From Prodigiosinella confusarubida (GTDB taxonomy: Bacteria; Pseudomonadota; Gammaproteobacteria; Enterobacterales; Enterobacteriaceae), in NCBI RefSeq assembly GCF_002847015.1, contig NZ_CP025085.1:1364001-1428000 (forward strand): a stretch of 64,000 nucleotides of DNA, in the 5' to 3' direction. Below the pieces are notes generated by a model. The model saw only the letters and a program-made list of their open reading frames with translations, had not been told where the DNA came from and searched no databases. Positions 1 through 64,000 of the stretch are shown piece after piece (within the stretch, counting starts at the first letter, position 1; every line of letters starts with the position of its first letter). The position numbers and the translations under genes were made by a program.

Positions 1-557
1 TGGAAGCCGAGAAGAAGAGACTGGACGTGAAAATCACGCCGCTGGTCTTCCTGATGAAAGCCGCTGCTAAAGCGCTGGAAGAATTCCCACGCTTCAACAG
101 CTCTATTTCCGAAGATGGTCAGAAGCTGACACTGAAGAAATATATCAATATCGGCGTGGCGGTTGATACACCGAATGGTCTGGTGGTTCCGGTATTCCGT
201 GATGTTAACAACAAAGGCATCATTGAATTGTCCCGCGAACTGGCGGTTATCTCCAAGAAAGCTCGCGATGGTAAGCTGACCGCATCTGATATGCAGGGTG
301 GCTGCTTTACTATTTCCAGCCTTGGCGGCATCGGCGGAACGGCGTTTACGCCGATCGTCAATGCACCGGAAGTGGCTATTCTGGGCGTGTCAAAATCGTC
401 CATGAAGCCGGTCTGGAACGGCAAAGAGTTTGCTCCGCGTCTGATGTTGCCGCTGTCACTGTCTTTTGACCATCGTGTCATTGATGGTGCCGCAGGTGCA
501 CGTTTCGCCGCATATATCAGTACGATAATGGCAGACATTCGTCGTCTGGTGATGTAA
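1..557 (+). CDS. aceF: Dihydrolipoyllysine acetyltransferase (PDH E2), C-terminal part
   Basis: This is the 3' end of the E2 core of pyruvate dehydrogenase, which transfers the acetyl group from lipoyl-lysine to CoA. The gene is cut by the window edge and only about 185 residues of the catalytic domain remain; the lipoyl domains and the subunit-binding domain lie outside. The reading frame is open from base 3. The catalytic motif DHRVIDG (His and Asp of the CAT-like active site) lies near the C-terminus, and the protein ends in DIRRLVM as in enterobacterial AceF. It is followed by a strong terminator and then lpd, the standard pdhR-aceE-aceF-lpd order. It is near-identical to the E. coli protein from memory, so identification is secure. 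Confidence 0.97.
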
Positions 558-561
558 CGGT

Positions 562-589
562 AAAGGCTGGCTCTGTGGCCAGCCTTTTT
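562..589 (+). terminator. Rho-independent terminator after aceF
   Basis: A 10-bp perfect stem (562-571 with 578-587) around the loop TCTGTG is followed by a run of T. It separates aceF from lpd, so lpd also needs its own promoter in the roughly 200 bp before its start. Confidence 0.9.
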
Positions 590-788
590 GTTAACGTCAG
601 TGCCGCAGGTCGGAACAGGCTCTCCTGCGGCGGTTGAGACACTGTTCACCCGAACATGCTTTGCAGATTATTAACAATTCTGTAAACTGCTGGCGGTGGA
701 AGCGTCCCGGTGGATGAAGGGCGTGCTTGAATTAACTCGCCATAAAAATGACGTCTGACCCGCCGGACAAACAAAACAAGAGGTCATG

Positions 789-2213
789 ATGAGTACTGAA
801 ATTAAAGCTCAGGTGGTGGTGCTTGGCGCGGGTCCTGCAGGATATTCTGCAGCATTCCGTTGCGCAGATTTAGGTCTGGACACCGTACTGGTAGAACGTT
901 ATGCCACCCTGGGTGGTGTGTGTCTGAATGTAGGTTGTATCCCCTCGAAAGCATTACTGCACGTAGCTAAAGTCATTGAAGAAGCCAAAGCGCTGGCGGA
1001 ACACGGCATTGTGTTTGGTGAACCGCAGACTGACATCGACAAAATTCGTACTTGGAAAGAAAAAGTCATCAACCAGCTGACGGGTGGTCTGGCTGGTATG
1101 GCGAAAGGCCGTAAAGTTAAAGTGATTAACGGTCTGGGTAAATTTACCGGCCCGAATACGCTGGTTGTCGATGGTGAAAACGGCAAAACTACCGTTAATT
1201 TCGATAACGCCATTATCGCGGCAGGTTCCCGTCCGATTCAGTTGCCATTCATTCCACATGAAGACCCACGCATATGGGATTCTACTGATGCGCTGGAGCT
1301 GAAAACCGTGCCAGGGCGCATGCTGCTCATGGGCGGCGGTATCATCGGTCTGGAAATGGGTACTGTTTATCATGCGCTTGGTTCACAGATCGACGTAGTT
1401 GAAATGTTGGATCAAGTCATTCCGGCAGCGGATAAAGATGTCGTTAAAGTGTTTACCAAACGCATCAGCAAGAAATTCACCCTGATGTTGGAAACCAAAG
1501 TGACCGCCGTCGAAGCCAAAGAAGATGGTATCTATGTCACAATGGAAGGCAAAAAAGCGCCTGCCGAACCACAGCGTTATGACGCAGTGCTGGTCGCGAT
1601 TGGCCGCGTACCAAATGGTAAACTGCTGGATGCAGGTCAGGCTGGCGTGGAAGTCGACGATCGTGGTTTCATTCATGTCGACAAACAGATGCGTACCAAC
1701 GTACCTCACATCTATGCTATTGGCGACATCGTAGGTCAGCCTATGCTGGCGCATAAAGGTGTACATGAGGGACATGTGGCAGCTGAAGTTATCGCTGGCA
1801 AGAAGCATTACTTCGACCCGAAAGTCATCCCGTCCATTGCTTACACTGAACCAGAAGTGGCGTGGGTGGGCTTGACCGAGAAAGAAGCCAAAGAGAAAGG
1901 CATCAGCTACGAAACCGCAACTTTCCCATGGGCTGCCTCTGGGCGTGCCATTGCCTCTGATTGCGCAGATGGTATGACCAAACTGATTTTCGACAAGGAA
2001 ACCCATCGTGTTATTGGTGGCGCGATTGTCGGTACTAACGGTGGTGAGCTGTTGGGTGAAATCGGTCTGGCGATTGAGATGGGTTGCGATGCGGAAGATA
2101 TCGCACTGACTATTCATGCGCATCCGACGTTGCATGAATCTGTTGGTCTGGCGGCCGAGATTTTCGAAGGCAGCATTACTGACCTGCCGAATCCGAAAGC
2201 AAAAAAGAAATAA
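789..2213 (+). CDS. lpd: Dihydrolipoyl dehydrogenase (E3)
   Basis: This flavoenzyme reoxidises dihydrolipoyl groups for the pyruvate and 2-oxoglutarate dehydrogenase complexes and the glycine cleavage system, using FAD and NAD+. The N-terminal FAD motif GAGPAGYSAA is followed by the redox disulfide in GGVCLNVGCIPSKA (about residues 42-55). The NAD-binding motif GGGIIGLEMG is near residue 183, and the C-terminal HAHPTLHES carries the active-site His-Glu. Two ATG codons stand in tandem (786 and 789); the second gives MSTEIK, the conserved enterobacterial N-terminus, and is preferred. Length of 474 residues is normal. It lies downstream of aceF behind a terminator, consistent with independent expression. 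Confidence 0.98.
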   Translation: MSTEIKAQVVVLGAGPAGYSAAFRCADLGLDTVLVERYATLGGVCLNVGCIPSKALLHVAKVIEEAKALAEHGIVFGEPQTDIDKIRTWKEKVINQLTGGLAGMAKGRKVKVINGLGKFTGPNTLVVDGENGKTTVNFDNAIIAAGSRPIQLPFIPHEDPRIWDSTDALELKTVPGRMLLMGGGIIGLEMGTVYHALGSQIDVVEMLDQVIPAADKDVVKVFTKRISKKFTLMLETKVTAVEAKEDGIYVTMEGKKAPAEPQRYDAVLVAIGRVPNGKLLDAGQAGVEVDDRGFIHVDKQMRTNVPHIYAIGDIVGQPMLAHKGVHEGHVAAEVIAGKKHYFDPKVIPSIAYTEPEVAWVGLTEKEAKEKGISYETATFPWAASGRAIASDCADGMTKLIFDKETHRVIGGAIVGTNGGELLGEIGLAIEMGCDAEDIALTIHAHPTLHESVGLAAEIFEGSITDLPNPKAKKK

Positions 2214-2261
2214 ATTTTCCCATCCCTGATGCCGGTCACTTAGGCTGAATTTCAGGGAGAA

Positions 2262-2304
2262 GCCCATGGGGGAGGTTCCCAAAGGGATACCTCATCCTGT
2301 GGGC
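2262..2304 (+). other. Strong stem-loop in the lpd 3' UTR
   Basis: An outer stem GCCCA/TGGGC (2262-2266 with 2300-2304) encloses a nested arm in which GAGGT-TCCC pairs with GGGA-TACCTC around an AAA loop. It has no T-tract, so it is not a simple terminator. It could be an mRNA-stabilising or processing structure; no named RNA family was recognised. Confidence 0.45.
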
Positions 2305-2403
2305 CACCCCGAATACCTGGGCATTTAAACGATCGACATTCCCCGTATCTTTAGTCACCTGCTGTCTGAAGGCTGGGACGCTCCATTAAGCATTTCATAT
2401 TCT

Positions 2404-2429
2404 ATCCGGCACATGTTGCCGGATTTTTT
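2404..2429 (+). terminator. Rho-independent terminator downstream of lpd
   Basis: The 8-bp perfect stem ATCCGGCA/TGCCGGAT (2404-2411 with 2417-2424) has loop CATGT and is followed by six T. It ends the lpd transcript about 190 bp after the stop codon. Confidence 0.9.
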
Positions 2430-2537
2430 CTACCTATATCGCAGAATTTCACTTCTCTTCCGCCGTTCTTATTTCTGTCAATTACAATCAACTCTCTATA
2501 AAAGAAACGTCGTTTTATTTTTATGGTGAGAATAATA

Positions 2538-3710
2538 ATGAAACTGAACCGATTACGTAACACCCTCTGTTTGCTGACAATGTGTCTGGTAAGTGCTTCA
2601 TTGATGGCTAACGACAAGGATTACCAAACATCCGCGGTTACTGAAGACGCGTTGCCAACGTTCTATCCGCAACTCAAGCAGCAGATGACTTATTCAGACT
2701 CTTGGCTGTCTGGGCACGATAAGAATTTCAGTCAGTGGAAAGTACAGTCACGAAATAAGGTTCGTGCATTGTTACTGACGCCGGATTCCAGTAAAGCGTT
2801 TGATCCGCAAATGGTGGATCAACAGGATCGCGGCAGTTATAAAGCTGAAAAAGTGGCATTTAATCTGACAGACGAGAGCCGAGTGCTCGGACTGCTACTC
2901 ATCCCAAAAACACCTGGCCCTCATCCGGCCGTGATTTTGCTGCATGACCATGGCGCGAAGTTTGATATCGGCAAAGAGAAAATGATTAAGCCATGGGGGG
3001 ATGAAGCACAACTGACGTCGGCGCGGGCATGGGCAGATAAATATTTTACTGGCCGATTTGTGGGTGACGAACTGGCCAAGCGTGGTTATGTGGTGTTGGC
3101 AGTGGATGCCGTTGGCTGGGGGGATCGTGGGCCGTTGAAATATGAGCAGCAGCAGGCGTTGGCCAGTAATTTCTTCAATCTGGGACGTTCACTGGCGGGA
3201 ACGATGGCGTATGAAGATATGCGAACGCTTGATTTCCTTGCCTCGCTGAAACAGGTCGACCCGCAACGTATTGGCATCGTAGGTTTTTCGATGGGCGCGT
3301 ATCGTGCCTGGCAATTGGCGGCGTTGTCTAACAAAGCCGCCGCAACAGTAGCGGTTTCCTGGATGGGAACCTACGAAGGGTTGATGACACCAGGCAACAA
3401 CGTATTGCGTGGTCAGTCGTCGTTTTACATGCTACATCCAGGATTGTCATCCTATTTCGATTTCCCTGATGTGGCCAGTATTGCCGCTCCCAAACCGATG
3501 TTAGTCTTCAACGGTGGCAAGGATAAACTCTTCCCCGTCAGCGCGGTAGAAGCCGCTTATGACAAAATGCACCGAGTCTGGCGTTCACAACATGCCGACG
3601 ACAAGCTGGAAACACGTATCTGGCCGGAATTAGGGCATGTGTTTTATCAGGAGCAGCAGGATGTGGCTTTCCAATGGTTGGATCGTTGGCTGATGCCGGA
3701 GAAAAAGTAG
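2538..3710 (+). CDS. Exported alpha/beta hydrolase of the dienelactone-hydrolase/esterase type
   Basis: The product is a predicted periplasmic or secreted alpha/beta-hydrolase of 390 residues. ATG 2538 is chosen because it directly starts a signal peptide (MKLNRLRNT, hydrophobic core, cleavage near SLMA-ND) and lies 8 bases after GGTGAG. An upstream in-frame ATG at 2523 would only lengthen the leader. The nucleophile elbow is GFSMG (GxSxG) near residue 255. The acid is probably in NGGKDKLFP and the His in ELGHVF near the C-terminus. HDHGAK near residue 138 fits the oxyanion region. It sits alone between lpd and acnB, a place where enterobacteria vary. Substrate is unknown; an esterase acting on plant-derived acylated sugars is only a guess. 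Confidence 0.75.
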   Translation: MKLNRLRNTLCLLTMCLVSASLMANDKDYQTSAVTEDALPTFYPQLKQQMTYSDSWLSGHDKNFSQWKVQSRNKVRALLLTPDSSKAFDPQMVDQQDRGSYKAEKVAFNLTDESRVLGLLLIPKTPGPHPAVILLHDHGAKFDIGKEKMIKPWGDEAQLTSARAWADKYFTGRFVGDELAKRGYVVLAVDAVGWGDRGPLKYEQQQALASNFFNLGRSLAGTMAYEDMRTLDFLASLKQVDPQRIGIVGFSMGAYRAWQLAALSNKAAATVAVSWMGTYEGLMTPGNNVLRGQSSFYMLHPGLSSYFDFPDVASIAAPKPMLVFNGGKDKLFPVSAVEAAYDKMHRVWRSQHADDKLETRIWPELGHVFYQEQQDVAFQWLDRWLMPEKK

Positions 3711-3767
3711 TCACTTCTCTGGAGAGAAATTCTCTGTATATCGGCGTAGTTTGACACTGCATTTTCA

Positions 3768-3795
3768 GTCAGTCCTCAGAATGATGAGGGCTGAC
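3768..3795 (+). terminator. Hairpin after the hydrolase gene
   Basis: An 11-bp stem with one G-T pair (3768-3778 with 3785-3795) and a 6-base loop lies 58 bp after the stop codon. There is no T-tract behind it, so it may be a weak or Rho-assisted terminator. Confidence 0.5.
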
Positions 3796-4176
3796 ATTGG
3801 CGGCAATACCAGGTGGTGCCATATTGTGGACATAGTAGAACGATCCCTTTCTTAACTCATTGTTATTTTGAGTTTCTTTTGCTTTTTAGCGAAACACTTC
3901 TTTTGTCTTTTATATGCTAGAGCGGCCTGCAAATTACGTGCTATTCTGGCAATACAGACAGTAACAATAGGGTCATATTGAGACGTGAATCGATTAAGTA
4001 ACAAAACAATGTTGCTATTATGTGAATGAATTAACAATCAATTCAAATCCTGATATGCTCAACAGGCTGGACCGGACACTCTGACCCTACATCCACACGC
4101 TTACATTCAGGCATGGACATCACAACCGGAAGCAGAGCGCCGGGTTAATTAAGACAATGAGAGCGAGGAGAAAGTC
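3796..4176 (+). promoter_or_regulatory. acnB upstream region
   Basis: This 380-bp AT-rich stretch has no convincing gene. It must hold the acnB promoter. A possible -10 (TATGCT, near 4053) lies in the second half, but I could not pick a clear -35. The ribosome-binding stretch GAGCGAGGAGAAA stands at 4160-4172, just before the GTG start. Confidence 0.4.
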
Positions 4177-6774
4177 GTGCTAGAAGAATATCGTAAGCAC
4201 GTAGCCGAGCGGGCTGCACAAGGGATCGTTCCTAAACCATTAGACGCCGCACAGATGGCGGCATTGGTGGAATTGCTGAAGAATCCTCCCGCTGGTGAAG
4301 AAGCATTTTTAGTCGATCTGTTAGTCAATCGCGTTCCGCCGGGTGTTGATGAGGCGGCCTACGTCAAAGCGGGTTTCCTGGCCGCCATCACCAAGGGTGA
4401 AGCCGTGTCTCCCCTTATTACGCCGGAAAAAGCCACCGAACTGTTGGGTACCATGCAGGGTGGATACAATATTCATCCACTGATTGACGCGCTGGAAAAC
4501 CCCACGCTGGCGCCCATCGCCGTCACGGCGTTGTCTCACACCCTGTTGATGTTTGACAACTTCTATGATGTGGAAGAGAAAGCCAAGGCTGGTAATGCTT
4601 ACGCCAAACAGGTGATCCAATCCTGGGCGGAGGCCGAATGGTTCCTGTCTCGCCCGGCGCTGGCAGAAAAAATTACCGTGACCGTTTTCAAGGTGACGGG
4701 AGAAACCAACACTGATGACCTGTCTCCGGCACCGGATGCCTGGTCCCGTCCCGACATTCCGCTGCATGCTCTGGCGATGTTGAAAAATGCCCGTGACGGC
4801 ATTGAGCCGGATCAAGCCGGCGTGGTGGGGCCCATCAAACAGTTGCAGGCGCTGGATCAGAAAGGGTTCCCGCTGGCTTATGTGGGCGATGTGGTGGGAA
4901 CCGGCTCGTCCCGCAAATCGGCCACCAACTCGGTGCTGTGGTTTATGGGAGACGATATCCCCAACGTCCCGAACAAACGCGCTGGTGGCGTGGTGCTGGG
5001 GGGTAAAATCGCGCCGATTTTCTTCAACACGATGGAAGATGCGGGCGCATTACCGATTGAAGTCGATGTTGCCAAACTGAATATGGGCGACGTGATTGAC
5101 ATTTACCCCTACAAAGGGGAAGTGCGTCATCATGATACCGACGCGCTGTTGGCGACCTTTGAACTGAAAACCGACGTGTTACTCGACGAAGTGCGTGCCG
5201 GTGGACGTATCCCGTTGATTATTGGCCGTGGGTTGACCACCAAAGCCCGTGAATCGCTCGGGTTGCCGCCCAGCGAGGTCTTCCGTATCGCCAAAGCGGT
5301 CGCCGCCAGCAGCAAAGGCTTCTCGCTGGCGCAGAAAATGGTGGGGCGCGCCTGTGGCGTGGCCGGTGTTCGTCCGAACGAATATTGCGAGCCGAAGATG
5401 ACGTCGGTGGGGTCGCAGGACACCACCGGTCCGATGACCCGTGACGAGCTGAAAGATTTGGCCTGCCTCGGTTTCTCGGCGGATCTGGTGATGCAGTCTT
5501 TCTGTCATACCGCCGCCTACCCGAAGCCGGTTGATGTCACCACACACCATACGCTGCCCGATTTCATCATGAACCGTGGTGGAGTGTCGCTGCGTCCCGG
5601 TGACGGTATCATCCACTCCTGGCTGAACCGGATGCTGCTGCCGGATACGGTCGGTACCGGAGGGGATTCCCACACCCGTTTCCCGATAGGCATTTCTTTC
5701 CCGGCGGGGTCGGGGCTGGTGGCGTTTGCGGCGGCGACAGGCGTGATGCCGCTGGATATGCCGGAGTCGGTACTGGTGCGTTTCAAAGGCAAAATGCAAC
5801 CAGGTATCACGCTGCGGGATTTGGTGCACGCGATCCCTTATTACGCCATTCAGCAGGGGTTGCTGACTGTCGAGAAGAAAGGCAAGAAAAACATCTTTTC
5901 CGGCCGTATTCTGGAAATTGAAGGGTTGCCGGATCTCAAGGTCGAGCAGGCGTTTGAACTGGCGGATGCGTCTGCCGAGCGTTCGGCGGCGGGTTGCACC
6001 ATCAAACTGGACAAGGCGCCGATCATCGAATATCTCCACTCCAACATCGTCTTGCTGAAGTGGATGATTGCCGAAGGTTATGGCGACCGTCGCACGTTGG
6101 AGCGTCGTATTCAGGGGATGGAAAAATGGCTGGCGGAGCCGACGTTGCTGGAAGCGGATGCGGATGCGGAATACGCCGCGGTGATCGAGATCGATTTGGC
6201 GCAAGTCAAAGAGCCGATTCTGTGCGCGCCGAACGATCCGGATGACGCCCGTCTGTTATCTGATGTGGCGAACAGCAAGATTGATGAAGTGTTCATCGGC
6301 TCCTGCATGACTAACATCGGTCATTTCCGGGCGGCGGGGAAATTGCTGGATCAGCATAAAGGTCAGTTGCCGACCCGGCTGTGGGTGGCGCCACCGACAC
6401 GGATGGATGCCGCGCAGTTAACGGAAGAAGGCTACTACAGCGTGTTTGGCAAGAGCGGTGCGCGGATTGAAATCCCCGGTTGTTCGCTGTGCATGGGGAA
6501 TCAGGCACGGGTGGCGGAAGGGGCGACGGTGGTGTCCACGTCGACGCGTAACTTCCCGAACCGTTTGGGTAATGATGCGAATGTCTATCTGGCGTCAGCG
6601 GAGCTGGCGGCGGTTTCCGCGCTGTTGGGCCGTTTGCCGATGCCGGAAGAGTACCAGACCTACATGGCACAGGTGGATAAGACCGCGGGCGATACCTATC
6701 GTTACCTGAATTTTGACCACTTACAGCAGTATACGGAAAAAGCGGATGCAGTGATCTTCCAGACTGCCGTTTAA
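4177..6774 (+). CDS. acnB: Aconitate hydratase B
   Basis: AcnB converts citrate to isocitrate (and 2-methyl-cis-aconitate to 2-methylisocitrate) and is the main TCA-cycle aconitase during exponential growth. The 865-residue length equals E. coli AcnB. The N-terminal HEAT-like domain precedes the swivelling domain, the arrangement specific to AcnB. The three 4Fe-4S ligands are visible in [10 protein letters not shown] and CSLCMGN near the C-terminus. GTG at 4177 gives MLEEYRKH as in E. coli, behind a strong purine-rich ribosome site. A strong terminator follows, so it is monocistronic. Apo-AcnB is known to bind mRNA in relatives; nothing here tests that. Confidence 0.98.
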
Positions 6775-6796
6775 ATCGTTATAGTTATGCCCGCAT

Positions 6797-6826
6797 AAAA
6801 GGGAGGCCGTTTGGCCTCCCTTTTTT
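6797..6826 (+). terminator. Rho-independent terminator after acnB
   Basis: A 12-bp stem (6797-6808 with 6813-6824) with loop GTTT contains AGGGAGGCC/GGCCTCCCT and ends in a T-run. It is a textbook terminator. Confidence 0.95.
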
Positions 6827-6906
6827 ACTGCCAATTTGCGGGCTGTCACTACGGCATCTCCGTCTGGTAGCTACACTGACTATAGCGTACTCACAGGAGA
6901 ATCATC

Positions 6907-7269
6907 ATGGACTATGAATTTTTACGCGATCTGACTGGTCAGGTAATTGTCAAAATGTCGATGGGGCATGAGGCAGTTGGGCACTGGTTTAATGAGGAAG
7001 TAAAAAGTCAGTTGGCACTCCTGGACGAGATTGAAAATGCGGCGCGTGATGTCGCTGGAAGTGAACGCCAGTGGCAGCATATTGGGCATGAGTACACATT
7101 ATTGCTAGACAGTGAAGAAGTCTTGATTCGTGCAAATCAGCTTGAACTTGATGGTGATGAGATAGAAGAAGGGATGAGTTATTACGACGAGGAAAGTCTG
7201 TCGCTGTGCGGGCTGGATGATTTTCTCGATCTGGTTGTGAAATACCGGGCGTTTGTGCAAAAGAGTTGA
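6907..7269 (+). CDS. yacL: YacL, UPF0231 family protein
   Basis: A 120-residue acidic protein conserved next to acnB in enterobacteria. The start MDYEFLRD and the block [16 protein letters not shown] are hallmark stretches of YacL. No enzymatic motif, signal peptide or membrane segment is visible, and its function is not established to my knowledge. ATG 6907 follows AGGAGA at a good distance. It has its own short upstream region after the acnB terminator. Confidence 0.93.
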
Positions 7270-7456
7270 AATATCCGATAGTAATACAGTGCGAAGTGGA
7301 ACCTCACTAGCAAGGTCGGGCAGTCGGGAAATGGCAAGAGTCTCTGGCACCAGAGCAGAGTGTAGTAGGCTGTTGTCGGTGTTGAAGCGTTGCAGGTCGT
7401 GGGTCACAAACCACACTTATTGTCGCACGATCGGTATAGTTAATGACAATACTGAA

Positions 7457-7491
7457 AGAGAGTACGGTCAAAGCCACAAACCGTACTCTCT
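7457..7491. terminator. Long inverted repeat between yacL and the MFS gene
   Basis: Arms AGAGAGTACGGT (7457-7468) and ACCGTACTCTCT (7480-7491) form a perfect 12-bp stem with an 11-base loop. It lies about 30 bp after the stop of the leftward MFS gene and could serve as a bidirectional terminator, though T-runs are weak on both sides. Confidence 0.6.
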
Positions 7492-7522
7492 GATTATTGG
7501 TGCGCTTACCATTGCGGATGGG

Positions 7523-8842
7523 TCAAACTCTTCCCATCGATAACTGATGTGTTGAAGGCGCATCAGGATCCTCGATTGGCTCAACTTTTCCCATGAGGAG
7601 TAGGTAGTTCAGGATGCCGATGGCGACTAACACGGAGGAGAAGACTAACGCCCAGGTAAAGGATCCTGTGGCGGAGACAATGGCTCCGGTTACAATCGGT
7701 CCGATCGCACCGCCCATGTTGGAAACGCTGTTTTGCAGACCAGCGACCACAGAAACGCTGTTTCTGGGAGCTACGTCACCTGGCAAAGCCCAAACCTGAG
7801 AAGCGGCGACTGTTGTGCCTGACTTAGCCACGCACAACAGGAATACGGTCATGGATACTGAGTCGGTGAAGGGTGCAAAGCCAATGCAAAGCGCCATCAG
7901 TAGTCCGATAGTCAAAAACAGCTTGCGGGTGGCAGTCAGTGATAACATTTTTTTATGCACTATTCTGTCGGATGACCAGCCAGCGATGACTTCGATAATC
8001 ATGCCGCACAACAGAGGCAGGGCGGCGATTATCCCCATTTTGATGAAGTCCATCCCTTTATCTTTTACCAGGTAAGTCGGCAACCAAGTGATAAAGAAGT
8101 AGGAGGTGTAATTGATGGTAAAGAAGCCGATGCACATAGCCCAGATATTGCGGTAGCGCAGCAATTTGTACCACTTCATCGGACGAACGTTTCTATCACC
8201 ATGCTTACGGGTTTGGCCATCGCGGATCAACCTTACTTCTTGTTGACTGATTTTCTTATGTTCTTCCGGGTTTTCCGAGTAGATAAAGTACCAGGCAATC
8301 ACCCATAGCAGCCCGACAGCACCGATGATCAAAAAAGTCAGTCTCCAGTCGAACATGTAAATCATCCAGACGATCAGTGGCATAGCCACGGCACCACCAA
8401 ATTTCGACGCACTGTCGAATAGACCGGAGACGGTGGCCCGTTCTTTATCCGGGAACCAGCGAGCGGTGATCCCGGCGTTACTGGGATAAGCTGCTGCTTC
8501 ACCCACGCCTAGTGCCAGACGTAGTGCCAGCAGGGATTTAAAGCCGGTTGCCAGCCCCATCATTGAGGTGGCAATAGACCACCAGGTGACGGCTAACCCC
8601 AATCCTTTTTTCTGACCAAAGCGATCGGCAAACCAGCCAGCGGGAATTTGCAGTAACGCATAGGACCAGAAAAATGCAGCCATAATAAAGCCCATTGTTT
8701 CGGGGCTCAGATTCAGTTCATCAATAAGATGCGGTGCAGCGGCAGATAGCACAGTACGGTCAATATAGTTAATGGCAATTGCCAACCACATCAGGCCTGC
8801 AATCCACCACCGGATACGGGTGTTACCTGTATGAGAAGTCAT
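7523..8842 (-). CDS. MFS transporter, ACS (sugar-acid/H+ symporter) family
   Basis: The product is a 12-helix inner-membrane major facilitator of about 439 residues, of the anion:cation symporter family that includes the glucarate, galactonate and hexuronate permeases. The first helix ends in NYIDRTVLSAAAP and the helix 2-3 loop reads GWFADRFGQKKG, both typical of the family. The start at 8842 (MTSHTGNTR) is preferred over an ATG six codons upstream. It ends a four-gene leftward unit with a hydroxyacid dehydrogenase, a DapA-type aldolase and an Fe-alcohol dehydrogenase, divergent from a four-carbon acid kinase and PdxA2. The likely substrate is therefore an acid sugar such as threonate or a longer aldonate (inference). 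Confidence 0.85.
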   Translation of the reverse strand: MTSHTGNTRIRWWIAGLMWLAIAINYIDRTVLSAAAPHLIDELNLSPETMGFIMAAFFWSYALLQIPAGWFADRFGQKKGLGLAVTWWSIATSMMGLATGFKSLLALRLALGVGEAAAYPSNAGITARWFPDKERATVSGLFDSASKFGGAVAMPLIVWMIYMFDWRLTFLIIGAVGLLWVIAWYFIYSENPEEHKKISQQEVRLIRDGQTRKHGDRNVRPMKWYKLLRYRNIWAMCIGFFTINYTSYFFITWLPTYLVKDKGMDFIKMGIIAALPLLCGMIIEVIAGWSSDRIVHKKMLSLTATRKLFLTIGLLMALCIGFAPFTDSVSMTVFLLCVAKSGTTVAASQVWALPGDVAPRNSVSVVAGLQNSVSNMGGAIGPIVTGAIVSATGSFTWALVFSSVLVAIGILNYLLLMGKVEPIEDPDAPSTHQLSMGRV

Positions 8843-8926
8843 AGTCGTAGCCCTATACATAGATTATCGTTGGTTGAATCAATGTTCAGCTTTTTGTCGA
8901 GGGAGGAGGTGGTGCCCCCGGCTTAT

Positions 8927-9877
8927 TTACAGATTGTTCATCACATTGGCGGGAGGCTGCTTCTGCTTCACGCATTGAATAATTTGCTGCACACAACGGG
9001 CGCTGATGGCGCTGATGGCCCCGTCGGTATATCCCGCGATATGTGAGGTGGGAATGAAATTAGTCAGGGAAAATAGCGGATGCTCTGTCAGCGGTTCATG
9101 CTCAAAAACGTCGGCGGCGGCACCTGCGATGGTGTTGTCAACCAACACCTGATAAAGGTCGCTTTCGCTGATCACACCACCTCGTGACACGTTGACCAAA
9201 AAAGCGGATTTTTTCATCTGGCGCAGACGCGCGGTATTAAACAGATTGTGCGTCTCCTGGGTCAGCGGCGTATGCAGGGTGATAAAATCGCTCTGCTCTG
9301 TCAGCTCATCCAGTGAGACAAACTGAATGTTATATTCAGCGGCAAACTGCTGGTCGGGATAAAAATCGAAAGCCAGCACTCGCATGTTAAAACCGTTGGC
9401 TCGCAGGGCGACCTGTTTGCCAATATTCCCCAAGCCGATAATGCCCAGCGTTTTTCCATAAACATCGGCGGCAAAAATATGCGGCCAGTGGCCGGCGCGG
9501 GTTTCCACCGCTGCCGTTATTACTTGGCGTGCCATATTGAGGATTAATGCAAAAGTAAAGTCGGCAACTGCATGTTTATTGGCATCCGGGACGTTAGTCA
9601 CATAAATGCCTCTGGCCTGAGTGGCCTGCAAATCTATATTGTCGACGCCTACGCCATGCTTGCAGATAATTTTTAATTGTGGAGCAAGATCCAGCAGATC
9701 ATTATTGACATCGGTAAACGCCACAATCATTGCCACAGTATCAGCCAGGTGTGGTTCCAGCGTGCTTAACTGCACATCTGCAGGCAAGGTAATCAGTTCA
9801 AAACCCTGTTCCTGTAACACAGTGATCGGCTGTGGATCATATTTGGCAAAAGAAGGGGAGGTACAGATCACTTTCAT
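8927..9877 (-). CDS. D-2-hydroxyacid dehydrogenase, NAD(P)-dependent
   Basis: A 316-residue member of the D-isomer-specific 2-hydroxyacid dehydrogenase family. The nucleotide motif GLGNIG lies near residue 148. The catalytic Arg is in NVSRGG, the Glu in FEHEPL and the His in TSHIAGYT. It falls in the phosphoglycerate-dehydrogenase-like/hydroxypyruvate reductase group rather than the short formate-type group. It interconverts a 2-keto acid and a D-2-hydroxy acid; the actual acid is unknown. It lies 50 bp after the aldolase gene and 84 bp before the MFS gene, in one operon. Confidence 0.85.
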   Translation of the reverse strand: MKVICTSPSFAKYDPQPITVLQEQGFELITLPADVQLSTLEPHLADTVAMIVAFTDVNNDLLDLAPQLKIICKHGVGVDNIDLQATQARGIYVTNVPDANKHAVADFTFALILNMARQVITAAVETRAGHWPHIFAADVYGKTLGIIGLGNIGKQVALRANGFNMRVLAFDFYPDQQFAAEYNIQFVSLDELTEQSDFITLHTPLTQETHNLFNTARLRQMKKSAFLVNVSRGGVISESDLYQVLVDNTIAGAAADVFEHEPLTEHPLFSLTNFIPTSHIAGYTDGAISAISARCVQQIIQCVKQKQPPANVMNNL

Positions 9878-9927
9878 TATATTTTCCCTGGTGTTAACAC
9901 GGGCAGCGGCAGTGCGCTGCCGCTAAT

Positions 9928-10812
9928 TTATCGAGTGTACTGATTGACAAGCTGGCGAATACGCTGCTCTTCTTCGGCGCTGAAACACACGGGATAGCGG
10001 CTCACGCCAACATCCTGACCCATCAACGTCAGCGCCTTTTTCACCACTGCCGGGGAGAAGGCGATGGCATAGAGCGTTGTGCGTAATTCGCTGACCTGTT
10101 CCTGGGCGAGTTGCGAGCCTTCAATGTTGCCGGCATGAAAACGCTGCCAGATTTGGCTGATAGCTTCGGGAGCAACATTGGCCAGCCCAGAAATGCAGGC
10201 CGAACAGCCGTCGACAAATCCTTGATGGATCAAGGAATCCGGGCCGTTTAGTACATTAAAGCCTGGTATATCTTTGACGGCATTGAGGAAACCACTCAGG
10301 CTTTCATAGCTGCCGGCACTGTCTTTGATGCCGATGATATTGGGGTGGTCCGCCAGAATGCGGGCGGTTTCAGGGTAGATCGTATTGCCGGTACGGGCTG
10401 GAATGTTGTAGAGAAATATCGGTACGGTTAATGCGTCCGCGACAGCGCGATAATGGGCGATTAACTCTTCCTGTTTGAGTGGTACAAAGTAAGGGGTGAT
10501 CACGGAGACGGCATCGACGCCCAGCGCGGCGATTCGGCTACCCAGCTTGATGGTTTCCCGGGTTGAGATTTCGCCGATATGCGCTACCACAGGTACGTTA
10601 CCGGCCACTTCATCGACACAGGTTGCGGTGACCGCCACTTTTTCATCGGTGTGCAATACAAAAAACTCACCATTGGTGCCATTACAGAAAATCCCGTTGC
10701 CGTATCTCATTTGGCGTCGTACCTGATGACGCATGGCTGAAGGACTGAATTCACCTTGCTCGTCAAATGGCGTGACAATCGCTGTCAGTACGCCGGTAAT
10801 ACATTTATTCAT
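9928..10812 (-). CDS. DapA-family (class I) aldolase/dehydratase
   Basis: A 294-residue TIM-barrel protein of the dihydrodipicolinate synthase/N-acetylneuraminate lyase superfamily. The Schiff-base lysine is in GIKDSAGS (near residue 165), the proton-relay tyrosine in LYNIPARTGN (near 136), and the carboxylate-binding motif is NGTNGEF near residue 44. Biosynthetic DapA is normally encoded elsewhere in enterobacteria, and the neighbours are sugar-acid genes. A catabolic 2-keto-3-deoxy acid aldolase or dehydratase is therefore more likely than a lysine enzyme. Substrate cannot be read from the sequence. Confidence 0.8.
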   Translation of the reverse strand: MNKCITGVLTAIVTPFDEQGEFSPSAMRHQVRRQMRYGNGIFCNGTNGEFFVLHTDEKVAVTATCVDEVAGNVPVVAHIGEISTRETIKLGSRIAALGVDAVSVITPYFVPLKQEELIAHYRAVADALTVPIFLYNIPARTGNTIYPETARILADHPNIIGIKDSAGSYESLSGFLNAVKDIPGFNVLNGPDSLIHQGFVDGCSACISGLANVAPEAISQIWQRFHAGNIEGSQLAQEQVSELRTTLYAIAFSPAVVKKALTLMGQDVGVSRYPVCFSAEEEQRIRQLVNQYTR

Positions 10813-10851
10813 TATTTCCCCTCGTCGTTCTTATCATCCGAAGATGAAGGC

Positions 10852-11988
10852 TTAAAACAGTGTTAAATAGATATCGCGAACGTCGTCAGCGCTGACAGTG
10901 GTCGGTACGTTCTTCATTAAACGCTGTACCTGTAAGGCTGACTCCACCAGATAGGGCAGGTGCTCTTTGTCGATGCCCAGTTGTTGCAGTGAGGCCGGCA
11001 AATTCAGACGTTTCACCAGTGCGGTAAAGTAGGCGACCAACTCTTGGGCTTTCTGTGAAGTACTAAGGGACAGATCTGCGTCCGGCAGCAGGTCATAAGC
11101 CTGCGCAAATTTTTCCTGAGCCGCGGTCTGGACGAAACGCATACAGGGCGCCAGCAGAATGGCGTTAGCCACGCCATGTGGTATGTGATATTTGCCGCCA
11201 AGGGGATAAGACATCGCGTGTACCAGGTGAGTGCCGGAATGCGCGATGGCTGCACCGCCATAATACGAGGCCCATAGCATGTTGAGCCTGGCTTCCAGAT
11301 TTTCCGGTTCATGTACCGCTGTTTCGATGTTGGCGAACAGTTTCTTTAATCCTATCAAGGCATAGTTGTCTCCCACCGGATTGGCGACAGTGGCGGTGAA
11401 GCATTCAATCAGGTGGCACAGCGCATCAATACCGGTTGATGCGGCAATGTGCGGCGGCATGCTGGTGGTCAACTCTGGTACCAAAGCAACATAATCCGGC
11501 AACATAACGGGAGTGATGATCCCGACTTTGGTTTCTTGTTCCGGGATAGCCAGAATGGCATTCGGGGTGGCTTCGGAACCGGTTCCTGCTGTGGTAGGAA
11601 CTAGCAGGGAAACAGTACGTCGGGTGGGTGTTATTCCGGCTAGCAAGGTTTTCAGCGTAATGGTGGTATCACCGGCACACAGCAAAGAAAGCAGCTTGGC
11701 GACATCCAGTACACTGCCTCCGCCAACACCAATCACGGCATCAACGTCGGTGGCGGTAAGCTGATTCAGGATTGCTTCCACATCATGCTGGCTGGGTTCA
11801 GCCGGTACATTATCAATCAAAGATAGTTGCGGTACGTTGTTCTTTATCTGCGCGATTAGCGTTTGAACACCGGGCAATCCCACAATGTTTTTGTCGGTAA
11901 CCAGTAGTACGTGCCGTTTGTCATTCAAGAGGTAGCGAATGTCCTGTAGTGAGTGATGGCCACTGATGATGGTGCTGTTGATATTCAT
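10852..11988 (-). CDS. Iron-containing (group III) alcohol dehydrogenase
   Basis: A 378-residue Fe/Zn-dependent alcohol dehydrogenase. The nucleotide-binding GGGSVLDVAK is near residue 95, and metal ligands appear in order in STGIDALCHLIE, GTHLVHAM and KYHIPHG. PTTAGTGSE is also a family hallmark. It is the first gene of the leftward acid-sugar operon; ATG 11988 faces the divergent kinase start across about 215 bp. It probably oxidises a sugar-acid alcohol or reduces the aldehyde released by the neighbouring aldolase (inference). Confidence 0.87.
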   Translation of the reverse strand: MNINSTIISGHHSLQDIRYLLNDKRHVLLVTDKNIVGLPGVQTLIAQIKNNVPQLSLIDNVPAEPSQHDVEAILNQLTATDVDAVIGVGGGSVLDVAKLLSLLCAGDTTITLKTLLAGITPTRRTVSLLVPTTAGTGSEATPNAILAIPEQETKVGIITPVMLPDYVALVPELTTSMPPHIAASTGIDALCHLIECFTATVANPVGDNYALIGLKKLFANIETAVHEPENLEARLNMLWASYYGGAAIAHSGTHLVHAMSYPLGGKYHIPHGVANAILLAPCMRFVQTAAQEKFAQAYDLLPDADLSLSTSQKAQELVAYFTALVKRLNLPASLQQLGIDKEHLPYLVESALQVQRLMKNVPTTVSADDVRDIYLTLF

Positions 11989-12045
11989 GCTATTACCTTG
12001 CCTGTTTTTACTGTTACATCAGTATAATGCTGATGATTTTTATCA

Positions 12046-12190
12046 GTCATTATGACTTTTTATAATCAATGCAGGTCGTTAATTGTCACATTGTGGGGGT
12101 GATTTATAGATTAAATTCATTTTTAATAATTTGATGTTGATCACATATAATCAATTGTGATTTAATATAATCAAAATTAGATAATCACAA
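12046..12190. promoter_or_regulatory. Divergent control region with repeated TATAATCA motifs
   Basis: The intergenic region between the Fe-ADH and kinase genes is AT-rich. It carries TATAATCA at 12061, 12146 and 12166 and GATAATCA at 12180. One copy also forms an imperfect inverted repeat, ATAATCA-attg-TGATTTA (12147-12164). The DeoR-type regulator encoded at 14519 is the obvious candidate to bind here (inference). Confidence 0.45.
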
Positions 12191-12204
12191 GGCAGGGATT
12201 GGGT

Positions 12205-13512
12205 ATGCCGAAAGGGCAGGATATAACCCAGGTAGAAGTAACCCAGGTATTGGTCGTTGCGGATGATTTCACTGGCGCCAATGATGTGGGCGTTGGGCTG
12301 TCACGCTATGGCACCCAGACCAATGTGGTATTTGATGTCAACAAACTGCATGGCGATTTGCTGAGCGATGTGACTGTCATTAATACTGACAGCCGCGCGC
12401 ACTCGGCATCATCGGCGTCAGCGCTTACCGCACAGGCAGTGAGTGCCTGGTTGAAGGCGGGTGGTCGGGGCTGGATCGTGAAAAAAATAGATTCGACCCT
12501 GCGTGGCAATCCAGGTGCGGAAATCGAAGCGGTTCTGCAGGTAGCGGATATTCCACTGGCACTGGTCGTTCCTGCGTCGCCGTCTCTTGGCCGTGTTACC
12601 CGCAACGGACAGGTGTGGGTCAATGAGCGTCTGTTAACCGACACGGAATTTGCCAGCGACCCGAAAACACCGGTGTGTTCTGCGTCAGTAGGCGCTCGCC
12701 TGGCTGAGCAGAGTCGTTTACGTCAGGCCGAGATCCATTTGAGTGAATTACGTCATATTGACCTCGCCGCACATTTGCGGACGTTGACACAGTGTGGTGT
12801 TCGGTTGGTGATTATAGATGCAGAAAATCAGAATGACCTTGATAACGTCATTCATGCCGCCAACCAGTTATGTTTTAAGCCTTTGTTGGTCGGTTCTGCC
12901 GGGCTGAGTGAAGCACTGGCGAAACGGATCCGTTTCTCTTCGTCGGTCAATCAATCTGTACTGGCCGTTGTCGGTTCAATGAGCGAAATCGCTCAAAAAC
13001 AGATGATTGTCGCCAGTCAACAGCAGAATGTGGTGCTGATTGACATCGATGTCAATCTATTTTTCGGAGATTCTCTGGCTGAAAACGCCGAACGCTGGGT
13101 GCATGACGCGGTGTCTGCGCTTCGGCACGGGCAACACTGCCTTCTTCGTACCTGTTATCACGACCATCAACGTTTTGATATTGACCGTGTCTGTCAGCAA
13201 CAGCATTTAAGTCGTCAACAACTGGGGGAAAACATCAGCCAATTTCTGGGCGAACTGACACGTAATATTGTCAGGCAGCACTTGCCGGGCGGGCTCTATT
13301 TATCAGGTGGCGATATAGCGATTGCCGTTGCAATGGCGTTGGGCGCCAGCGGTTTTCAGATTAAAGGGCAAATAGGCTCCTGTGTTCCGTGGGGGCGGTT
13401 TTTGGACAGTGTTGTCAGTGATATCCCCGTAATGACTAAAGCGGGAGGGTTTGGGAATGAAACCACCTTGCTGCACGTTTTACGTTTTATTGAGGAGAGA
13501 GTGAGTGAGTAA
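12205..13512 (+). CDS. Four-carbon acid sugar kinase (DUF1537, DtnK/OtnK type)
   Basis: DUF1537 proteins are ATP-dependent kinases of acid sugars such as D-threonate, L-threonate and D-erythronate. The N-terminal substrate-domain motif [13 protein letters not shown] is near residue 14. The C-terminal nucleotide-binding domain has LSGGDIA and [11 protein letters not shown] near the end. Length of 435 residues is normal. ATG 12205 is chosen because GGCAGGGA lies just upstream; a TTG at 12199 is possible. The gene overlaps pdxA2 by 8 bp. In characterised systems this kinase plus PdxA2 turns D-threonate into dihydroxyacetone phosphate and CO2. The substrate here is inferred from that pairing. Confidence 0.88.
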
Positions 13513-14485
13513 AATTATTGCAGTAACGATGGGAGATCCTGCCGGTATTGGCCCTGAAATCATCATAAAATCGTTAGTCGCAGGAGAGTTGTCTGGCGCA
13601 CCGGCGGTGGTGGTTGGCTGTGTACAAACGTTGCGCCGTATCCAGGTGCTGAATGTGGTTCCTCATGTGGAGTTGAATGTTATCGATCGACCGGCTGATG
13701 CGCGGTTCGCGCCTGGCATTATTAATGTGATTGATGAGCCGCTGGACGCTCCACAGGCACTGCAACCGGGAAAAGTTCAGGCACAGTCGGGTGATCTGGC
13801 TTTTCGTTGCGTGAAACGAGCAACGGAACTGGCAATGGCTGGTGAGGTTTATGCGATTGCTACCGCGCCGTTGAATAAGGAGGCGCTGCATTCCGCCGGG
13901 CATCTGTATCCGGGGCACACCGAATTGCTGGCAAAGCTGACCAACAGTCGGGATTACGCTATGGTGCTATATACCGACAAACTGAAAGTGATCCATGTTT
14001 CCACTCATATTGCGCTGCGGAAATTCCTCGACACGCTGAGTCGGGAACGTGTTGAAACCGTGATTGCGATGGCTGATACTTTCCTCAAACGTGTTGGTTT
14101 CACTCATCCGCGTATCGCGGTGGCCGGGGTAAATCCACATGCGGGTGAAAACGGCTTGTTTGGTGACGAAGAAATCAATATCGTCATGCCTTCGGCCGAG
14201 GCGATGAGAGCGAAAGGCATTGATGTCTATGGCCCTTGTCCACCGGATACGGTGTATTTGCAGGCTTATGAAGGTCAATATGACATGGTGGTGGCGATGT
14301 ATCACGATCAGGGCCATATTCCGCTCAAGCTGTTGGGTTTCTATGACGGGGTGAATATTACCGCAGGTCTGCCGTTTATCCGCACCTCAGCGGACCACGG
14401 CACGGCGTTTGATATTGCCTGGACAGGAAAAGCGAAGTCTGAGAGCATGGCCATCTCAATCAAACTGGCTATGCAACTGGCTTGA
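13505..14485 (+). CDS. pdxA2: PdxA2, 4-phospho-threonate/erythronate dehydrogenase (decarboxylating)
   Basis: A 326-residue PdxA-family enzyme. The family motifs are visible: [11 protein letters not shown] at the N-terminus, APLNKEALH, and the metal-site region [12 protein letters not shown] followed by [12 protein letters not shown]. The catabolic PdxA2 branch is indicated by coupling to the DUF1537 kinase; vitamin B6 pdxA normally sits with surA/rsmA. It oxidises the 4-phosphorylated C4 acid, which decarboxylates to dihydroxyacetone phosphate. The start is GTG 13505, overlapping the kinase stop and preceded by GAGGAGAGA, so translation is coupled. Confidence 0.88.
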
Positions 14486-14518
14486 TTCATCAGGATAACT
14501 GGGTAAACGGATATCGTC

Positions 14519-15337
14519 GTGGGGCAAACATTGAGTGATGCTTCCCGTGTGGGCGGGGATAGGGTTAAAGGGCAAAGTCGTCAGGACCAGATTATGGATT
14601 ATTTGAAAAGCCATAATCTGGTGACGGTAGATGAACTGGTTGCTGTCATTGATGCTTCCCCGGCGACCATTCGTCGTGATCTGATAAAGTTGGATGAGCA
14701 AGGTGTGATCAGCCGTAGTCACGGCGGCGTGACGCTCAACCGCTTTGTTCCTTCCCAGCCCACCACTAATGAAAAACTACAGCGCAATCTGGCGGAAAAA
14801 CAGGCGATTGCCCGTTATGCCGCCACGCTGGTACAGCCGGGCAGCGCTGTGGTGCTGGATGCCGGCACCACCATGCTGGAATTGGCACGTAACCTGACGC
14901 ATCTGCCGTTGCGGGTGATCACCGCTGATTTGCAAATCGCATTGTTTTTGTCAGAATTCAAGCAGATTGAGGTTACGATCATCGGTGGTCGTATCGACGA
15001 TAGCAGTCAGTCCTGCATTGGCGAGCATGGTCGGCGTCTGTTGCGCAGCGTATATCCAGATATTGCGTTTATCAGCTGTAATTCGTGGAGTCTGGAAAAA
15101 GGCATTACCACGCCGACGGAAGAAAAAGCAGGGATCAAACAAGATCTGGGGCTTAATGCCAGTCGACGAGTCTTGCTGGCGGACAGCAGTAAGTACGGCG
15201 CCTATTCCCTTTTTTGCGTGTCGCCGCTTACTACATTGTCAGACATCGTTACTGATAGTGGATTGCCGTCAGATATTCAACGTCAGTTGCAGGCGCAGCC
15301 GTTTAATCTGCAACTGGTGGATGTTAATTTCCGTTGA
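14519..15337 (+). CDS. DeoR-family transcriptional regulator
   Basis: The N-terminal DeoR helix-turn-helix reads [13 protein letters not shown] followed by [20 protein letters not shown] (about residues 21-60). The rest is a DeoRC sugar-phosphate sensor domain with [12 protein letters not shown] and ADSSKYG. It probably senses a phosphorylated C4 acid or a downstream triose and controls the divergent acid-sugar operons. GTG 14519 gives the full 272 residues; the true start could be a few codons later. The 3' end overlaps the convergent aldose epimerase gene by 14 bp. Confidence 0.85.
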
Positions 15338-16316
15338 GCGACTGGCATATAAGACGATAGTAGATGGTCACCGGTTGCTCAGCCCGGATAGATAAGGCCG
15401 TCGGATAACCCATTTGGTTGATGGCATTCTCCTTCAGACTGCCAGGGCCGAGATCCCAGGCGGAACAAATCGGCTCAATACCCAGACAATAATTCTTTCC
15501 ATCCCACGGGGACATACTCCGTCCGCCATTGCTGATCCATAACAGGCAATGAGGCAGTATCTCACTATCCCACTGTAATGATACACAGAACTGGCGGCGC
15601 GGATAACGTAGTGTCACGCCAGAGACTGGCTGATTTATCTGAACAATCTCTTCGGTGGCAAAGGGTAACGGTAATTGACTGATATCCAGTGTATGGCCCT
15701 GTAATGAGGGAATGGCGGTGAGATCGTCAAACAGCGCCAGCGGCTTGAGCTGACTGATTCCGGCTTCCGTGGCCTGCGGATAGACAATCCCTTGAGCCAT
15801 ATTGTCAATCTCCAGTTCCACCTCTCCGGCATTGCCCCCTACGGGAAAAATAGGATGTAACCCGACCGGCAGCCGACAGTCCTGTCGGGCAGTCAGTGTC
15901 AGACTAAAATCTACGCAACCGTTTTCCGCTAGCATGATGGTGCGTTGCAGCTCTGCCAGCGGATAATCCTGTGGAAAATGGAAGTTGAGTTGTGCCCGGT
16001 TATTTTCAATCGCAGTGATTTCCCACTCGCCGTTTACCGGCAGTCCATGTGGGGCATGGTGATAATAGCCATGATCATCCTGTTCGGTGTGCCCGAAGGG
16101 AACGCCGACCCATTCTCCCGCCAGCCGATGCATCAGCGGGGGCTGACCCGCACACACTTGCGGATTATCCAGCCAGTGAGCGCGATAGAGTACCGATATG
16201 GCCTGCGGCGTACCCGGCCGGAAGGTTAACGCATTCAGCATACCACCAGCACTGCCGACTTCGGCGCAAAGCAGACCATCATGGCTATTCAGGATAACGG
16301 AACGAGTGGTTTTCAT
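15324..16316 (-). CDS. Aldose 1-epimerase family protein
   Basis: A 330-residue galactose-mutarotase-fold protein. The His of [13 protein letters not shown] and the late acidic stretch [12 protein letters not shown] fit the GalM/YeaD superfamily, although the canonical catalytic motif is not exact. It is the last gene of a leftward group with a LacI regulator and a mannokinase. Anomer interconversion of mannose released by the GH38 enzyme is a sensible role (inference). Its end overlaps the DeoR gene end on the other strand. Confidence 0.75.
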
Positions 16317-16346
16317 GGCGGCTCCTGATGATAGGAAACGGATAAA

Positions 16347-17354
16347 TCAGTGTGTCTGGTTGCCGTGTTGGTCTTCGCCGGCACTTTTTCTGGCGATCAG
16401 CGTAACGGCCAACTGTCGTTGTTCCTCGGGGGGGACGGCATTCAGCAACAGTTGCAATCCCTGTCGCCCCAGCTCAGCTTTATCAATGGCGATGGTCGTC
16501 AATGGTGGATGCGACACCCGGGCCGTTTCAATATCGTCAAAACCGACAACCGCGACATCTTCCGGCACGCTCAGACCATGTCGCTGGCAGACTCGCATCG
16601 CAATCAGCGCCGCTGAATCATTATAGGCAAAGATGGCGTCTGGCCGCTGTGGAAGCGCCAGCAATTCTTCCACCGCGTTGATCAGTGATGTTTCGGTATC
16701 CAGCAACGGCGGGGCTATCACCTCATATTCCGGCGGGGTCAACAGTTTTGCCTCATACAGCGCCTGTCGGTAGCCTTTTTCACGCAAGCGAATACTGTAA
16801 TGGGCCAGACTGCTAGCCAGAAAGGCGATACGTGTACGACCCTGTTCAATCAGGTGCCGGGTGGCCAGATAACCGCCCTGCACATTATCGGGGTTAACGC
16901 TGGGTAGATTGGGGGACCACAGATCGATCAGTGCCAGCGGTAATTGCATGCTTTGCAGCACGGCGAGTAGCTCCGGTTCAAAAAAACCGGCACACAGTAA
17001 GGCATCTGGATCATGGCGGCGCACCTGTTCTTCGATCGCATCAGTCGGGCCGAGGGCCAGAAAACTGAGCGCTATCCCTTCTTCACGACAGGCATTCTCC
17101 ACTCCGAGCAGTAACGGTGAGTAGAAAGACAGCGCGCTGGAGATATTGTGTTGACGATGCAGCAGGAACAATACGCGGCGGATTTTATCACTGCGTAAGC
17201 GGGTAAAGTCGTAGCCTTGTTGCTGAGCGATAGTAAGAATACGTTGACGGGTTTCATCTTTCAGACCCGGTTGTCCTTTCAGCGCACGGGATACCGCACC
17301 TGCTGACACACCTGCTTGCGTGGCAATGTCTCTTATTCTTATCCGCTTGGTCAT
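16347..17354 (-). CDS. LacI-family transcriptional repressor
   Basis: A 335-residue LacI/GalR regulator with the N-terminal helix-turn-helix and hinge RIRDIATQAGVSAGAVSRAL and a periplasmic-binding-protein-like sugar domain ending in VVGFDDIETARVSHPPLTT. The gene is 30 bp upstream of the epimerase and 98 bp downstream of the mannokinase. It very likely recognises the TGTTTACTAAACA-type palindromes that flank the mannosidase and ABC operons (inference from the match of regulator class and site symmetry). Confidence 0.9.
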   Translation of the reverse strand: MTKRIRIRDIATQAGVSAGAVSRALKGQPGLKDETRQRILTIAQQQGYDFTRLRSDKIRRVLFLLHRQHNISSALSFYSPLLLGVENACREEGIALSFLALGPTDAIEEQVRRHDPDALLCAGFFEPELLAVLQSMQLPLALIDLWSPNLPSVNPDNVQGGYLATRHLIEQGRTRIAFLASSLAHYSIRLREKGYRQALYEAKLLTPPEYEVIAPPLLDTETSLINAVEELLALPQRPDAIFAYNDSAALIAMRVCQRHGLSVPEDVAVVGFDDIETARVSHPPLTTIAIDKAELGRQGLQLLLNAVPPEEQRQLAVTLIARKSAGEDQHGNQTH

Positions 17355-17452
17355 GCGTTTCCTTAGTGTCCGGCTTATCGATAGTAGTGGCCTGTTTGGG
17401 TCGGATAAGACCGTTCACGGTCAGATTAATAATCAATGATGGAGAAAATGTA

Positions 17453-18379
17453 TCATAAAGCGATACACGCGGCTGCATGTGTCTGACCCAGCCAGGCCGC
17501 GCCGCGCACGCCACTACTGTCGCCGTGTTGTGCGGCGACAATCGGTGTCACGAAGGTATTGCTGAAGATATGACGGGCCACTTGCTGTTCCAGACCATGA
17601 TAGAGCGGTCGGCAGTTGGAAAGCCCGCCACCTATCACAAACACATCAGGGTCGAGCAGGTTTACTACACTGGCCAGCGAACGAGCCAACTGATCCTGAA
17701 ATAGCGCAAAATGGGCACAAGCATCGGTGTTCCCCGCTTCCACGGCAGCCATGATTTCCACGGCGCTCAGCGCGGTGTTATGCCGCAAGTTGTAGCGTTG
17801 CGCCAGACCTGTGCCGGAAATAAATGACTCGGTACAATTAACTTTACCGCAGTAGCAGGTGACTGGCGGGCCATCCTGATCCGGTGTGTAACGCGGCAGC
17901 GCGTTGTGCCCCCATTCGCCAGCGTTGCGATTGCGCCCATCGATAATCTGTTGATTGACCGCAATACCACCGCCACAGCCAGTGCCGAGAATAACCCCGA
18001 ACACGGTGGAGTAGCCTTTACCGGCGCCGTCAATCGCCTCCGATAGCGTAAAACAGTTAGCGTCATTGCTGATGGCGACCGGTTGTTTGACATAGGCTTC
18101 CAGCATAGCAGGCAGTGGTTGCTGGTTGATGACCAGGATATTGGAGTTCTTGATCTTTCCGTTACTGACTTCCACCGTGCCGGGTAGACCGATGCCAATG
18201 CTGAAAGGTGCGCCAAGTACCTGGCGCGTTTCATCAATGACCGTGCACAGGTGCTGAAAGAAAACGTGATAGCTGTGCTTTTCCGTTGTATGGCGCTGTC
18301 GGTAAACCACCTCGCCGTGTGAATTCAGCACCACGGCTTCTATTTTTGAACCACCGATATCAATACCCAGACTTAACAT
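17453..18379 (-). CDS. mak: ROK-family sugar kinase, Mak-like mannokinase
   Basis: A 308-residue ROK kinase closely resembling E. coli Mak, a manno(fructo)kinase. The phosphate motif is LGIDIGGSKIE, the catalytic Asp is in SNDANCFTLSEA, and the zinc site and ROK signature read GEWGHNALPRY then CYCGKVNCTESFISGTG. The C-terminal HGDSSGVRGAAWL also matches Mak. ATG 18379 is chosen because AGGAGC precedes it; the frame extends 29 codons upstream without homology. It would make mannose 6-phosphate from mannose freed by the divergent mannosidase. A TGTTTACTAAACA operator lies 74 bp upstream. Confidence 0.85.
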   Translation of the reverse strand: MLSLGIDIGGSKIEAVVLNSHGEVVYRQRHTTEKHSYHVFFQHLCTVIDETRQVLGAPFSIGIGLPGTVEVSNGKIKNSNILVINQQPLPAMLEAYVKQPVAISNDANCFTLSEAIDGAGKGYSTVFGVILGTGCGGGIAVNQQIIDGRNRNAGEWGHNALPRYTPDQDGPPVTCYCGKVNCTESFISGTGLAQRYNLRHNTALSAVEIMAAVEAGNTDACAHFALFQDQLARSLASVVNLLDPDVFVIGGGLSNCRPLYHGLEQQVARHIFSNTFVTPIVAAQHGDSSGVRGAAWLGQTHAAACIAL

Positions 18380-18452
18380 GTTCTTTAGCTCCTGCTCGGG
18401 ACGGTGTACTGGCTGAGGTGCTGCATAGGACGCAGAAAAGTTTACTGCTAAA

Positions 18453-18465
18453 TGTTTACTAAACA
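18453..18465. promoter_or_regulatory. LacI-type operator, copy 1
   Basis: TGTTTACTAAACA is a perfect 6+1+6 palindrome upstream of the mannokinase. A half-site GTTTACT also occurs at 18440-18446. Confidence 0.65.
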
Positions 18466-18612
18466 CAATTTAATTTATGCGTATCTCATATTAACTCACA
18501 TTACATTAATGTGTTTATTTTCATGCGGATATATATTTTCATAGAAATGTGCCGTGAAAATAACATTGCGAATGTGAACCATCTCACGGAAATAACATTA
18601 TTGGAAACACAA

Positions 18613-18625
18613 AGTTTACTAAACA
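18613..18625. promoter_or_regulatory. LacI-type operator, copy 2
   Basis: AGTTTACTAAACA differs from copy 1 only at the first base. It lies 142 bp before the mannosidase start, so the divergent mannokinase and mannosidase promoters each have a copy. Confidence 0.65.
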
Positions 18626-18766
18626 TTATAGGGGTGCTATTAAATGAGCACCTGCTGTTAACGCAGGCTGTGATGTTTATGATTATCCATGATACTTAAA
18701 TGGAGTAATCAATGCTCCCGGGCCAGTGAGCGCAGCGTCAGGCGCCGTCGTCAGAGTGAGAATGTG

Positions 18767-21700
18767 ATGTTTTTTACCGAAGAAAAGCTAAGTCAGCGTT
18801 TGGACGAAGTGGCCCAGTACCGGCTGCGTGAGCATTATCAGGTTGAACAGGCTGAAATCTGCTTTGACCGGGAAGGCATTAATGGCGCACAACCTCCGGC
18901 TGATGATGCTGACTGGCAGTCTTGCTTGCGCGGTTTTCACTGGCGGGAAAGGGATATCTACGTCTGGTTGAAACTGCGACATACTTTCCCGGCAGACTGG
19001 GCCGGGCAGATGATTGTCGGCGAGTTCGATTTCAGCCTGGGCGCACAGCGCCGGGATTTTGAGGCCTTGTTGTACCTTAACGGGCAGCCATTTCAGGGCA
19101 TCGATCAAAATCATACTCAAGTCGTTATACCTGACTCGCTGGCTGGGCAAACCGTCGAATTCTGTTTTCGCATCTGGTCCGGCATTCTGGAAGGTAAAGT
19201 GCGTAAACATTTTCAGGCATTCCATGTTGGCAGCGCCTTTGAGCGCATCAGCTTTGCATTGTGTGATCAACCAACTCATACACTGTATTACACCACGCTG
19301 GGGATTCTGCAAACGCTGGCGATCCTGCCGGATAACGATCCGCACCGGGTTCAGTTGCTGACCTGTACCGACCTGGCCTACAACCTGATTGACTGGCGCG
19401 ATCCTGGCAGTGATGGTTTCTATACATCGATTGCCGCTGCCGCTGAACAACTGGAGCGTGAGTACCCGCAGGCGAATAAACAACATCCGGTCACTGTACA
19501 TTGTGTCGGGCACACTCATATCGATGTGGCGTTTCTCTGGCAGTTAAAACACACCCGTGAAAAATGCGCCCGGTCTTTTTCCACGGTGTTGCGGTTGATG
19601 GAGCGTTACCCGGAATATACTTTTTTCCAGTCACAGCCACAGTTGTATGACTACATCAAGCAGGATTATCCGGCACTCTATCACCAGATTAAACAGCGGG
19701 TGCAAGAAGGGCGCTGGGAAGTGGATGGTGCTATGTGGGTGGAAGCGGACTGCAATCTGCCGTCCGGCGAATCGTTTGTTCGCCAGATTCTGCTGGGTAG
19801 TCGTTTTATGCAGGAAGAATTTGGCGTGACACCGCAATGCCTGTGGTTACCGGATGTGTTTGGTTACTCCTGGGCATTGCCTCAGATTCTGAAAAAAAGT
19901 GGTATCCGCTATTTCATGACCACCAAGATCAGTTGGAATGAATTCAATCAGATGCCACACGATACTTTTACCTGGCGCGGTATTGACGGCAGTGAGGTAT
20001 TGGCGCATTTCATCACTACCCCTGAGGAGGGGCATCCGCGTTATACCTATAACGGCATGGTGGATGCCAAATCCGTACAGGGGTTATGGGATAACTACAA
20101 AGATAAACCGCTAAACCAGGAACTGATGCTGGCTTACGGTTTTGGCGACGGCGGCGGCGGACCGACGGAAGTGATGCTGGAACTGCTGCGTCGTTTTGAC
20201 AACATGCCAGCGTTACCCAACATCCAGCATGGCCGGGTGGATGATTTCTTCGAGCGGCTGGAAAACCGGCTACAGCAAAGTGAATGTTATCAACATACCT
20301 GGGATGGCGAGCTTTACTTCGAGAGTCACCGGGGAACGTACACCAGTCAGGCACAGGTGAAGAAAGCCAACCGCCAGGCTGAGTTACAGTATCGCCGTAT
20401 TGAATGGCTACAGGCATTGACGGCAATGATGCGCGGTGACTGGGCAGAGTATCCGCAGGCGGCGCTAACCGAAGGCTGGAAAATCCTGCTGCGTAATCAA
20501 TTTCACGACATCATCCCCGGTTCGTCGATTGCTGAAGTTTACCGCGATGCCGAGCGGGAGTATCAACAGGCCACCCATATTGCCGAGACGATTCTGACTG
20601 ACTGTCAGCATGAATTATTACAAGTAAACCGGGCGGCGGTGACGGTGTTGAACAGCGCCGCCTGGACACGCGACGATATGGCCCTTATTCCGGGTAATGG
20701 CGTAGGAAGTTGGAAAACCACTGATGGTAATGACGTACCGGTACAGCGTACCCCGGATGGCTGGCTGGTGGCGTTACATAATCTCGCGCCACTCAATGGT
20801 GTCACGCTGTATCACGACAGCACACCGGTGGATGCCGTGGCGGCGAAGGCATTCAATCTGAGTGAAGGGCAAGTAGAAACCCCGTTTTACCTGATTAACT
20901 GGAACGAACAAGGCCATCTGACACGCATTTTTGACCGTCAGCATCAACGCGAGGTGTTGGCGGACTACGGTAATGTTCTCACCGTTTATGAAGATAAACC
21001 GCTGAAATACGACGCCTGGGATATCGAAATTTTCTACTGCCAGAAGCAACGATCCGTCACTGAACTGGAATCAGTCACCGTGCTGGAGCAAGGTGAACTG
21101 CGTTGTGTGATTGAATTTATCTGGACTTATCATCGTAGCCGCATCGTGCAGCAGATCCAGTTGTACAGCCAACTACAGCGCATTGATTTCCACACCCATG
21201 TGGACTGGCAGGACTACAACCAGCTACTGAAGGTCACGTTCCCGGTGGCGGTGCGCGCCACCGAGGCTACCTATGATATCCAGTTTGGTAATGTAAAACG
21301 GCCAACCACCTGGAACACCAGTTGGGATTATGCCCGTTTCGAAAGCGTGGCTCACCAGTGGGCGGATTTATCTGAGTATGGTTACGGCGTCAGCCTGTTG
21401 AATAACTGTAAATACGGTCATGCCATCAGGGACAACGTGATGCAGTTAACGCTGATTAAATCTGCCGTCAGTCCGGACGCCCATGCCGATCGTGGCGAGC
21501 ACATCTTTACCTATTCGCTGTTGCCGCATGCCGGTGACTGGCGTGACGCAGGTACTGCCCAACAAGCATTTTACCTGAATGAACCACTGAGCGTGATGTC
21601 GGGAGAGTGGCGAGCACCCGCCATGCCACTGGTACAGGTCGAGCATCCGTTTATCCAGTTGGATGCACTGAAAAAAGCCGAACAGGGTGACTGGCTGATT

Positions 21701-21898
21701 ATCCGGTTACATGAATTTGCCGGTGGTCGCCAGCACGTCACGCTGAAAACGGCTTTTCCCGTGTTGTGGTGGGCGGAGTGCGATCTGCTGGAAGTGATGG
21801 AAGACCAAAACACGCGGGCAGAACAGGGCATCACCCTGCATTTCACACCGTATGAAATTAAAACACTGGCGCTGTGCTTGGGAGAAAAAAACAAGTAA
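18767..21898 (+). CDS. Alpha-mannosidase, glycoside hydrolase family 38
   Basis: A 1043-residue GH38 retaining alpha-mannosidase. The zinc motif HTHID lies near residue 248, and the nucleophile Asp is in LPDVFGYSWALPQ near residue 363. The middle and C-terminal beta domains follow. No signal peptide is seen, so it is cytoplasmic and acts on imported manno-oligosaccharides. ATG 18767 is preferred: it fits the family N-terminus and has purine-rich GAGTGAG upstream. A 26-codon extension to 18689 is Arg-rich and unlike the family. Divergent from the mannokinase and followed by a sugar ABC transporter under the same type of operator. Confidence 0.92.
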   Translation: MFFTEEKLSQRLDEVAQYRLREHYQVEQAEICFDREGINGAQPPADDADWQSCLRGFHWRERDIYVWLKLRHTFPADWAGQMIVGEFDFSLGAQRRDFEALLYLNGQPFQGIDQNHTQVVIPDSLAGQTVEFCFRIWSGILEGKVRKHFQAFHVGSAFERISFALCDQPTHTLYYTTLGILQTLAILPDNDPHRVQLLTCTDLAYNLIDWRDPGSDGFYTSIAAAAEQLEREYPQANKQHPVTVHCVGHTHIDVAFLWQLKHTREKCARSFSTVLRLMERYPEYTFFQSQPQLYDYIKQDYPALYHQIKQRVQEGRWEVDGAMWVEADCNLPSGESFVRQILLGSRFMQEEFGVTPQCLWLPDVFGYSWALPQILKKSGIRYFMTTKISWNEFNQMPHDTFTWRGIDGSEVLAHFITTPEEGHPRYTYNGMVDAKSVQGLWDNYKDKPLNQELMLAYGFGDGGGGPTEVMLELLRRFDNMPALPNIQHGRVDDFFERLENRLQQSECYQHTWDGELYFESHRGTYTSQAQVKKANRQAELQYRRIEWLQALTAMMRGDWAEYPQAALTEGWKILLRNQFHDIIPGSSIAEVYRDAEREYQQATHIAETILTDCQHELLQVNRAAVTVLNSAAWTRDDMALIPGNGVGSWKTTDGNDVPVQRTPDGWLVALHNLAPLNGVTLYHDSTPVDAVAAKAFNLSEGQVETPFYLINWNEQGHLTRIFDRQHQREVLADYGNVLTVYEDKPLKYDAWDIEIFYCQKQRSVTELESVTVLEQGELRCVIEFIWTYHRSRIVQQIQLYSQLQRIDFHTHVDWQDYNQLLKVTFPVAVRATEATYDIQFGNVKRPTTWNTSWDYARFESVAHQWADLSEYGYGVSLLNNCKYGHAIRDNVMQLTLIKSAVSPDAHADRGEHIFTYSLLPHAGDWRDAGTAQQAFYLNEPLSVMSGEWRAPAMPLVQVEHPFIQLDALKKAEQGDWLIIRLHEFAGGRQHVTLKTAFPVLWWAECDLLEVMEDQNTRAEQGITLHFTPYEIKTLALCLGEKNK

Positions 21899-22006
21899 TG
21901 GTAGATGAAAGCGCAGTGATAAACCGTCTGGGCACCAGAAGGTGCTGTCATTTTCATCGATCTTCATCACAGAATAGACCGAGATTGATTTACTGTTAAT
22001 TGGCTT

Positions 22007-22037
22007 TGTTTACTATAAATTTATTGTTTAGTAATCA
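22007..22037. promoter_or_regulatory. Two further LacI-type operator copies before the ABC operon
   Basis: TGTTTACTATAAA (22007-22019) and TGTTTAGTAATCA (22025-22037) match the mannokinase/mannosidase palindrome with a few mismatches each. Together they place the ABC operon in the same regulon. Confidence 0.6.
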
Positions 22038-22121
22038 TTTTGAAGTTTCAGTGTTCTCTAGAAAATAACGTTATGTCATACCAACACTAGGGCCAGACGG
22101 GAAACGAGGAAGAATCAAAAA

Positions 22122-23408
22122 ATGAAGATATTAACCAAAGCTGTGATTACCGCGTTATTGGCCAGCAGTACCCTGGCCGCTCATGCTGCCGATACATTAC
22201 AAGTGTGGATTCGTGCCAACGATAATGCCCGGACTATTTATGAGCAGGAAGCGACGGCATTTGAGAAAACGACTGGCATCAAAATCAACTACTTCAGTGC
22301 CAGTACCGATTTCGAACAGCGTCTGGCACGGGCAGCGATAGGTAATACACTGCCGGATCTGATCATTAATGACGCCGCTTATATGGGGCAGCTTATCAAG
22401 TTGGGTATTGTCGATCCTATCGATCCAGCCAGTCTTGCCAATGGCAAGGATCTTCAACCCACGGCGCTTAACAGCCTGAAATACGACGATGGAAAATACT
22501 ACGGTATCCCGACGTCTGTACAGGCCTCTGCATTGTATATCCGCAAGGACTGGCGCGAAAAACTGGGATTGCCTCAGCCGAAAACCTGGGCCGATCTGAA
22601 GGCGTTGGCGAAAGCCTTCACACTGAAAGATCCCGATGGCAATGGTAAGAACGATACCTATGGTTTTGGTTTGCCAGGGTCTTCCACCCGCGGTTACGCC
22701 AGTTGGGTTCTCTCCTCTTTCATCTGGCAGGCCGGTGGTGAATTCGTTCGTCCGGTAAATGGCGGCTTCAAAGCCACCATGGATGGGAAAGGCGTCGTGG
22801 ATGCGCTGACCTTCATGCGCGGTATGGTCTGTGAAAAGCTGGTTCAGCCGGGTGCCATCAACGCGGTTACCTCTAATGTTTCCAATGCGTTCCGGTCCGG
22901 TCAGGTCGGGATGGTGTTGTCTGGTCCTTACAGCCTACCGGTATTTTCCGAGGAGCCGGGTCCGGACAAGTTTGAAGTAGTGAAACCGCCGCGTGGCCCG
23001 GCCAGCCAAGCCAGTATTGCGGAAGGTGAAGCTATCTATCTGGTGAAAAGCGGCAAGCAGAAAGCGCTGGCGACCAAATTCATCGACTTCATGATTTCAC
23101 CACAAGGGCAGAAGATCGGCATGGCCGTCGGTATGCCAAACGAACCCATTGTTCGTCTGCCGGTGAATAAAACCATTGATGCCAATGCGGTCTACCACGA
23201 TGCGCGCTGGAAAGTCTTTGCAGAGCAGTATGCTACTGATGGGCGTTATGTTCCGGCTGTACCCAACTGGACACCGATTCGTCAATTAACCGCCGACGGG
23301 TTTAACCGGATATTGTCTGATTGCAGCTCCAATATTCCGGCCGAGCTTGGAAAACTGAATGTCAAGGTGAATGCCGAACTGAGCAAACAGAAAGTGTTGG
23401 CAAAATAA
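22122..23408 (+). CDS. Sugar ABC transporter substrate-binding protein
   Basis: A 428-residue periplasmic family 1 solute-binding protein. The signal peptide (MKILTKAVITALLASSTLAA, cleavage near AHAA-DT) is clear, and the mature N-terminus LQVWIRANDN is typical. It follows the mannosidase behind its own operator pair and is the first gene of a complete importer. The probable ligand is an alpha-mannoside or manno-oligosaccharide (inference from context). A stem-loop after the gene likely keeps its level above that of the permeases. Confidence 0.88.
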   Translation: MKILTKAVITALLASSTLAAHAADTLQVWIRANDNARTIYEQEATAFEKTTGIKINYFSASTDFEQRLARAAIGNTLPDLIINDAAYMGQLIKLGIVDPIDPASLANGKDLQPTALNSLKYDDGKYYGIPTSVQASALYIRKDWREKLGLPQPKTWADLKALAKAFTLKDPDGNGKNDTYGFGLPGSSTRGYASWVLSSFIWQAGGEFVRPVNGGFKATMDGKGVVDALTFMRGMVCEKLVQPGAINAVTSNVSNAFRSGQVGMVLSGPYSLPVFSEEPGPDKFEVVKPPRGPASQASIAEGEAIYLVKSGKQKALATKFIDFMISPQGQKIGMAVGMPNEPIVRLPVNKTIDANAVYHDARWKVFAEQYATDGRYVPAVPNWTPIRQLTADGFNRILSDCSSNIPAELGKLNVKVNAELSKQKVLAK

Positions 23409-23421
23409 GCGTTTCTCTCCG

Positions 23422-23444
23422 GTGCCACCGACACCATGTGGCAC
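23422..23444 (+). terminator. Intra-operon attenuating hairpin
   Basis: A perfect 7-bp stem GTGCCAC/GTGGCAC with a 9-base loop lies between the binding-protein and permease genes. It has no T-tract, which fits mRNA protection or partial attenuation, a usual device after binding-protein genes. Confidence 0.6.
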
Positions 23445-23472
23445 TGCGTCGTTTCCATTCAGGGCGGTATGT

Positions 23473-24357
23473 ATGAGTATCATTAACCCAAAAACAAAAC
23501 GATTATTGACGCCGTGGATATTTCTGGCACCGGCATTAATTGTTTTTACGTGGTTTAAATTCATTCCCATGGTACAGGGAATGATAATGAGTTTTTATAA
23601 GGTGAACTTCGGCCAGCCGGATGAATGGGTGGGCGTAAGTAATTTCACGCGTTTATTGTCGGACGGTGATTTATACCATGCGACGATAAATACGCTACTT
23701 AACGTGGTGGTCACGGCGCTGGTATCAGCCTTTATTGCTTTCTTTCTGGCGATTGTGCTGGAAGGTCCGGCTCGACATTTACGTTTTATTCGCACGGCCA
23801 TTTTCCTGCCGGCGATTACCAGTGCGGCAATTGTCGCGGAAATGTGGAAAATTCTGTTTAACCCTACGCCAGATGGTGTCATGAACCATATTCTTTCCTG
23901 GCTTCATATTGCTCCGCAGGGATTTCTGACCGATCCCCATCAGGCGTTACTGACAGTAATGCTGTTGCAAATCTGGAAAGCCGTTCCCTATAACATGGTT
24001 ATTTTTATTGCCGGACTGGCGGGGATTAACCGTGAATTGTATGACGCCGCCAATGTGGATGGCGCCAGCCGCTGGCAGCGTCTGCGCTATGTCACATTGC
24101 CTAGTCTGATCCCGGCGATTTCCGTCATCATCATGCTCTCTTTCATTCGTGGCTTCCGGGTGTTTGCCGAAGTTTATGCCACTACCGGCGGCGGACCTGC
24201 TGATTCGACAGAAGTGATCATGACGCAAATTTATAAAGCAGGTTTTATCCAGTTCGATTATGGCTATGCCTCGGCAGTGTCTTTCGTGCTGTTTATTTTC
24301 ACGGTATTGCTCACCATGCTTCATTTCCTGATCAAGAAGCGCTACGTGAAGTATTAA
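23473..24357 (+). CDS. Sugar ABC transporter permease (MalF/UgpA type)
   Basis: A 294-residue inner-membrane permease with about six helices. The cytoplasmic EAA loop YDAANVDGASRWQRLRYVTLP, which docks to the ATPase, is near residue 195. The start ATG 23473 (MSIINPKTK) directly precedes the basic stretch and first helix; the frame is open further upstream through the hairpin but has no homology. It is the second gene of the importer. Confidence 0.9.
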   Translation: MSIINPKTKRLLTPWIFLAPALIVFTWFKFIPMVQGMIMSFYKVNFGQPDEWVGVSNFTRLLSDGDLYHATINTLLNVVVTALVSAFIAFFLAIVLEGPARHLRFIRTAIFLPAITSAAIVAEMWKILFNPTPDGVMNHILSWLHIAPQGFLTDPHQALLTVMLLQIWKAVPYNMVIFIAGLAGINRELYDAANVDGASRWQRLRYVTLPSLIPAISVIIMLSFIRGFRVFAEVYATTGGGPADSTEVIMTQIYKAGFIQFDYGYASAVSFVLFIFTVLLTMLHFLIKKRYVKY

Positions 24358-24390
24358 TGACCGACATCGCCAGTCTGAGTAAATAGGGTA

Positions 24391-25236
24391 ATGCTTATGA
24401 AAATGAAAATGCGGGATCGCGTCGGTTGCGGCATTATTTACGCGGCGGTACTGATGATATTCGTTGGCCCTTTTTGGGGAATTATTATGACCGCGTTCAG
24501 CGGTGTCACCGTGAAGCCGGGGGAACTGCTACTGTGGCCGGCACATTTCACACTGGATAATTTCCGACAGGCATGGATGAGTGTCGGGGTGTGGAAATAT
24601 CTGCTTAATTCGCTGGTGGTTGTGGCGTTTGGTTTGATACTGCAAGTCTCTGTCAGCTCGCTGGCTGCGTATTCGCTATCGCGCAAAAAATTCCGCGGCG
24701 CGGCGATTGTCGGCCTGATCATTCTTTCCACCATGATGCTGCCGGAAGAGGTCATTGCCATTCCGCTGTATGTGATCATCAACTGGAAACTGCCCGTTTT
24801 TGACGCCTCTATTTCCAACAGTTATCTGGGCATGGTTTTGCCGATTGTCGGGTGGGCGTTTTCCATTTTCGTGCTGAGTGAATTCATGTCCGCTGTTCCC
24901 AAAGATTTGGAAGATGCCGCCCGGGTGGATGGCGCTTCCGAGTGGCAGATTTTCTTCCACGTTATTTTGCCGCTGGTTCGTCCGGCGCTGGGGACAGTGG
25001 TGATTTTCGGCTTCATCATGATCTGGGATCAATACTTGTTGCCGTTGATCGTGGTCAACGATGAAAGCATGTACACCATTCAGGTGATGCTGCGGGTACT
25101 TAGCTCGGATGAAAACAGTTCACAGAACGTGTTTATCGCCATCACGCTGCTGGCGATGTTGCCGAGTGCCATCGTGTATCTCGGATTACAGAAATATTTT
25201 AACCGCGGCATTATGTCCGGTGCGGTTAAAGGTTGA
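24391..25236 (+). CDS. Sugar ABC transporter permease (MalG/UgpE type)
   Basis: A 281-residue inner-membrane permease, partner of the preceding protein. The EAA loop reads LEDAARVDGASEWQIFFHVILP near residue 173; this motif is shown by its position and the key residues EDAA and G of DGAS. ATG 24391 or 24397 can both serve as start. The C-terminal NRGIMSGAVKG is typical of this permease class. Confidence 0.9.
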   Translation: MLMKMKMRDRVGCGIIYAAVLMIFVGPFWGIIMTAFSGVTVKPGELLLWPAHFTLDNFRQAWMSVGVWKYLLNSLVVVAFGLILQVSVSSLAAYSLSRKKFRGAAIVGLIILSTMMLPEEVIAIPLYVIINWKLPVFDASISNSYLGMVLPIVGWAFSIFVLSEFMSAVPKDLEDAARVDGASEWQIFFHVILPLVRPALGTVVIFGFIMIWDQYLLPLIVVNDESMYTIQVMLRVLSSDENSSQNVFIAITLLAMLPSAIVYLGLQKYFNRGIMSGAVKG

Positions 25237-25323
25237 TATTCCAGGGGAATGCCGTTCCTGAACGGGGCTGCACACAGCGTTAAAGCGGTGCATCATGCCG
25301 CATAAAGAATACTGAGGATAGTT

Positions 25324-26406
25324 ATGGGTTCTGTCATTCTGAAAAACGTCAGTAAGTCTTTTGACGACACAAAAATCATCCGTGATGTGTCGCTGGAGAT
25401 TCCGGAAGGAAAATTCTGTGTGCTGGTGGGGCCCAGTGGTTGCGGAAAGTCCACACTGCTGCGGCTGATTGCCGGCCTGGAGGACGTCACTGGTGGGCAG
25501 GTGTATATCAACGGTCAGGATGTGACGGAGCAGGAGCCCAAGTTGCGGGATATCGCCATGGTATTCCAGAGTTACGCTCTTTATCCGCAAATGACGGTAC
25601 GGGAAAATATGGGGTTTGCCCTGAAGCTGTCGAAGATGCCAAAGAAAACGATCAACCAGAAAGTGGATGATGTTGCGGCACTGCTAGGGCTGGAGAAATT
25701 GCTCGACCGCTTGCCGAAGGAGCTTTCAGGCGGTCAGCGGCAACGTGTGGCGATGGGGCGTGCCATTGTGCGTAATCCTCAGGTGTTCCTGTTTGATGAA
25801 CCGTTGTCTAACCTGGATGCCAAACTGCGTACTCAGGTGCGGGCAGAAATCCGTGAATTGCATCAGCGTCTGCATACGACCTCCGTCTATGTGACGCACG
25901 ATCAGATTGAAGCCATGACCATGGGTGAAATGATTGTGGTGCTGCGGGATGGGGTGATCGAGCAGTCGGGTACGCCACTGGAGTTGTATGACCGACCAGC
26001 CAACCGCTTTGTGGCCAGTTTCATCGGCTCACCGGAGATCAACCAGATTTCCGCCTGGGCGATTGAACGTGACGGCAGGTTGATGCTGCAACTGGATGAA
26101 CATACGGTTTTGCCGGTGCCAGAGGAGGTCAGTGTGGTGTCTGGTCAGCAGATTGTTTATGCCGTGCGTCCAGAGCAGTTTGATTTTGTGGAAGACCCGC
26201 AAGGCGCCATCGCTGCGCAGGTGGATGTCATTGAAAATACCGGCAGCGATGTGCATATTTTCTGTCTGCTCAGCGATCGCAGACGTATCACCATTAGCCA
26301 AAAACAGCGTCTGGCGCTGAAACAAGGTGATCAGGTTTATCTGCGTCCGAAAGAAAATGCTGTTCATATTTTCGATCAGGCCAGTGGGCAACGTCTGAAT
26401 AAGTAA
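25324..26406 (+). CDS. Sugar ABC transporter ATPase (MalK/UgpC/MsmK type)
   Basis: A 360-residue ATPase with Walker A GPSGCGKST near residue 37, signature LSGGQRQRVAMGRA near 134, Walker B VFLFDEPLSNLDA, and H-loop VYVTHDQ. The extra C-terminal OB/TOBE region after residue 240 is typical of carbohydrate transporters. It completes the mannoside importer, about 87 bp after the second permease. A hairpin terminator follows. Confidence 0.93.
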   Translation: MGSVILKNVSKSFDDTKIIRDVSLEIPEGKFCVLVGPSGCGKSTLLRLIAGLEDVTGGQVYINGQDVTEQEPKLRDIAMVFQSYALYPQMTVRENMGFALKLSKMPKKTINQKVDDVAALLGLEKLLDRLPKELSGGQRQRVAMGRAIVRNPQVFLFDEPLSNLDAKLRTQVRAEIRELHQRLHTTSVYVTHDQIEAMTMGEMIVVLRDGVIEQSGTPLELYDRPANRFVASFIGSPEINQISAWAIERDGRLMLQLDEHTVLPVPEEVSVVSGQQIVYAVRPEQFDFVEDPQGAIAAQVDVIENTGSDVHIFCLLSDRRRITISQKQRLALKQGDQVYLRPKENAVHIFDQASGQRLNK

Positions 26407-26501
26407 TTCATCCACTTTTCGCCTGACCAGTAATGTCTGCTTCATCGTATCGGTATGATGAAGCAGCAGGCATCGTTCATACCATTGAGTCCCCACAATA
26501 T

Positions 26502-26526
26502 AACGCCGTATTGATATGGCGTTTTT
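26502..26526 (+). terminator. Terminator of the mannoside ABC operon
   Basis: Stem AACGCC (26502-26507) with GGCGTT (26518-26523), extendable inward through AT pairs, is followed by T residues. It lies about 100 bp after the ATPase stop. Confidence 0.75.
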
Positions 26527-26690
26527 CCATACATAATCTATGTATATCAATATATTAAAAAAATACGATAACGTTTGTTGGTTATTGTGCTCGTATTTTA
26601 TTTTGTGATCTGCAAGCCATTTCCAGGACTTATCATCAGCATGGTTATTTACTCACCACAAATTGCAGTGTTAGTATCATTTCGTTAATG

Positions 26691-26705
26691 TAGAACTTAG
26701 TTCTA
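26691..26705. promoter_or_regulatory. Perfect palindrome upstream of the xylonate-type cluster
   Basis: TAGAACTTAGTTCTA is a perfect 7+1+7 palindrome about 105 bp before the aldolase start. The IclR-family regulator at the far end of the cluster is the natural candidate ligand (inference). Confidence 0.5.
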
Positions 26706-26809
26706 TAATATAAAACAAAATATCAATGAAGATCGACTGACACATATCGATTGTTGTGATCAGGCGATGCCTTCCCTTCTCTAAGTTTGATGATGTAAGG
26801 AGCGGTTAA

Positions 26810-27727
26810 ATGAGTTCTGCCACAAAATTCGCCGGGATTATTCCCCCGGTATCCTCGATCTTTTCTACGGATGGATCACTGGATGAGGCGGGCATGCAGC
26901 GGGTGATCGACAATCTGATTGCGGCTGGCGTCAATGGCTTGTTTTTTCTCGGCACCGGTGGCGAATTTTCACAGATGTCGGCGGCTGAACGTATGCAACT
27001 GGCGGAGGTGGCTGTCCGTATCGTGAATAAGCGCGTACCGGTGCTGATTGGTGTAGGCAGTACCAATACCCGTGAAGCCGTGGCGCTGAGCCAGCATGCG
27101 CAATTGGCAGGTGCCGATGCCATCGTGGCTATCAATCCGTATTACTGGCAAATCACTGAAGAAAATGTATTTGGCTATTACGGTGCGATTGCCCAGGCGG
27201 TAACGTTGCCGATCATTCTGTATAACTTTCCGAATCTCACCGGACAGGATCTTTATCCTGATTTGGTAAAACGCCTTGTCGATGCGTATGCCAATATTGT
27301 CGGCATTAAAGACACCATCGATTCGGTTGCCCATCTGCGCGACATGATCACTATCGTTAAGGCGGCACACCCAAATTTCAGCGTATTCTGCGGATTTGAC
27401 GACCACTTGCTCAATACATTGCTATTGGGAGGCGATGGCGCTATTTCCGCCAGCAGCAACTTTGCTCCGCAACTGTCGGTTGCGCTTTATCAGGCGGTCT
27501 GTGTCGGTGATGCGGTTCAGGCGATGGAAAAACATAAAATTATTCTGCAATTGCCGCGGCTTTATCAGATAGACAGCCCATTTGTTAACGTAGTGAAAGA
27601 GGCGATGTGCCTGTGTGGTCTGGATATTTCCACCACCTGTTTACCTCCCACTCAACCGCTGAATGCGGCACGAAAAGCGCAGGTTAAGCAAACGTTGATT
27701 GATGCGGGTGTTTTGCCAGGGGAATGA
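26810..27727 (+). CDS. yagE: YagE/YjhH-type 2-keto-3-deoxy sugar-acid aldolase
   Basis: A 305-residue class I aldolase of the DapA superfamily, closely matching E. coli YagE/YjhH. The Schiff-base lysine is in GIKDTIDSVAHLRDM (near residue 165), the tyrosine in LYNFPNLTGQD, and the GTGGEFSQ motif near residue 49. E. coli YagE and YjhH cleave 2-keto-3-deoxy-D-pentonate (or gluconate) to pyruvate and an aldehyde. The partner here is a YjhG-type dehydratase, so the pair would convert D-xylonate to pyruvate and glycolaldehyde. ATG 26810 follows AAGGAG at the right distance. Confidence 0.9.
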   Translation: MSSATKFAGIIPPVSSIFSTDGSLDEAGMQRVIDNLIAAGVNGLFFLGTGGEFSQMSAAERMQLAEVAVRIVNKRVPVLIGVGSTNTREAVALSQHAQLAGADAIVAINPYYWQITEENVFGYYGAIAQAVTLPIILYNFPNLTGQDLYPDLVKRLVDAYANIVGIKDTIDSVAHLRDMITIVKAAHPNFSVFCGFDDHLLNTLLLGGDGAISASSNFAPQLSVALYQAVCVGDAVQAMEKHKIILQLPRLYQIDSPFVNVVKEAMCLCGLDISTTCLPPTQPLNAARKAQVKQTLIDAGVLPGE

Positions 27728-27740
27728 CATATGCCCGTTG

Positions 27741-27857
27741 TCTTTCAAATTGCAGGTGTGTTGGCTGCGTTTATGTCCCCGAATCACTTACTTGAGTAAG
27801 TTCATCGGGACGCTCTCTTGCCGCCTTCCTGTATCTTGAAATCTATTGGGTATAACG
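27741..27857. repeat. Enterobacterial palindromic repeat (YPAL-like), copy 1
   Basis: A ~117-bp intergenic element with an internal palindrome ACTTACTTGAGTAAGT and the segments GTGTTGGCTGCG and TTGCCGCCTTCCTG. A related copy lies at 33284-33395. The design recalls the YPAL family of Yersinia and relatives; the family name is from memory. Confidence 0.6.
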
Positions 27858-27932
27858 CTGCGGATGGGCGCCGTTACCATCGTTACCCATGAAAATGATA
27901 ATGATCATTCAATACTGATAAGTGAATAAGCC

Positions 27933-29900
27933 ATGTCTATTTCGACTATTTTTAATCACGATAATGCACAGATCTACGATATTCATACGCACGCTGCCGG
28001 GCCGCAAGGGGCTTTGCCGCTGACGCCGGAAATGCTCATCGATTCGCCAAGCGGCAATATCTTTGGTCTGACACTCAATGCCGGTATGGGGTGGGACCCG
28101 AACAAGATGCTGGGCAGCGAAGTGCTGATCCTGGGCACGCAGGGCGGGATCCGTAACACCGACGGTTCACCAGTTGCGTTGGGATACCACACCGGTCACT
28201 GGGAAATCGGTATGCAAATGCGTGCCGCCGCCGAAGAAGTGACCCGTCATCACGGTGTACCGTTTGCGGGTTATATCAGCGATCCCTGTGATGGCCGTTC
28301 GCAGGGAACCACCGGAATGTTCGATTCTCTGCCGTACCGTAATGATGCGGCGATCGTGTTCCGTCGTCTGATTCGCTCACTGCCCACCCGCAAAGCGGTG
28401 ATCGGCGTCGCTACCTGCGATAAGGGTTTGCCGGCGATGATGATTGCTCTGGCGTCTATGCACCGGTTGCCGACGATTATTGTACCGGGCGGCGCAACGT
28501 TGCCACCAACTCATGGGGACGACGCCGGTAAAGTGCAGACAATAGGTGCGCGTTTCTCCCACCATGAATTGACTCTGCAAGAGGCGTCGGAACTCGGCTG
28601 TCGTGCTTGTGCGTCACCGGGAGGCGGATGCCAATTTCTTGGCACGGCTGGCACATCGCAGGTCGTGGCGGAAGGATTGGGCATGGCGTTACCCCATTCG
28701 GCGCTGGCTCCTTCGGGGCAAGAAGTGTGGCTGGAGATTGCACGTCAGTCTGCGCGTGCGGCACTCATACTGGAACGTAAAGGATTGACGACCCGAGATA
28801 TCCTGACCGATAAAGCCATCGAAAATGCGATGACTGTCCATGCGGCCTTCGGTGGCTCGACGAATTTACTGTTGCATATTCCGGCCATTGCTCACGCGGC
28901 AGGATGCCGTATACCTACGGTGGAGCAGTGGACCGCCGTCAACAGCCGGGTTCCGCGTCTGGTCAGTGTGCTGCCTAATGGCCCGGTCTATCATCCGACG
29001 GTGCGGGCGTTTCTTGCCGGTGGCGTACCGGAAGTGATGCTCCATCTGCGCCAACTGGGATTGCTGCATGAAGATGTGCTGACGGTTACCGGTGAAACAC
29101 TGGGCGCCAATCTGGATTGGTGGGAACAATCGGAACGACGGGCGATATTCCGCCAGCGTTTGCAGGAGCTGGATGGTATTCATCCTGACGAGGTGATCAT
29201 GAGTCCGCAGCAGGCGCATGATAAAGGACTGACCTCGACCATCACGTTCCCGGTGGGGAACATCGCGCCGGAAGGTGCCGTCATCAAATCCACGGCTATC
29301 GATGCCTCGGTCGTGGGGGCGGATGGTGTCTACCGTCATACCGGCAAAGCCAATGTCTTTACTTCTGAAGCACAGGCGATCAAGGCGATCAAACAGGATA
29401 ACGTCCATGCTGGCGATATTATGGTGATCATGGGCGGTGGGCCATCCGGCACCGGTATGGAAGAGACTTATCAGGTGACTTCCGCGCTGAAGCATCTACC
29501 TTATGGTAAACATGTTTCGCTGATTACCGACGCCCGTTTTTCTGGTGTTTCCACCGGCGCCTGTATTGGTCATGTCGGGCCTGAAGCGTTGGTCGGTGGC
29601 CCGATTGGAAAACTACATAATGGTGATCTGATTGAAATTATTATTGATCGTGATCGGCTGGTGGGGTCGGTTAATTTTATCGGCAGTGAACAACAACCGC
29701 TAACGCCGGAAGAGGGTGCGGCTGTGCTGGCCCAGCGCCATTCTCATCCTGATTTGATGCCTCATCCTGAATTGCCCGATGATACCCGCTTATGGTCGGC
29801 ACTACAGGCCGTCAGCGGCGGGACCTGGAAAGGGTGCATTTATGATACCGATGAAATTATCCGTGTGTTACAGGCGGGGATGGCTGCGTTGAATAAATAA
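27933..29900 (+). CDS. yjhG: YjhG/YagF-type D-xylonate dehydratase (IlvD/Edd family)
   Basis: A 655-residue dehydratase, the same length as E. coli YjhG. Fe-S cysteines typical of the IlvD/Edd family are in SDPCDGR, ASCDKGLPA-like (ATCDKGLPA) and [14 protein letters not shown]. The C-terminal [20 protein letters not shown] is the conserved substrate domain. It dehydrates D-xylonate to 2-keto-3-deoxy-xylonate, the substrate of the aldolase encoded upstream. The repeat element at 27741 separates the two genes. A tight sequence match to YjhG gives high confidence in the family; natural substrate is inferred. Confidence 0.92.
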
Positions 29901-30210
29901 TTCCACCACAGATAAAAATAAATCAGTCTGACTGAAGATCAATATGGCGCGATAACTCCCTTCTCTCTTTGGAGATAATAGGCGGTTATCCGTCATAGCC
30001 CATTACGCTGTTTTTTTATCTTTGTTTTTATCTCTAATGATTTTAAAGATGAAAAAAAGATGTGCCAATTCGACTGCAATTTTAAAGATGAATAATGCAT
30101 CCATTACATGATCAATTAATTATGGAGGGGAATACTGCTTATCACCAGGGAAATATAAATAACGATGATAAATCTTACCTTTAATACTATAAAAATCTGG
30201 AGTTAATAAT
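29901..30210. other. Gap between dehydratase and permease genes
   Basis: This 310-bp AT-rich stretch has no gene. The words ATTTTAAAGATGAA (near 30039 and 30081) recur within it. It may carry a promoter for the permease; none could be fixed by eye. Confidence 0.4.
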
Positions 30211-31557
30211 ATGCCACTGCTTATTGTTTGCATCGGTATCGTTGTTCTGCTTATTTTAATTATGAAGTTAAAATTAAATACTTTTGTTTCATTGCTTATT
30301 GTGGCCTTTGGGGTTGCACTGGCTCTGGGGATCCCTTTTAACGGTGTCATTAAATCAATCGAAACCGGGTTGGGGGGAACTCTGGGCCATATTGCACTTA
30401 TTTTCGGCGTCGGGGCCATGTTGGGAAAACTGATTGCTGACGCAGGGGGCGCGCACCGTATTGCGGTAACCTTGATCCATAAATTTGGTGAACGTCATAT
30501 TCAGTGGGCCGTGGTTATTTCCTCCTTTATTGTCGGCATCGCGCTATTTTTCGAAGTCGGCCTGGTACTGCTGATTCCCATATTATTCACTATTTCCCGG
30601 CAACTGAATGTTTCTATTCTTCATTTGGGAATACCTATGGCGGCGGCGCTATTAGTGACTCACGGCTTTCTGCCGCCGCATCCCGGCCCGACCATGATTG
30701 CCGGTGAATATGGCGCGGATATTGGTACGGTGCTGCTTTACGGTATTCTTGTCGGCGCACCGGTTGTCGTGTTGGCCGGCCCGGTATTCAACCGAGTGGC
30801 GAAAGTCATTGTGCCAGAAGGCTTCAAGAAAACCGGAAATATTGATTCACTGGGAACACTCAAAAATTTCCAGTTGGAGGATACACCGGGATTTAAGATC
30901 AGTATTTTTACCGCCATGTTGCCGGTAATATTAATGTCGATAGCGACCATCGTTTCCATGATTCAACAGGAAACCGGGTTGGTGGATAATTCTGCGCTGG
31001 CATTAATTAAACTGCTGGGGAATGCTTCTGTCGCGATGGTGATTTCGTTGCTGTTCGCCATCTATTCCATGGGCTTGTCCCGGGGAATAGCGATGAAAGA
31101 TCTGATGGCGTCATGCGGTGTGGCGGCGGCTAATATCGGTATCATGCTGTTGATTATTGGCGGCGGTGGCGCGTTTAAGCAGGTACTGATTGATGGCGGT
31201 GTCGGGAAATATGTGGCTGAGCTATTTTCCGGCTCTTCGGCGTCCCCGATTCTGCTTGCCTGGAGTGTTGCGGCGATTCTGCGTATTTCTCTGGGATCTG
31301 CCACCGTGGCGGCTATCTCCACCGCCGGGCTGGTCATTCCGACCCTGGCGCAGAGTCATGCCAATCTGGCGCTGGTCACGTTGGCTACCGGGGCAGGCAG
31401 TGCGATAGCCTCTCACGTTAACGATGCGGGCTTTTGGATGATAAAAGAGTATTTCGGTCTGACTATGAAGGAGACGTTTGCTACCTGGACGCTGCTGTCG
31501 ACCATTGTTTCGGTTGCCGGACTGGCTCTGATTTTGCTGCTTGATATGGTGGTCTGA
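30211..31557 (+). CDS. GntP-family sugar-acid permease (YjhF-like)
   Basis: A 448-residue inner-membrane gluconate:H+ symporter-family permease with about 12-14 helices. The family signature [14 protein letters not shown] near residue 152 is intact, and [10 protein letters not shown] near residue 400 is also conserved. It stands with a xylonate dehydratase and aldolase, as yjhF does in the E. coli yjh cluster, and probably imports D-xylonate or a similar aldonate. ATG 30211 is close to a GGAG box (TCTGGAG). Confidence 0.92.
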
Positions 31558-31594
31558 TTAAATGTCTGCCTAATCGATGGCTTGTCTAACTAAC

Positions 31595-31621
31595 GACTCT
31601 GGTGCGTTATCCACCAGAGTC
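31595..31621. terminator. Bidirectional hairpin between permease and IclR genes
   Basis: A perfect 10-bp stem GACTCTGGTG/CACCAGAGTC with loop CGTTATC lies between the converging permease and iclR-type genes, about 40 and 60 bp from their stops. Confidence 0.75.
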
Positions 31622-31679
31622 ACTGCTAGTAGCGGGTGATAAGCGTCAAGAGACGCCGAATGAGGCGAAACAACCGGGT

Positions 31680-32447
31680 TCAACCGTTAGCGTCATTGTA
31701 GCCGAGGTGCTGTGAAAGCGCTTTGGCCGCTGTTTTCAGCAACACAATATAGTCGTTGATTTCTGCATCGGTCACACGATTGGTCAGCGTGGACATACTG
31801 ATGGCGGCGATAATCTGACGTGAATGATTCCATATCGGTACTGAAATACATCTAACGCCTTGTTCATTCTCCTGATTATCCAGCGCATAACCATTCTGGC
31901 GGACAAGTTCCAGCTCTTTCAGATAAGCATCACGATCAATAATGGTATTGGGTGTCTGGCGGGTAAAAACATAATCTTTCAGCAGAGCATTAATGTCTTG
32001 TTCGGAATTAAACGCCAACAATGCTTTACCTATTGCCGTGGCGTGAATAGGCAGGCGTCGGCCAATACGGGAAAACGTAATTACTGCTAATTTGCCTTCT
32101 ACCTTATCGATATAAACACCTTCTTTACCATCAAGGATGGCAAGGTGTGTGGTCTGGCCGGTTTGTGAGGATAAATCCAATAAGTAGCTGCGCGCTTTTT
32201 CACGAATATCAATGGAGTTAATCAGCAAATTGCCACGTTCGACCAACTTCATTCCCAACCGATATTTGCCATTTTCGCTGTTCTGATCGATATAACCCAT
32301 CATTTGCATCGTTTTCAGCAAGGAGTGCAACGTGCTCTTGTGTAAGCCCATTTTGGTGCTGATATCTGTAATCTTGAGTTCAATATCGTATTCATTAAAA
32401 AGATCCAGAATACGTAAAGCGCGTTCTACCGATTGAATGATTGGCAT
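31680..32447 (-). CDS. IclR-family regulator (YagI/YjhI/KdgR type)
   Basis: A 255-residue IclR-type regulator. The winged helix-turn-helix at residues 7-60 contains LFNEYDIELKITDISTKMG and KSTLHSLLKTMQMMGY. The C-terminal effector domain has ATAIGKALLAF and GVRCISVPIWNHSRQIIAAIS. It converges on the xylonate-type operon, so it is the likely local regulator, as XynR (YagI) is in E. coli. A GTAC-centred palindrome just upstream suggests self-control. Confidence 0.9.
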   Translation of the reverse strand: MPIIQSVERALRILDLFNEYDIELKITDISTKMGLHKSTLHSLLKTMQMMGYIDQNSENGKYRLGMKLVERGNLLINSIDIREKARSYLLDLSSQTGQTTHLAILDGKEGVYIDKVEGKLAVITFSRIGRRLPIHATAIGKALLAFNSEQDINALLKDYVFTRQTPNTIIDRDAYLKELELVRQNGYALDNQENEQGVRCISVPIWNHSRQIIAAISMSTLTNRVTDAEINDYIVLLKTAAKALSQHLGYNDANG

Positions 32448-32484
32448 AGAAGAACCAACTACTTATAGAATAAGGAAAATTATC

Positions 32485-32500
32485 GAAATGGTACTACTTC
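32485..32500. promoter_or_regulatory. Candidate IclR operator upstream of the regulator gene
   Basis: GAAATGGTACTACTTC is an imperfect palindrome (12 of 16 positions symmetric) centred on GTAC, 38 bp before the iclR-type start. The symmetry resembles KdgR/IclR boxes. Confidence 0.45.
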
Positions 32501-32674
32501 GGCAGGGGTAAATCAATTTGCCGATGCGCTGATGGCCGGCAGGAACATGATGGTTCTACCTGCCAGCCGGATGTAACCACGCATCAGTCTGGGAATGGCG
32601 TGATACCCGTTATCTTTCGCGTCGCAGCGGCGTTGGCTGTGTTCGCTTGTCGCCTTTTGGGTATATTGATCCGC

Positions 32675-33241
32675 TTATTTCTGCCATTTAGCCTGTGGTG
32701 GCATATAGGTCATTGCTTTTTCCAGAATATCCTGTGGATCCTCTGAAATAATAAGCATATCAAGATAGTCTTTTTTCATAAAACCGTCACCGACCACTTT
32801 TTGCAGGAAATCGATAAACGCGGTGAAATAACCATTGACGTTATATAAAATGCAGGGCTTATTATGAATGCCTAACTGAGACCAGGTCCACTGTTCAATA
32901 ATCTCATCCAAGGTTCCGGCGCCACCCGGTAATGCAATGAAAGCATCCGCTAGTTCGGCCATTTTTGATTTACGCTGATGCATATCATCAGTAACGATAA
33001 GTTTAGTGAGCTGGGTGTGCGCAATTTCCTTATCTACCAGATGTTTTGGCATGACACCGGTAATAATCCCATTGTTTTTTATCGTTGCATCGGCCACTAG
33101 GCCCATTAATCCCACTTTCCCGCCGCCATAGACGATATTGCACTCTTTCCCGACTAAATAATTAATTAAGTGCTCTGTTTGTTGACGATAAATAGCATTA
33201 TTACCGATGGATGAACCACAAAATACGCCGAAGTTCAACAT
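32675..33241 (-). CDS. LOG family protein (Rossmann-fold nucleotide hydrolase)
   Basis: A 188-residue LOG/YvdD-type protein. The motifs YGGGKVGLMG near residue 39 and LPGGAGTLDEIIEQWTW near residue 102 define the family, whose members release nucleobases from nucleoside 5'-monophosphates, including cytokinin ribotides. ATG 33241 follows AAGGGGAAAG and begins MLNFGVFCGSS, the conserved start; an upstream in-frame ATG lacks homology. It is monocistronic. Cytokinin activation in a plant-associated bacterium is possible but not shown. Confidence 0.88.
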   Translation of the reverse strand: MLNFGVFCGSSIGNNAIYRQQTEHLINYLVGKECNIVYGGGKVGLMGLVADATIKNNGIITGVMPKHLVDKEIAHTQLTKLIVTDDMHQRKSKMAELADAFIALPGGAGTLDEIIEQWTWSQLGIHNKPCILYNVNGYFTAFIDFLQKVVGDGFMKKDYLDMLIISEDPQDILEKAMTYMPPQAKWQK

Positions 33242-33283
33242 TCTTTCCCCTTTATATAGGCCAGGAATAAATATACTCGTCAT

Positions 33284-33395
33284 ACTTCAAGTTGCATGTG
33301 TGCTGGCCGCGCTTAATTACGCTGTCCCTGGGCATCGCCCTTTTAGGGCCGCTGCAAGCCACCTTCCTGCAACCTGAATCATTTGTAGTATATAA
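33284..33395. repeat. Enterobacterial palindromic repeat (YPAL-like), copy 2
   Basis: A ~112-bp element beginning CATACTTCAAGTTGCATG and containing CCACCTTCCTGCAACCTGAA. It matches the termini and the CCTTCCTG segment of the copy at 27741 but has a different central palindrome (GGGCATCGCCC). Confidence 0.6.
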
Positions 33396-33514
33396 ATATT
33401 GTACGGAATAAATAACCTTATTTTAGCTTGGCTGATCGAAGGGCGGTATGCAGATTAAAAGCCTATTGGATTACCCCACCCGGATTTTTCCAGGCAGGGC
33501 AAGGTGGCGGGACG

Positions 33515-34393
33515 TTATTCCATGCTGGCGGCAATGGTGTCCACATTGTGTTTAAACGCGGCGGTATAGGTGGGTGCCGGTCCATTGCTATCGGTCAGGG
33601 CTTCCGGGAACAATTCGCCACCCGGCTTCGCACCACTGGCATTGGCAATCTGTTTCACCAGCCGCGGATCGGTCTGATTTTCAATAAAGTAACTTTTCAC
33701 GTGCTCCTGCTTAATTTGAGTAATCAGCTTGGCGACTGTCTGGCTACTGGCTTCCGACTCGGTGGAATAACCCATTGGCGCCAGGAACGTCACACCATAA
33801 GCGGCGGAAAAATAGCCGAAAGCATCGTGGCTGGTCAGTACCTTGCGTTTTTCTTTAGGAATGCTGGCGAAGGTTTTCTTGGCATAATCATCTAGTTTTT
33901 GTAATTGCTGAACATAACTTTCCCCGTGTTGGCGATAATAATCCGCGTTTTGCGGATCAGCCTTCACTAGTGCATCAATGATATTGTGAGCATAGACAAT
34001 CCCATTGCCCATGCTGTTCCAGGCGTGTGGATCCGTCACGGTTTTGCCATCTTCATCCATTTTCAGACGATGGATGCCAGTGGATGCGGTAACAATCGGG
34101 CCTTTATAGCCGGAAGCTTTGATCAGGCGATTCATCCATCCTTCCAGACCCAGTCCGCTGACGAAGACGACGTTGGCGCTGGCCAGCGTTTTGCTGTCTT
34201 TGGGGGAGGGTTCAAATTCATGTGGATCACCATTCGGCGGTACTAAATCGGTAACGGTGACGTGCTCGCCGCCAATCTGGCTGACCATATCGCCCAATAC
34301 AGAAAAACTCGCCACAACATCCAGATTTTTTGCCATCGCCAATGGGCTGAGCAGTAAACCGGACAGCGCTATAACCAGAGCAGAACGTTTCAT
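33515..34393 (-). CDS. Metal (zinc) ABC transporter substrate-binding protein, cluster A-I
   Basis: A 292-residue TroA/ZnuA-type binding protein. The signal peptide is MKRSALVIALSGLLLSPLAMA. Metal ligands fit NGDPHEFEPSP (His near residue 65), DPHAWNSM, the His in TSHDAFGYF, and a late Asp in IENQTDPRLV. It lacks the long His-rich loop of E. coli ZnuA. ATG 34393 is chosen at the signal peptide; the frame is open far upstream but that part overlaps the permease gene. It is the last gene of the zinc operon. Confidence 0.88.
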   Translation of the reverse strand: MKRSALVIALSGLLLSPLAMAKNLDVVASFSVLGDMVSQIGGEHVTVTDLVPPNGDPHEFEPSPKDSKTLASANVVFVSGLGLEGWMNRLIKASGYKGPIVTASTGIHRLKMDEDGKTVTDPHAWNSMGNGIVYAHNIIDALVKADPQNADYYRQHGESYVQQLQKLDDYAKKTFASIPKEKRKVLTSHDAFGYFSAAYGVTFLAPMGYSTESEASSQTVAKLITQIKQEHVKSYFIENQTDPRLVKQIANASGAKPGGELFPEALTDSNGPAPTYTAAFKHNVDTIAASME

Positions 34394-34419
34394 TTTTTCC
34401 CTCTCATGAGTGGTGATAA

Positions 34420-35274
34420 TCAATAGCGGGTACGTAACATGCCGCCATTGGAACCAAAAAATACCGAAATACAAAAGAATAAGGTGGCGGTGAGTATCAC
34501 TGCTGGTCCGGCAGGTAAATTGGCATAGTAAGACCAGAACAGGCCGATCACACTGGCGATACTGCCCAGTGTAACGGCCAGCGCCAGCATCGTGGCCAGC
34601 CGTTGCGTCCAGAAACGGGCACAAGCGGCAGGCAACATCATCATGCCGACCGCCATCAGGGTGCCGAGCAGTTGGAATCCGGCGACCAGGTTGAGTACCA
34701 CCAGCGATAAGAACAGCGCGTGGATCACGGCGCGAGTGCGGATAGAGGAAATTCGCAGGAATGTAACATCGAAGGATTCTATCACCAGCGCCCGATAAAT
34801 GATGGTCAGTACCAGCACTGAACATGTGGTAATGCCGCCGATGACCAGCAAGGCCTGCTGGTCAATCGCCAGAATGGAGCCAAACAGCACATGGAGTAGA
34901 TCGACGCTTGAACCGCGTAAAGAAACCAGTGTCACACCCAGCGCCAGTGAACCAAGATAAAATCCGGCGAAGCTGGCATCTTCCTTCAATTCGGTATGGC
35001 GACTGACCAGCCCAGACATCATGGCAACCGCCAGCCCGGCAATAAACCCGCCAATCCCCATCGCTACCAGCGACATGCCGGAAATGAGATACCCGATAGC
35101 CACACCGGGCAGTACCGCATGGGACAGGGCATCACCCACCAGGCTCATGCGACGTAACAACAAAAAGCAACCCAATGGGGCGGCACTGAAAGTTAATGCC
35201 ACACAACCAACCAACGCCCGGCGCATAAAACCGAAGTCGTTGAACGGCTCGGTTAGCAGATGGAATAACGTCAT
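34420..35274 (-). CDS. Metal ABC transporter permease (ZnuB type)
   Basis: A 284-residue inner-membrane ABC-3 family permease with eight or nine helices. RRMSLVGDALSHAVLPGVAIGYL near the N-terminus is the family hallmark (key residues GDALSHAVLPG). Its start overlaps the ATPase stop by 4 bp (ATGA), so the two are translationally coupled. The binding-protein gene follows after 26 bp. Confidence 0.92.
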   Translation of the reverse strand: MTLFHLLTEPFNDFGFMRRALVGCVALTFSAAPLGCFLLLRRMSLVGDALSHAVLPGVAIGYLISGMSLVAMGIGGFIAGLAVAMMSGLVSRHTELKEDASFAGFYLGSLALGVTLVSLRGSSVDLLHVLFGSILAIDQQALLVIGGITTCSVLVLTIIYRALVIESFDVTFLRISSIRTRAVIHALFLSLVVLNLVAGFQLLGTLMAVGMMMLPAACARFWTQRLATMLALAVTLGSIASVIGLFWSYYANLPAGPAVILTATLFFCISVFFGSNGGMLRTRY

Positions 35275-35975
35275 TGCACCACCCTTAATGATGGCACGCC
35301 CGGTAGCGGGGAAGAGGGAGTGCTCAGCAATTCATGGCAATCTCCCCAGCGAGAGTCTTCCGCATTTAGCATCAACACGCGGGTAAAATGGTTTTCCACC
35401 AGATCCAGATCGTGCAATACCGCCAGAATCGTACGGCCTTCTTTGTGTAATTGTTGAATAATCCGCAGTAGTGCTGTGGTGGTTTGGGTATCGATCCCGG
35501 TGAACGGTTCGTCCAGCAGAATAAGCGGCGATTGCATCACCAGCAGGCGAGCAAACAGAATGCGTTGTAGCTGACCGCCGGATAATGTGCCGATGCGATG
35601 ATGGGAAAAGGGTAACATGCCAACGGCGTCGAGAGCCTGCGTCGCCTGCTGCCGCCAGTGTTTGGAAATGCGGCCAAACATACCGCAGTGCGGTATGCAG
35701 CCCATCAGCACTAAGTCACTGACACTAATGGGAAACTGGCGATCAAATTCCGACAGCTGTGGTAAATAACCGATGTGCTTTCTGGCTTCCGGGGCCAGAC
35801 AAAAATGCCCGGCCAGTGGCGGTAGCAAGCCGGTCAGTGTCTTCAGCAGCGTAGATTTTCCGCACCCATTGGCACCGACGATAGCGGTCAGCGAACCGCG
35901 GTCAAAACAGCCGTTGAGCGTTCCCAAAGCGGGCAGACCGCGATAGCCAAATGAAAGTGAATGTAATGCAATCAT
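35271..35975 (-). CDS. Metal ABC transporter ATPase (ZnuC type)
   Basis: A 234-residue ATPase with Walker A GANGCGKSTLL, signature LSGGQLQRILFARLL, Walker B LILLDEPFTGID and H-loop VLHDLDL. ATG 35975 (MIALHSLSFGYRG) is chosen as it matches the usual N-terminus. Its ATG also overlaps, as ATGA, the stop of a 34-codon upstream ORF. A frame extension to 36008 is possible but would lie within that ORF. First large gene of the Zur-box operon. Confidence 0.9.
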   Translation of the reverse strand: MIALHSLSFGYRGLPALGTLNGCFDRGSLTAIVGANGCGKSTLLKTLTGLLPPLAGHFCLAPEARKHIGYLPQLSEFDRQFPISVSDLVLMGCIPHCGMFGRISKHWRQQATQALDAVGMLPFSHHRIGTLSGGQLQRILFARLLVMQSPLILLDEPFTGIDTQTTTALLRIIQQLHKEGRTILAVLHDLDLVENHFTRVLMLNAEDSRWGDCHELLSTPSSPLPGVPSLRVVQ

Positions 35976-36076
35976 GCCAATGACACCGCCCACCAGATTA
36001 AGCACCACAAGACGACCAGCAGCGGACAGACGATGCCTAGCCGGCTGAGTGTGGAAAAGGAATACAAGCTGCTCAT
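35972..36076 (-). CDS. 34-residue hydrophobic membrane peptide coupled to the zinc ATPase gene
   Basis: A short ORF, MSSLYSFSTLSRLGIVCPLL and a further 14 hydrophobic residues rich in Trp and Leu, ends ...WWAVSLA. It has one clear transmembrane segment after a short polar N-terminus. The stop overlaps the ATPase ATG by four bases (ATGA), and the start lies 19 bp downstream of the Zur-type palindrome. It would be the first gene of the operon. No homologue is known to me. It could be a small transporter subunit, a regulator of the permease, or only a leader that sets translation of the ATPase. Confidence 0.55.
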   Translation of the reverse strand: MSSLYSFSTLSRLGIVCPLLVVLWCLIWWAVSLA

Positions 36077-36094
36077 ACGATCCCCTTAAATTTA

Positions 36095-36111
36095 ATGTTA
36101 TAATATAACAT
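36095..36111. promoter_or_regulatory. Zur box of the zinc ABC operon
   Basis: ATGTTATAATATAACAT is a perfect 8+1+8 palindrome that matches the gamma-proteobacterial Zur consensus (GAAATGTTATANTATAACATTTC core). It lies just upstream of the small ORF and the ATPase gene, which identifies zinc, rather than manganese, as the probable metal. Confidence 0.85.
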
Positions 36112-36164
36112 ATCGTATTTGTAACGCAATGGCATGCCTTCGGGATATTGGTGTTGGGTTTTTT

Positions 36165-36724
36165 ATGCTGATGTTTAAACGTATAACCGCAACCCTGTTG
36201 CTAGCGAGCTGTGCCGCCGGTGCTGCGACATTGACAATCAGGCTCCTCGTTCTATTCAACTGGCGATGGTACTCGTTTGGAGCAGTTTTACACACAGAAG
36301 GCGCTACCCGGGAATGTAAACTGGCAAACGGCTTTGATTACTCAGGCTTCCATCGGTTTCCGTGATATCGCGGGTAGCGGGCTGTTTGACAGTGAATATG
36401 TGGTGAGCAGTAAGCGCTTCGGGGCTTTTGATTTCACTATGGGCATCGGCTAGGGAAACATGGCCCAACGCGGCAATATCTCCAATCCGTTCTGTTCAGT
36501 GTCCAACCGTTTTTGTTCTCGGGACGATAGTTTCAGCTCATTGCCTCGTGTACGCACCTGGATATGTGAATATGTCACTTCATCAGATGTGTTGTTAATC
36601 TACAGTTGAACCGCCGTGACCAGTTGGCTCAGGGGGATATAGCCAGATATATGGTGGCTATCTGGAGATGATGTATGCCGGCGTTGGTGGTGAAGTATAC
36701 CGTGACCAGGTCCGTGGTGAGTAA
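36165..36724 (+). pseudogene. yjbH: Remnant of a YjbH/GfcD-type outer-membrane polysaccharide gene
   Basis: A lipoprotein-like leader (ATG 36165, lipobox LASC) is followed in another frame by GFRDIAGSGLFDSEYVVSSK, which matches the RDIGGTGLFDSEY block of YjbH. That frame has an in-frame TAG at 36451 where relatives have Trp (GMGWG), then continues with GNISNPFCS and NRFCS. A third stretch near 36635-36724, GYLEMMYAGVGGEVYRD, is again YjbH-like but in another frame. At least one stop, frameshifts and deletions make it non-functional. YjbH belongs to exopolysaccharide/group 4 capsule export operons. Confidence 0.7.
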
Positions 36725-37422
36725 CCCTGAACCTTTATGCCATTTTGCATGAACATATAGCGCTATTAATATTTTTTAGCTTGGTTATTTATTGGTTGCG
36801 GCCATCTTCATGAATTGCAAAATATTAGTATTGTGAGTATGGATAATACTAAAGCATAAGATAATGATAATATGTTGATATTAAATTATTTTTTATCTGT
36901 TTAAGGTTTAATTATCGGTAATGCACGGGATCATGGAGAGATGCTTTACGAGCCATTTTTAAATTAAAGTTTCATTAAATTCAGTGTTCATTTATCGTCA
37001 GTTTTTATTAAATGAGATAGTGGTTTATTTTTTGATCCGTTATTTCGGTGGTTTGCGTTGTAGTTTTTTCTCATTCATAAGTAACCTATACGATGTATAA
37101 GCACCTTTTAAATGTAGATGTTTATTGATTAATGAATGCTATCGTTAATACAATAGCCGCTAGTCTGACATAAACGGTTCCATATACAGGGAGTATTGCA
37201 ATACATCAATGCCCGTAGTGAGTGACATTGCAAGAGATAGGTTATTTTTCAGATTCTTTTTAATGTTTCTCTTCATATGTGTCATTTTTACGCATTTATT
37301 TTTGCTTAGAGGGTGTTATTTTTCTTGGTACTGACTGATATCTGGCATTGTTTTTCATCATTAAATTAAATAACATGATGATATTAAATTATTTTTACAG
37401 GAATGGACCATTTCGTAATGGA
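36725..37422. other. AT-rich gene-free stretch before the polysaccharide locus
   Basis: About 700 bp of low-GC sequence with no convincing gene. TGATATTAAATTATTTTT occurs twice, at 36876-36893 and 37379-37396. The promoter for the JUMPstart transcript should be in the 3' half. Confidence 0.5.
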
Positions 37423-37460
37423 CAGTGAATTGGTAGCTGAAAGCCAAGGGCGGTAGCGTG
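37423..37460 (+). promoter_or_regulatory. JUMPstart element with ops site (RfaH recruitment)
   Basis: The 38-bp segment follows the JUMPstart consensus: CAGTG, then TGGTAGCTG, AAGCCA, and the ops core GGCGGTAGCGTG at 37449-37460. RfaH loads on paused polymerase at ops to prevent early termination in long LPS/EPS operons. A CTACCT-agaa-AGGTAG hairpin (37467-37482) follows directly and overlaps the ribosome site of the broken wecA-like gene. Confidence 0.9.
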
Positions 37461-37485
37461 GCTGGGCTACCTAGAAAGGTAGGTC

Positions 37486-37829
37486 GTGATAGTGATAATC
37501 GCTATTCTTTGAGTGTTTGCCTGCGTGTTTGTGATGCTTTTTGTCGTGCGTAAAGTTGCAAAGAAAATAGGGTTAGTTGACAAACCGAATAGTCGGGAAA
37601 AGCCTCAAGGACACGTCCCCCGGGAGGAAGGAATCTCGATCTCTACCTATCGCTATGGGTGATTTTCGTTTTTCATGCCAACTCCCCCCTTTCCTTTGAC
37701 ATCTACATGCCATGTGGCAGCGGATTGCTGATAATCGGTATCCTTGATGATCGCTTCGATCTCCCAGTCCTTTCTCGTGTTGGATTGCAATCGTTGATAG
37801 CAGTAGTATTGATGCTGTGTGCCATCTGA
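37486..37829 (+). pseudogene. Broken WecA-like polyprenyl-phosphate sugar-1-phosphate transferase
   Basis: Frame 1 from 37486 reads VIVIIAIL, a TGA, then an N-terminal WecA-like segment including ARKVAKKxGLVDKPN-type VRKVAKKIGLVDKPNSREK and ends at TGA 37660. From about 37695 a different frame gives GLLIIGILDDRFDLPVL, the conserved LDDRFD acidic motif region, ending at TGA 37829. Two stops and a frameshift, plus loss of about two thirds of the gene, show it is dead. It would have started the lipid-linked glycan encoded downstream. Confidence 0.75.
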
Positions 37830-38025
37830 TGGTGCTATTTTTGATGAAAAACAGGTGAAGTAAACACGAAGTATAGTGATTAGTGACGTAATGAGCACTC
37901 TATTTGGTTATGCTAATGCTGTATTATGTCTCAATGTATTCAATGATAAAATGCTTACTAATATTATATTTTTTATGGAATGTTATTGTTTTTTATTTTT
38001 TATATGCGACTGAGAAAATAAAATA

Positions 38026-38904
38026 ATGAAGATAGGAATTGTTGTTGTATGGTATAAGCCTACACTAGAACAAATCAATAATATGAAGAATATTGTAGGC
38101 AACAATCAATTTAAAATATGTATTGTTGATAATACACCAGATGTGGATAATGTTTTTTATTTTAATGAGTTGTTAGCGAACGGAAATAATTATTATATAT
38201 ATAATGGAAACAAAGGCGGTATTGCTGGAGGATTTAATCGTGGGGCGGAAAAGTTATTTGAAGATAGCGATGTAGATTATTTCTTCACTATGGATCAGGA
38301 TTCCTCTCTAACTTCTGACTTTTTCCTGGGAATGTATTCATTCTGTAAAGAGAAAAAATCAGAGATATCCTGCCCTAATTTTTATGATAGAAATGCTAAG
38401 GTCTATGGCAGTTTTGTTTTATTGACTCCCTATTTTTATAAAATATCTACAGATGGCACTACGAACTTCTGTATCTCCTCTGGGATGTGTATTTCTCGTC
38501 GTGCATGGGAGCTGGTAGGTCCATTTGATGAGTCATTAATAATAGATCATGTTGATACAGCATTTGCTCTAAAGGCATTAGTATTTGGGTTTATTATAAA
38601 GGTTAATTATGATGAATGTCTTAACCATGCCATTGGGGAAAGAGAGGTTCATAAGTTATTTGGCATTACAGTTAAACCTAATCATCATAATTACATAAGA
38701 AAATATTACATAGTGAGAAATGGTTTTTATTTGTCTTTTAAATATTTTAAAGAGGCTAAAGGATATTTTAATTTAAATGTATTAAGGGTAATGCATGAGT
38801 TTGTTTCTGTTATTTTCTATGAAAAAGATAAAATAAGAAAAATTAAATATATGCTTAAAGGTTTGCTCGATGCTGTAAGGGGGAAACTAGGTGATATTAA
38901 ATAA
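38026..38904 (+). CDS. Glycosyltransferase family 2 (rhamnosyltransferase-like)
   Basis: A 292-residue GT-A transferase. The nucleotide-sugar/metal motif is MDQDSS near residue 91, the substrate and base region is DESLIIDHVDTAFALKA, and GNKGGIAGGFNRG is a typical GT2 segment. It belongs to the RfbN/WbbL-like rhamnosyltransferase group, inferred from MDQDSS. The gene is much AT-richer than the surrounding chromosome, as O-antigen/EPS genes usually are. It is the first intact gene after the ops element and overlaps the next gene by 14 bp. Confidence 0.8.
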   Translation: MKIGIVVVWYKPTLEQINNMKNIVGNNQFKICIVDNTPDVDNVFYFNELLANGNNYYIYNGNKGGIAGGFNRGAEKLFEDSDVDYFFTMDQDSSLTSDFFLGMYSFCKEKKSEISCPNFYDRNAKVYGSFVLLTPYFYKISTDGTTNFCISSGMCISRRAWELVGPFDESLIIDHVDTAFALKALVFGFIIKVNYDECLNHAIGEREVHKLFGITVKPNHHNYIRKYYIVRNGFYLSFKYFKEAKGYFNLNVLRVMHEFVSVIFYEKDKIRKIKYMLKGLLDAVRGKLGDIK

Positions 38905-40111
38905 AATTCCATTCCTCATCTTAAGTATAAGTAGTTTACTCGCATCTCTTTTTTTACAATTTTATTTCGCTAATCTTTTTTCTAGCCAATTGATTAACTT
39001 ATTTTATATGGGAGTAACTGTATGTGGTGTTGTGATATCTATGTCTACAAGTGGAATAAGCAGTTACTTGATTTCTGAGTTTTCTTCGATAAAGGATAAT
39101 AAGTTAGATATAAAAAATGCAGCAACATCATTTCTTATTTTTTTTTCTATCCTGGGTATATTAGTTTTCTTGTTTATTTATATCGTTGGGTGCTATGTTT
39201 TAAATATTAATGAGTGGGCAGTGCTGTTTTTTTCTTTTTCATTTTTTATTTACTTCCTATCACTGGCTATCGGTATAGTTTTTCAATCTTACGCATATTG
39301 TCATTCCAGAACTAAAGGCGTTTTGTCTTATGAAGTGTTGAACTTTTTTTCATTTCTTATTGTTATTTGTATTTTTTATACTATGAAGTCTAATGAGATG
39401 TTATTTTATTTCATTTTTTGTATCAGAAGTCTAATTCAAATAGCAATTTACCTAGTTCTCATTAGACATGATTTGTCAGCGAGTAAGTTTTCTTTTGAAA
39501 ATTTTTTATATTTCGTTAAAAGTGTCAGAGTGATCATTGGCGGTAGTGCATACTATAAATCAGAGCCTGTCATAGATAGGTTTTTTATTATTAGTAATAA
39601 TACAGGGATTGCTGTATATCATCTGGTTTCTCAAATATATACTGCGGCTCTTGGTGTATGGTTTAAAGTGTATGTGTCGCCTCTAATTAAAGAACTTACT
39701 ATCAATAATAACAATAAAAAAATATTCAATGAGATTTATTTCCATGGATTGAAAAAACAGATTTATTTTGCATTGCTCTGTGGTTTTTTAGTCTTTTTTA
39801 CACCGATGATCGATTACATTTCAAGAATAAAAATATTTAAAATTCTGTCTGATGGTAACGATATAATTACAATCCTATTTTTCTTCTTTGTGTCCGGGCT
39901 ATTAGGGCAAGTTATATCGAATGTTTTTTACTGTGTGAATAAACATTCTATCCCAGTTGTTGTATCTTGTATAACTTTCACAATATTTTTACCTCTTAAG
40001 TATGTCGTTACACATAAATGGGGAGTAGAAGGATTATGTGTTTTGGTAGCCTTATATCATTTTGTCAATGTTACTATTCTATTTTTGATAAGTTTAAGGT
40101 TTAGACACTGA
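38891..40111 (+). CDS. Wzx-like polysaccharide flippase
   Basis: A 406-residue, very hydrophobic protein with about 12 predicted helices and few charged residues, the profile of an O-antigen/EPS repeat-unit flippase of the MOP superfamily. GTG 38891 overlaps the glycosyltransferase end, indicating coupling. Sequence signatures of Wzx are weak, so the call rests on topology and neighbours. Wzy (polymerase) is less likely because no long periplasmic loop is evident. Confidence 0.65.
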   Translation: MILNKIPFLILSISSLLASLFLQFYFANLFSSQLINLFYMGVTVCGVVISMSTSGISSYLISEFSSIKDNKLDIKNAATSFLIFFSILGILVFLFIYIVGCYVLNINEWAVLFFSFSFFIYFLSLAIGIVFQSYAYCHSRTKGVLSYEVLNFFSFLIVICIFYTMKSNEMLFYFIFCIRSLIQIAIYLVLIRHDLSASKFSFENFLYFVKSVRVIIGGSAYYKSEPVIDRFFIISNNTGIAVYHLVSQIYTAALGVWFKVYVSPLIKELTINNNNKKIFNEIYFHGLKKQIYFALLCGFLVFFTPMIDYISRIKIFKILSDGNDIITILFFFFVSGLLGQVISNVFYCVNKHSIPVVVSCITFTIFLPLKYVVTHKWGVEGLCVLVALYHFVNVTILFLISLRFRH

Positions 40112-40114
40112 AAT

Positions 40115-41164
40115 ATGAAGAAAATATTAGCTATTACTTCAGGAAAAAATACACCGTCGAGTAGATTTAGAATAAGACAGCATATTGACGGGCTTAATAA
40201 GAAAGGATTCTATGTTACTGAGTCATGTCCACCTATAGATAAAAATAAATCTGTTCCTTTTTTAGGAAAGTATAATCCTAGATTCTATCTTCCAATATAT
40301 TTTGTATGGCAGATAATTAAAATTTTACAACGTATTTCGATTATTTTCAGAAGAAAAAAATACGACTATGTATGGCTAAATAGGGAACTACTCACTGGGT
40401 ATTACACCCTGGAAGGGTTTTTGGGAGAAAAGGTTATATTGGATGTCGATGATGCAATATGGAAAAATCCACCTTTTGGCTCTTTTGCTGCAAAAAAAAT
40501 AGCCCAACGATCGTATGCTATAATTTGTGGGAATGATTATCTTGCCGAGTGGTTTAGGCAATATAATAGTAATGTATATGTTATACCTACATCTGTGAAT
40601 GTTGATAAATACAAACCAAGAGCTGTAGAATATAAATCTGATATTATTACTTTAGGTTGGATTGGTACTCATGGAAACCTGAAGTATGTCAAATTAATTA
40701 GCTCTGTGTTGGAAAATATACTATCTAAATATTCATTTGTAAAAATTAAAATTGTATGTGATAAGAAATTTGATTTTATTAATAATAATGAGTCTGTTGA
40801 GTACGTAGAGTGGTCTGAGATTAATGAAATAAAAAATTTCCAATCAATTGATATCGGATTAATGCCCCTTGATGAAGATGAATGGACGAAAGGAAAGTGT
40901 AGTTTCAAATTGTTACAGCATTTATCTTGTGGGAGTATGGTAGTCGGAAGTCCTGTTGGAATGAATAAGAATATTCTTCTGGGCAATGTCAATGGTGCTT
41001 ATCCTGCAACATCAACTGATGAATGGTTTGATATACTATCGTATCTTATAGATAATTATGAAGAATATCGAGATATTTATAAGTATAAAACTCGTGACTT
41101 TATTCTGGAAAATTATGCGTCAGAGAAAATTTTAAGTGAATTGATACGGGTGTTCAATGACTAA
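40115..41164 (+). CDS. Glycosyltransferase, GT-B fold (GT1/GT4-like)
   Basis: A 349-residue cytoplasmic transferase. The N-terminal segment TPSSRFRIRQHIDGL, the middle LGWIGTHGNLKYVK and the C-terminal CSFKLLQHLSCGSMVVGSPVGMN are typical of a GT-B glycosyltransferase. It starts 3 bp after the flippase stop and overlaps the next gene by 8 bp. AT-rich like its neighbours. Donor and acceptor are unknown. Confidence 0.75.
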   Translation: MKKILAITSGKNTPSSRFRIRQHIDGLNKKGFYVTESCPPIDKNKSVPFLGKYNPRFYLPIYFVWQIIKILQRISIIFRRKKYDYVWLNRELLTGYYTLEGFLGEKVILDVDDAIWKNPPFGSFAAKKIAQRSYAIICGNDYLAEWFRQYNSNVYVIPTSVNVDKYKPRAVEYKSDIITLGWIGTHGNLKYVKLISSVLENILSKYSFVKIKIVCDKKFDFINNNESVEYVEWSEINEIKNFQSIDIGLMPLDEDEWTKGKCSFKLLQHLSCGSMVVGSPVGMNKNILLGNVNGAYPATSTDEWFDILSYLIDNYEEYRDIYKYKTRDFILENYASEKILSELIRVFND

Positions 41165-42284
41165 CGTAATTATGGTATTACCTCGCTATTTCCCTATATT
41201 AGGCGGTGCGGAGGTTCAGTGCAGTAGATTAATAAAAGCATTTTCTACTGACCCGAATGTTAACATTGTTGAAGTTGTTACAAGGCGACTAACTCCTTTG
41301 TTGAAAAAAAATGAAATAATTGATGGAGTAAGAATAAGACGGCTGCCTCCATTTGGCACAGGCGTACTTGCTGAGTACTTTTTTTGCATTATTTTATTTT
41401 TTTATTTACTCTATAAATCAAGAAAATATGATGTTATTCATTGCCATGCAACGTCTATTTTTGGGCTTGTTGTTTCTATCGTTGGCCTTCTTCTGAAGAA
41501 AAAAGTAATAGTTAAAGTGTCAACAAACGGCGAAGTCAATGCAATGAATAGTAGTAAAATAAAGAGCCTGATTGCATCAATATGCTCAAAAAGAACTATT
41601 TATGTTGCATTAAATAATGAAGGATATCAGGAAACAATAAAATTTCTTCCTAAAAAAAATGTTGTACTGATCCCTAATGGCATAGAACCTTATCGTTTTG
41701 ATAATAACGACTGTGCGCAGCATTTTAGAAAAAAATTAGAAGATGAGTATGGTAATGATCTCTGTGTATGTTTATTTATTGGTAGATTTGTGATTCGAAA
41801 AGGTATTGTTGATATCTTGAGTGTTGCGGAGCGATTGGAGTCAAAAAGTAATTTTGTTTTTGTCTTTATTGGCGATTCTTCATTGCAACGAGACGCAGAA
41901 AGTTTTGATAAATTTTCAAATTTGAAAAATGTACAGTTTTTAGGCCGAAAAGATAATGTATTTCCATATTTAGTGGCTGCTGATTTTTTTATATCTCCTT
42001 CATATAATGAAGGACTTCCGAATACGGTTCTTGAAGCATTGTCTTGTGGGGTACATTGTATTTTATCTGATATATCGCCACATGAAGAGCTTAGCGTTGA
42101 ACATCCTGAATATATCTCTCTATTTAAAAAAGGAGAGGTAAGTGATTTGGAAAATGTCTTAGTGAATAATTATAACGTGTTAACTCAAAAGAGCTCATTT
42201 GATGATAAAAAACCGGGTGTTTTGAACGAAAAGTACTTAATGAACAATGTGGCTGAAAGTTATTCTAATTTATATAGAAGCTAA
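41157..42284 (+). CDS. Glycosyltransferase family 4
   Basis: A 375-residue GT4 retaining transferase. Family features: GGAEVQCSRL near the N-terminus, IPNGIEPYRF, GRFVIRKGIVDILS, and the donor-binding EX7E-type stretch SPSYNEGLPNTVLEALSCG. It is the last gene of the ops-led cluster, followed by about 100 bp without a gene and a convergent ABC operon. AT-rich. Confidence 0.85.
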   Translation: MTNVIMVLPRYFPILGGAEVQCSRLIKAFSTDPNVNIVEVVTRRLTPLLKKNEIIDGVRIRRLPPFGTGVLAEYFFCIILFFYLLYKSRKYDVIHCHATSIFGLVVSIVGLLLKKKVIVKVSTNGEVNAMNSSKIKSLIASICSKRTIYVALNNEGYQETIKFLPKKNVVLIPNGIEPYRFDNNDCAQHFRKKLEDEYGNDLCVCLFIGRFVIRKGIVDILSVAERLESKSNFVFVFIGDSSLQRDAESFDKFSNLKNVQFLGRKDNVFPYLVAADFFISPSYNEGLPNTVLEALSCGVHCILSDISPHEELSVEHPEYISLFKKGEVSDLENVLVNNYNVLTQKSSFDDKKPGVLNEKYLMNNVAESYSNLYRS

Positions 42285-42391
42285 GATCTAAACGTCAGCC
42301 ATGTCTGCGACAGCAGTAAAATCTTTACGCTGCTCATCATTCTTTTTAAACATCTGAAAGCCAGTTATCGTTGGGCTAAGGCCACACACGA

Positions 42392-43057
42392 TTAATCAAA
42401 CCTGGCGTATTTCTTCTCAAGCCTGGAAGACAGCCAGCTTCCTGGATAAATCACCAGGAAATAGATCACTGCTACGCAGGTAAATATTTCGAACGGCTTG
42501 TAGAATGCGGCGCTTAGCAGGCGTCCTTGGTACATAATCTCATGGACCGCAATGACCGAACAAAGCGAAGTCATTTTTGCTAGTTCTATCCCTCGGTTAG
42601 TGAATGCCGGAAGCATCCGCTTGAATACCTGAGGAAAGATAATACGTTTCAAGATTTGACTACGGCGCATCCCCACGGCCTTGGCACCTTCCCATTGGCC
42701 ACGGCTAATGGAATGAATTCCACTTCGGTATATCTCCGTACAGTAAGCGGATGTATTCAGGGTAAGACCCAGGACCGCAGCCTCAAAAGCGGTCATTTGA
42801 TAGCCTGTGAGTACTGGCAATGCGTAATAAAACCAAATCAACTGGATGAGAACCGGCGTATTGCGAAACACCTCGACATAGGCAATGGCGGAGATGTTCA
42901 GCAGTTTGTTAGATGACGTCCTGGCGAGCCCAAGTAACCCGCCTACGGCCATACCAATAGGGAAGGCTACCAACCATAACTGAATTGTCATGTACACTCC
43001 TTTGAGGAGTACGGGTAAGCTCTCTAATGTAACCGCCATATCCCATGAAAAGTGCAT
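42392..43057 (-). CDS. Polar amino-acid ABC transporter permease
   Basis: A 221-residue HisM/GlnP-type permease. The motif YVEVFRNTPVLIQLIWFYYALP at the N-terminal third (key residues EVFRNTPVL) and GAKAVGMRRSQILKRIIFPQ (EAA loop) define the family. It is the last gene of a six-gene leftward operon, 11 bp after the sister permease. Confidence 0.93.
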   Translation of the reverse strand: MHFSWDMAVTLESLPVLLKGVYMTIQLWLVAFPIGMAVGGLLGLARTSSNKLLNISAIAYVEVFRNTPVLIQLIWFYYALPVLTGYQMTAFEAAVLGLTLNTSAYCTEIYRSGIHSISRGQWEGAKAVGMRRSQILKRIIFPQVFKRMLPAFTNRGIELAKMTSLCSVIAVHEIMYQGRLLSAAFYKPFEIFTCVAVIYFLVIYPGSWLSSRLEKKYARFD

Positions 43058-43068
43058 CGGTTATCTCC

Positions 43069-43731
43069 TCAGTACCGAACCAGGCGGTGCTCCGCAATTC
43101 TAAATAGCGTGCTCAGCATCAACAGTGAAACGAAGTAAATAAGTGCAACAGTGGTGTAAACCTCAAGAGGTCTGAAAGTCATACTGTTGACTCGCATAGC
43201 TTGGTACAGGATATCGGAGTAGGCCAGTGTGGATGCAAGAGAGGTTGTTTTCGTCAATTCGAACGTTCGCTCGATAAAAGGCCCGGCCATTCTCCGCGCT
43301 GCCTGGGGTACGATCACCCGGAACATGGTGCGAAAATGCGACATTCCTATAGCTTTCGCCCCTTCCCATTGTCCCTTGTCGACTGATTTGATTCCTCCTC
43401 GAAAGACTTCTGCATAAAAGGCGCCTGATTGGGTAGCCAAAGCGATAGTCGCTGCCCAGTAAGGCGAAAGATTTATTCCGGCTACCATTGGTAGCGCATA
43501 AAAAAACCAGAAGAAATGTACAAGTGGCGGCGTATTCCGATAAAACTCGACGAAAACCGTAGCCGGTGCGTTTAAGTATTTTTTAGGTGAAAGACGCATC
43601 ACTGCAACAATGCACCCAACGACAATTCCGATTCCCACTGAGAGCGCGGCTAACTGTGCGGTGCCTATGATGCCGGTCAAGAACATCTCTCGATGTTGCC
43701 AAACCGAACCGAAGTTCCATTGGTAATTCAT
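43069..43731 (-). CDS. Polar amino-acid ABC transporter permease
   Basis: A 220-residue partner permease with EFYRNTPPLVHFFWFFYALP and the EAA loop GAKAIGMSHFRTMFRVIVPQ. Paired permeases of nearly equal size are usual for glutamine/arginine/cystine-type importers. About 75 bp separates it from the binding-protein gene. Confidence 0.93.
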   Translation of the reverse strand: MNYQWNFGSVWQHREMFLTGIIGTAQLAALSVGIGIVVGCIVAVMRLSPKKYLNAPATVFVEFYRNTPPLVHFFWFFYALPMVAGINLSPYWAATIALATQSGAFYAEVFRGGIKSVDKGQWEGAKAIGMSHFRTMFRVIVPQAARRMAGPFIERTFELTKTTSLASTLAYSDILYQAMRVNSMTFRPLEVYTTVALIYFVSLLMLSTLFRIAEHRLVRY

Positions 43732-43805
43732 GCGACACCTATAAACACGAGAGTTACAGTCAGCAGTACTGAGCCCACATAAGCGGCTCCAGCACTATGT
43801 TTTAA

Positions 43806-44636
43806 TTACTTTTTAATGCTGGGAATCTTATTGGGATCCAAGCCCTTCGAGGCCATGTAGTCACTGAATACCTTCTGGACGAAACCTTCGTTATTCAGCT
43901 TTTGGAATTCGGCGTTTATGTAATGAACCCATACATGATCACCTTCTTTGCGTACGCCAGCGCTGGTCGGCATTTCGACTACTGGTTCAGGGATTACCAG
44001 ATTACCGGTACGGATGTGTGATTGAGCAATCGCCAATGCGGGATGGTAGAAAGCAAACACATCAATTCGGTTCGCCATGAATGCTGCTACGGTTTCATCG
44101 GTATTGGAGAATCGCTCAATGTTCGCGTTAGGCAGGCGCTTAGTTAAATCCCGGTCGGTTGTGGTGCCTAATACAACACCAATACGTACCCCGGGCTTAT
44201 TGAGATCTTCCCATTTGCCTGCTTTCACACCCGTGCGGGCAAGGACGCCTTGCTTGTACCAGAGCAGCGGCTGCTGAGGGAAATCCAGCGCTTTCTTGCG
44301 CTCTTCAGTGGCGTCTAGCACCAACATGATATCGATCTGATTTGCCTGAAGCGCCGCGGCGGCATTTCCGTATGTAGTCTCGACAGGCATTAGCTTCACA
44401 CCAAGGTCTTTCGCTATTCTCTCGCCGATTTTGTACCCTACGCCTGTCCAGTTACCGCTGATCGGATCTTTGTAGTACCAGGGATCACCTGAAGCCATGC
44501 CAATCCTCAGTACGTTGGCGCTTTTGACGTTTTCCAACGTATTATCAGCCGCTGAGGCAATGAGCGGCATGGCGGCTACGCAACACATGAGAAACACTCG
44601 CGCAGATTTTTGAAAAACGTTACCAATATGATTCAT
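43806..44636 (-). CDS. Amino-acid ABC transporter substrate-binding protein
   Basis: A 276-residue family 3 solute-binding protein with signal peptide ending AMPLIASA-AD. LRIGMASGDPWYYKDP is the ligand-entry region; WTGVGYKIGERIAKDLGVK and NQIDIMLVLDATEERK follow the family pattern. The usual amino-acid carboxylate-binding Arg is not obvious, and ligand identity cannot be read. The aminotransferase encoded just upstream suggests an amino acid or related amine. Confidence 0.88.
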   Translation of the reverse strand: MNHIGNVFQKSARVFLMCCVAAMPLIASAADNTLENVKSANVLRIGMASGDPWYYKDPISGNWTGVGYKIGERIAKDLGVKLMPVETTYGNAAAALQANQIDIMLVLDATEERKKALDFPQQPLLWYKQGVLARTGVKAGKWEDLNKPGVRIGVVLGTTTDRDLTKRLPNANIERFSNTDETVAAFMANRIDVFAFYHPALAIAQSHIRTGNLVIPEPVVEMPTSAGVRKEGDHVWVHYINAEFQKLNNEGFVQKVFSDYMASKGLDPNKIPSIKK

Positions 44637-44664
44637 CGTGTTCCCATCCTAGATAAGCGATTAA

Positions 44665-45579
44665 TTAGTTGTTGATGTAGCTCTCGTAAAGCTCACTCAG
44701 CTTGGCCGTCATCGGGCCAGGTTTACCTGCACCAATCCCTTTCCCATCGACCATTATCACAGGTGTAATTCCTCCAAGAGTGCCGGTCAGAAAAGCCTCA
44801 TCGGCAGTATAAATTTCAGCGAGGGTGTAATCGCCGACGAATAGCTTGATGCCATTTTCTTCAGCGAGGCGCTTAATGGTCTTATGAGTGATTCCGTTGA
44901 AATTGTATTTACCTGTGGATGTCCACAGCTCATCACCGCGCACGATAAAGAAATTGGTAGAGTTACAGCTGGCAACGAAACCATGTGGGTCAAGCATCAG
45001 TGCTTCATCAGCACCCGCATTGATAGCTTGAATTAATGCTTGAATGAGATTCAGACGGCTATGCGAATTCAGTCGTAAATCGAATACATCAGGTGCACTG
45101 CATCGGAATGTTGACGTGTAGAGTTTGATACCCGTCTTCTTCGATTTATCGATGACTTTGTATTCTGCGACAATGACAATGGTCGCCTGACCTAACGCGA
45201 AACGAGGGTCTTGATTTGGCGTGTGTTTTTTGCCACGGCTGATCATTAAGCGAACGTGAGCGCCATCAGTCATGTTGTTGACTTCTAACGTCTTCAAAAT
45301 AAGACCTTTGAGTTCTTCCTTTGTGACGCCAATATCTAACTCGATGGATTTGGCGCCGTCGAAGATACGGTTGATATGCAAATCAAACGATACGATTTTT
45401 CCCTTAACCAGCCTCACACCTTCCCAGACGCCATCACCCAGTACAAAACCGCTATCGAAAACTGAAACTGTCGCTTGGTTTTTAGGAACAAACTCACCGT
45501 TGATATAAACCAAGACATCATTATTGCGTGGGTCCGGCAAGTACGCCTGGGAACTGGTAGTGGAACGAGTGGTGCTCAT
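44665..45579 (-). CDS. Class IV aminotransferase (BCAT/D-amino-acid transaminase family)
   Basis: A 304-residue PLP enzyme of fold type IV. The substrate-loop segment FVLGDGVWEGVRLVKGK, the PLP-lysine region SHSRLNLIQALIQA, and TGTLGGITPVIMVDG are visible. It lies inside an ABC-transporter operon, between the ATPase and binding-protein genes, which is not usual for IlvE (normally with ilv genes). It probably transaminates the imported compound; D-amino acids, branched-chain or (R)-amines are all possible. Confidence 0.85.
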   Translation of the reverse strand: MSTTRSTTSSQAYLPDPRNNDVLVYINGEFVPKNQATVSVFDSGFVLGDGVWEGVRLVKGKIVSFDLHINRIFDGAKSIELDIGVTKEELKGLILKTLEVNNMTDGAHVRLMISRGKKHTPNQDPRFALGQATIVIVAEYKVIDKSKKTGIKLYTSTFRCSAPDVFDLRLNSHSRLNLIQALIQAINAGADEALMLDPHGFVASCNSTNFFIVRGDELWTSTGKYNFNGITHKTIKRLAEENGIKLFVGDYTLAEIYTADEAFLTGTLGGITPVIMVDGKGIGAGKPGPMTAKLSELYESYINN

Positions 45580-45599
45580 ATTGGATCCTTGAATCTGAC

Positions 45600-46388
45600 T
45601 CAGAAATGGAAAGCGGTGAAGCGCTTGATAAATTCTTGGGTTTTCTCTTTCTGGGGGGACTTCAAAACCTCTTGAGGAGTGCCTGCCTCATGAAATTCTC
45701 CATCAGCGAAAAAGATAACCCTGTTAGCAAAATGATAGGCAAAACCCAGTTCATGCGTTACCAGGAGCATTGTCCGTCCCTCATCCGCCAACCCATTAAT
45801 GACGTTCAGCACTTCACCCACCAATTCAGGATCAAGGGACGAAGTAGGTTCATCAAAGAGTAAAATCTCAGGTTCCATTGCCAAAGCCCGTGCAATTGCA
45901 ACCCGTTGCTGCTGCCCACCTGAAAGCCGGGTCGGATATGCATCGTTTTTTGAATTCAAGCCCACATTGCCAAGCTCACGGAGCGCGATTTCACGTGCCT
46001 CGGCTTTGCTTTTTTTCTTCACCTGTATCAGTCCTTCCATGACATTTTCTAACACCGTCATATGGGGAAACAGGTTGAATTGTTGGAACACCATCCCGAC
46101 TTTTTTGCGTACCTCGCAGAGATCGCGCTCAGGATAGGACATGAATACTTCGCCATCGCTGCCGCGTCCGGTCTCCTTTCCAATAACCTTTCCATCAAGC
46201 TTGATCATGCCAGTAGTGGGCGTTTCCATGAAGTTCAGACAGCGCAGCATGGTGCTTTTACCTGATCCACTCCCTCCGATGATGGCAATCCTATCGCCTT
46301 TTTTAACGTCGAGATCTACGCCTTTTAAGACATGAAAATCGCCAAATTTTTTGTGCAGACAAGAAATGCTCATCAATGTTTCAGACAT
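45600..46388 (-). CDS. Polar amino-acid ABC transporter ATPase (GlnQ type)
   Basis: A 262-residue ATPase with Walker A GGSGSGKSTML, signature LSGGQQQRVAIARAL, Walker B ILLFDEPTSSLDPE and H-loop VTHELGF. It is the second gene of the operon, behind the GntR-family regulator gene and before the aminotransferase. Confidence 0.95.
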   Translation of the reverse strand: MSETLMSISCLHKKFGDFHVLKGVDLDVKKGDRIAIIGGSGSGKSTMLRCLNFMETPTTGMIKLDGKVIGKETGRGSDGEVFMSYPERDLCEVRKKVGMVFQQFNLFPHMTVLENVMEGLIQVKKKSKAEAREIALRELGNVGLNSKNDAYPTRLSGGQQQRVAIARALAMEPEILLFDEPTSSLDPELVGEVLNVINGLADEGRTMLLVTHELGFAYHFANRVIFFADGEFHEAGTPQEVLKSPQKEKTQEFIKRFTAFHF

Positions 46389-46413
46389 GATCTTTACCTG
46401 TTTAATTCGCTTG

Positions 46414-47100
46414 CTAAGGTTGGTTCACGCTATCTGTATAGGTTTCCAGAGAAGAAACTACTTTTTCTAACCCTCTCTGGACGTGTTCGGAAATCTCGGA
46501 ACGCATCAGCTCAAAATCATCACCGCAAGCCAACGCTACATACTCTTCATGAGCATCCAGTTTGGCTCCGGCGCGCCCGTGACTCTCTTGATGCATAGAC
46601 CAATAGAGCTGAAGCTGTCCGGACAAACCGCGCCATACGTTAAGAAGCAGAGCATTGCCGCAACGTTCAAAGACTGCTCCGTGCAGGCTCAACTCAGCTT
46701 TTATCGCTTTGGCTTTATCGCCCGAGAGAATGCAGGTTTTCAACGCGTCGTTACGCCGCAACAAGTCATCACAAAACATTTGTGTGCGCTTATGCCAAAT
46801 GGTTTCGAATGCAAACGTTTCCAGCACTCTCCGCATACCGTACAAATCCCGTAAGCTTTGTTCGCTAAGGGTTTGTACGTAATAGCCACCAAAAGGCTCA
46901 TTGATAATCAACCCTTCTTCTACCAATGCCGAGATAGCTTCACGCAGAGGTGCCCGGCTGATACCGAAATCTTTTGCAATTTGCGATTCGACAAGCTTGA
47001 CCCCAGGTTTTAGAAAGCCGCTCAGAATTGCTTCGCGCAAACGCTCGCCGACTTCGCTTCGCTTGGTGGGACGTTGTGCAATTGGAGAAATCATACTCAT
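46414..47100 (-). CDS. GntR/FadR-family (FCD) transcriptional regulator
   Basis: A 228-residue regulator. The winged helix-turn-helix KSEVGERLREAI-like RSEVGERLREAILSGFLK and IAKDFGISRAPLREAISAL is followed by a C-terminal all-helical FCD domain with metal-ligand-type His residues (SLHGAVFERCGN, DAHEEYVAL). It heads the transporter operon and probably represses it until the ligand appears. A GTCGAC inverted pair lies just upstream of its start. Confidence 0.9.
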   Translation of the reverse strand: MSMISPIAQRPTKRSEVGERLREAILSGFLKPGVKLVESQIAKDFGISRAPLREAISALVEEGLIINEPFGGYYVQTLSEQSLRDLYGMRRVLETFAFETIWHKRTQMFCDDLLRRNDALKTCILSGDKAKAIKAELSLHGAVFERCGNALLLNVWRGLSGQLQLYWSMHQESHGRAGAKLDAHEEYVALACGDDFELMRSEISEHVQRGLEKVVSSLETYTDSVNQP

Positions 47101-47118
47101 AGCTTGAATCCTTTTATC

Positions 47119-47138
47119 GTCGACTGTCGCCTGTCGAC
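47119..47138. promoter_or_regulatory. Candidate FCD-regulator operator
   Basis: GTCGAC occurs at 47119-47124 and 47133-47138, within an inverted arrangement TCGTCGAC...GTCGACAA, 19 bp upstream of the regulator start. Confidence 0.45.
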
Positions 47139-47531
47139 AATTTAATCAAAGCACTTCTCGTGCCATTTTTACCTAGACTTGATATTCGCAAGCTCATGTT
47201 CAGCCTTGATAGCGGATAATATTCTGGAAAATATGATTTTTTTAAATAAAGTTATTGAACTTGAATCGCGTTTAACGTTTCTTCTTCGCGCAAGAAAACC
47301 CCTCTACCCAAATCATTTGCACTACTTTGACGCTCCATGCGCCTGTTTAAAGCAGCATTATTCCTCATCTGTTTCGATAGGTAGTGACGCTGGTGGCATC
47401 ACCATTTGGTTCAAGGGAGCCGCGTATTGAATGTCACCATCTGAACCTGGGACAGCATCTGGCAAGGCTAAAAAGGAAGTGTCGGTCTTTATCAACGTCC
47501 GTGGAAATGCATGACAACGTATAGATATCAT

Positions 47532-47555
47532 CGGAATATAGGTTAATATATAACG
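47532..47555. promoter_or_regulatory. ModE-like operator
   Basis: CGGAATATA-N6-TATATAACG fits the E. coli ModE consensus (CGTTATATA-N6/7-TATATAACG type) with two mismatches in the left arm. It lies about 95 bp before the ModA-like start and supports a molybdate-type assignment. Confidence 0.55.
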
Positions 47556-47649
47556 CTCAATGTTGGCATGACGGTTGTGTATTCTGACATGACTGTTGCG
47601 ACTGTTCGAAAGATTGGACGGATCAACCCGATCTTTTCTGGAACCTATC

Positions 47650-48369
47650 ATGAAAAAAATATTTTTTGTCTTTCTTCTGTGCTGGATGAGCACACTACAT
47701 GCCGAACCTTTTTTGTTGGCAGCGGGAGCGGGTTACAAGCGACCGGTAACCGACTTGACCCGGGCTTATGAAGCATCTACGGGGAATCGGATCGACGTGT
47801 TCTTCGGAAATATGGCCCAGGTTTCTGCCCAGATAAAGCAGAGCGGTAAGGTCGCCATGATTCTGGCCGATCAGGACTTTCTGCAGAAATTCCGGGGTAT
47901 CGACATAGCGAAAACGATTGCGCTGGGTGATGGAAAGTTGGTGCTGGCTTATGCCAAAGGTAAAACCCTGAAGCAGGCTCAGGAGCTGAGTGATCCGGCC
48001 TGGCGTCGAATCGCAATGCCAGAGCCTGCTAATGCTACTTACGGCAAGGCCGCTCAGGCGTTTTTGGTCAAGAGTGGGCTTGAACGTCAGATTCGAGACA
48101 AATTAATGAAGGTCTCGACAGTGCCTCAGGTTTCGGCTTATCTGATTAGCGGAGATGTTGATGCTGGTTTTATCAACCTCACCGATGCGCTGGGTATTCG
48201 TGAACAAATTGGTGGTTATATTGAGATTGACCCAGCAAGTTATAGTCGGATCCACATTACAGCTGCAATCCTAAACGGTTGGGAGGGTAACGCAGGAGTG
48301 CATGCTTTTGCGACCTACCTGCAATCACCCTCTGCGCACGCGATTTTGGCCATGCATGGTTTGCAATGA
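47650..48369 (+). CDS. modA: ModA-like periplasmic oxyanion-binding protein
   Basis: A 239-residue binding protein with a signal peptide (MKKIFFVFLLCWMSTLHA). The mature protein has FLLAAGAGYKRPVTDLTRAYE, where typical ModA has a Ser in the AAASL loop, so ligand contacts may differ. VAMILADQDFLQK, ATYGKAAQAFL and GDVDAGFINLTDAL follow the ModA pattern. Start ATG 47650 is set by the signal peptide. The stop overlaps the permease ATG (ATGA). Molybdate or tungstate is likely. Confidence 0.75.
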   Translation: MKKIFFVFLLCWMSTLHAEPFLLAAGAGYKRPVTDLTRAYEASTGNRIDVFFGNMAQVSAQIKQSGKVAMILADQDFLQKFRGIDIAKTIALGDGKLVLAYAKGKTLKQAQELSDPAWRRIAMPEPANATYGKAAQAFLVKSGLERQIRDKLMKVSTVPQVSAYLISGDVDAGFINLTDALGIREQIGGYIEIDPASYSRIHITAAILNGWEGNAGVHAFATYLQSPSAHAILAMHGLQ

Positions 48370-49064
48370 GTTTTCTGCAAACGTTTTGGGATACCTTGTT
48401 GCTGCCTGACGTACAATTTTCACTCGGTCTGACCTTGCGGGTTTTGGCGATAACGCTGGTTTTGCATCTGTTTGCCGGGCTGGGATTGGGTTATTTGCTC
48501 AGCCGTCGATCCTGGCCCGGACAGGGATTGCTTGATGTGGTGGTGACTTTGCCGTTGGTCTTTCCGCCGATTGCCACGGGGTTCGCACTGCTTTTGCTGC
48601 TTGGGCGACATGGTTGGGTTGGACAATGGCTGGAGAGTATGGGGCAAAACGTCGTTTTTGCTCTGCCGGGAGTGGTGATCGCCTCATTTCTGGCTGGGCT
48701 GCCGCTGGTGGTCAAGCCGGTCGAGGTGGCCATGCGGGAATTGAGTACCCGGCATGGAGAAGTGGCGAGGACGCTGGGCAAGGGCGAGATTGAAATCTTT
48801 CTACTGGTGCTGCTACCCAATTTGCGAATACCCCTTGCCACCGGGCTGATTCTTGGCCTGGGACGCGCTTTGGGTGAGGTCGGTGTCACGCTTATGCTGG
48901 GTGGCAATATCGTCGGCAAAACCAATACGTTGTCGCTCGAAATCTACAACGCCGTCTTCAGTGGGGACTTTAGCCGTGCCAGCGTACTGTCGAGTTTGTT
49001 GGGTGTGGTGTCTTTACTGGTTTTTATGGTACTTCGGAAACTGTCTTTCAGTAGGAGTCTGTGA
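48366..49064 (+). CDS. modB: ModB-like ABC permease
   Basis: A 232-residue permease of the molybdate/sulfate type. PLVFPPIATGFALLLLLGRHG and ARTLGKGEIEIFLLVLLPNLRIP (EAA loop) match ModB, as does GLGRALGEVGVTLMLGGNI. Short overlaps on both sides place it in a tight three-gene operon. Confidence 0.85.
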   Translation: MSFLQTFWDTLLLPDVQFSLGLTLRVLAITLVLHLFAGLGLGYLLSRRSWPGQGLLDVVVTLPLVFPPIATGFALLLLLGRHGWVGQWLESMGQNVVFALPGVVIASFLAGLPLVVKPVEVAMRELSTRHGEVARTLGKGEIEIFLLVLLPNLRIPLATGLILGLGRALGEVGVTLMLGGNIVGKTNTLSLEIYNAVFSGDFSRASVLSSLLGVVSLLVFMVLRKLSFSRSL

Positions 49065-50167
49065 TGCTGCCGGACGGCGGTTCTTTTGACATTCCGGTAA
49101 TTTCGGTTCGCGTGTGTGTTATTCGACCCGGCTTTACACTTGATGTTGACTTGCAGTTACCTGGGCATGGAATTACCGCATTTTTTGGGCCTTCAGGTTC
49201 GGGCAAGACGACACTTTTGCGTTGTCTGGCAGGGCTGGAACGGGCCAGTGTGGCCGAGATTACGGTCAATGATGTGTGTTGGCAGGATGAGTTTCACTTT
49301 ATGCCGACGAGTGAGCGGGCGCTGGGTTATGTTTTCCAGGAAGCGAGTCTCTTGCCGCATTGGTCGGTGCGCGGCAATCTGGCTTTCGCCCAGTCACGGG
49401 CGTTTTCCTCTGATACACGCCGACAGGCACTAGAAGAAATGGCTGAGCGTTTTGGCATTGAACATCTATTGGAACGGGATCCGTCTACACTCTCCGGCGG
49501 GGAGCGTCAGCGCGTCGCTATTGCTCGTGCTCTGCTTGCTCAGCCTCGGGTGTTGCTGATGGATGAACCACTGGCTGCGCTGGATCAGCAGCGCAAGAAC
49601 GAAATTCTGCCTTATCTCGAGCGATTGCATCGGGAACTCAGTATCCCCGTGATCTATGTTAGCCATTCACCCGACGAAGTACTGCGACTCGCCGATCACC
49701 TGGTATTGCTCAATGAAGGTCGTGTACAGGCAAGTGGAGCATTACAGGCGACATTGGCGAATCTGGCGTGGTCGAGTCGGCCGGATATGCCAGTGCAAAC
49801 CGTGATAGAAGGGCGTATCGTGGCGCACGAGTCCGCAGACGGATTGAGTCGTATCGGTTTTGCTGGTGGCGAGTTGTGGGTGATGCAGCGGGATCTGCCG
49901 ATTGGGCAGACGGTGCGTTGTGGTATCAATGCGAATGATGTGAGCCTGTGCTGTGAACTCCCGGGTGCAAGCAGTATTCTGAATCGCTTGAAAGTACAGG
50001 TCGTCGACATAACGGAGAGTCACCATCCCGCTCAAATGCTTGTTCGGCTCAAGGTTGGCGAGACGCCCTTGCTGGCGAATATCACCCAGCGGTCATGTCG
50101 TTTGCTGGCATTATGTCCCGGGCAGTTTGTCTGGGCGCAGATCAAAATAGTGGCAGTGTTGGATTGA
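49064..50167 (+). CDS. modC: ModC-like ABC ATPase
   Basis: A 367-residue ATPase with Walker A GPSGSGKTTLLR, signature LSGGERQRVAIARALL, Walker B VLLMDEPLAALDQQ and a C-terminal mop/TOBE domain (SILNRLKVQVVDI). ModC-type ATPases bind oxyanion through that domain. ATG 49064 overlaps the permease stop. A prophage fragment begins within 30 bp of its end, so the original downstream neighbour has been lost or moved. Confidence 0.85.
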   Translation: MLPDGGSFDIPVISVRVCVIRPGFTLDVDLQLPGHGITAFFGPSGSGKTTLLRCLAGLERASVAEITVNDVCWQDEFHFMPTSERALGYVFQEASLLPHWSVRGNLAFAQSRAFSSDTRRQALEEMAERFGIEHLLERDPSTLSGGERQRVAIARALLAQPRVLLMDEPLAALDQQRKNEILPYLERLHRELSIPVIYVSHSPDEVLRLADHLVLLNEGRVQASGALQATLANLAWSSRPDMPVQTVIEGRIVAHESADGLSRIGFAGGELWVMQRDLPIGQTVRCGINANDVSLCCELPGASSILNRLKVQVVDITESHHPAQMLVRLKVGETPLLANITQRSCRLLALCPGQFVWAQIKIVAVLD

Positions 50168-50193
50168 CAATAACGTGGTGCCCGCAGGCGATA

Positions 50194-50580
50194 ACCAATA
50201 GCACTGATGTGGATAAGCTGAAGAGTTCATTAAAGAACGCACGCGGAAGAGGGGCGTTTAAAAACCTGTTTGTGTATGCCGTAGGCGGGAAGAAAGACGG
50301 GCTGCAAATTCTGCCGTTCAGTGAGATCACTGCGAAAGATGAGTTTACCGGCGTCAAGAATGCGACGCGGGATGACATGCTGGCCGCACACCGTGTGCCG
50401 CCTCAACTTATGGGGATTATGCCGAACAATACCGGCGGGTTTGGCGATGTGGAGAAAGCCGCGAAGGTATTTGCCATCAACGAACTGACATCCATCATGG
50501 AAAGCCTCAAAGAGTTAAACGATTGGCTAGGGATCGAGGTGTTGCGGTTTACACCGTATGCGCTGGCAACCTCGCGATAG
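50194..50580 (+). pseudogene. C-terminal fragment of a P2-type phage portal protein (gpQ)
   Basis: About 128 residues match the end of P2-family portal proteins: GAFKNLFVYAVGGKKDGLQ, TAKDEFTGVKNATRDDMLAAHRVPP, QLMGIMPNNTGGFGDVEKA and INELTSIMESLKELNDWLG. No start codon belongs to it; the N-terminal two thirds are missing and it is joined to the 3' side of the mod-like operon. The frame happens to stay open back into modC. It marks a deleted prophage. Confidence 0.85.
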
Positions 50581-50844
50581 TCTGTTAAAAACTTTCACGT
50601 CATCACCACAGCACAAACCGGGCGCACTGTATGACGCCCGGATTTTTATCACTTCAACATACCCCACGTAAAACCATCTGAATGAGCCGGTGACAGGCGC
50701 AACCAAAAGAAATATTGGTTGCCTGAGAAAGCGACAGCATCACCACGGCCCCGTCTGGCCGTAAAAAAACATCATTCAACATACCCCTACCAACCCCCTC
50801 AGCGCGCGAGGTCTCCCCCCGCCACGCCCGCACATGAAAAGGGC

Positions 50845-50952
50845 GTGTTTTTGTGCAGTTTTGCAGAATGAGTAAACCCGCGCCGGGACTGGCGCGGAAG
50901 GGACGAAATAACATCAGAATTTTTGTGCACTGGCGTGCGGGAATTTTGCAGT
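50845..50952. repeat. Direct repeat copy A (~108 bp), before the HicAB module
   Basis: It starts GTGTTTTTGTGCAG, carries the hairpin CCCGCGCC-gggact-GGCGCGG and ends TTTTGCAGT. The second copy is at 51849-51955, in the same orientation. The hairpin followed by A/T sequence looks like a phage transcription terminator. Confidence 0.75.
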
Positions 50953-50994
50953 GATTTTCACAGGGAAAATAAATCCCGCCGGAGCGGGAGATCG

Positions 50995-51357
50995 TTACGC
51001 GTGTTTCATCCGTTCATTAAGCGCTTCGACAATAAACGCATTCACTGAAACTTGGTGTTCAGCAGCAGCAATGGTCAGCCGTTCCCCGAATGACTCAGGA
51101 TAACGGAGGGTAAAGGTTTTTACTTTTTCCTCACGCTCGTAAGGCTCTATGCTGTTTTCCTGACAATCTTCCAGATATTCACGTAGTGAGATTTCCCCCT
51201 CACTTCTCAGCCCATCAATGCTATCGGCAACAAAATCACAATAGCCTGATAGACCAATAAACTTACCGCGAAACATCCCAATCTCAGGCACGTAACTAAT
51301 AATAGCCGGTTGCCCGGCAACAACCATCGTATTTGGTGTATTGAGTACTTTAGTCAT
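50995..51357 (-). CDS. hicB: HicB antitoxin
   Basis: A 120-residue HicB with a partially degraded RNase H-like N-terminal domain (MFRGKFIGLSGYCDFVADSIDGLRSEG region) and a C-terminal ribbon-helix-helix ESFGERLTIAAAEHQVSVNAFIVEALNERM, shown here by its key residues. ATG 51357 overlaps the HicA stop (ATGA), so the toxin gene comes first and translation is coupled. HicB neutralises HicA and represses the operon. Confidence 0.9.
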   Translation of the reverse strand: MTKVLNTPNTMVVAGQPAIISYVPEIGMFRGKFIGLSGYCDFVADSIDGLRSEGEISLREYLEDCQENSIEPYEREEKVKTFTLRYPESFGERLTIAAAEHQVSVNAFIVEALNERMKHA

Positions 51358-51641
51358 GGTTTTACCCCTATGCTTTCCAGCCATTCACGCAGGCTGACCA
51401 CTGCGCCTTTATCAGTATCCGGTGACGGATGAGGACGATGGAACCGGGCAATACTCCCGTTCAGTAAAAATCGCACCCTCGATCCACTACCTTCTTTAAT
51501 CTCACCGCCTAACGCAGTGATAAGTGACTCAACATTCGACCATTTAACGCCAGAGAGTGCCGGTGTTTTGAAAATTTGGTTCAGCGTTTCCCGCTGTTTC
51601 TTTCTAAGATGGGCTATTTTTTCCTGCATTGCCTGTTCCAT
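51354..51641 (-). CDS. hicA: HicA mRNA interferase toxin
   Basis: A 95-residue HicA with an N-terminal helical extension before the dsRNA-binding-like domain. The catalytic His is probably in IARFHRPHP; WSNVESLITALGGEIKEGSGSRVRF and VVSLREWLESIGV are typical. ATG 51641 is chosen over 51662 because AAGGTGA precedes it at a proper distance. HicA cleaves mRNA in ribosome-associated or free form and arrests growth; in prophages it often acts as a stability or anti-phage module. Confidence 0.88.
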   Translation of the reverse strand: MEQAMQEKIAHLRKKQRETLNQIFKTPALSGVKWSNVESLITALGGEIKEGSGSRVRFLLNGSIARFHRPHPSPDTDKGAVVSLREWLESIGVKP

Positions 51642-51848
51642 GAAGTCACCTTTTGAAGTCATTATAATAATTAGATGGGTGAAGTCAATTTATGAAGTCA
51701 AAAAATGTTATCTGTTTTGTTTAACTTAGTCATAACCGCCAGCCGTTCTGCTGGCATCATAGCCTGGTACTTCGCCGCCCGGAGTTCCGCTTGATACGCA
51801 GCCGATCGATATAGTCTTTACCAGCAAATGACGAATATGGAAAATGGT

Positions 51849-51955
51849 GTGTTTTTGTACAGTGTTACAAAGAGGGAGAGACCCGCGCCGGGACTGGCGC
51901 GGGAGAGAATAAATATCGTAGATTTTTTGTGTATTGGTGTACGGGATTTTGCAGT
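51849..51955. repeat. Direct repeat copy B (~107 bp), before the SIR2 gene
   Basis: It matches copy A (50845) through the start GTGTTTTTGTAC, the same CCCGCGCC/GGCGCGG hairpin, and the end GATTTTGCAGT, with scattered substitutions. It ends 80 bp before the preferred SIR2 start. Confidence 0.75.
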
Positions 51956-52034
51956 TAACTTTTATGATAAAGTTTTATGCACTATATGAATGCTTTTAGT
52001 TTTTTATTTTATGATACATAGGATTGATAAACAG

Positions 52035-52979
52035 ATGATTACAATACTATTTGGGGCTGGAGCAAGTTACGGTTCCGAAGAAAAAGCTGGAATACCTACA
52101 CTTCCCCCTTTAGGGAAAGATCTATTTGGTTTCTTAGATGATCGCTATGGTTGCTTCTCAACAATTAATGACAATATAAAAAAAGTATTTGTCGAAGATG
52201 GTTTTGAAGCAGGCATGGCAAACGTGTCAAATGATTCCCTTATCCTATATCCAATACAAAGAGCAATGGCTTGTTTTTTATCAGATTTTGATGTGACAAC
52301 TGAAAACGCTTATTTTCGTTTATTTAGACAAATAAAACTACTTATTCCTAACATTACATTGGCAACATTAAATTACGATCTTCTAATTGAACGTGCACTT
52401 GAAAGAAACAATATATTCTATGATTATAATGATAATAGAAATGGTAGAGGTTGTGGGCTCATAAAATTACATGGGTCATCAAATTTTATTCCTAAAATTC
52501 CAAATGGTAATAAAATAGTTATAGGGCACGCATCAGGGTTAAATACTGTTATGGACGGATTGGAGACTCATTCATTAGCCACTTATCAAGAAATATTTGA
52601 CTGGTGTCATAACCCGGATAATAGTTCTCTCGCTCCTATACTTTCTGTTTATAACCATGAAAAGCAAAATCTTTTTAATGACAGTATTATTAAAATGTTC
52701 CAGAGTAAATACAAAGAACGCATTCTAGAATCCAATCTGATAATTGTTATAGGTGTTGAATATTTATCCCATGATAAACACGTATGGGAACCAATAGAAC
52801 AATCGAATGCTCAGATTGTATGCGTAAATCCGTACCCTAGATCGTTAACTGAGTGGAAGAAATGTAGAAAAGACCGGAGAGTTAAAATTATAGAGAAAGG
52901 GTTTTATAATGTAGTCAATCAGTTGGGTTGTTTAATAAGGTGTTTTCTTAAAAAATCCATTAATCATAGCCTTAACTGA
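52035..52979 (+). CDS. Stand-alone SIR2-like protein (candidate anti-phage effector)
   Basis: A 314-residue SIR2/SIR2_2-like domain protein. The NAD-binding motif ILFGAGASYG starts at residue 4; TLNYDLLIERAL contains the catalytic-type Asn, KLHGSSNFIP the His, and IVIGVEYLSHDKHVWE and CVNPYPRS complete the Rossmann fold. No HerA, Argonaute or SLOG partner is seen next to it. The gene is far AT-richer than the chromosome. ATG 52035 is preferred at the motif; 51990 and 52011 are possible. SIR2 effectors in Thoeris, DSR and other systems deplete NAD+ upon infection; that role here is inference from family and prophage context. Confidence 0.8.
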   Translation: MITILFGAGASYGSEEKAGIPTLPPLGKDLFGFLDDRYGCFSTINDNIKKVFVEDGFEAGMANVSNDSLILYPIQRAMACFLSDFDVTTENAYFRLFRQIKLLIPNITLATLNYDLLIERALERNNIFYDYNDNRNGRGCGLIKLHGSSNFIPKIPNGNKIVIGHASGLNTVMDGLETHSLATYQEIFDWCHNPDNSSLAPILSVYNHEKQNLFNDSIIKMFQSKYKERILESNLIIVIGVEYLSHDKHVWEPIEQSNAQIVCVNPYPRSLTEWKKCRKDRRVKIIEKGFYNVVNQLGCLIRCFLKKSINHSLN

Positions 52980-52999
52980 ATTAATCGAGATGCAATCTA

Positions 53000-53197
53000 T
53001 CAGTTCGATAACTGGTTTTTCTTCCGCGCCGGAGCGCGATACAAGCATCCGTCAGCCCGGACAATGTAGGGCTGATCGCCAAAGGTGATCGCGTGACCGG
53101 CTATCAGTCGCTGAACTTCACTTCGGCTGATATCCCAGCCCATTGACCGGGAGAAATCATTAATTTTTTCTGCCAACTCGCTCATTTCTGCGTTCAC
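53000..53197 (-). CDS. Small phage-type protein, unrecognised
   Basis: A 65-residue ORF starting at GTG 53197, whose start overlaps the stop of the preceding reading frame as in packed phage early genes. It contains DISRSEVQRLIAGHAITFGDQ, a possible DNA-binding-like helical stretch, and YIVRADGCLYRAP. It runs toward the SIR2 gene. The position is like the small ORFs between B and A/orf91 of P2-like phages. I do not recognise the family. Confidence 0.5.
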   Translation of the reverse strand: MNAEMSELAEKINDFSRSMGWDISRSEVQRLIAGHAITFGDQPYIVRADGCLYRAPARKKNQLSN

Positions 53198-53214
53198 TGC
53201 AGGTATGGCGCGGC

Positions 53215-54155
53215 CTGACGTTTTGCTTTTACTGGACGTTTTTTTCCATTCGGTTTTCGGGCATCTTTAGGTATGTGCGTGCGCCGGCAAGGTTTGGGCT
53301 TATACAATCCTGTATTTATTAGTTGAATAAGATTAATAATTCTGTCCACGCTCATTTCATCCATCGTAGTGCTATTTATTCCTCTCGTCATGGCTCCCTG
53401 ATTAGAATAAATATTAGCATAGGCCTGTGCCCAAAGATCTTTATTACTGCACACGATTTTATGCAGTTTCTTGATCTTATAACTTTGTATACTGGATTTG
53501 TTTATACTACTTAGAGCATTGAGTGTTCTCTGTGATAGCACTGACTATCGAACCTCGCTTCTATTAGTATAGATACAGCTGACTCCTTTCCCCCTTACGA
53601 ATATAATTTCATTGATAATTACTTATCAATTTATATATATTTTTCAGATTGGTTAGCTAATTGTGACTCTATTACAGAGCTACATTGGGTACTACGGAGT
53701 CTCCGTTACCATAGTGGTTAATTACTTAACCAACTTAGGTAATCTCATATTTCTTTGTAGTCAAGGTGCATCCCACTTAAGTTTCACTTACGTTCAATTA
53801 CCACTCTCACCGAACAGGTGCCAATATTGTTGGATATAGTAATCTTCTAAAAATAATTACTATAAATATTGGTATGACTCCTGAATAACCGTGAGCCATA
53901 GATATCCCGAAACCCACTATGAACTATGATTCAACCAATCAGGCATAGCCATATGGGATTTGCAATGGCTGGCGCAAAGTAGGTTATTTCCCCGCAACCA
54001 GCCTTTTCCTGACATGCTACACTCCCCTCCCTCTTTCGAGGTTCAAACCCATTGCTGGGTAAGGATAAGTCAGGTTTGCAATAGGCACTCCAACAGCCTA
54101 TGGTTAACTCAATAACTGGAGTTAACCAATTGGTTTACAAAGAAAAGTGGCGCAC
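53215..54155 (-). mobile_element. Truncated group II intron (5' part) abutting ssb
   Basis: Read on the minus strand, the segment starts GTGCGCCAC directly after the TAG stop of ssb. GTGCG is the group II intron 5' consensus. The next 600 nt are non-coding and rich in stem-loops (for example CCTCGAAAGAGGG), as expected for domains I-III, and lead into an intron maturase start. Domains V-VI and most of the ORF are missing; the 3' break near 53230 joins phage-like sequence. Confidence 0.75.
53231..53541 (-). pseudogene. N-terminal fragment of group II intron reverse transcriptase/maturase
   Basis: About 104 residues match the N-terminus of LtrA-type maturases: HKIVCSNKDLWAQAYANIYS, NQGAMTRGINSTTMDEMS, GLYKPKPCRRTHIPKDARK and GKKRPV. 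The full protein would be about 550-600 residues. After GKKRPV the frame runs into foreign sequence and stops at 53194. RT catalytic blocks are absent, so the element cannot move on its own. Confidence 0.85.
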
Positions 54156-54710
54156 CTAAAACGGAATATCGTCGTCAAAATCCATCGGCGGTTCGTTGCT
54201 GCTGGGTGCTGGCGTGTTTTGCGGGCGTGGTGCCGCTGCCTGTGCGCCACCGCTGAACTGGTTGGCGGCAGGTGGTTGCTGTGGTTGTCCCCAGCCACCT
54301 TGTTGTGGATTCCCGCCACCTGCTGGCGCCGCACCACCTGGCGCTGCCGCACCGCCGCCTGCACGGCCACCGATCATCTGCATGGTGCCGCCAACGTTGA
54401 CCACCACTTCGGTGGTGTAACGATCCTGCCCACTTTGATCTGTCCATTTGCGAGTCTGAAGCTGGCCTTCAATATAAACCTGAGACCCTTTGCGGAGATA
54501 TTCACCCGCGACTTCTGCCAGTTTGCCAAACAGTACTACGCGGTGCCATTCTGTCTTTTCTTTCTGCTCGCCGGTCTGCTTGTCGCGCCAGGCTTCGGAA
54601 GTGGCCAGGGTAATATTGGCTACCGCGCCACCATTCGGCATGTAACGGACTTCGGGGTCTTGTCCCAGATGCCCGAGAAGTATCACTTTATTAACGCCTC
54701 TGCTGGCCAT
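54156..54710 (-). CDS. ssb: Single-stranded DNA-binding protein
   Basis: A 184-residue SSB. The OB fold at residues 1-112 contains [20 protein letters not shown] and [21 protein letters not shown] Gly/Pro/Gln-rich linker follows, and the C-terminal tip DFDDDIPF, which binds partner proteins, is intact. ATG 54710 is the standard start. It is divergent from uvrA, the usual enterobacterial arrangement. A group II intron fragment begins at the base after its stop codon, so its native terminator and 3' UTR have been replaced or displaced. Confidence 0.97.
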
Positions 54711-54836
54711 GTTGGTGTCTCCTGATATATCGACTTTTAAAGTGTAAACGATAGATTCTAGCACGCCACTATAGTAGATAGTACCCGCGAGCTGTTATCC
54801 GAAAATTTTCCATTTATTGCACTTGTTGCAGTCTAA

Positions 54837-54856
54837 TACTGGATATTCATTCAGCT
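54837..54856. promoter_or_regulatory. LexA (SOS) box between ssb and uvrA
   Basis: CTGGATATTCATTCAG has the CTG-N10-CAG form and lies 86 bp before uvrA, as the known E. coli uvrA/ssb SOS box does. It puts uvrA, and possibly ssb, under LexA. Confidence 0.85.
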
Positions 54857-54942
54857 TTTTTTGTGCCATAATCAGCCGTTTCATATTGGCTTGCTTTCGT
54901 CCAGAGAAGATGGAAACAGCGTTTATCGCGGGAAGAGTGTGA

Positions 54943-57774
54943 ATGGATAATATCGAAGTTCGTGGTGCCCGTACCCATAATCTCAAGAATATCAACCTGA
55001 TAATTCCACGCGATAAACTGATCGTCGTGACCGGTCTTTCCGGTTCAGGCAAGTCATCGCTGGCTTTTGATACCTTGTACGCCGAAGGCCAGCGCCGCTA
55101 CGTGGAGTCGCTTTCAGCTTATGCCCGCCAGTTTTTATCCTTGATGGAAAAACCGGACGTTGATCATATCGAAGGGCTGTCACCCGCGATTTCTATTGAA
55201 CAGAAATCCACTTCACATAACCCGCGTTCCACCGTCGGGACGATTACCGAAATTCATGACTATCTGCGTCTACTGTTTGCCCGTGTGGGCGAGCCGCGTT
55301 GCCCTGAACATGATATTCCGCTGGATGCCCAGACCGTCAGCCAGATGGTGGATAACGTGCTGGCACAGCCGGAAGGCAAACGTCTGATGCTGTTAGCGCC
55401 CATTGTGAAAGATCGTAAAGGGGAACATACCAAAACCCTGGAAAATCTGGCGACACAAGGCTATATCCGTGCCCGTATTGATGGCGAGGTCTGTGACCTT
55501 TCTGACCCGCCGAAGCTGGAACTTCAGAAAAAGCACACCATTGAAATAGTGGTGGACCGTTTCAAAGTACGTGATGACCTGGCCCAGCGGCTGGCTGAAT
55601 CGTTTGAAACCGCACTGGATCTGTCCGGCGGCACCGCTATTGTTGCGGATATGGACGACGACGCTCAATCTGAATTGCTGTTCTCCGCCAATTTTGCCTG
55701 TCCGGTCTGTGGTTACAGTATGAATGAACTGGAACCACGTATGTTCTCCTTCAATAATCCCGCCGGAGCCTGCCCGAGTTGTGATGGCTTGGGGGTACAA
55801 CAGTTCTTCGATCCGGCACGCGTAATACAGAATGCGGAACTGTCGTTGGCGGGAGGGGCGATACGCGGCTGGGACCGGCGTAATTTTTACTATTTCCAGA
55901 TGCTTCGCTCGCTGGCGGAGCATTATAAATTTGATGTCGATGCACCGTTTGAGAATCTCGGCGCAGAGGTTCAGAACGTCATTCTGTACGGCTCCGGCAA
56001 GCAGTCCATTGAATTTAAATATATCAATGACCGTGGTGATACTTCCGTGCGTCGTCATCCGTTTGAGGGTGTGCTGCATAACATGGAGCGTCGCTATAAG
56101 GAAACGGAATCCACAGCGGTACGTGAGGAACTGGCAAAATTTATCAGCAGCCGTCCTTGCACCAGCTGCCACGGTACCCGCCTGCGTGAAGAGGCGCGTC
56201 ATGTCTTTGTAGAACAGACCACGTTGCCACAAATTTCTGACATGAGCATCGGTCATGCAATGACCTTCTTTCGGAACATGAAACTGAGTGGTCAGCGGGC
56301 ACAAATCGCCGAAAAAATACTCAAAGAAATTGGTGACCGACTTAAATTCCTGGTGAATGTCGGGTTGAACTATCTGTCACTGTCCCGTTCGGCAGAAACC
56401 CTATCGGGGGGAGAAGCCCAGCGTATCCGTCTTGCCAGCCAGATTGGTGCCGGGTTGGTGGGCGTGATGTACGTGCTGGACGAACCGTCTATCGGTCTGC
56501 ATCAGCGCGACAATGAGCGTCTGCTGGATACCTTGATTCATCTGCGTAATCTGGGCAATACCGTTATTGTGGTCGAGCATGATGAAGAGGCGATCCGTGC
56601 AGCTGATCATGTCATTGATATTGGCCCCGGTGCTGGTGTTCACGGCGGACAAGTGATCGCGGAAGGTACGGTCGAGCAGATCATGGCGGTGCCGGAATCA
56701 CTTACCGGTCAGTTCCTCAGTGGTGCGCGGAAAATCGATGTGCCGGAAACGCGTGTCCCGGCCGATCCCACCAAAGTGCTGAAGCTGATAGGTGCCAAAG
56801 GTAATAACCTGAAAGAGGTAACTCTGACGTTACCGGTCGGGTTGTTCACCTGTATTACCGGGGTTTCCGGTTCAGGCAAGTCTACATTGATCAACGATAC
56901 CCTGTTCCCGATCGCGCAGCGACAACTGAATGGTGCGACGCTGGGTGAACCGGCGCCGTATCGTGAAATTCACGGGTTGGAATATTTCGACAAGGTGATT
57001 GATATTGACCAAAGCCCGATTGGTCGTACTCCGCGTTCCAACCCGGCAACCTATACCGGTATTTTTACGCCGATTCGTGAACTGTTTGCTGGCGTGCCGG
57101 AATCCCGCAGCCGGGGATATAACCCTGGTCGTTTCAGTTTTAACGTGCGAGGCGGGCGTTGCGAGGCTTGTCAGGGTGATGGTGTTATCAAAGTGGAAAT
57201 GCATTTCCTGCCCGATATTTATGTGCCGTGTGATCAGTGTAAAGGCAAGCGCTATAACCGCGAGACGTTGGAGATTAAATACAAGGGCAAAAGTATTCAC
57301 GAAGTGCTGGATATGACGATTGAAGAAGCCCGTGAATTCTTTGATGCCATTCCGGCACTGGCTCGCAAGCTGCAAACGCTGATGGATGTCGGGCTGTCCT
57401 ATATCCGTTTGGGGCAGTCGGCCACCACGCTTTCGGGGGGTGAGGCACAACGTGTCAAACTGGCGCGTGAACTGTCGAAGCGTGGCACCGGGCAAACACT
57501 GTATATTCTGGATGAGCCTACCACTGGCCTGCATTTTGCCGATATCCAGCAATTGCTGGCGGTACTGCACCAGTTACGAGACCAGGGCAATACCATCGTA
57601 GTGATCGAGCATAATCTTGACGTGATCAAAACAGCCGACTGGATTGTCGATCTCGGTCCGGAAGGTGGCAGTGGCGGCGGTGAGATTCTGGTAGCGGGCA
57701 CGCCGGAAACGGTGGCGCAGTGTGAGAAATCGTATACTGCACGTTTTCTGAAGCCGATGCTGGAACGTCCGTAA
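54943..57774 (+). CDS. uvrA: Excinuclease ABC subunit A
   Basis: The damage-recognition ATPase of nucleotide excision repair, 943 residues (E. coli 940). Two ABC modules: Walker [10 protein letters not shown] near residue 31 and GVSGSGKST near 640; signatures [16 protein letters not shown] and [16 protein letters not shown]. Two zinc modules: CPVCG...CPSCDG near 253-283 and CEACQGDG...CDQCKG near 740-770. ATG 54943 begins [15 protein letters not shown] as in relatives. An upstream LexA box fits SOS control. yjbQ follows after 24 bp. Confidence 0.98.
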
Positions 57775-57798
57775 ATTGATTGTCGGCAGGGGTGTGAT

Positions 57799-58218
57799 AT
57801 GTGGATACAACACGAAATTCGTCTCACGCTAAAAGCCAGAGGGTTTCATCTGATTACCGATGAAGTGTTAGCGCAAGTCGGTGAAATCAGGCAAATCAAT
57901 ATCGGCCTGATGCATGTGTTTATCAAGCATACCTCTGCATCATTAACCCTCAATGAAAATGCCGACCCTACCGTGCGAGCGGATTTCGAACGTTTTTTCA
58001 ATCATCTGGTGCCGGAAGATGCGCCCTATTATCGTCACACCTATGAGGGTAGTGATGACATGCCCGCACATCTTAAGGGTAGCCTGCTGGGTAACAGTCT
58101 GAGTCTTCCCATCCGCAATGGACAATTAAATATTGGTACCTGGCAAGGGATTTACCTGTGTGAACATCGTAATCACGGCGGTAATCGTACGCTGGTGGTG
58201 ACGTTGCAGGGTGAGTAA
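57799..58218 (+). CDS. yjbQ: YjbQ, UPF0047 family protein
   Basis: A 139-residue protein of the YjbQ/UPF0047 family. HTSASLTLNENADPTVR and GTWQGIYLCEHRNHGGNR are the diagnostic blocks; the latter carries the conserved His-Gly-Gly motif. Members show weak thiamine phosphate synthase activity in E. coli, but the true role is uncertain. It is close behind uvrA and may be cotranscribed. Confidence 0.92.
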   Translation: MWIQHEIRLTLKARGFHLITDEVLAQVGEIRQINIGLMHVFIKHTSASLTLNENADPTVRADFERFFNHLVPEDAPYYRHTYEGSDDMPAHLKGSLLGNSLSLPIRNGQLNIGTWQGIYLCEHRNHGGNRTLVVTLQGE

Positions 58219-58311
58219 CCAGGCATTGACGTGAAAAACGATAGTGGTCGTTAAAAAATTACCCAATAAATTTCAGTATGTATCAATGCGAGATGCTGTG
58301 CGGTGGCAAGA

Positions 58312-59910
58312 TCAAGAATATGCTGGTGAGACATCATCAGAAATATACCGAACGACGACTCTATTCCTGCCGTCTTTTTTTGCTTGATACAGGGCGGTGT
58401 CCGCGGTTTTAATGGCAACATCGAATGTGGATTTGTCAGGATTGAACGTCGTAACGCCAACAGAGATAGTAATATGCTGACATCCTGGAAATTGATGATT
58501 TTCCACATTGCTTCGTAGCCGCTCGGCAATTAGCGCTGCAATGTGAATGTTTGTTCCTGGCAGCAACATTAAAAATTCCTCGCCGCCGGTACGACACATA
58601 AGGTCTACCTTCCTCGCGCTGGAGCGAATGAGTCGGGCTAACAGCCGGATAACTTCATCACCGGTACTATGCCCGAAAGTATCATTCACATGCTTGAAAT
58701 GATCGATATCAATAACGATAGCGGAGACGGTTTTATTTTCTAATAAAATCATATCAATACTATCATGCAGCCCACGACGGTTTAATAAACCGGTCAATGG
58801 ATCGGTGTGTGCTTCGGAGCTGAGGCGTCCGATACGTTTATGTAGCAAAACCGTTCCTAGCAGAATAACGCGCTTCAATTGTTCGACTTCGAAATACCAG
58901 GAGGGGACGGATTTGATTTTGTCGATAACACCAGGCTCATCCATTTTGCTGGCGGACATGGCAAGATGACGCAACGGGCGGACAATATAGAATGCAAGAA
59001 TAGTAAGAATCAATAATGTGAGAATGACGACGGGTGACCCCACTTTTAATATATTGAACATCACGTCATTAAGTGGAGCAATGACTGACTGAGATGATTG
59101 TAAAGTGATAATGGTCCAACCGGAGCTTTTTACTCTGGCGAATCCTGCAAGCGCGGGTGGCTTCCCTTGAATGCTCGGCATAAGAAATGTGCCTTCATCA
59201 TGCCAGAAAATAGTGTTTCTGACCTGCTCGTCAGTAATCGTTTTTCCAATGTACTGTTTGTTGTGGTTATAGATAATAACTCCATTTTTATCAACTACAT
59301 AAATGTTATGCATGTCATTCGAAAATTGGGTGTTCATAAACTCGTTGAGAATTCTACGATTGTTAAGATAGATGGTCCCACCGATATATCCAACCTGATT
59401 ACCCTCCTTATCTTTAATTGGCACCGATATAAAAATGATATAGTTACCTGCCGTGGAGGTATATGGTTGGCTGATAAAGAATTTTTTTTCTTTAAGGGCA
59501 AGTTGACTTGTATTTGATGTAAGTGTTACTCCCACCAGATTTAATTCTTTCGGGGATGCCGCTATGACGGAATTTCTATTGTTAACAACCACGACCGAAT
59601 TGAAATTATGACTCAGTTGACGGATGCGCTCGACTTCAGATTGTAAATTTTTTTCATCTTTATAATTTTTCTCGATTAATTGTGCGCTGTAGGTCAATTG
59701 CTCTCTAGAGGTAGAGAAAAAACTTTCAACTGTTGCCGATAACTTGGATGAGTAATTCAAGTTGAAATTAAATATTTGATCTGAAAGTAATTTTTTCTGT
59801 ACTTTATAAATTGAAAAATAACTATTCAATAATGTGATGACTATGCTGGCTATAGAGATAGCTAATATCAGCCACAACAAGTTTATCTGAAAAATCTTTC
59901 TTATTCTCAT
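58312..59910 (-). CDS. Membrane diguanylate cyclase (dCache-GGDEF)
   Basis: A 532-residue inner-membrane c-di-GMP synthase. A first helix (about 10-30), a periplasmic dCache-like sensor (about 40-280, with AASPKELNLVGVT and GGTIYLNN) and a second helix near 290-315 precede the GGDEF domain. The active site is GGEEF (about 442-446). The RxxD product-inhibition site (RKVD) stands five residues upstream, so feedback control is expected. TDPLTGLLNRRG marks the domain start. It is a single gene, facing away from the chemoreceptor downstream. The sensed ligand is unknown. Confidence 0.93.
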   Translation of the reverse strand: MRIRKIFQINLLWLILAISIASIVITLLNSYFSIYKVQKKLLSDQIFNFNLNYSSKLSATVESFFSTSREQLTYSAQLIEKNYKDEKNLQSEVERIRQLSHNFNSVVVVNNRNSVIAASPKELNLVGVTLTSNTSQLALKEKKFFISQPYTSTAGNYIIFISVPIKDKEGNQVGYIGGTIYLNNRRILNEFMNTQFSNDMHNIYVVDKNGVIIYNHNKQYIGKTITDEQVRNTIFWHDEGTFLMPSIQGKPPALAGFARVKSSGWTIITLQSSQSVIAPLNDVMFNILKVGSPVVILTLLILTILAFYIVRPLRHLAMSASKMDEPGVIDKIKSVPSWYFEVEQLKRVILLGTVLLHKRIGRLSSEAHTDPLTGLLNRRGLHDSIDMILLENKTVSAIVIDIDHFKHVNDTFGHSTGDEVIRLLARLIRSSARKVDLMCRTGGEEFLMLLPGTNIHIAALIAERLRSNVENHQFPGCQHITISVGVTTFNPDKSTFDVAIKTADTALYQAKKDGRNRVVVRYISDDVSPAYS

Positions 59911-60988
59911 TTATCGTCAACCGACTTATTATAAATAATAGATGTACAGCCAATGATAACGGCATATCTGATTAGCGTGCTAAGTATTGCTGTGACTAAA
60001 TAAATAAAGTATTAGTCAATGTTTTACTTAGTGTCAATATAAGTGACGATAAATTTGTATAAATTGCGAGGGATTAACACGTAGGTTTAAGAGTCCTGTT
60101 CATTCTATTTGGGTATTGCTGATAATTGTTAAATCGTAGGCGGTATTTTATTGTCAATTATTATTGTGTGACAAGCGTTAGATGCGTATTGAATTGGGTT
60201 GTATGCTGAATTGGATTGTGAACAATACGCCATTTTAAAAATGGATAGTTCATATCGATATCTGCCTGAATTATAACCAGAAGCATTGATCTGTTTTTCC
60301 CTTATAAAATCAGATGGCTGTTATGGGATATACGCAATGAATTTCTATTCACCGACTATGCCTGAAGATGGGTTATCAGAGGCAGAGAATAAGAAGTCGT
60401 ATACAGATACGGGTGTGTTAAACAGGGACACATTTTGTTGAGGTATGATGCCAGGTGTAATGACATTCCTGGCAAATAGGCCTCATATGGTTGCCATAAA
60501 TTTTTATAACACAGTGTCTTGTGATTCTTGATCCTTCTGCCGATCGATCCGCTATTTTTAATAGTTAAATCCTATTGTTTCGTATTTTTTAAATGATTAT
60601 AACGATCAAAAGATAAAGCTACCCTACATCTTGCCGATAGAGGGAATAGGCAACGGAATGGATGTTGACTGTAGACGTGTGGCGAGGGCATTTCTATAAG
60701 AAATAGTGATTATCTATTCAGTGTTATTTTTATATATTTTGTGGCGTTATTTTTTATAAGTCACGGACTGTGAAAAAGAAATAATTTTTTATGCTGAAAA
60801 TAGCGGCAAGAATTATTTCGGGATAATGCTGTGTTGGTAAAGTCACCAATGAGCTACCTTTGAGTTTTTATTGGTACTGTCCGTGAATGGTGTCCCCTCC
60901 AATGTTAAAGCCAAAAGTTCCACTGTGGTTGTCTTAACAAGATTTTCTTAACGAATTTATTTCCATGGAATTAATATAGGAGTGGGTT
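59911..60988. other. 1-kb AT-rich intergenic region between diguanylate cyclase and chemoreceptor
   Basis: No convincing gene. It holds the promoters of both divergent genes, including a sigma-28-type promoter at 60614. GGGACACA near 60429 and GGTGTCCCC near 60890 look like opposed ends of a lost element, but no transposase remains. Confidence 0.5.
60614..60640 (+). promoter_or_regulatory. Sigma-28 (FliA)-type flagellar class 3 promoter
   Basis: TAAAGCTA-N11-GCCGATAG fits the FliA consensus TAAAGTTT-N11-GCCGATAA with the exact spacing. It points at the chemoreceptor gene, which starts about 340 bp downstream, giving a long leader. Confidence 0.65.
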
Positions 60989-62686
60989 ATGCATTTATCT
61001 AACTGGCGAATAGGTTATCGTTTAAGTGCCGGGTTCACTTTTTTGGTGATGATGCTTTTTATCGTAAGTATGATTTCTATTAAAAAATTATCTGACTTTC
61101 ATGACAGTGCGCTTGACATTGTTACCGTGTTATATCCTCAGACAGTGGATTCTAATGAACTTATTAGTGATGTGAATTCGGGAGTCCAGGTTTTCCAGCA
61201 GCTAATGTTACTCTCCGAACAGGAAAAAATAAAAAGCACTGTCGATTCTATTGCGGATATCTCCAAAAATATAAGTCAACTGATGGATAAGCTCGAAAAC
61301 AGTGCCAATAATTCTCATGACACTCAATCGCTTCAGATGCTTAAGAATATCCGGCGTATTCGTGCCGATTTTTTAACCTCAGGACAAACGATCAGCAGTC
61401 AAATATTGGCGGGTAATCGGGAGGCGGCGCTCAATGAGTTCAATTCACATCTTTATCCTGTGCAATCAGAATATCGTAAGGCGGTGCATCAGCTAGTGGA
61501 CCATCAGGATGACATGATGAGTGCGACAGTTGATGTGATGGCCAAAATCTATAGTGAGACCCGATGGGTTTTATTGGGTATTTTTGCCATTTGTGCCGCG
61601 TTAGGTGCCTGGATAGCCTGGTCGATGACGCATAGCGTAACACGACCGATACATCAGGCATTAGAGGTGGCGGATAAAGTGTCACAGGGCGATCTGACAT
61701 CAACGATCGTAGCCGTTCACAAAGATGAAACCGGTATGTTGCTCCAGTCGTTGGATCACATGAATGCCAGTTTGCGCCAGATTGTCGGTCAAGTACGTGA
61801 TGGCGCGGAAACCATTTCGACAGCAGCCTCACAGATAGCAGCGGGAAATCAGGACCTTTCTGCCCGGACAGAGGAACAGGCAAGCTCGTTGGAGCAAACC
61901 GCGTCGTCAATGGAAGAGTTGACATCGACGATTAAAAATACGGCGGACAACACGCATCAGGCGACCGAAATCTCAAATAAAGCATCGAGCGCAGCGCAGC
62001 GCAGTAGTGAAGTAATGCATTCTGTCACGCAGAAGATGCGCGGCATTCGGGACTCTTCGCAACGGATGGCTGAAATCATCGGTGTTATTGATGGCATTGC
62101 ATTTCAAACTAATATTCTGGCGCTAAATGCGGCGGTGGAAGCGGCCCGTGCTGGCGAGCAGGGGCGCGGGTTTGCCGTGGTTGCCGGAGAGGTTCGATCT
62201 TTGGCGCAGCGCAGTGCTACCGCGGCGAAAGAGATCAAGGAGTTGATTGATGACTCTGTTGACAATATTCAAGATGGCATGCAATTGGTGGATACTGCCG
62301 AGGAAACAATGAATGGGCTGGCGGCTCATGTGCAGGATGTAAACCATATTATCAGTGAAATATCGCAAGCCAGCCGGGAGCAGAGCGATGGCATTAACCA
62401 AATCAACATCGCTGTGGGGCAAATTGATACGACGACCCAACAGAATGCGGCATTGGTTGAAGAGTCGGCCTCTGCGGCGTTGTCTCTGCAATCACAGGCG
62501 GCAATGCTGGCAGAAGCTGTGAGTGCTTTTAAACTGCACATCAGCCAGGCGGAATCTGAACGGTTTCAGTATGCCTCTCAGCAGAGTCCTATGTTAACTC
62601 CGGCGTTGCCTGCTGGCAGAATATCTACGATGAGCAAAGGGAAGGACACTGCCGCTTCATCTGCTGGCGAATGGACATCATTCTAA
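60989..62686 (+). CDS. Methyl-accepting chemotaxis protein (Tar/Tsr-like)
   Basis: A 565-residue chemoreceptor. TM1 is near residues 10-32 and a four-helix-bundle ligand domain spans about 33-190. TM2 near 192-214 leads to HAMP ([20 protein letters not shown]). The signalling tip [31 protein letters not shown], identified by its hairpin core, is near 368-398. The C-terminus ends EWTSF, similar to the NWETF pentapeptide that binds CheR/CheB. ATG 60989 follows AGGAGTG. A hairpin terminator follows. Ligand unknown. Confidence 0.93.
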
Positions 62687-62700
62687 CTCCGCTATATAAA

Positions 62701-62728
62701 GCTGCTTTCGCTGAAGAAAGCGGCTTCA
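62701..62728 (+). terminator. Terminator of the chemoreceptor gene
   Basis: Stem GCTGCTTTC (62701-62709) with GAAAGCGGC (62716-62724), one G-T pair, loop GCTGAA, then TTCAT. Weak T-run but correct place. Confidence 0.7.
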
Positions 62729-62751
62729 TACCTACAGGTAGTGAGCCGTAA
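62729..62751 (-). other. Possible degenerate type I-F CRISPR repeat
   Basis: On the minus strand this reads GCTCACTACCTGTAGGTAT, similar to the 5' part and stem-loop of I-F repeats (GTTCACTGCC..AGGCAG form). It is a single copy, on the expected strand and side of cas6f. The match is partial and could be chance. Confidence 0.3.
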
Positions 62752-62923
62752 ACACTTTTGGCATAAACCAATCAGATTCTCCCCGCGCTGAGAAACCCCA
62801 GAACTACGGTCGGCAAGCGAATGTTGGACTTCATCTGATAGAGGCTGAATGCTAAAAATATGGGGGAAAGATTGGGGAAAATACCAAAGCGATACTTTTG
62901 CAGGTTGTTAGTACGAAGGTAAT

Positions 62924-62961
62924 GGCCAACGGTATTTAAAACCAAAGGGTTATCGTTGGCC
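62924..62961 (-). terminator. Inverted repeat downstream of cas6f
   Basis: GGCCAACG (62924-62931) and CGTTGGCC (62954-62961) form a perfect 8-bp stem with a 22-base loop, 12 bp after the cas6f stop. It may end the cas transcript. Confidence 0.45.
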
Positions 62962-62972
62962 GTTAAAAAGGG

Positions 62973-63527
62973 TCAGAACCAGGGAATGGTGGCTTCCATG
63001 CTCAGGCCATAGGCGGAGAATTTCCCAACAGAGGGGGAATCCTTTATCGGCCCATGCTCCACGAACAACCGGAACATCTGTCCACTAGACAGGCTTTTCA
63101 GTTGTATAAACGGCAACGCACTCCGTTTTTCTACTGCATCAGGAATCCGTGCCGCTGCTTCCGCCTCACTTAGCCAGCCTTTGCTGACTGAACGCCGGCG
63201 TAACCGCTCGGCGCTGCTCTTGACTTGAACCCGGCGTACGGTTCGGAACCTGACCTCGTCCGGTACCGCCCGAAGTGCGGTAATCTGGGTGTAATCCCGT
63301 AACCCTTTCAGCCAGCCGGTCTGTTCCAGTGCGGATAACGCAGGCGCAGTGCCGTGTAACCGCAGGCGCTCCCCCAATGTTTTCCCCATATCAGGAAAGC
63401 TAACGCCCACAGTGCCATCCGCTAATTGCGCCAATGCGCGGTGCAGTTTGGCAAACACAGCACTTAATAGCTGTGAGGCGTTGAATTCAGGGTCGGGTAA
63501 TACACGAATATCGATGTAGTGATCCAT
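62973..63527 (-). CDS. cas6f: Type I-F CRISPR endoribonuclease Cas6f (Csy4)
   Basis: A 184-residue Csy4 that cuts pre-crRNA at the repeat stem-loop and stays bound to the crRNA 3' end. The N-terminus [15 protein letters not shown] and His29, the catalytic position of Pseudomonas Csy4, are present. The arginine-rich helix region [20 protein letters not shown] binds the repeat hairpin. The C-terminal [15 protein letters not shown] is typical. It is the last gene of the operon, 9 bp after cas7f. No array is visible downstream in this window. Confidence 0.95.
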
Positions 63528-63536
63528 GTCGCTACC

Positions 63537-64000
63537 TTATTCACCTTTTTCGCCGAACACGCCGCCACGAATCAGTGTGGCGATCACATAGTGTTGCTGT
63601 TCTGGAGCTGGTACATCATTTTTGATCACCCAATTATCCAGCAGCGTATAAAAGTCCATTTTCTCTTTGGGTTGGCGATAAGCTTTGCCACGGCTGGTGA
63701 CCGAGCCATAGGGCTCGACGGCAATTGGGCCGGCTTCATCCGCCGCCGGGTGCCAGTCGTCTATGGTACGCAGTGCATTGCCGATTTTTTGCGAGTGGAT
63801 TGCCGCGATTCCATTCACCTGATAGAGAATTTTGCTTTTGCCATTACGGGCCTTCTCATCCAGTATCAGCTCCTGAGAAGGGAAGACTTCCTGTCCGTTG
63901 CCCAGTTGCACAAAGGCTTCCACGGTAAATAACGCAGAGGATTCGCCTGTCAGTCCTTGTTCAATGGCTTTCGCCAGCGCGGTCAGCTCAGCAGACGGTT
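63537..64000 (-). CDS. cas7f: Type I-F Cascade backbone Cas7f (Csy3), C-terminal part
   Basis: This is the 3' part (about 154 residues) of Csy3, six copies of which coat the crRNA spacer in the Csy complex. Diagnostic blocks are [68 protein letters not shown] and [10 protein letters not shown]. The frame is open to the window edge, so the start lies outside. cas6f follows in the standard csy3-csy4 order; csy1, csy2 and cas1/cas2-3 should be beyond 64000. Confidence 0.94.

Follow-up and report, generated by a model that had tools for sequence, protein, structure and literature searches.

Group 4 (O-antigen) capsule clusters of Dickeya start with a JUMPstart element and carry yjbEFGH, according to the passages on these clusters in PMC7877592. 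The same passages describe a flippase, glycosyltransferases and a G+C content unlike that of the genome, and do not mention wecA as the first gene. The EPS2 locus of Serratia marcescens UMH9 lies outside the main capsule locus and, as described in PMC9000132, has a second wecA together with glycosyltransferases and a flippase; its WecA is unbroken, and homologues of wza, wzc and wzx are present. The outer core cluster of Yersinia enterocolitica O:3 is described as leading to a hexasaccharide (PMC7316996).

The locus analysed here lies in Prodigiosinella confusarubida, in a window (the whole stretch of DNA under analysis) of 64,000 nucleotides. It shares with the Dickeya clusters, as far as these are described, the JUMPstart at the head, glycosyltransferases and a predicted flippase, the deviating G+C content and, in a sister strain, yjbEFGH in the locus. 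It differs from them in that wza-wzb-wzc are absent from the window, the locus is not at yegH, the initiator is a pseudogene and yjbEFGH is in pieces. Compared by description, EPS2 is similar in its second wecA, glycosyltransferases and flippase (predicted here) and dissimilar in that its WecA is unbroken and homologues of wza, wzc and wzx are included.

The locus is an ordinary kind of capsule-type locus caught mid-decay. It is probably the relict of an RfaH/JUMPstart-controlled, wecA-initiated capsule or EPS locus beside a yjbEFGH-type export operon, group-4-like and away from the yegH slot of most of its relatives. On sequence evidence, the locus shows clear decay, with a wecA that is dead in both strains and a yjbEFGH that is in pieces in this strain only. 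The features are listed in Table 1.

Table 1. Features of the locus (positions in the window)
Feature	Position	Strand	Evidence
yjbEFGH (gfcABCD-type) export operon remains	about 36161-36703	+	yjbG residues 3-70; yjbH residues 139-206 and 506-564
JUMPstart element	37423-37460	+	RF01707 (Rfam); ops core at 37449-37460
wecA remnant, piece 1	37483-37641	+	WecA residues 1-53; one in-frame stop; tblastn, 45% identity
wecA remnant, piece 2	37692-37823	+	WecA residues 70-113; frame differs from piece 1; tblastn
GT2 glycosyltransferase, rhamnosyltransferase-like	38026-38904	+	PF00535 over cut-off; TIGR01556 154.8 bits, below cut-off of 200.55
MOP-type flippase, MurJ-like (predicted)	38891-40111	+	via plasmid protein matching PF03023
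Glycosyltransferase, GT4-like	40115-41164	+	below cut-off: PF13692 (23.3 bits), PF13439 (17.2 bits); phrog_7162 glycosyltransferase, E 2.2e-14
GT4 glycosyltransferase	41157-42284	+	PF13692, PF00534 and PF13439 over cut-off

JUMPstart element and wecA remnant

The JUMPstart/ops site named in the preliminary description was confirmed at exactly that place. RF01707 matched over its full length (model positions 1-38 of 38), scoring 59.9 bits (E 2.9e-11; gathering score 35), and the element is identical in the sister strain. A JUMPstart thus heads a glycan operon, as in a group 4 or O-antigen capsule locus. The 12-base ops core GGCGGTAGNNTG alone proves nothing and was rejected as evidence, because it has 18 copies in the genome against 26 for a reversed control pattern. 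None of six other loci of the genome, including the ops sites at 3.93 Mb, at 2.11 Mb and at flagellin, was over the Rfam threshold. An rfaH gene is present at 216.6 kb in the same genome. By megablast, 4 of 5426 E. coli genomes gave matches, each of 40 bases and covering the JUMPstart. A promoter scan found 31 candidates (31.3 expected) and a terminator scan three (2.2 expected).

Behind the JUMPstart, the preliminary description had placed a wecA-like gene broken by stops and a frameshift. The gene is broken, but its extent is smaller than that: only the first third is left, in two frames. Instead of a full-length open frame, the two pieces were found, and tblastn with the 361-residue WecA query gave no match near the remnant for the last two thirds, where the catalytic residues of WecA lie. 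A search for hidden wza, wzb, wzc or the rest of wecA near the remnant returned only the remnant itself and three stray matches (E 0.018-0.082).

The truncation, the stop and the frame break are all common to both strains; over 373 bases of the remnant, the strains differ by 17 base changes and a single indel. A sequencing error that would restore the frame, raised earlier as a possible objection, is very unlikely and was set aside because the sister strain shares all three defects and has one more indel. As judged from the two strains, the truncation is older than their split.

Second wecA loci of other genera were compared by taking, from 392 genomes searched, the 15 best hits that did not belong to the species (L073-L087). 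A JUMPstart over the Rfam threshold was present in 14 of the 15 (not in L085), and wecA stands directly behind it in 13. The distance from ops to the VDKP motif is 127 bases here and in the sister strain, 128-137 bases in 13 of the 15 and about 2.4-2.7 kb in the other two. Hence, the JUMPstart-wecA-wza-wzb-wzc loci of other genera have JUMPstart and then wecA at nearly the spacing found here. Their wecA is a full-length frame in 14 of the 15 (not in L086), whereas it is a pseudogene here. In 12 of the 15, wza-wzb-wzc come next and yegH is also present; wza, wzb and wzc have no match in the 64-kb window. The gfcE-etp-etk or wza-wzb-wzc genes of a group 4 locus are likewise missing from this locus, and such genes are found at 2.11 Mb, in another one. 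As wecA stands directly behind the JUMPstart at similar spacing in most of the loci of other genera, the remnant is the initiator that this operon once had and lost.

Origin from the genome's own ECA-type wecA is disfavoured. Piece 2 of the remnant scored 56.6-61.6 bits against 14 second wecA-like proteins of other genera and 42.7 bits against the genome's ECA-type WecA; this distinction of capsule type from ECA type is based on about 50 residues, and identity separates the types less well, with some housekeeping-type copies at 45-59% over short stretches.

The four intact genes

The four intact, AT-rich genes of the preliminary description were recovered at 38026-42284, with G+C of 0.31, 0.29, 0.31 and 0.33 in order (29-33%). 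The flippase call for the second gene held in part. Its protein aligns over 91% at 23% identity with a plasmid protein of Providencia/Citrobacter, which in turn matches PF03023 (MurJ) with 42.9 bits, but it has no direct family match in Pfam, NCBIfam or PDB. A single-sequence AlphaFold model reached a pLDDT of 49.

That polymerase, ligase and nucleotide-sugar genes are lacking agrees with the Pfam and NCBIfam searches, in which none of the four proteins matched such families. A polymerase, as expected in a Wzx/Wzy locus, is therefore not recognised among them; Wzy proteins are poorly conserved. Apart from one weak match, the second and third proteins have no relatives in the 390 further genomes sampled from the family, so a derivation of the operon's payload from this kind of capsule locus is tentative. 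For the fourth protein, 15 loci held relatives with identities of 23-39%, which were uninformative.

Between the two strains, the four genes have no stops and no gaps or indels. Stops in the sister strain, which had been suggested as a sign against the genes being intact, were looked for there and did not occur. The pooled changes are 22 silent in 890 sites and 16 replacement in 3376 (Fisher p 5.9e-7, pooled over both lineages), and none of 20000 simulated sets of 38 random changes reached 22 silent ones. Taken alone, the GT4 gene (one silent, four replacement) and the GT2 gene (two silent, four replacement) show no constraint, and for the other two the changes on the sister's branch may account for the signal. 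The four genes look selected when both lineages are pooled.

Remains of an export operon upstream

The yjbEFGH remains were overlooked in the preliminary description. They were found when the intact genes of the sister strain served as tblastn and blastn queries, and amount to about 0.5 kb of pieces just upstream of the JUMPstart operon. Four stretches of the sister, of about 1.8, 1.0, 0.9 and 0.55 kb, are missing here. In the sister strain, an intact yjbEFGH operon lies just upstream (PF11102, PF20616, PF06251 and PF06082), with yjbFGH intact by Pfam and a yjbE-like frame. The gfcABCD/yjbEFGH export genes of a group 4 locus are thus present in the window as pieces only and intact in the sister.

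The yjb screens covered 18 loci of the genome plus the window and, separately, 87 loci with the sister loci left out; the 15 loci of other genera, as fetched, had no yjb genes. The proposed link of yjbEFGH to the JUMPstart operon therefore comes from one sister strain, the only place where the intact neighbour was seen. As the two strains carry the same glycan operon with and without yjbEFGH, this link is testable. The insertion site was approached via a neighbouring binding-protein gene, with matches in 98 of 147 genomes; no ortholog was recognised because the best match outside the genome had 28% identity.

Decay would have been stepwise, with the redundant initiator lost first (both strains) and the export operon afterwards (one strain), and with the sugar-building genes still intact. 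This order fits the idea that the operon's own wecA is dispensable where an ECA WecA is present.

Activity of the locus and alternative explanations

An intact ECA-type wecA lies at 830 kb as a 364-codon open frame, beside rho (named by eye) and a Wzz-domain gene. The earlier proposal that a chromosomal wecA supplies the starter is supported to the extent that this gene exists and could supply lipid-linked GlcNAc; the supply itself remains a candidate. Loss of two thirds of the operon's own wecA before the strain split was probably tolerable, because the ECA WecA would make the same product, Und-PP-GlcNAc. RfaH, loading at ops, would bring RNA polymerase across the dead wecA and on into the four genes. 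The lipid-linked GlcNAc would then be lengthened by the three glycosyltransferases and turned outwards by the flippase. Since no polymerase is recognised in the locus and the export operon is broken up here, the pathway would either give a short unit for ligation by another enzyme or come to a dead end. The best reading is that the locus, if still active, depends on the ECA WecA.

The other earlier proposal was a decaying locus that had recently lost function. Decay is well founded; recent loss is not borne out, because the wecA truncation predates the strain split and the four other genes look selected when pooled (two of them alone do not). Both proposals have some support, and they are not mutually exclusive.

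It is possible, though on balance doubtful, that no part of the locus functions any longer in this strain and that the four genes are intact only for want of time since the loss of initiation and export. The dead wecA of both strains and the broken yjbEFGH would fit, as would the GT2 and GT4 genes without silent excess of their own. Moreover, absence of stops alone is weak evidence, as 20% of the 20000 simulated sets were stop-free. Against this stand the pooled silent excess, the identical JUMPstart and the indel in the remnant, with none in the four genes.

A glycan ligated as a single block is an unlikely alternative to the relict reading. Here, the four genes would make a short, non-polymerised oligosaccharide on the Und-PP-GlcNAc of the ECA WecA, ligated to lipid A-core. 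The outer core of Y. enterocolitica O:3 is assembled as a single block and would work alike, with a lipid-linked unit joined to the core without polymerisation; that cluster works. The intact ECA-type wecA is in favour of this, as are dTDP-rhamnose genes including rmlC at 4.75 Mb for the rhamnosyltransferase-like GT2 and a waaL candidate in the core-LPS region at 392 kb. The latter is the one match in the genome to PF04932, the only family used in the genome-wide polymerase search. Also in favour, incomplete lipid-linked units are described as sequestering the carrier (PMC11784914), so selection should act against expression of a pathway that leads nowhere. However, no NCBIfam match over cut-off backs the waaL candidate, the score of the rhamnosyltransferase model does not reach its cut-off, and the core would be contested by an ABC-exporter O-antigen locus of the same genome, whose transporter models also score below cut-off. 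We likewise regard as improbable an initiator-less RfaH operon under selection that has lost its own wecA and, in this strain, the export operon beside it; its short non-polymerised glycan on the ECA lipid intermediate would cross the membrane by way of a MurJ-like flippase distinct from the usual Wzx families and be attached to LPS or a different acceptor.

That the window operon and a lone glycosyltransferase at 3.93 Mb form one pathway split over the chromosome is very improbable: an ops site with JUMPstart-like flank is followed there by this one glycosyltransferase gene and then by epimerase, ugd-, galU- and gnd-like genes, and a yegH-like gene flanks it opposite them, but the site is below the Rfam threshold and the family matches of the glycosyltransferase, a putative WbbL, are below cut-off.

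JUMPstart element and wecA remnant

The locus comprises a JUMPstart element, a wecA pseudogene and four intact genes in this order (see table). The Rfam JUMPstart model matched over its full length (59.9 bits, E 2.9e-11), as the preliminary description had proposed, and this was the sole Rfam match above threshold within the window (1364001–1428000 of a single-contig genome of 4.97 Mb). The ops core by itself was rejected as evidence, since its pattern occurred at 18 genome sites vs 26 for the reversed control pattern.

Features of the locus and its surroundings (window positions; changes are between this strain and the sister strain)
Feature	Position	Description
yjbG and yjbH pieces	36161–36703	from comparison with the sister's intact genes
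Direct repeat	36867–36893 and 37370–37396	27 bases, AT-rich, 93% identical
JUMPstart/ops	37423–37460	
wecA remnant, piece 1	37483–37641	WecA residues 1–53, one stop
wecA remnant, piece 2	37692–37823	WecA residues 70–113, second frame
Terminator-like hairpin	37819–37835	T-rich tail
Four open frames	38026–42284	G+C 29–33%
GT2 (protein 1)		2 silent, 4 replacement changes; PF00535 over cut-off; TIGR01556 rhamnosyltransferase 154.8 bits, under cut-off
Putative flippase (protein 2)		9 silent, 2 replacement changes
Third gene (protein 3)		10 silent, 6 replacement changes; GT4-like, Pfam scores under cut-offs; phrog glycosyltransferase E 2.2e-14
GT4 (protein 4)		1 silent, 4 replacement changes; over Pfam cut-offs
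ABC-transporter ATPase	45600–46388	intact here
Sister yjbE-like frame		115 codons, by eye; between sit-like genes and JUMPstart
Sister yjbF		intact; PF11102 (YjbF/GfcB), 212 bits
Sister yjbG		intact; PF20616 and PF06251 (GfcC)
Sister yjbH		intact; PF06082 (YjbH), 886 bits

Two remnant pieces were found by tblastn with the genome's own ECA-type (housekeeping) WecA, and the last two thirds of that query had no match. The remnant is a truncated pseudogene rather than a gene carrying scattered lesions. A wecA-like gene with stops and a frameshift had been described; a stop and a frame change were indeed present, but the damage was greater, with two thirds of the gene absent.

Piece 2 aligned better with 14 second wecA-like proteins from other genera (56.6–61.6 bits, 44–63% identity) than with the genome's own ECA-type WecA (42.7 bits, 36% identity). 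At E 0.001, it had matches in 275 of the 392 family genomes. Among the matches listed, the better copy clearly led in the fetched two-copy genomes (52.9 vs 41.0 bits in G367, 50.3 vs 35.9 in G240 and 49.8 vs 31.8 in G189). Between this strain and the sister strain, the remnant stretch 37488–37860 showed 17 base differences and one indel in 373 bases.

The direct repeat brackets ~0.5 kb directly upstream of JUMPstart. The hairpin, at the remnant's end, falls between JUMPstart and GT2; chance would give 2.2 terminator-like sites, and three were found.

Relatives of the locus and the broken yjbEFGH operon

The locus was compared with 15 loci of other genera, the best 15 matches to piece 2 outside the species. 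JUMPstart was above the Rfam threshold in 14 of them (exception: L085), and the ops core lay upstream of wecA in all 15. The WecA motif VDKP lies 127 bases from ops in both this strain and the sister strain, and 128–137 bases from it in 13 of the 15 loci; in the other two, galU-like genes intervene (2448 bases in L078, 2661 in L073). The wecA gene was a full-length frame in 14 loci. L086 (genome G317) was the only one with a broken wecA (near 3559); its wzc near 6274 was also split, and both breaks are perhaps an assembly fault. The remnant thus occupies the place of the first gene of such operons.

Twelve of the 15 loci carry wza, wzb and wzc downstream of wecA, and the same 12 carry yegH; the other three carry gnd. 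No match to wza, wzb, wzc, yegH, gnd or galU was found anywhere in the window, meaning that the operon lies outside the yegH slot of its relatives. That slot is at 3.93 Mb in this genome (L036:7027–8162) and is a nearly empty O-antigen/capsule slot: it contains an ops site whose flanking sequence resembles JUMPstart, under Rfam's JUMPstart threshold, and one glycosyltransferase gene. This lone AT-rich gene, possibly WbbL-like, stands behind the ops site; after it come epimerase, ugd-, galU- and gnd-like genes.

The sister strain carries the locus with 98.7% identity across 36702–42400. Upstream, the strains diverge in content between JUMPstart and a set of transporter genes judged sit-like by eye: four stretches of the sister's region, which holds the yjbEFGH genes, are absent from the window. 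The retained yjb pieces were 87–95% identical to the sister, the flanks ~98%.

JUMPstart-led group 4 capsule clusters of Dickeya are described as carrying yjbEFGH too, in a role given as uncertain (PMC7877592), and an export role has been proposed, as yet unproven, for GfcD/YjbH-type proteins (PMC8592465). The Dickeya clusters thus combine yjbEFGH and JUMPstart, as the sister strain does, but, unlike the window, they have wza-wzb-wzc. No yjb genes were found in the 87 loci searched, including the 15 wecA loci, save in overlapping stretches of this site, so the putative pairing of yjbEFGH with the operon is based on one sister strain and, by analogy, the Dickeya precedent.

A working group 4 capsule locus in this strain was rejected and the label withheld, because yjbEFGH is present only in pieces and wza-wzb-wzc are missing from the locus. 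The locus is instead related to JUMPstart-wecA capsule loci, has a yjbEFGH neighbour and is in decay. This kind of locus is ordinary; its state of disrepair is unusual.

The four downstream genes

The four genes had been called intact and AT-rich, and this held: between the strains there were no gaps and no stops, and their G+C is well below the 45–55% of most of the window. Pooled, 22 of 890 silent sites and 16 of 3376 replacement sites had changed (Fisher p 5.9e-7), a comparison of two strains in which the excess of silent changes may stem from the sister's branch. In 20000 simulations with 38 random changes each, the number of silent ones never reached 22, and 20% of the simulations were stop-free. 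Taken singly, GT4 and GT2 gave no sign of constraint. Silent divergence of the four genes (0.004–0.049) was lower than in four flanking genes (0.078–0.104) out of five compared, the fifth having 0.010; this is a hint of recombination. In the sister, the adjoining ABC-transporter ATPase gene is interrupted by several stops and a one-base gap.

Protein 2, with about 10 hydrophobic segments, matched no Pfam or NCBIfam family and nothing meaningful in PDB. The best of 26 compared membrane proteins was a plasmid protein (three plasmid records by tblastn, 23% identity over 91%), which itself matched MurJ PF03023 with 42.9 bits. Among 392 family genomes, including this strain and its sister, protein 2 had no further match and protein 3 had one (E 1.4e-4).

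Supporting functions and proposed mechanism

Each strain has two PF00953 genes, read from their neighbours as MraY (1330 kb) and ECA WecA (830 kb). An RfaH gene above cut-off lies at 216.6 kb. The only PF04932 gene (392 kb, core-LPS region) is taken as a waaL candidate, without NCBIfam support; no polymerase for the locus glycan was found in PF04932, the only family sought. RmlC is at 4.75 Mb (PF00908); its surrounding genes were identified by eye as rml, man and an ABC exporter, the last with NCBIfam matches under cut-off. These genome-wide matches make the starter, dTDP-rhamnose and a candidate ligase available outside the locus. Wzz domains occurred at two sites only, in wzc of a 2.11-Mb locus and beside ECA wecA, and the one PF02397 initiator lies within the 2.11-Mb locus.

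RfaH would load at ops and transcription would pass through the dead wecA. ECA Und-PP-GlcNAc could then serve as the starter, to be extended by the three transferases as a lipid-linked unit and flipped. Incomplete lipid-linked units are reported to sequester undecaprenyl phosphate (PMC11784914); hence, an expressed yet pointless operon should carry a cost, which favours either a real product or a silent operon.

The sister's second contig holds an RfaH paralogue (G001:C2:39165–39632, L042; 138.6 bits, just under the 144.5 cut-off). At 2.54 Mb (L033:3295–11254), a flagellin-like gene and a run of sugar/methyltransferase-like genes flank two giant frames of 1260 and 1174 aa that resemble glycosyltransferases. 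An ops core at 7429 with a JUMPstart-like flank, under the Rfam threshold, precedes the second frame; this is possibly RfaH-controlled flagellin glycosylation. At 2.87 Mb (L034:201–13140), a ~6.8-kb unit occurs twice in tandem; the two copies share the same ops 12-mer, and their listed proteins are identical. Labelled by eye, the unit holds a phage-like regulator, primase-like and integrase-like frames and then a VENN-type C-terminal piece.
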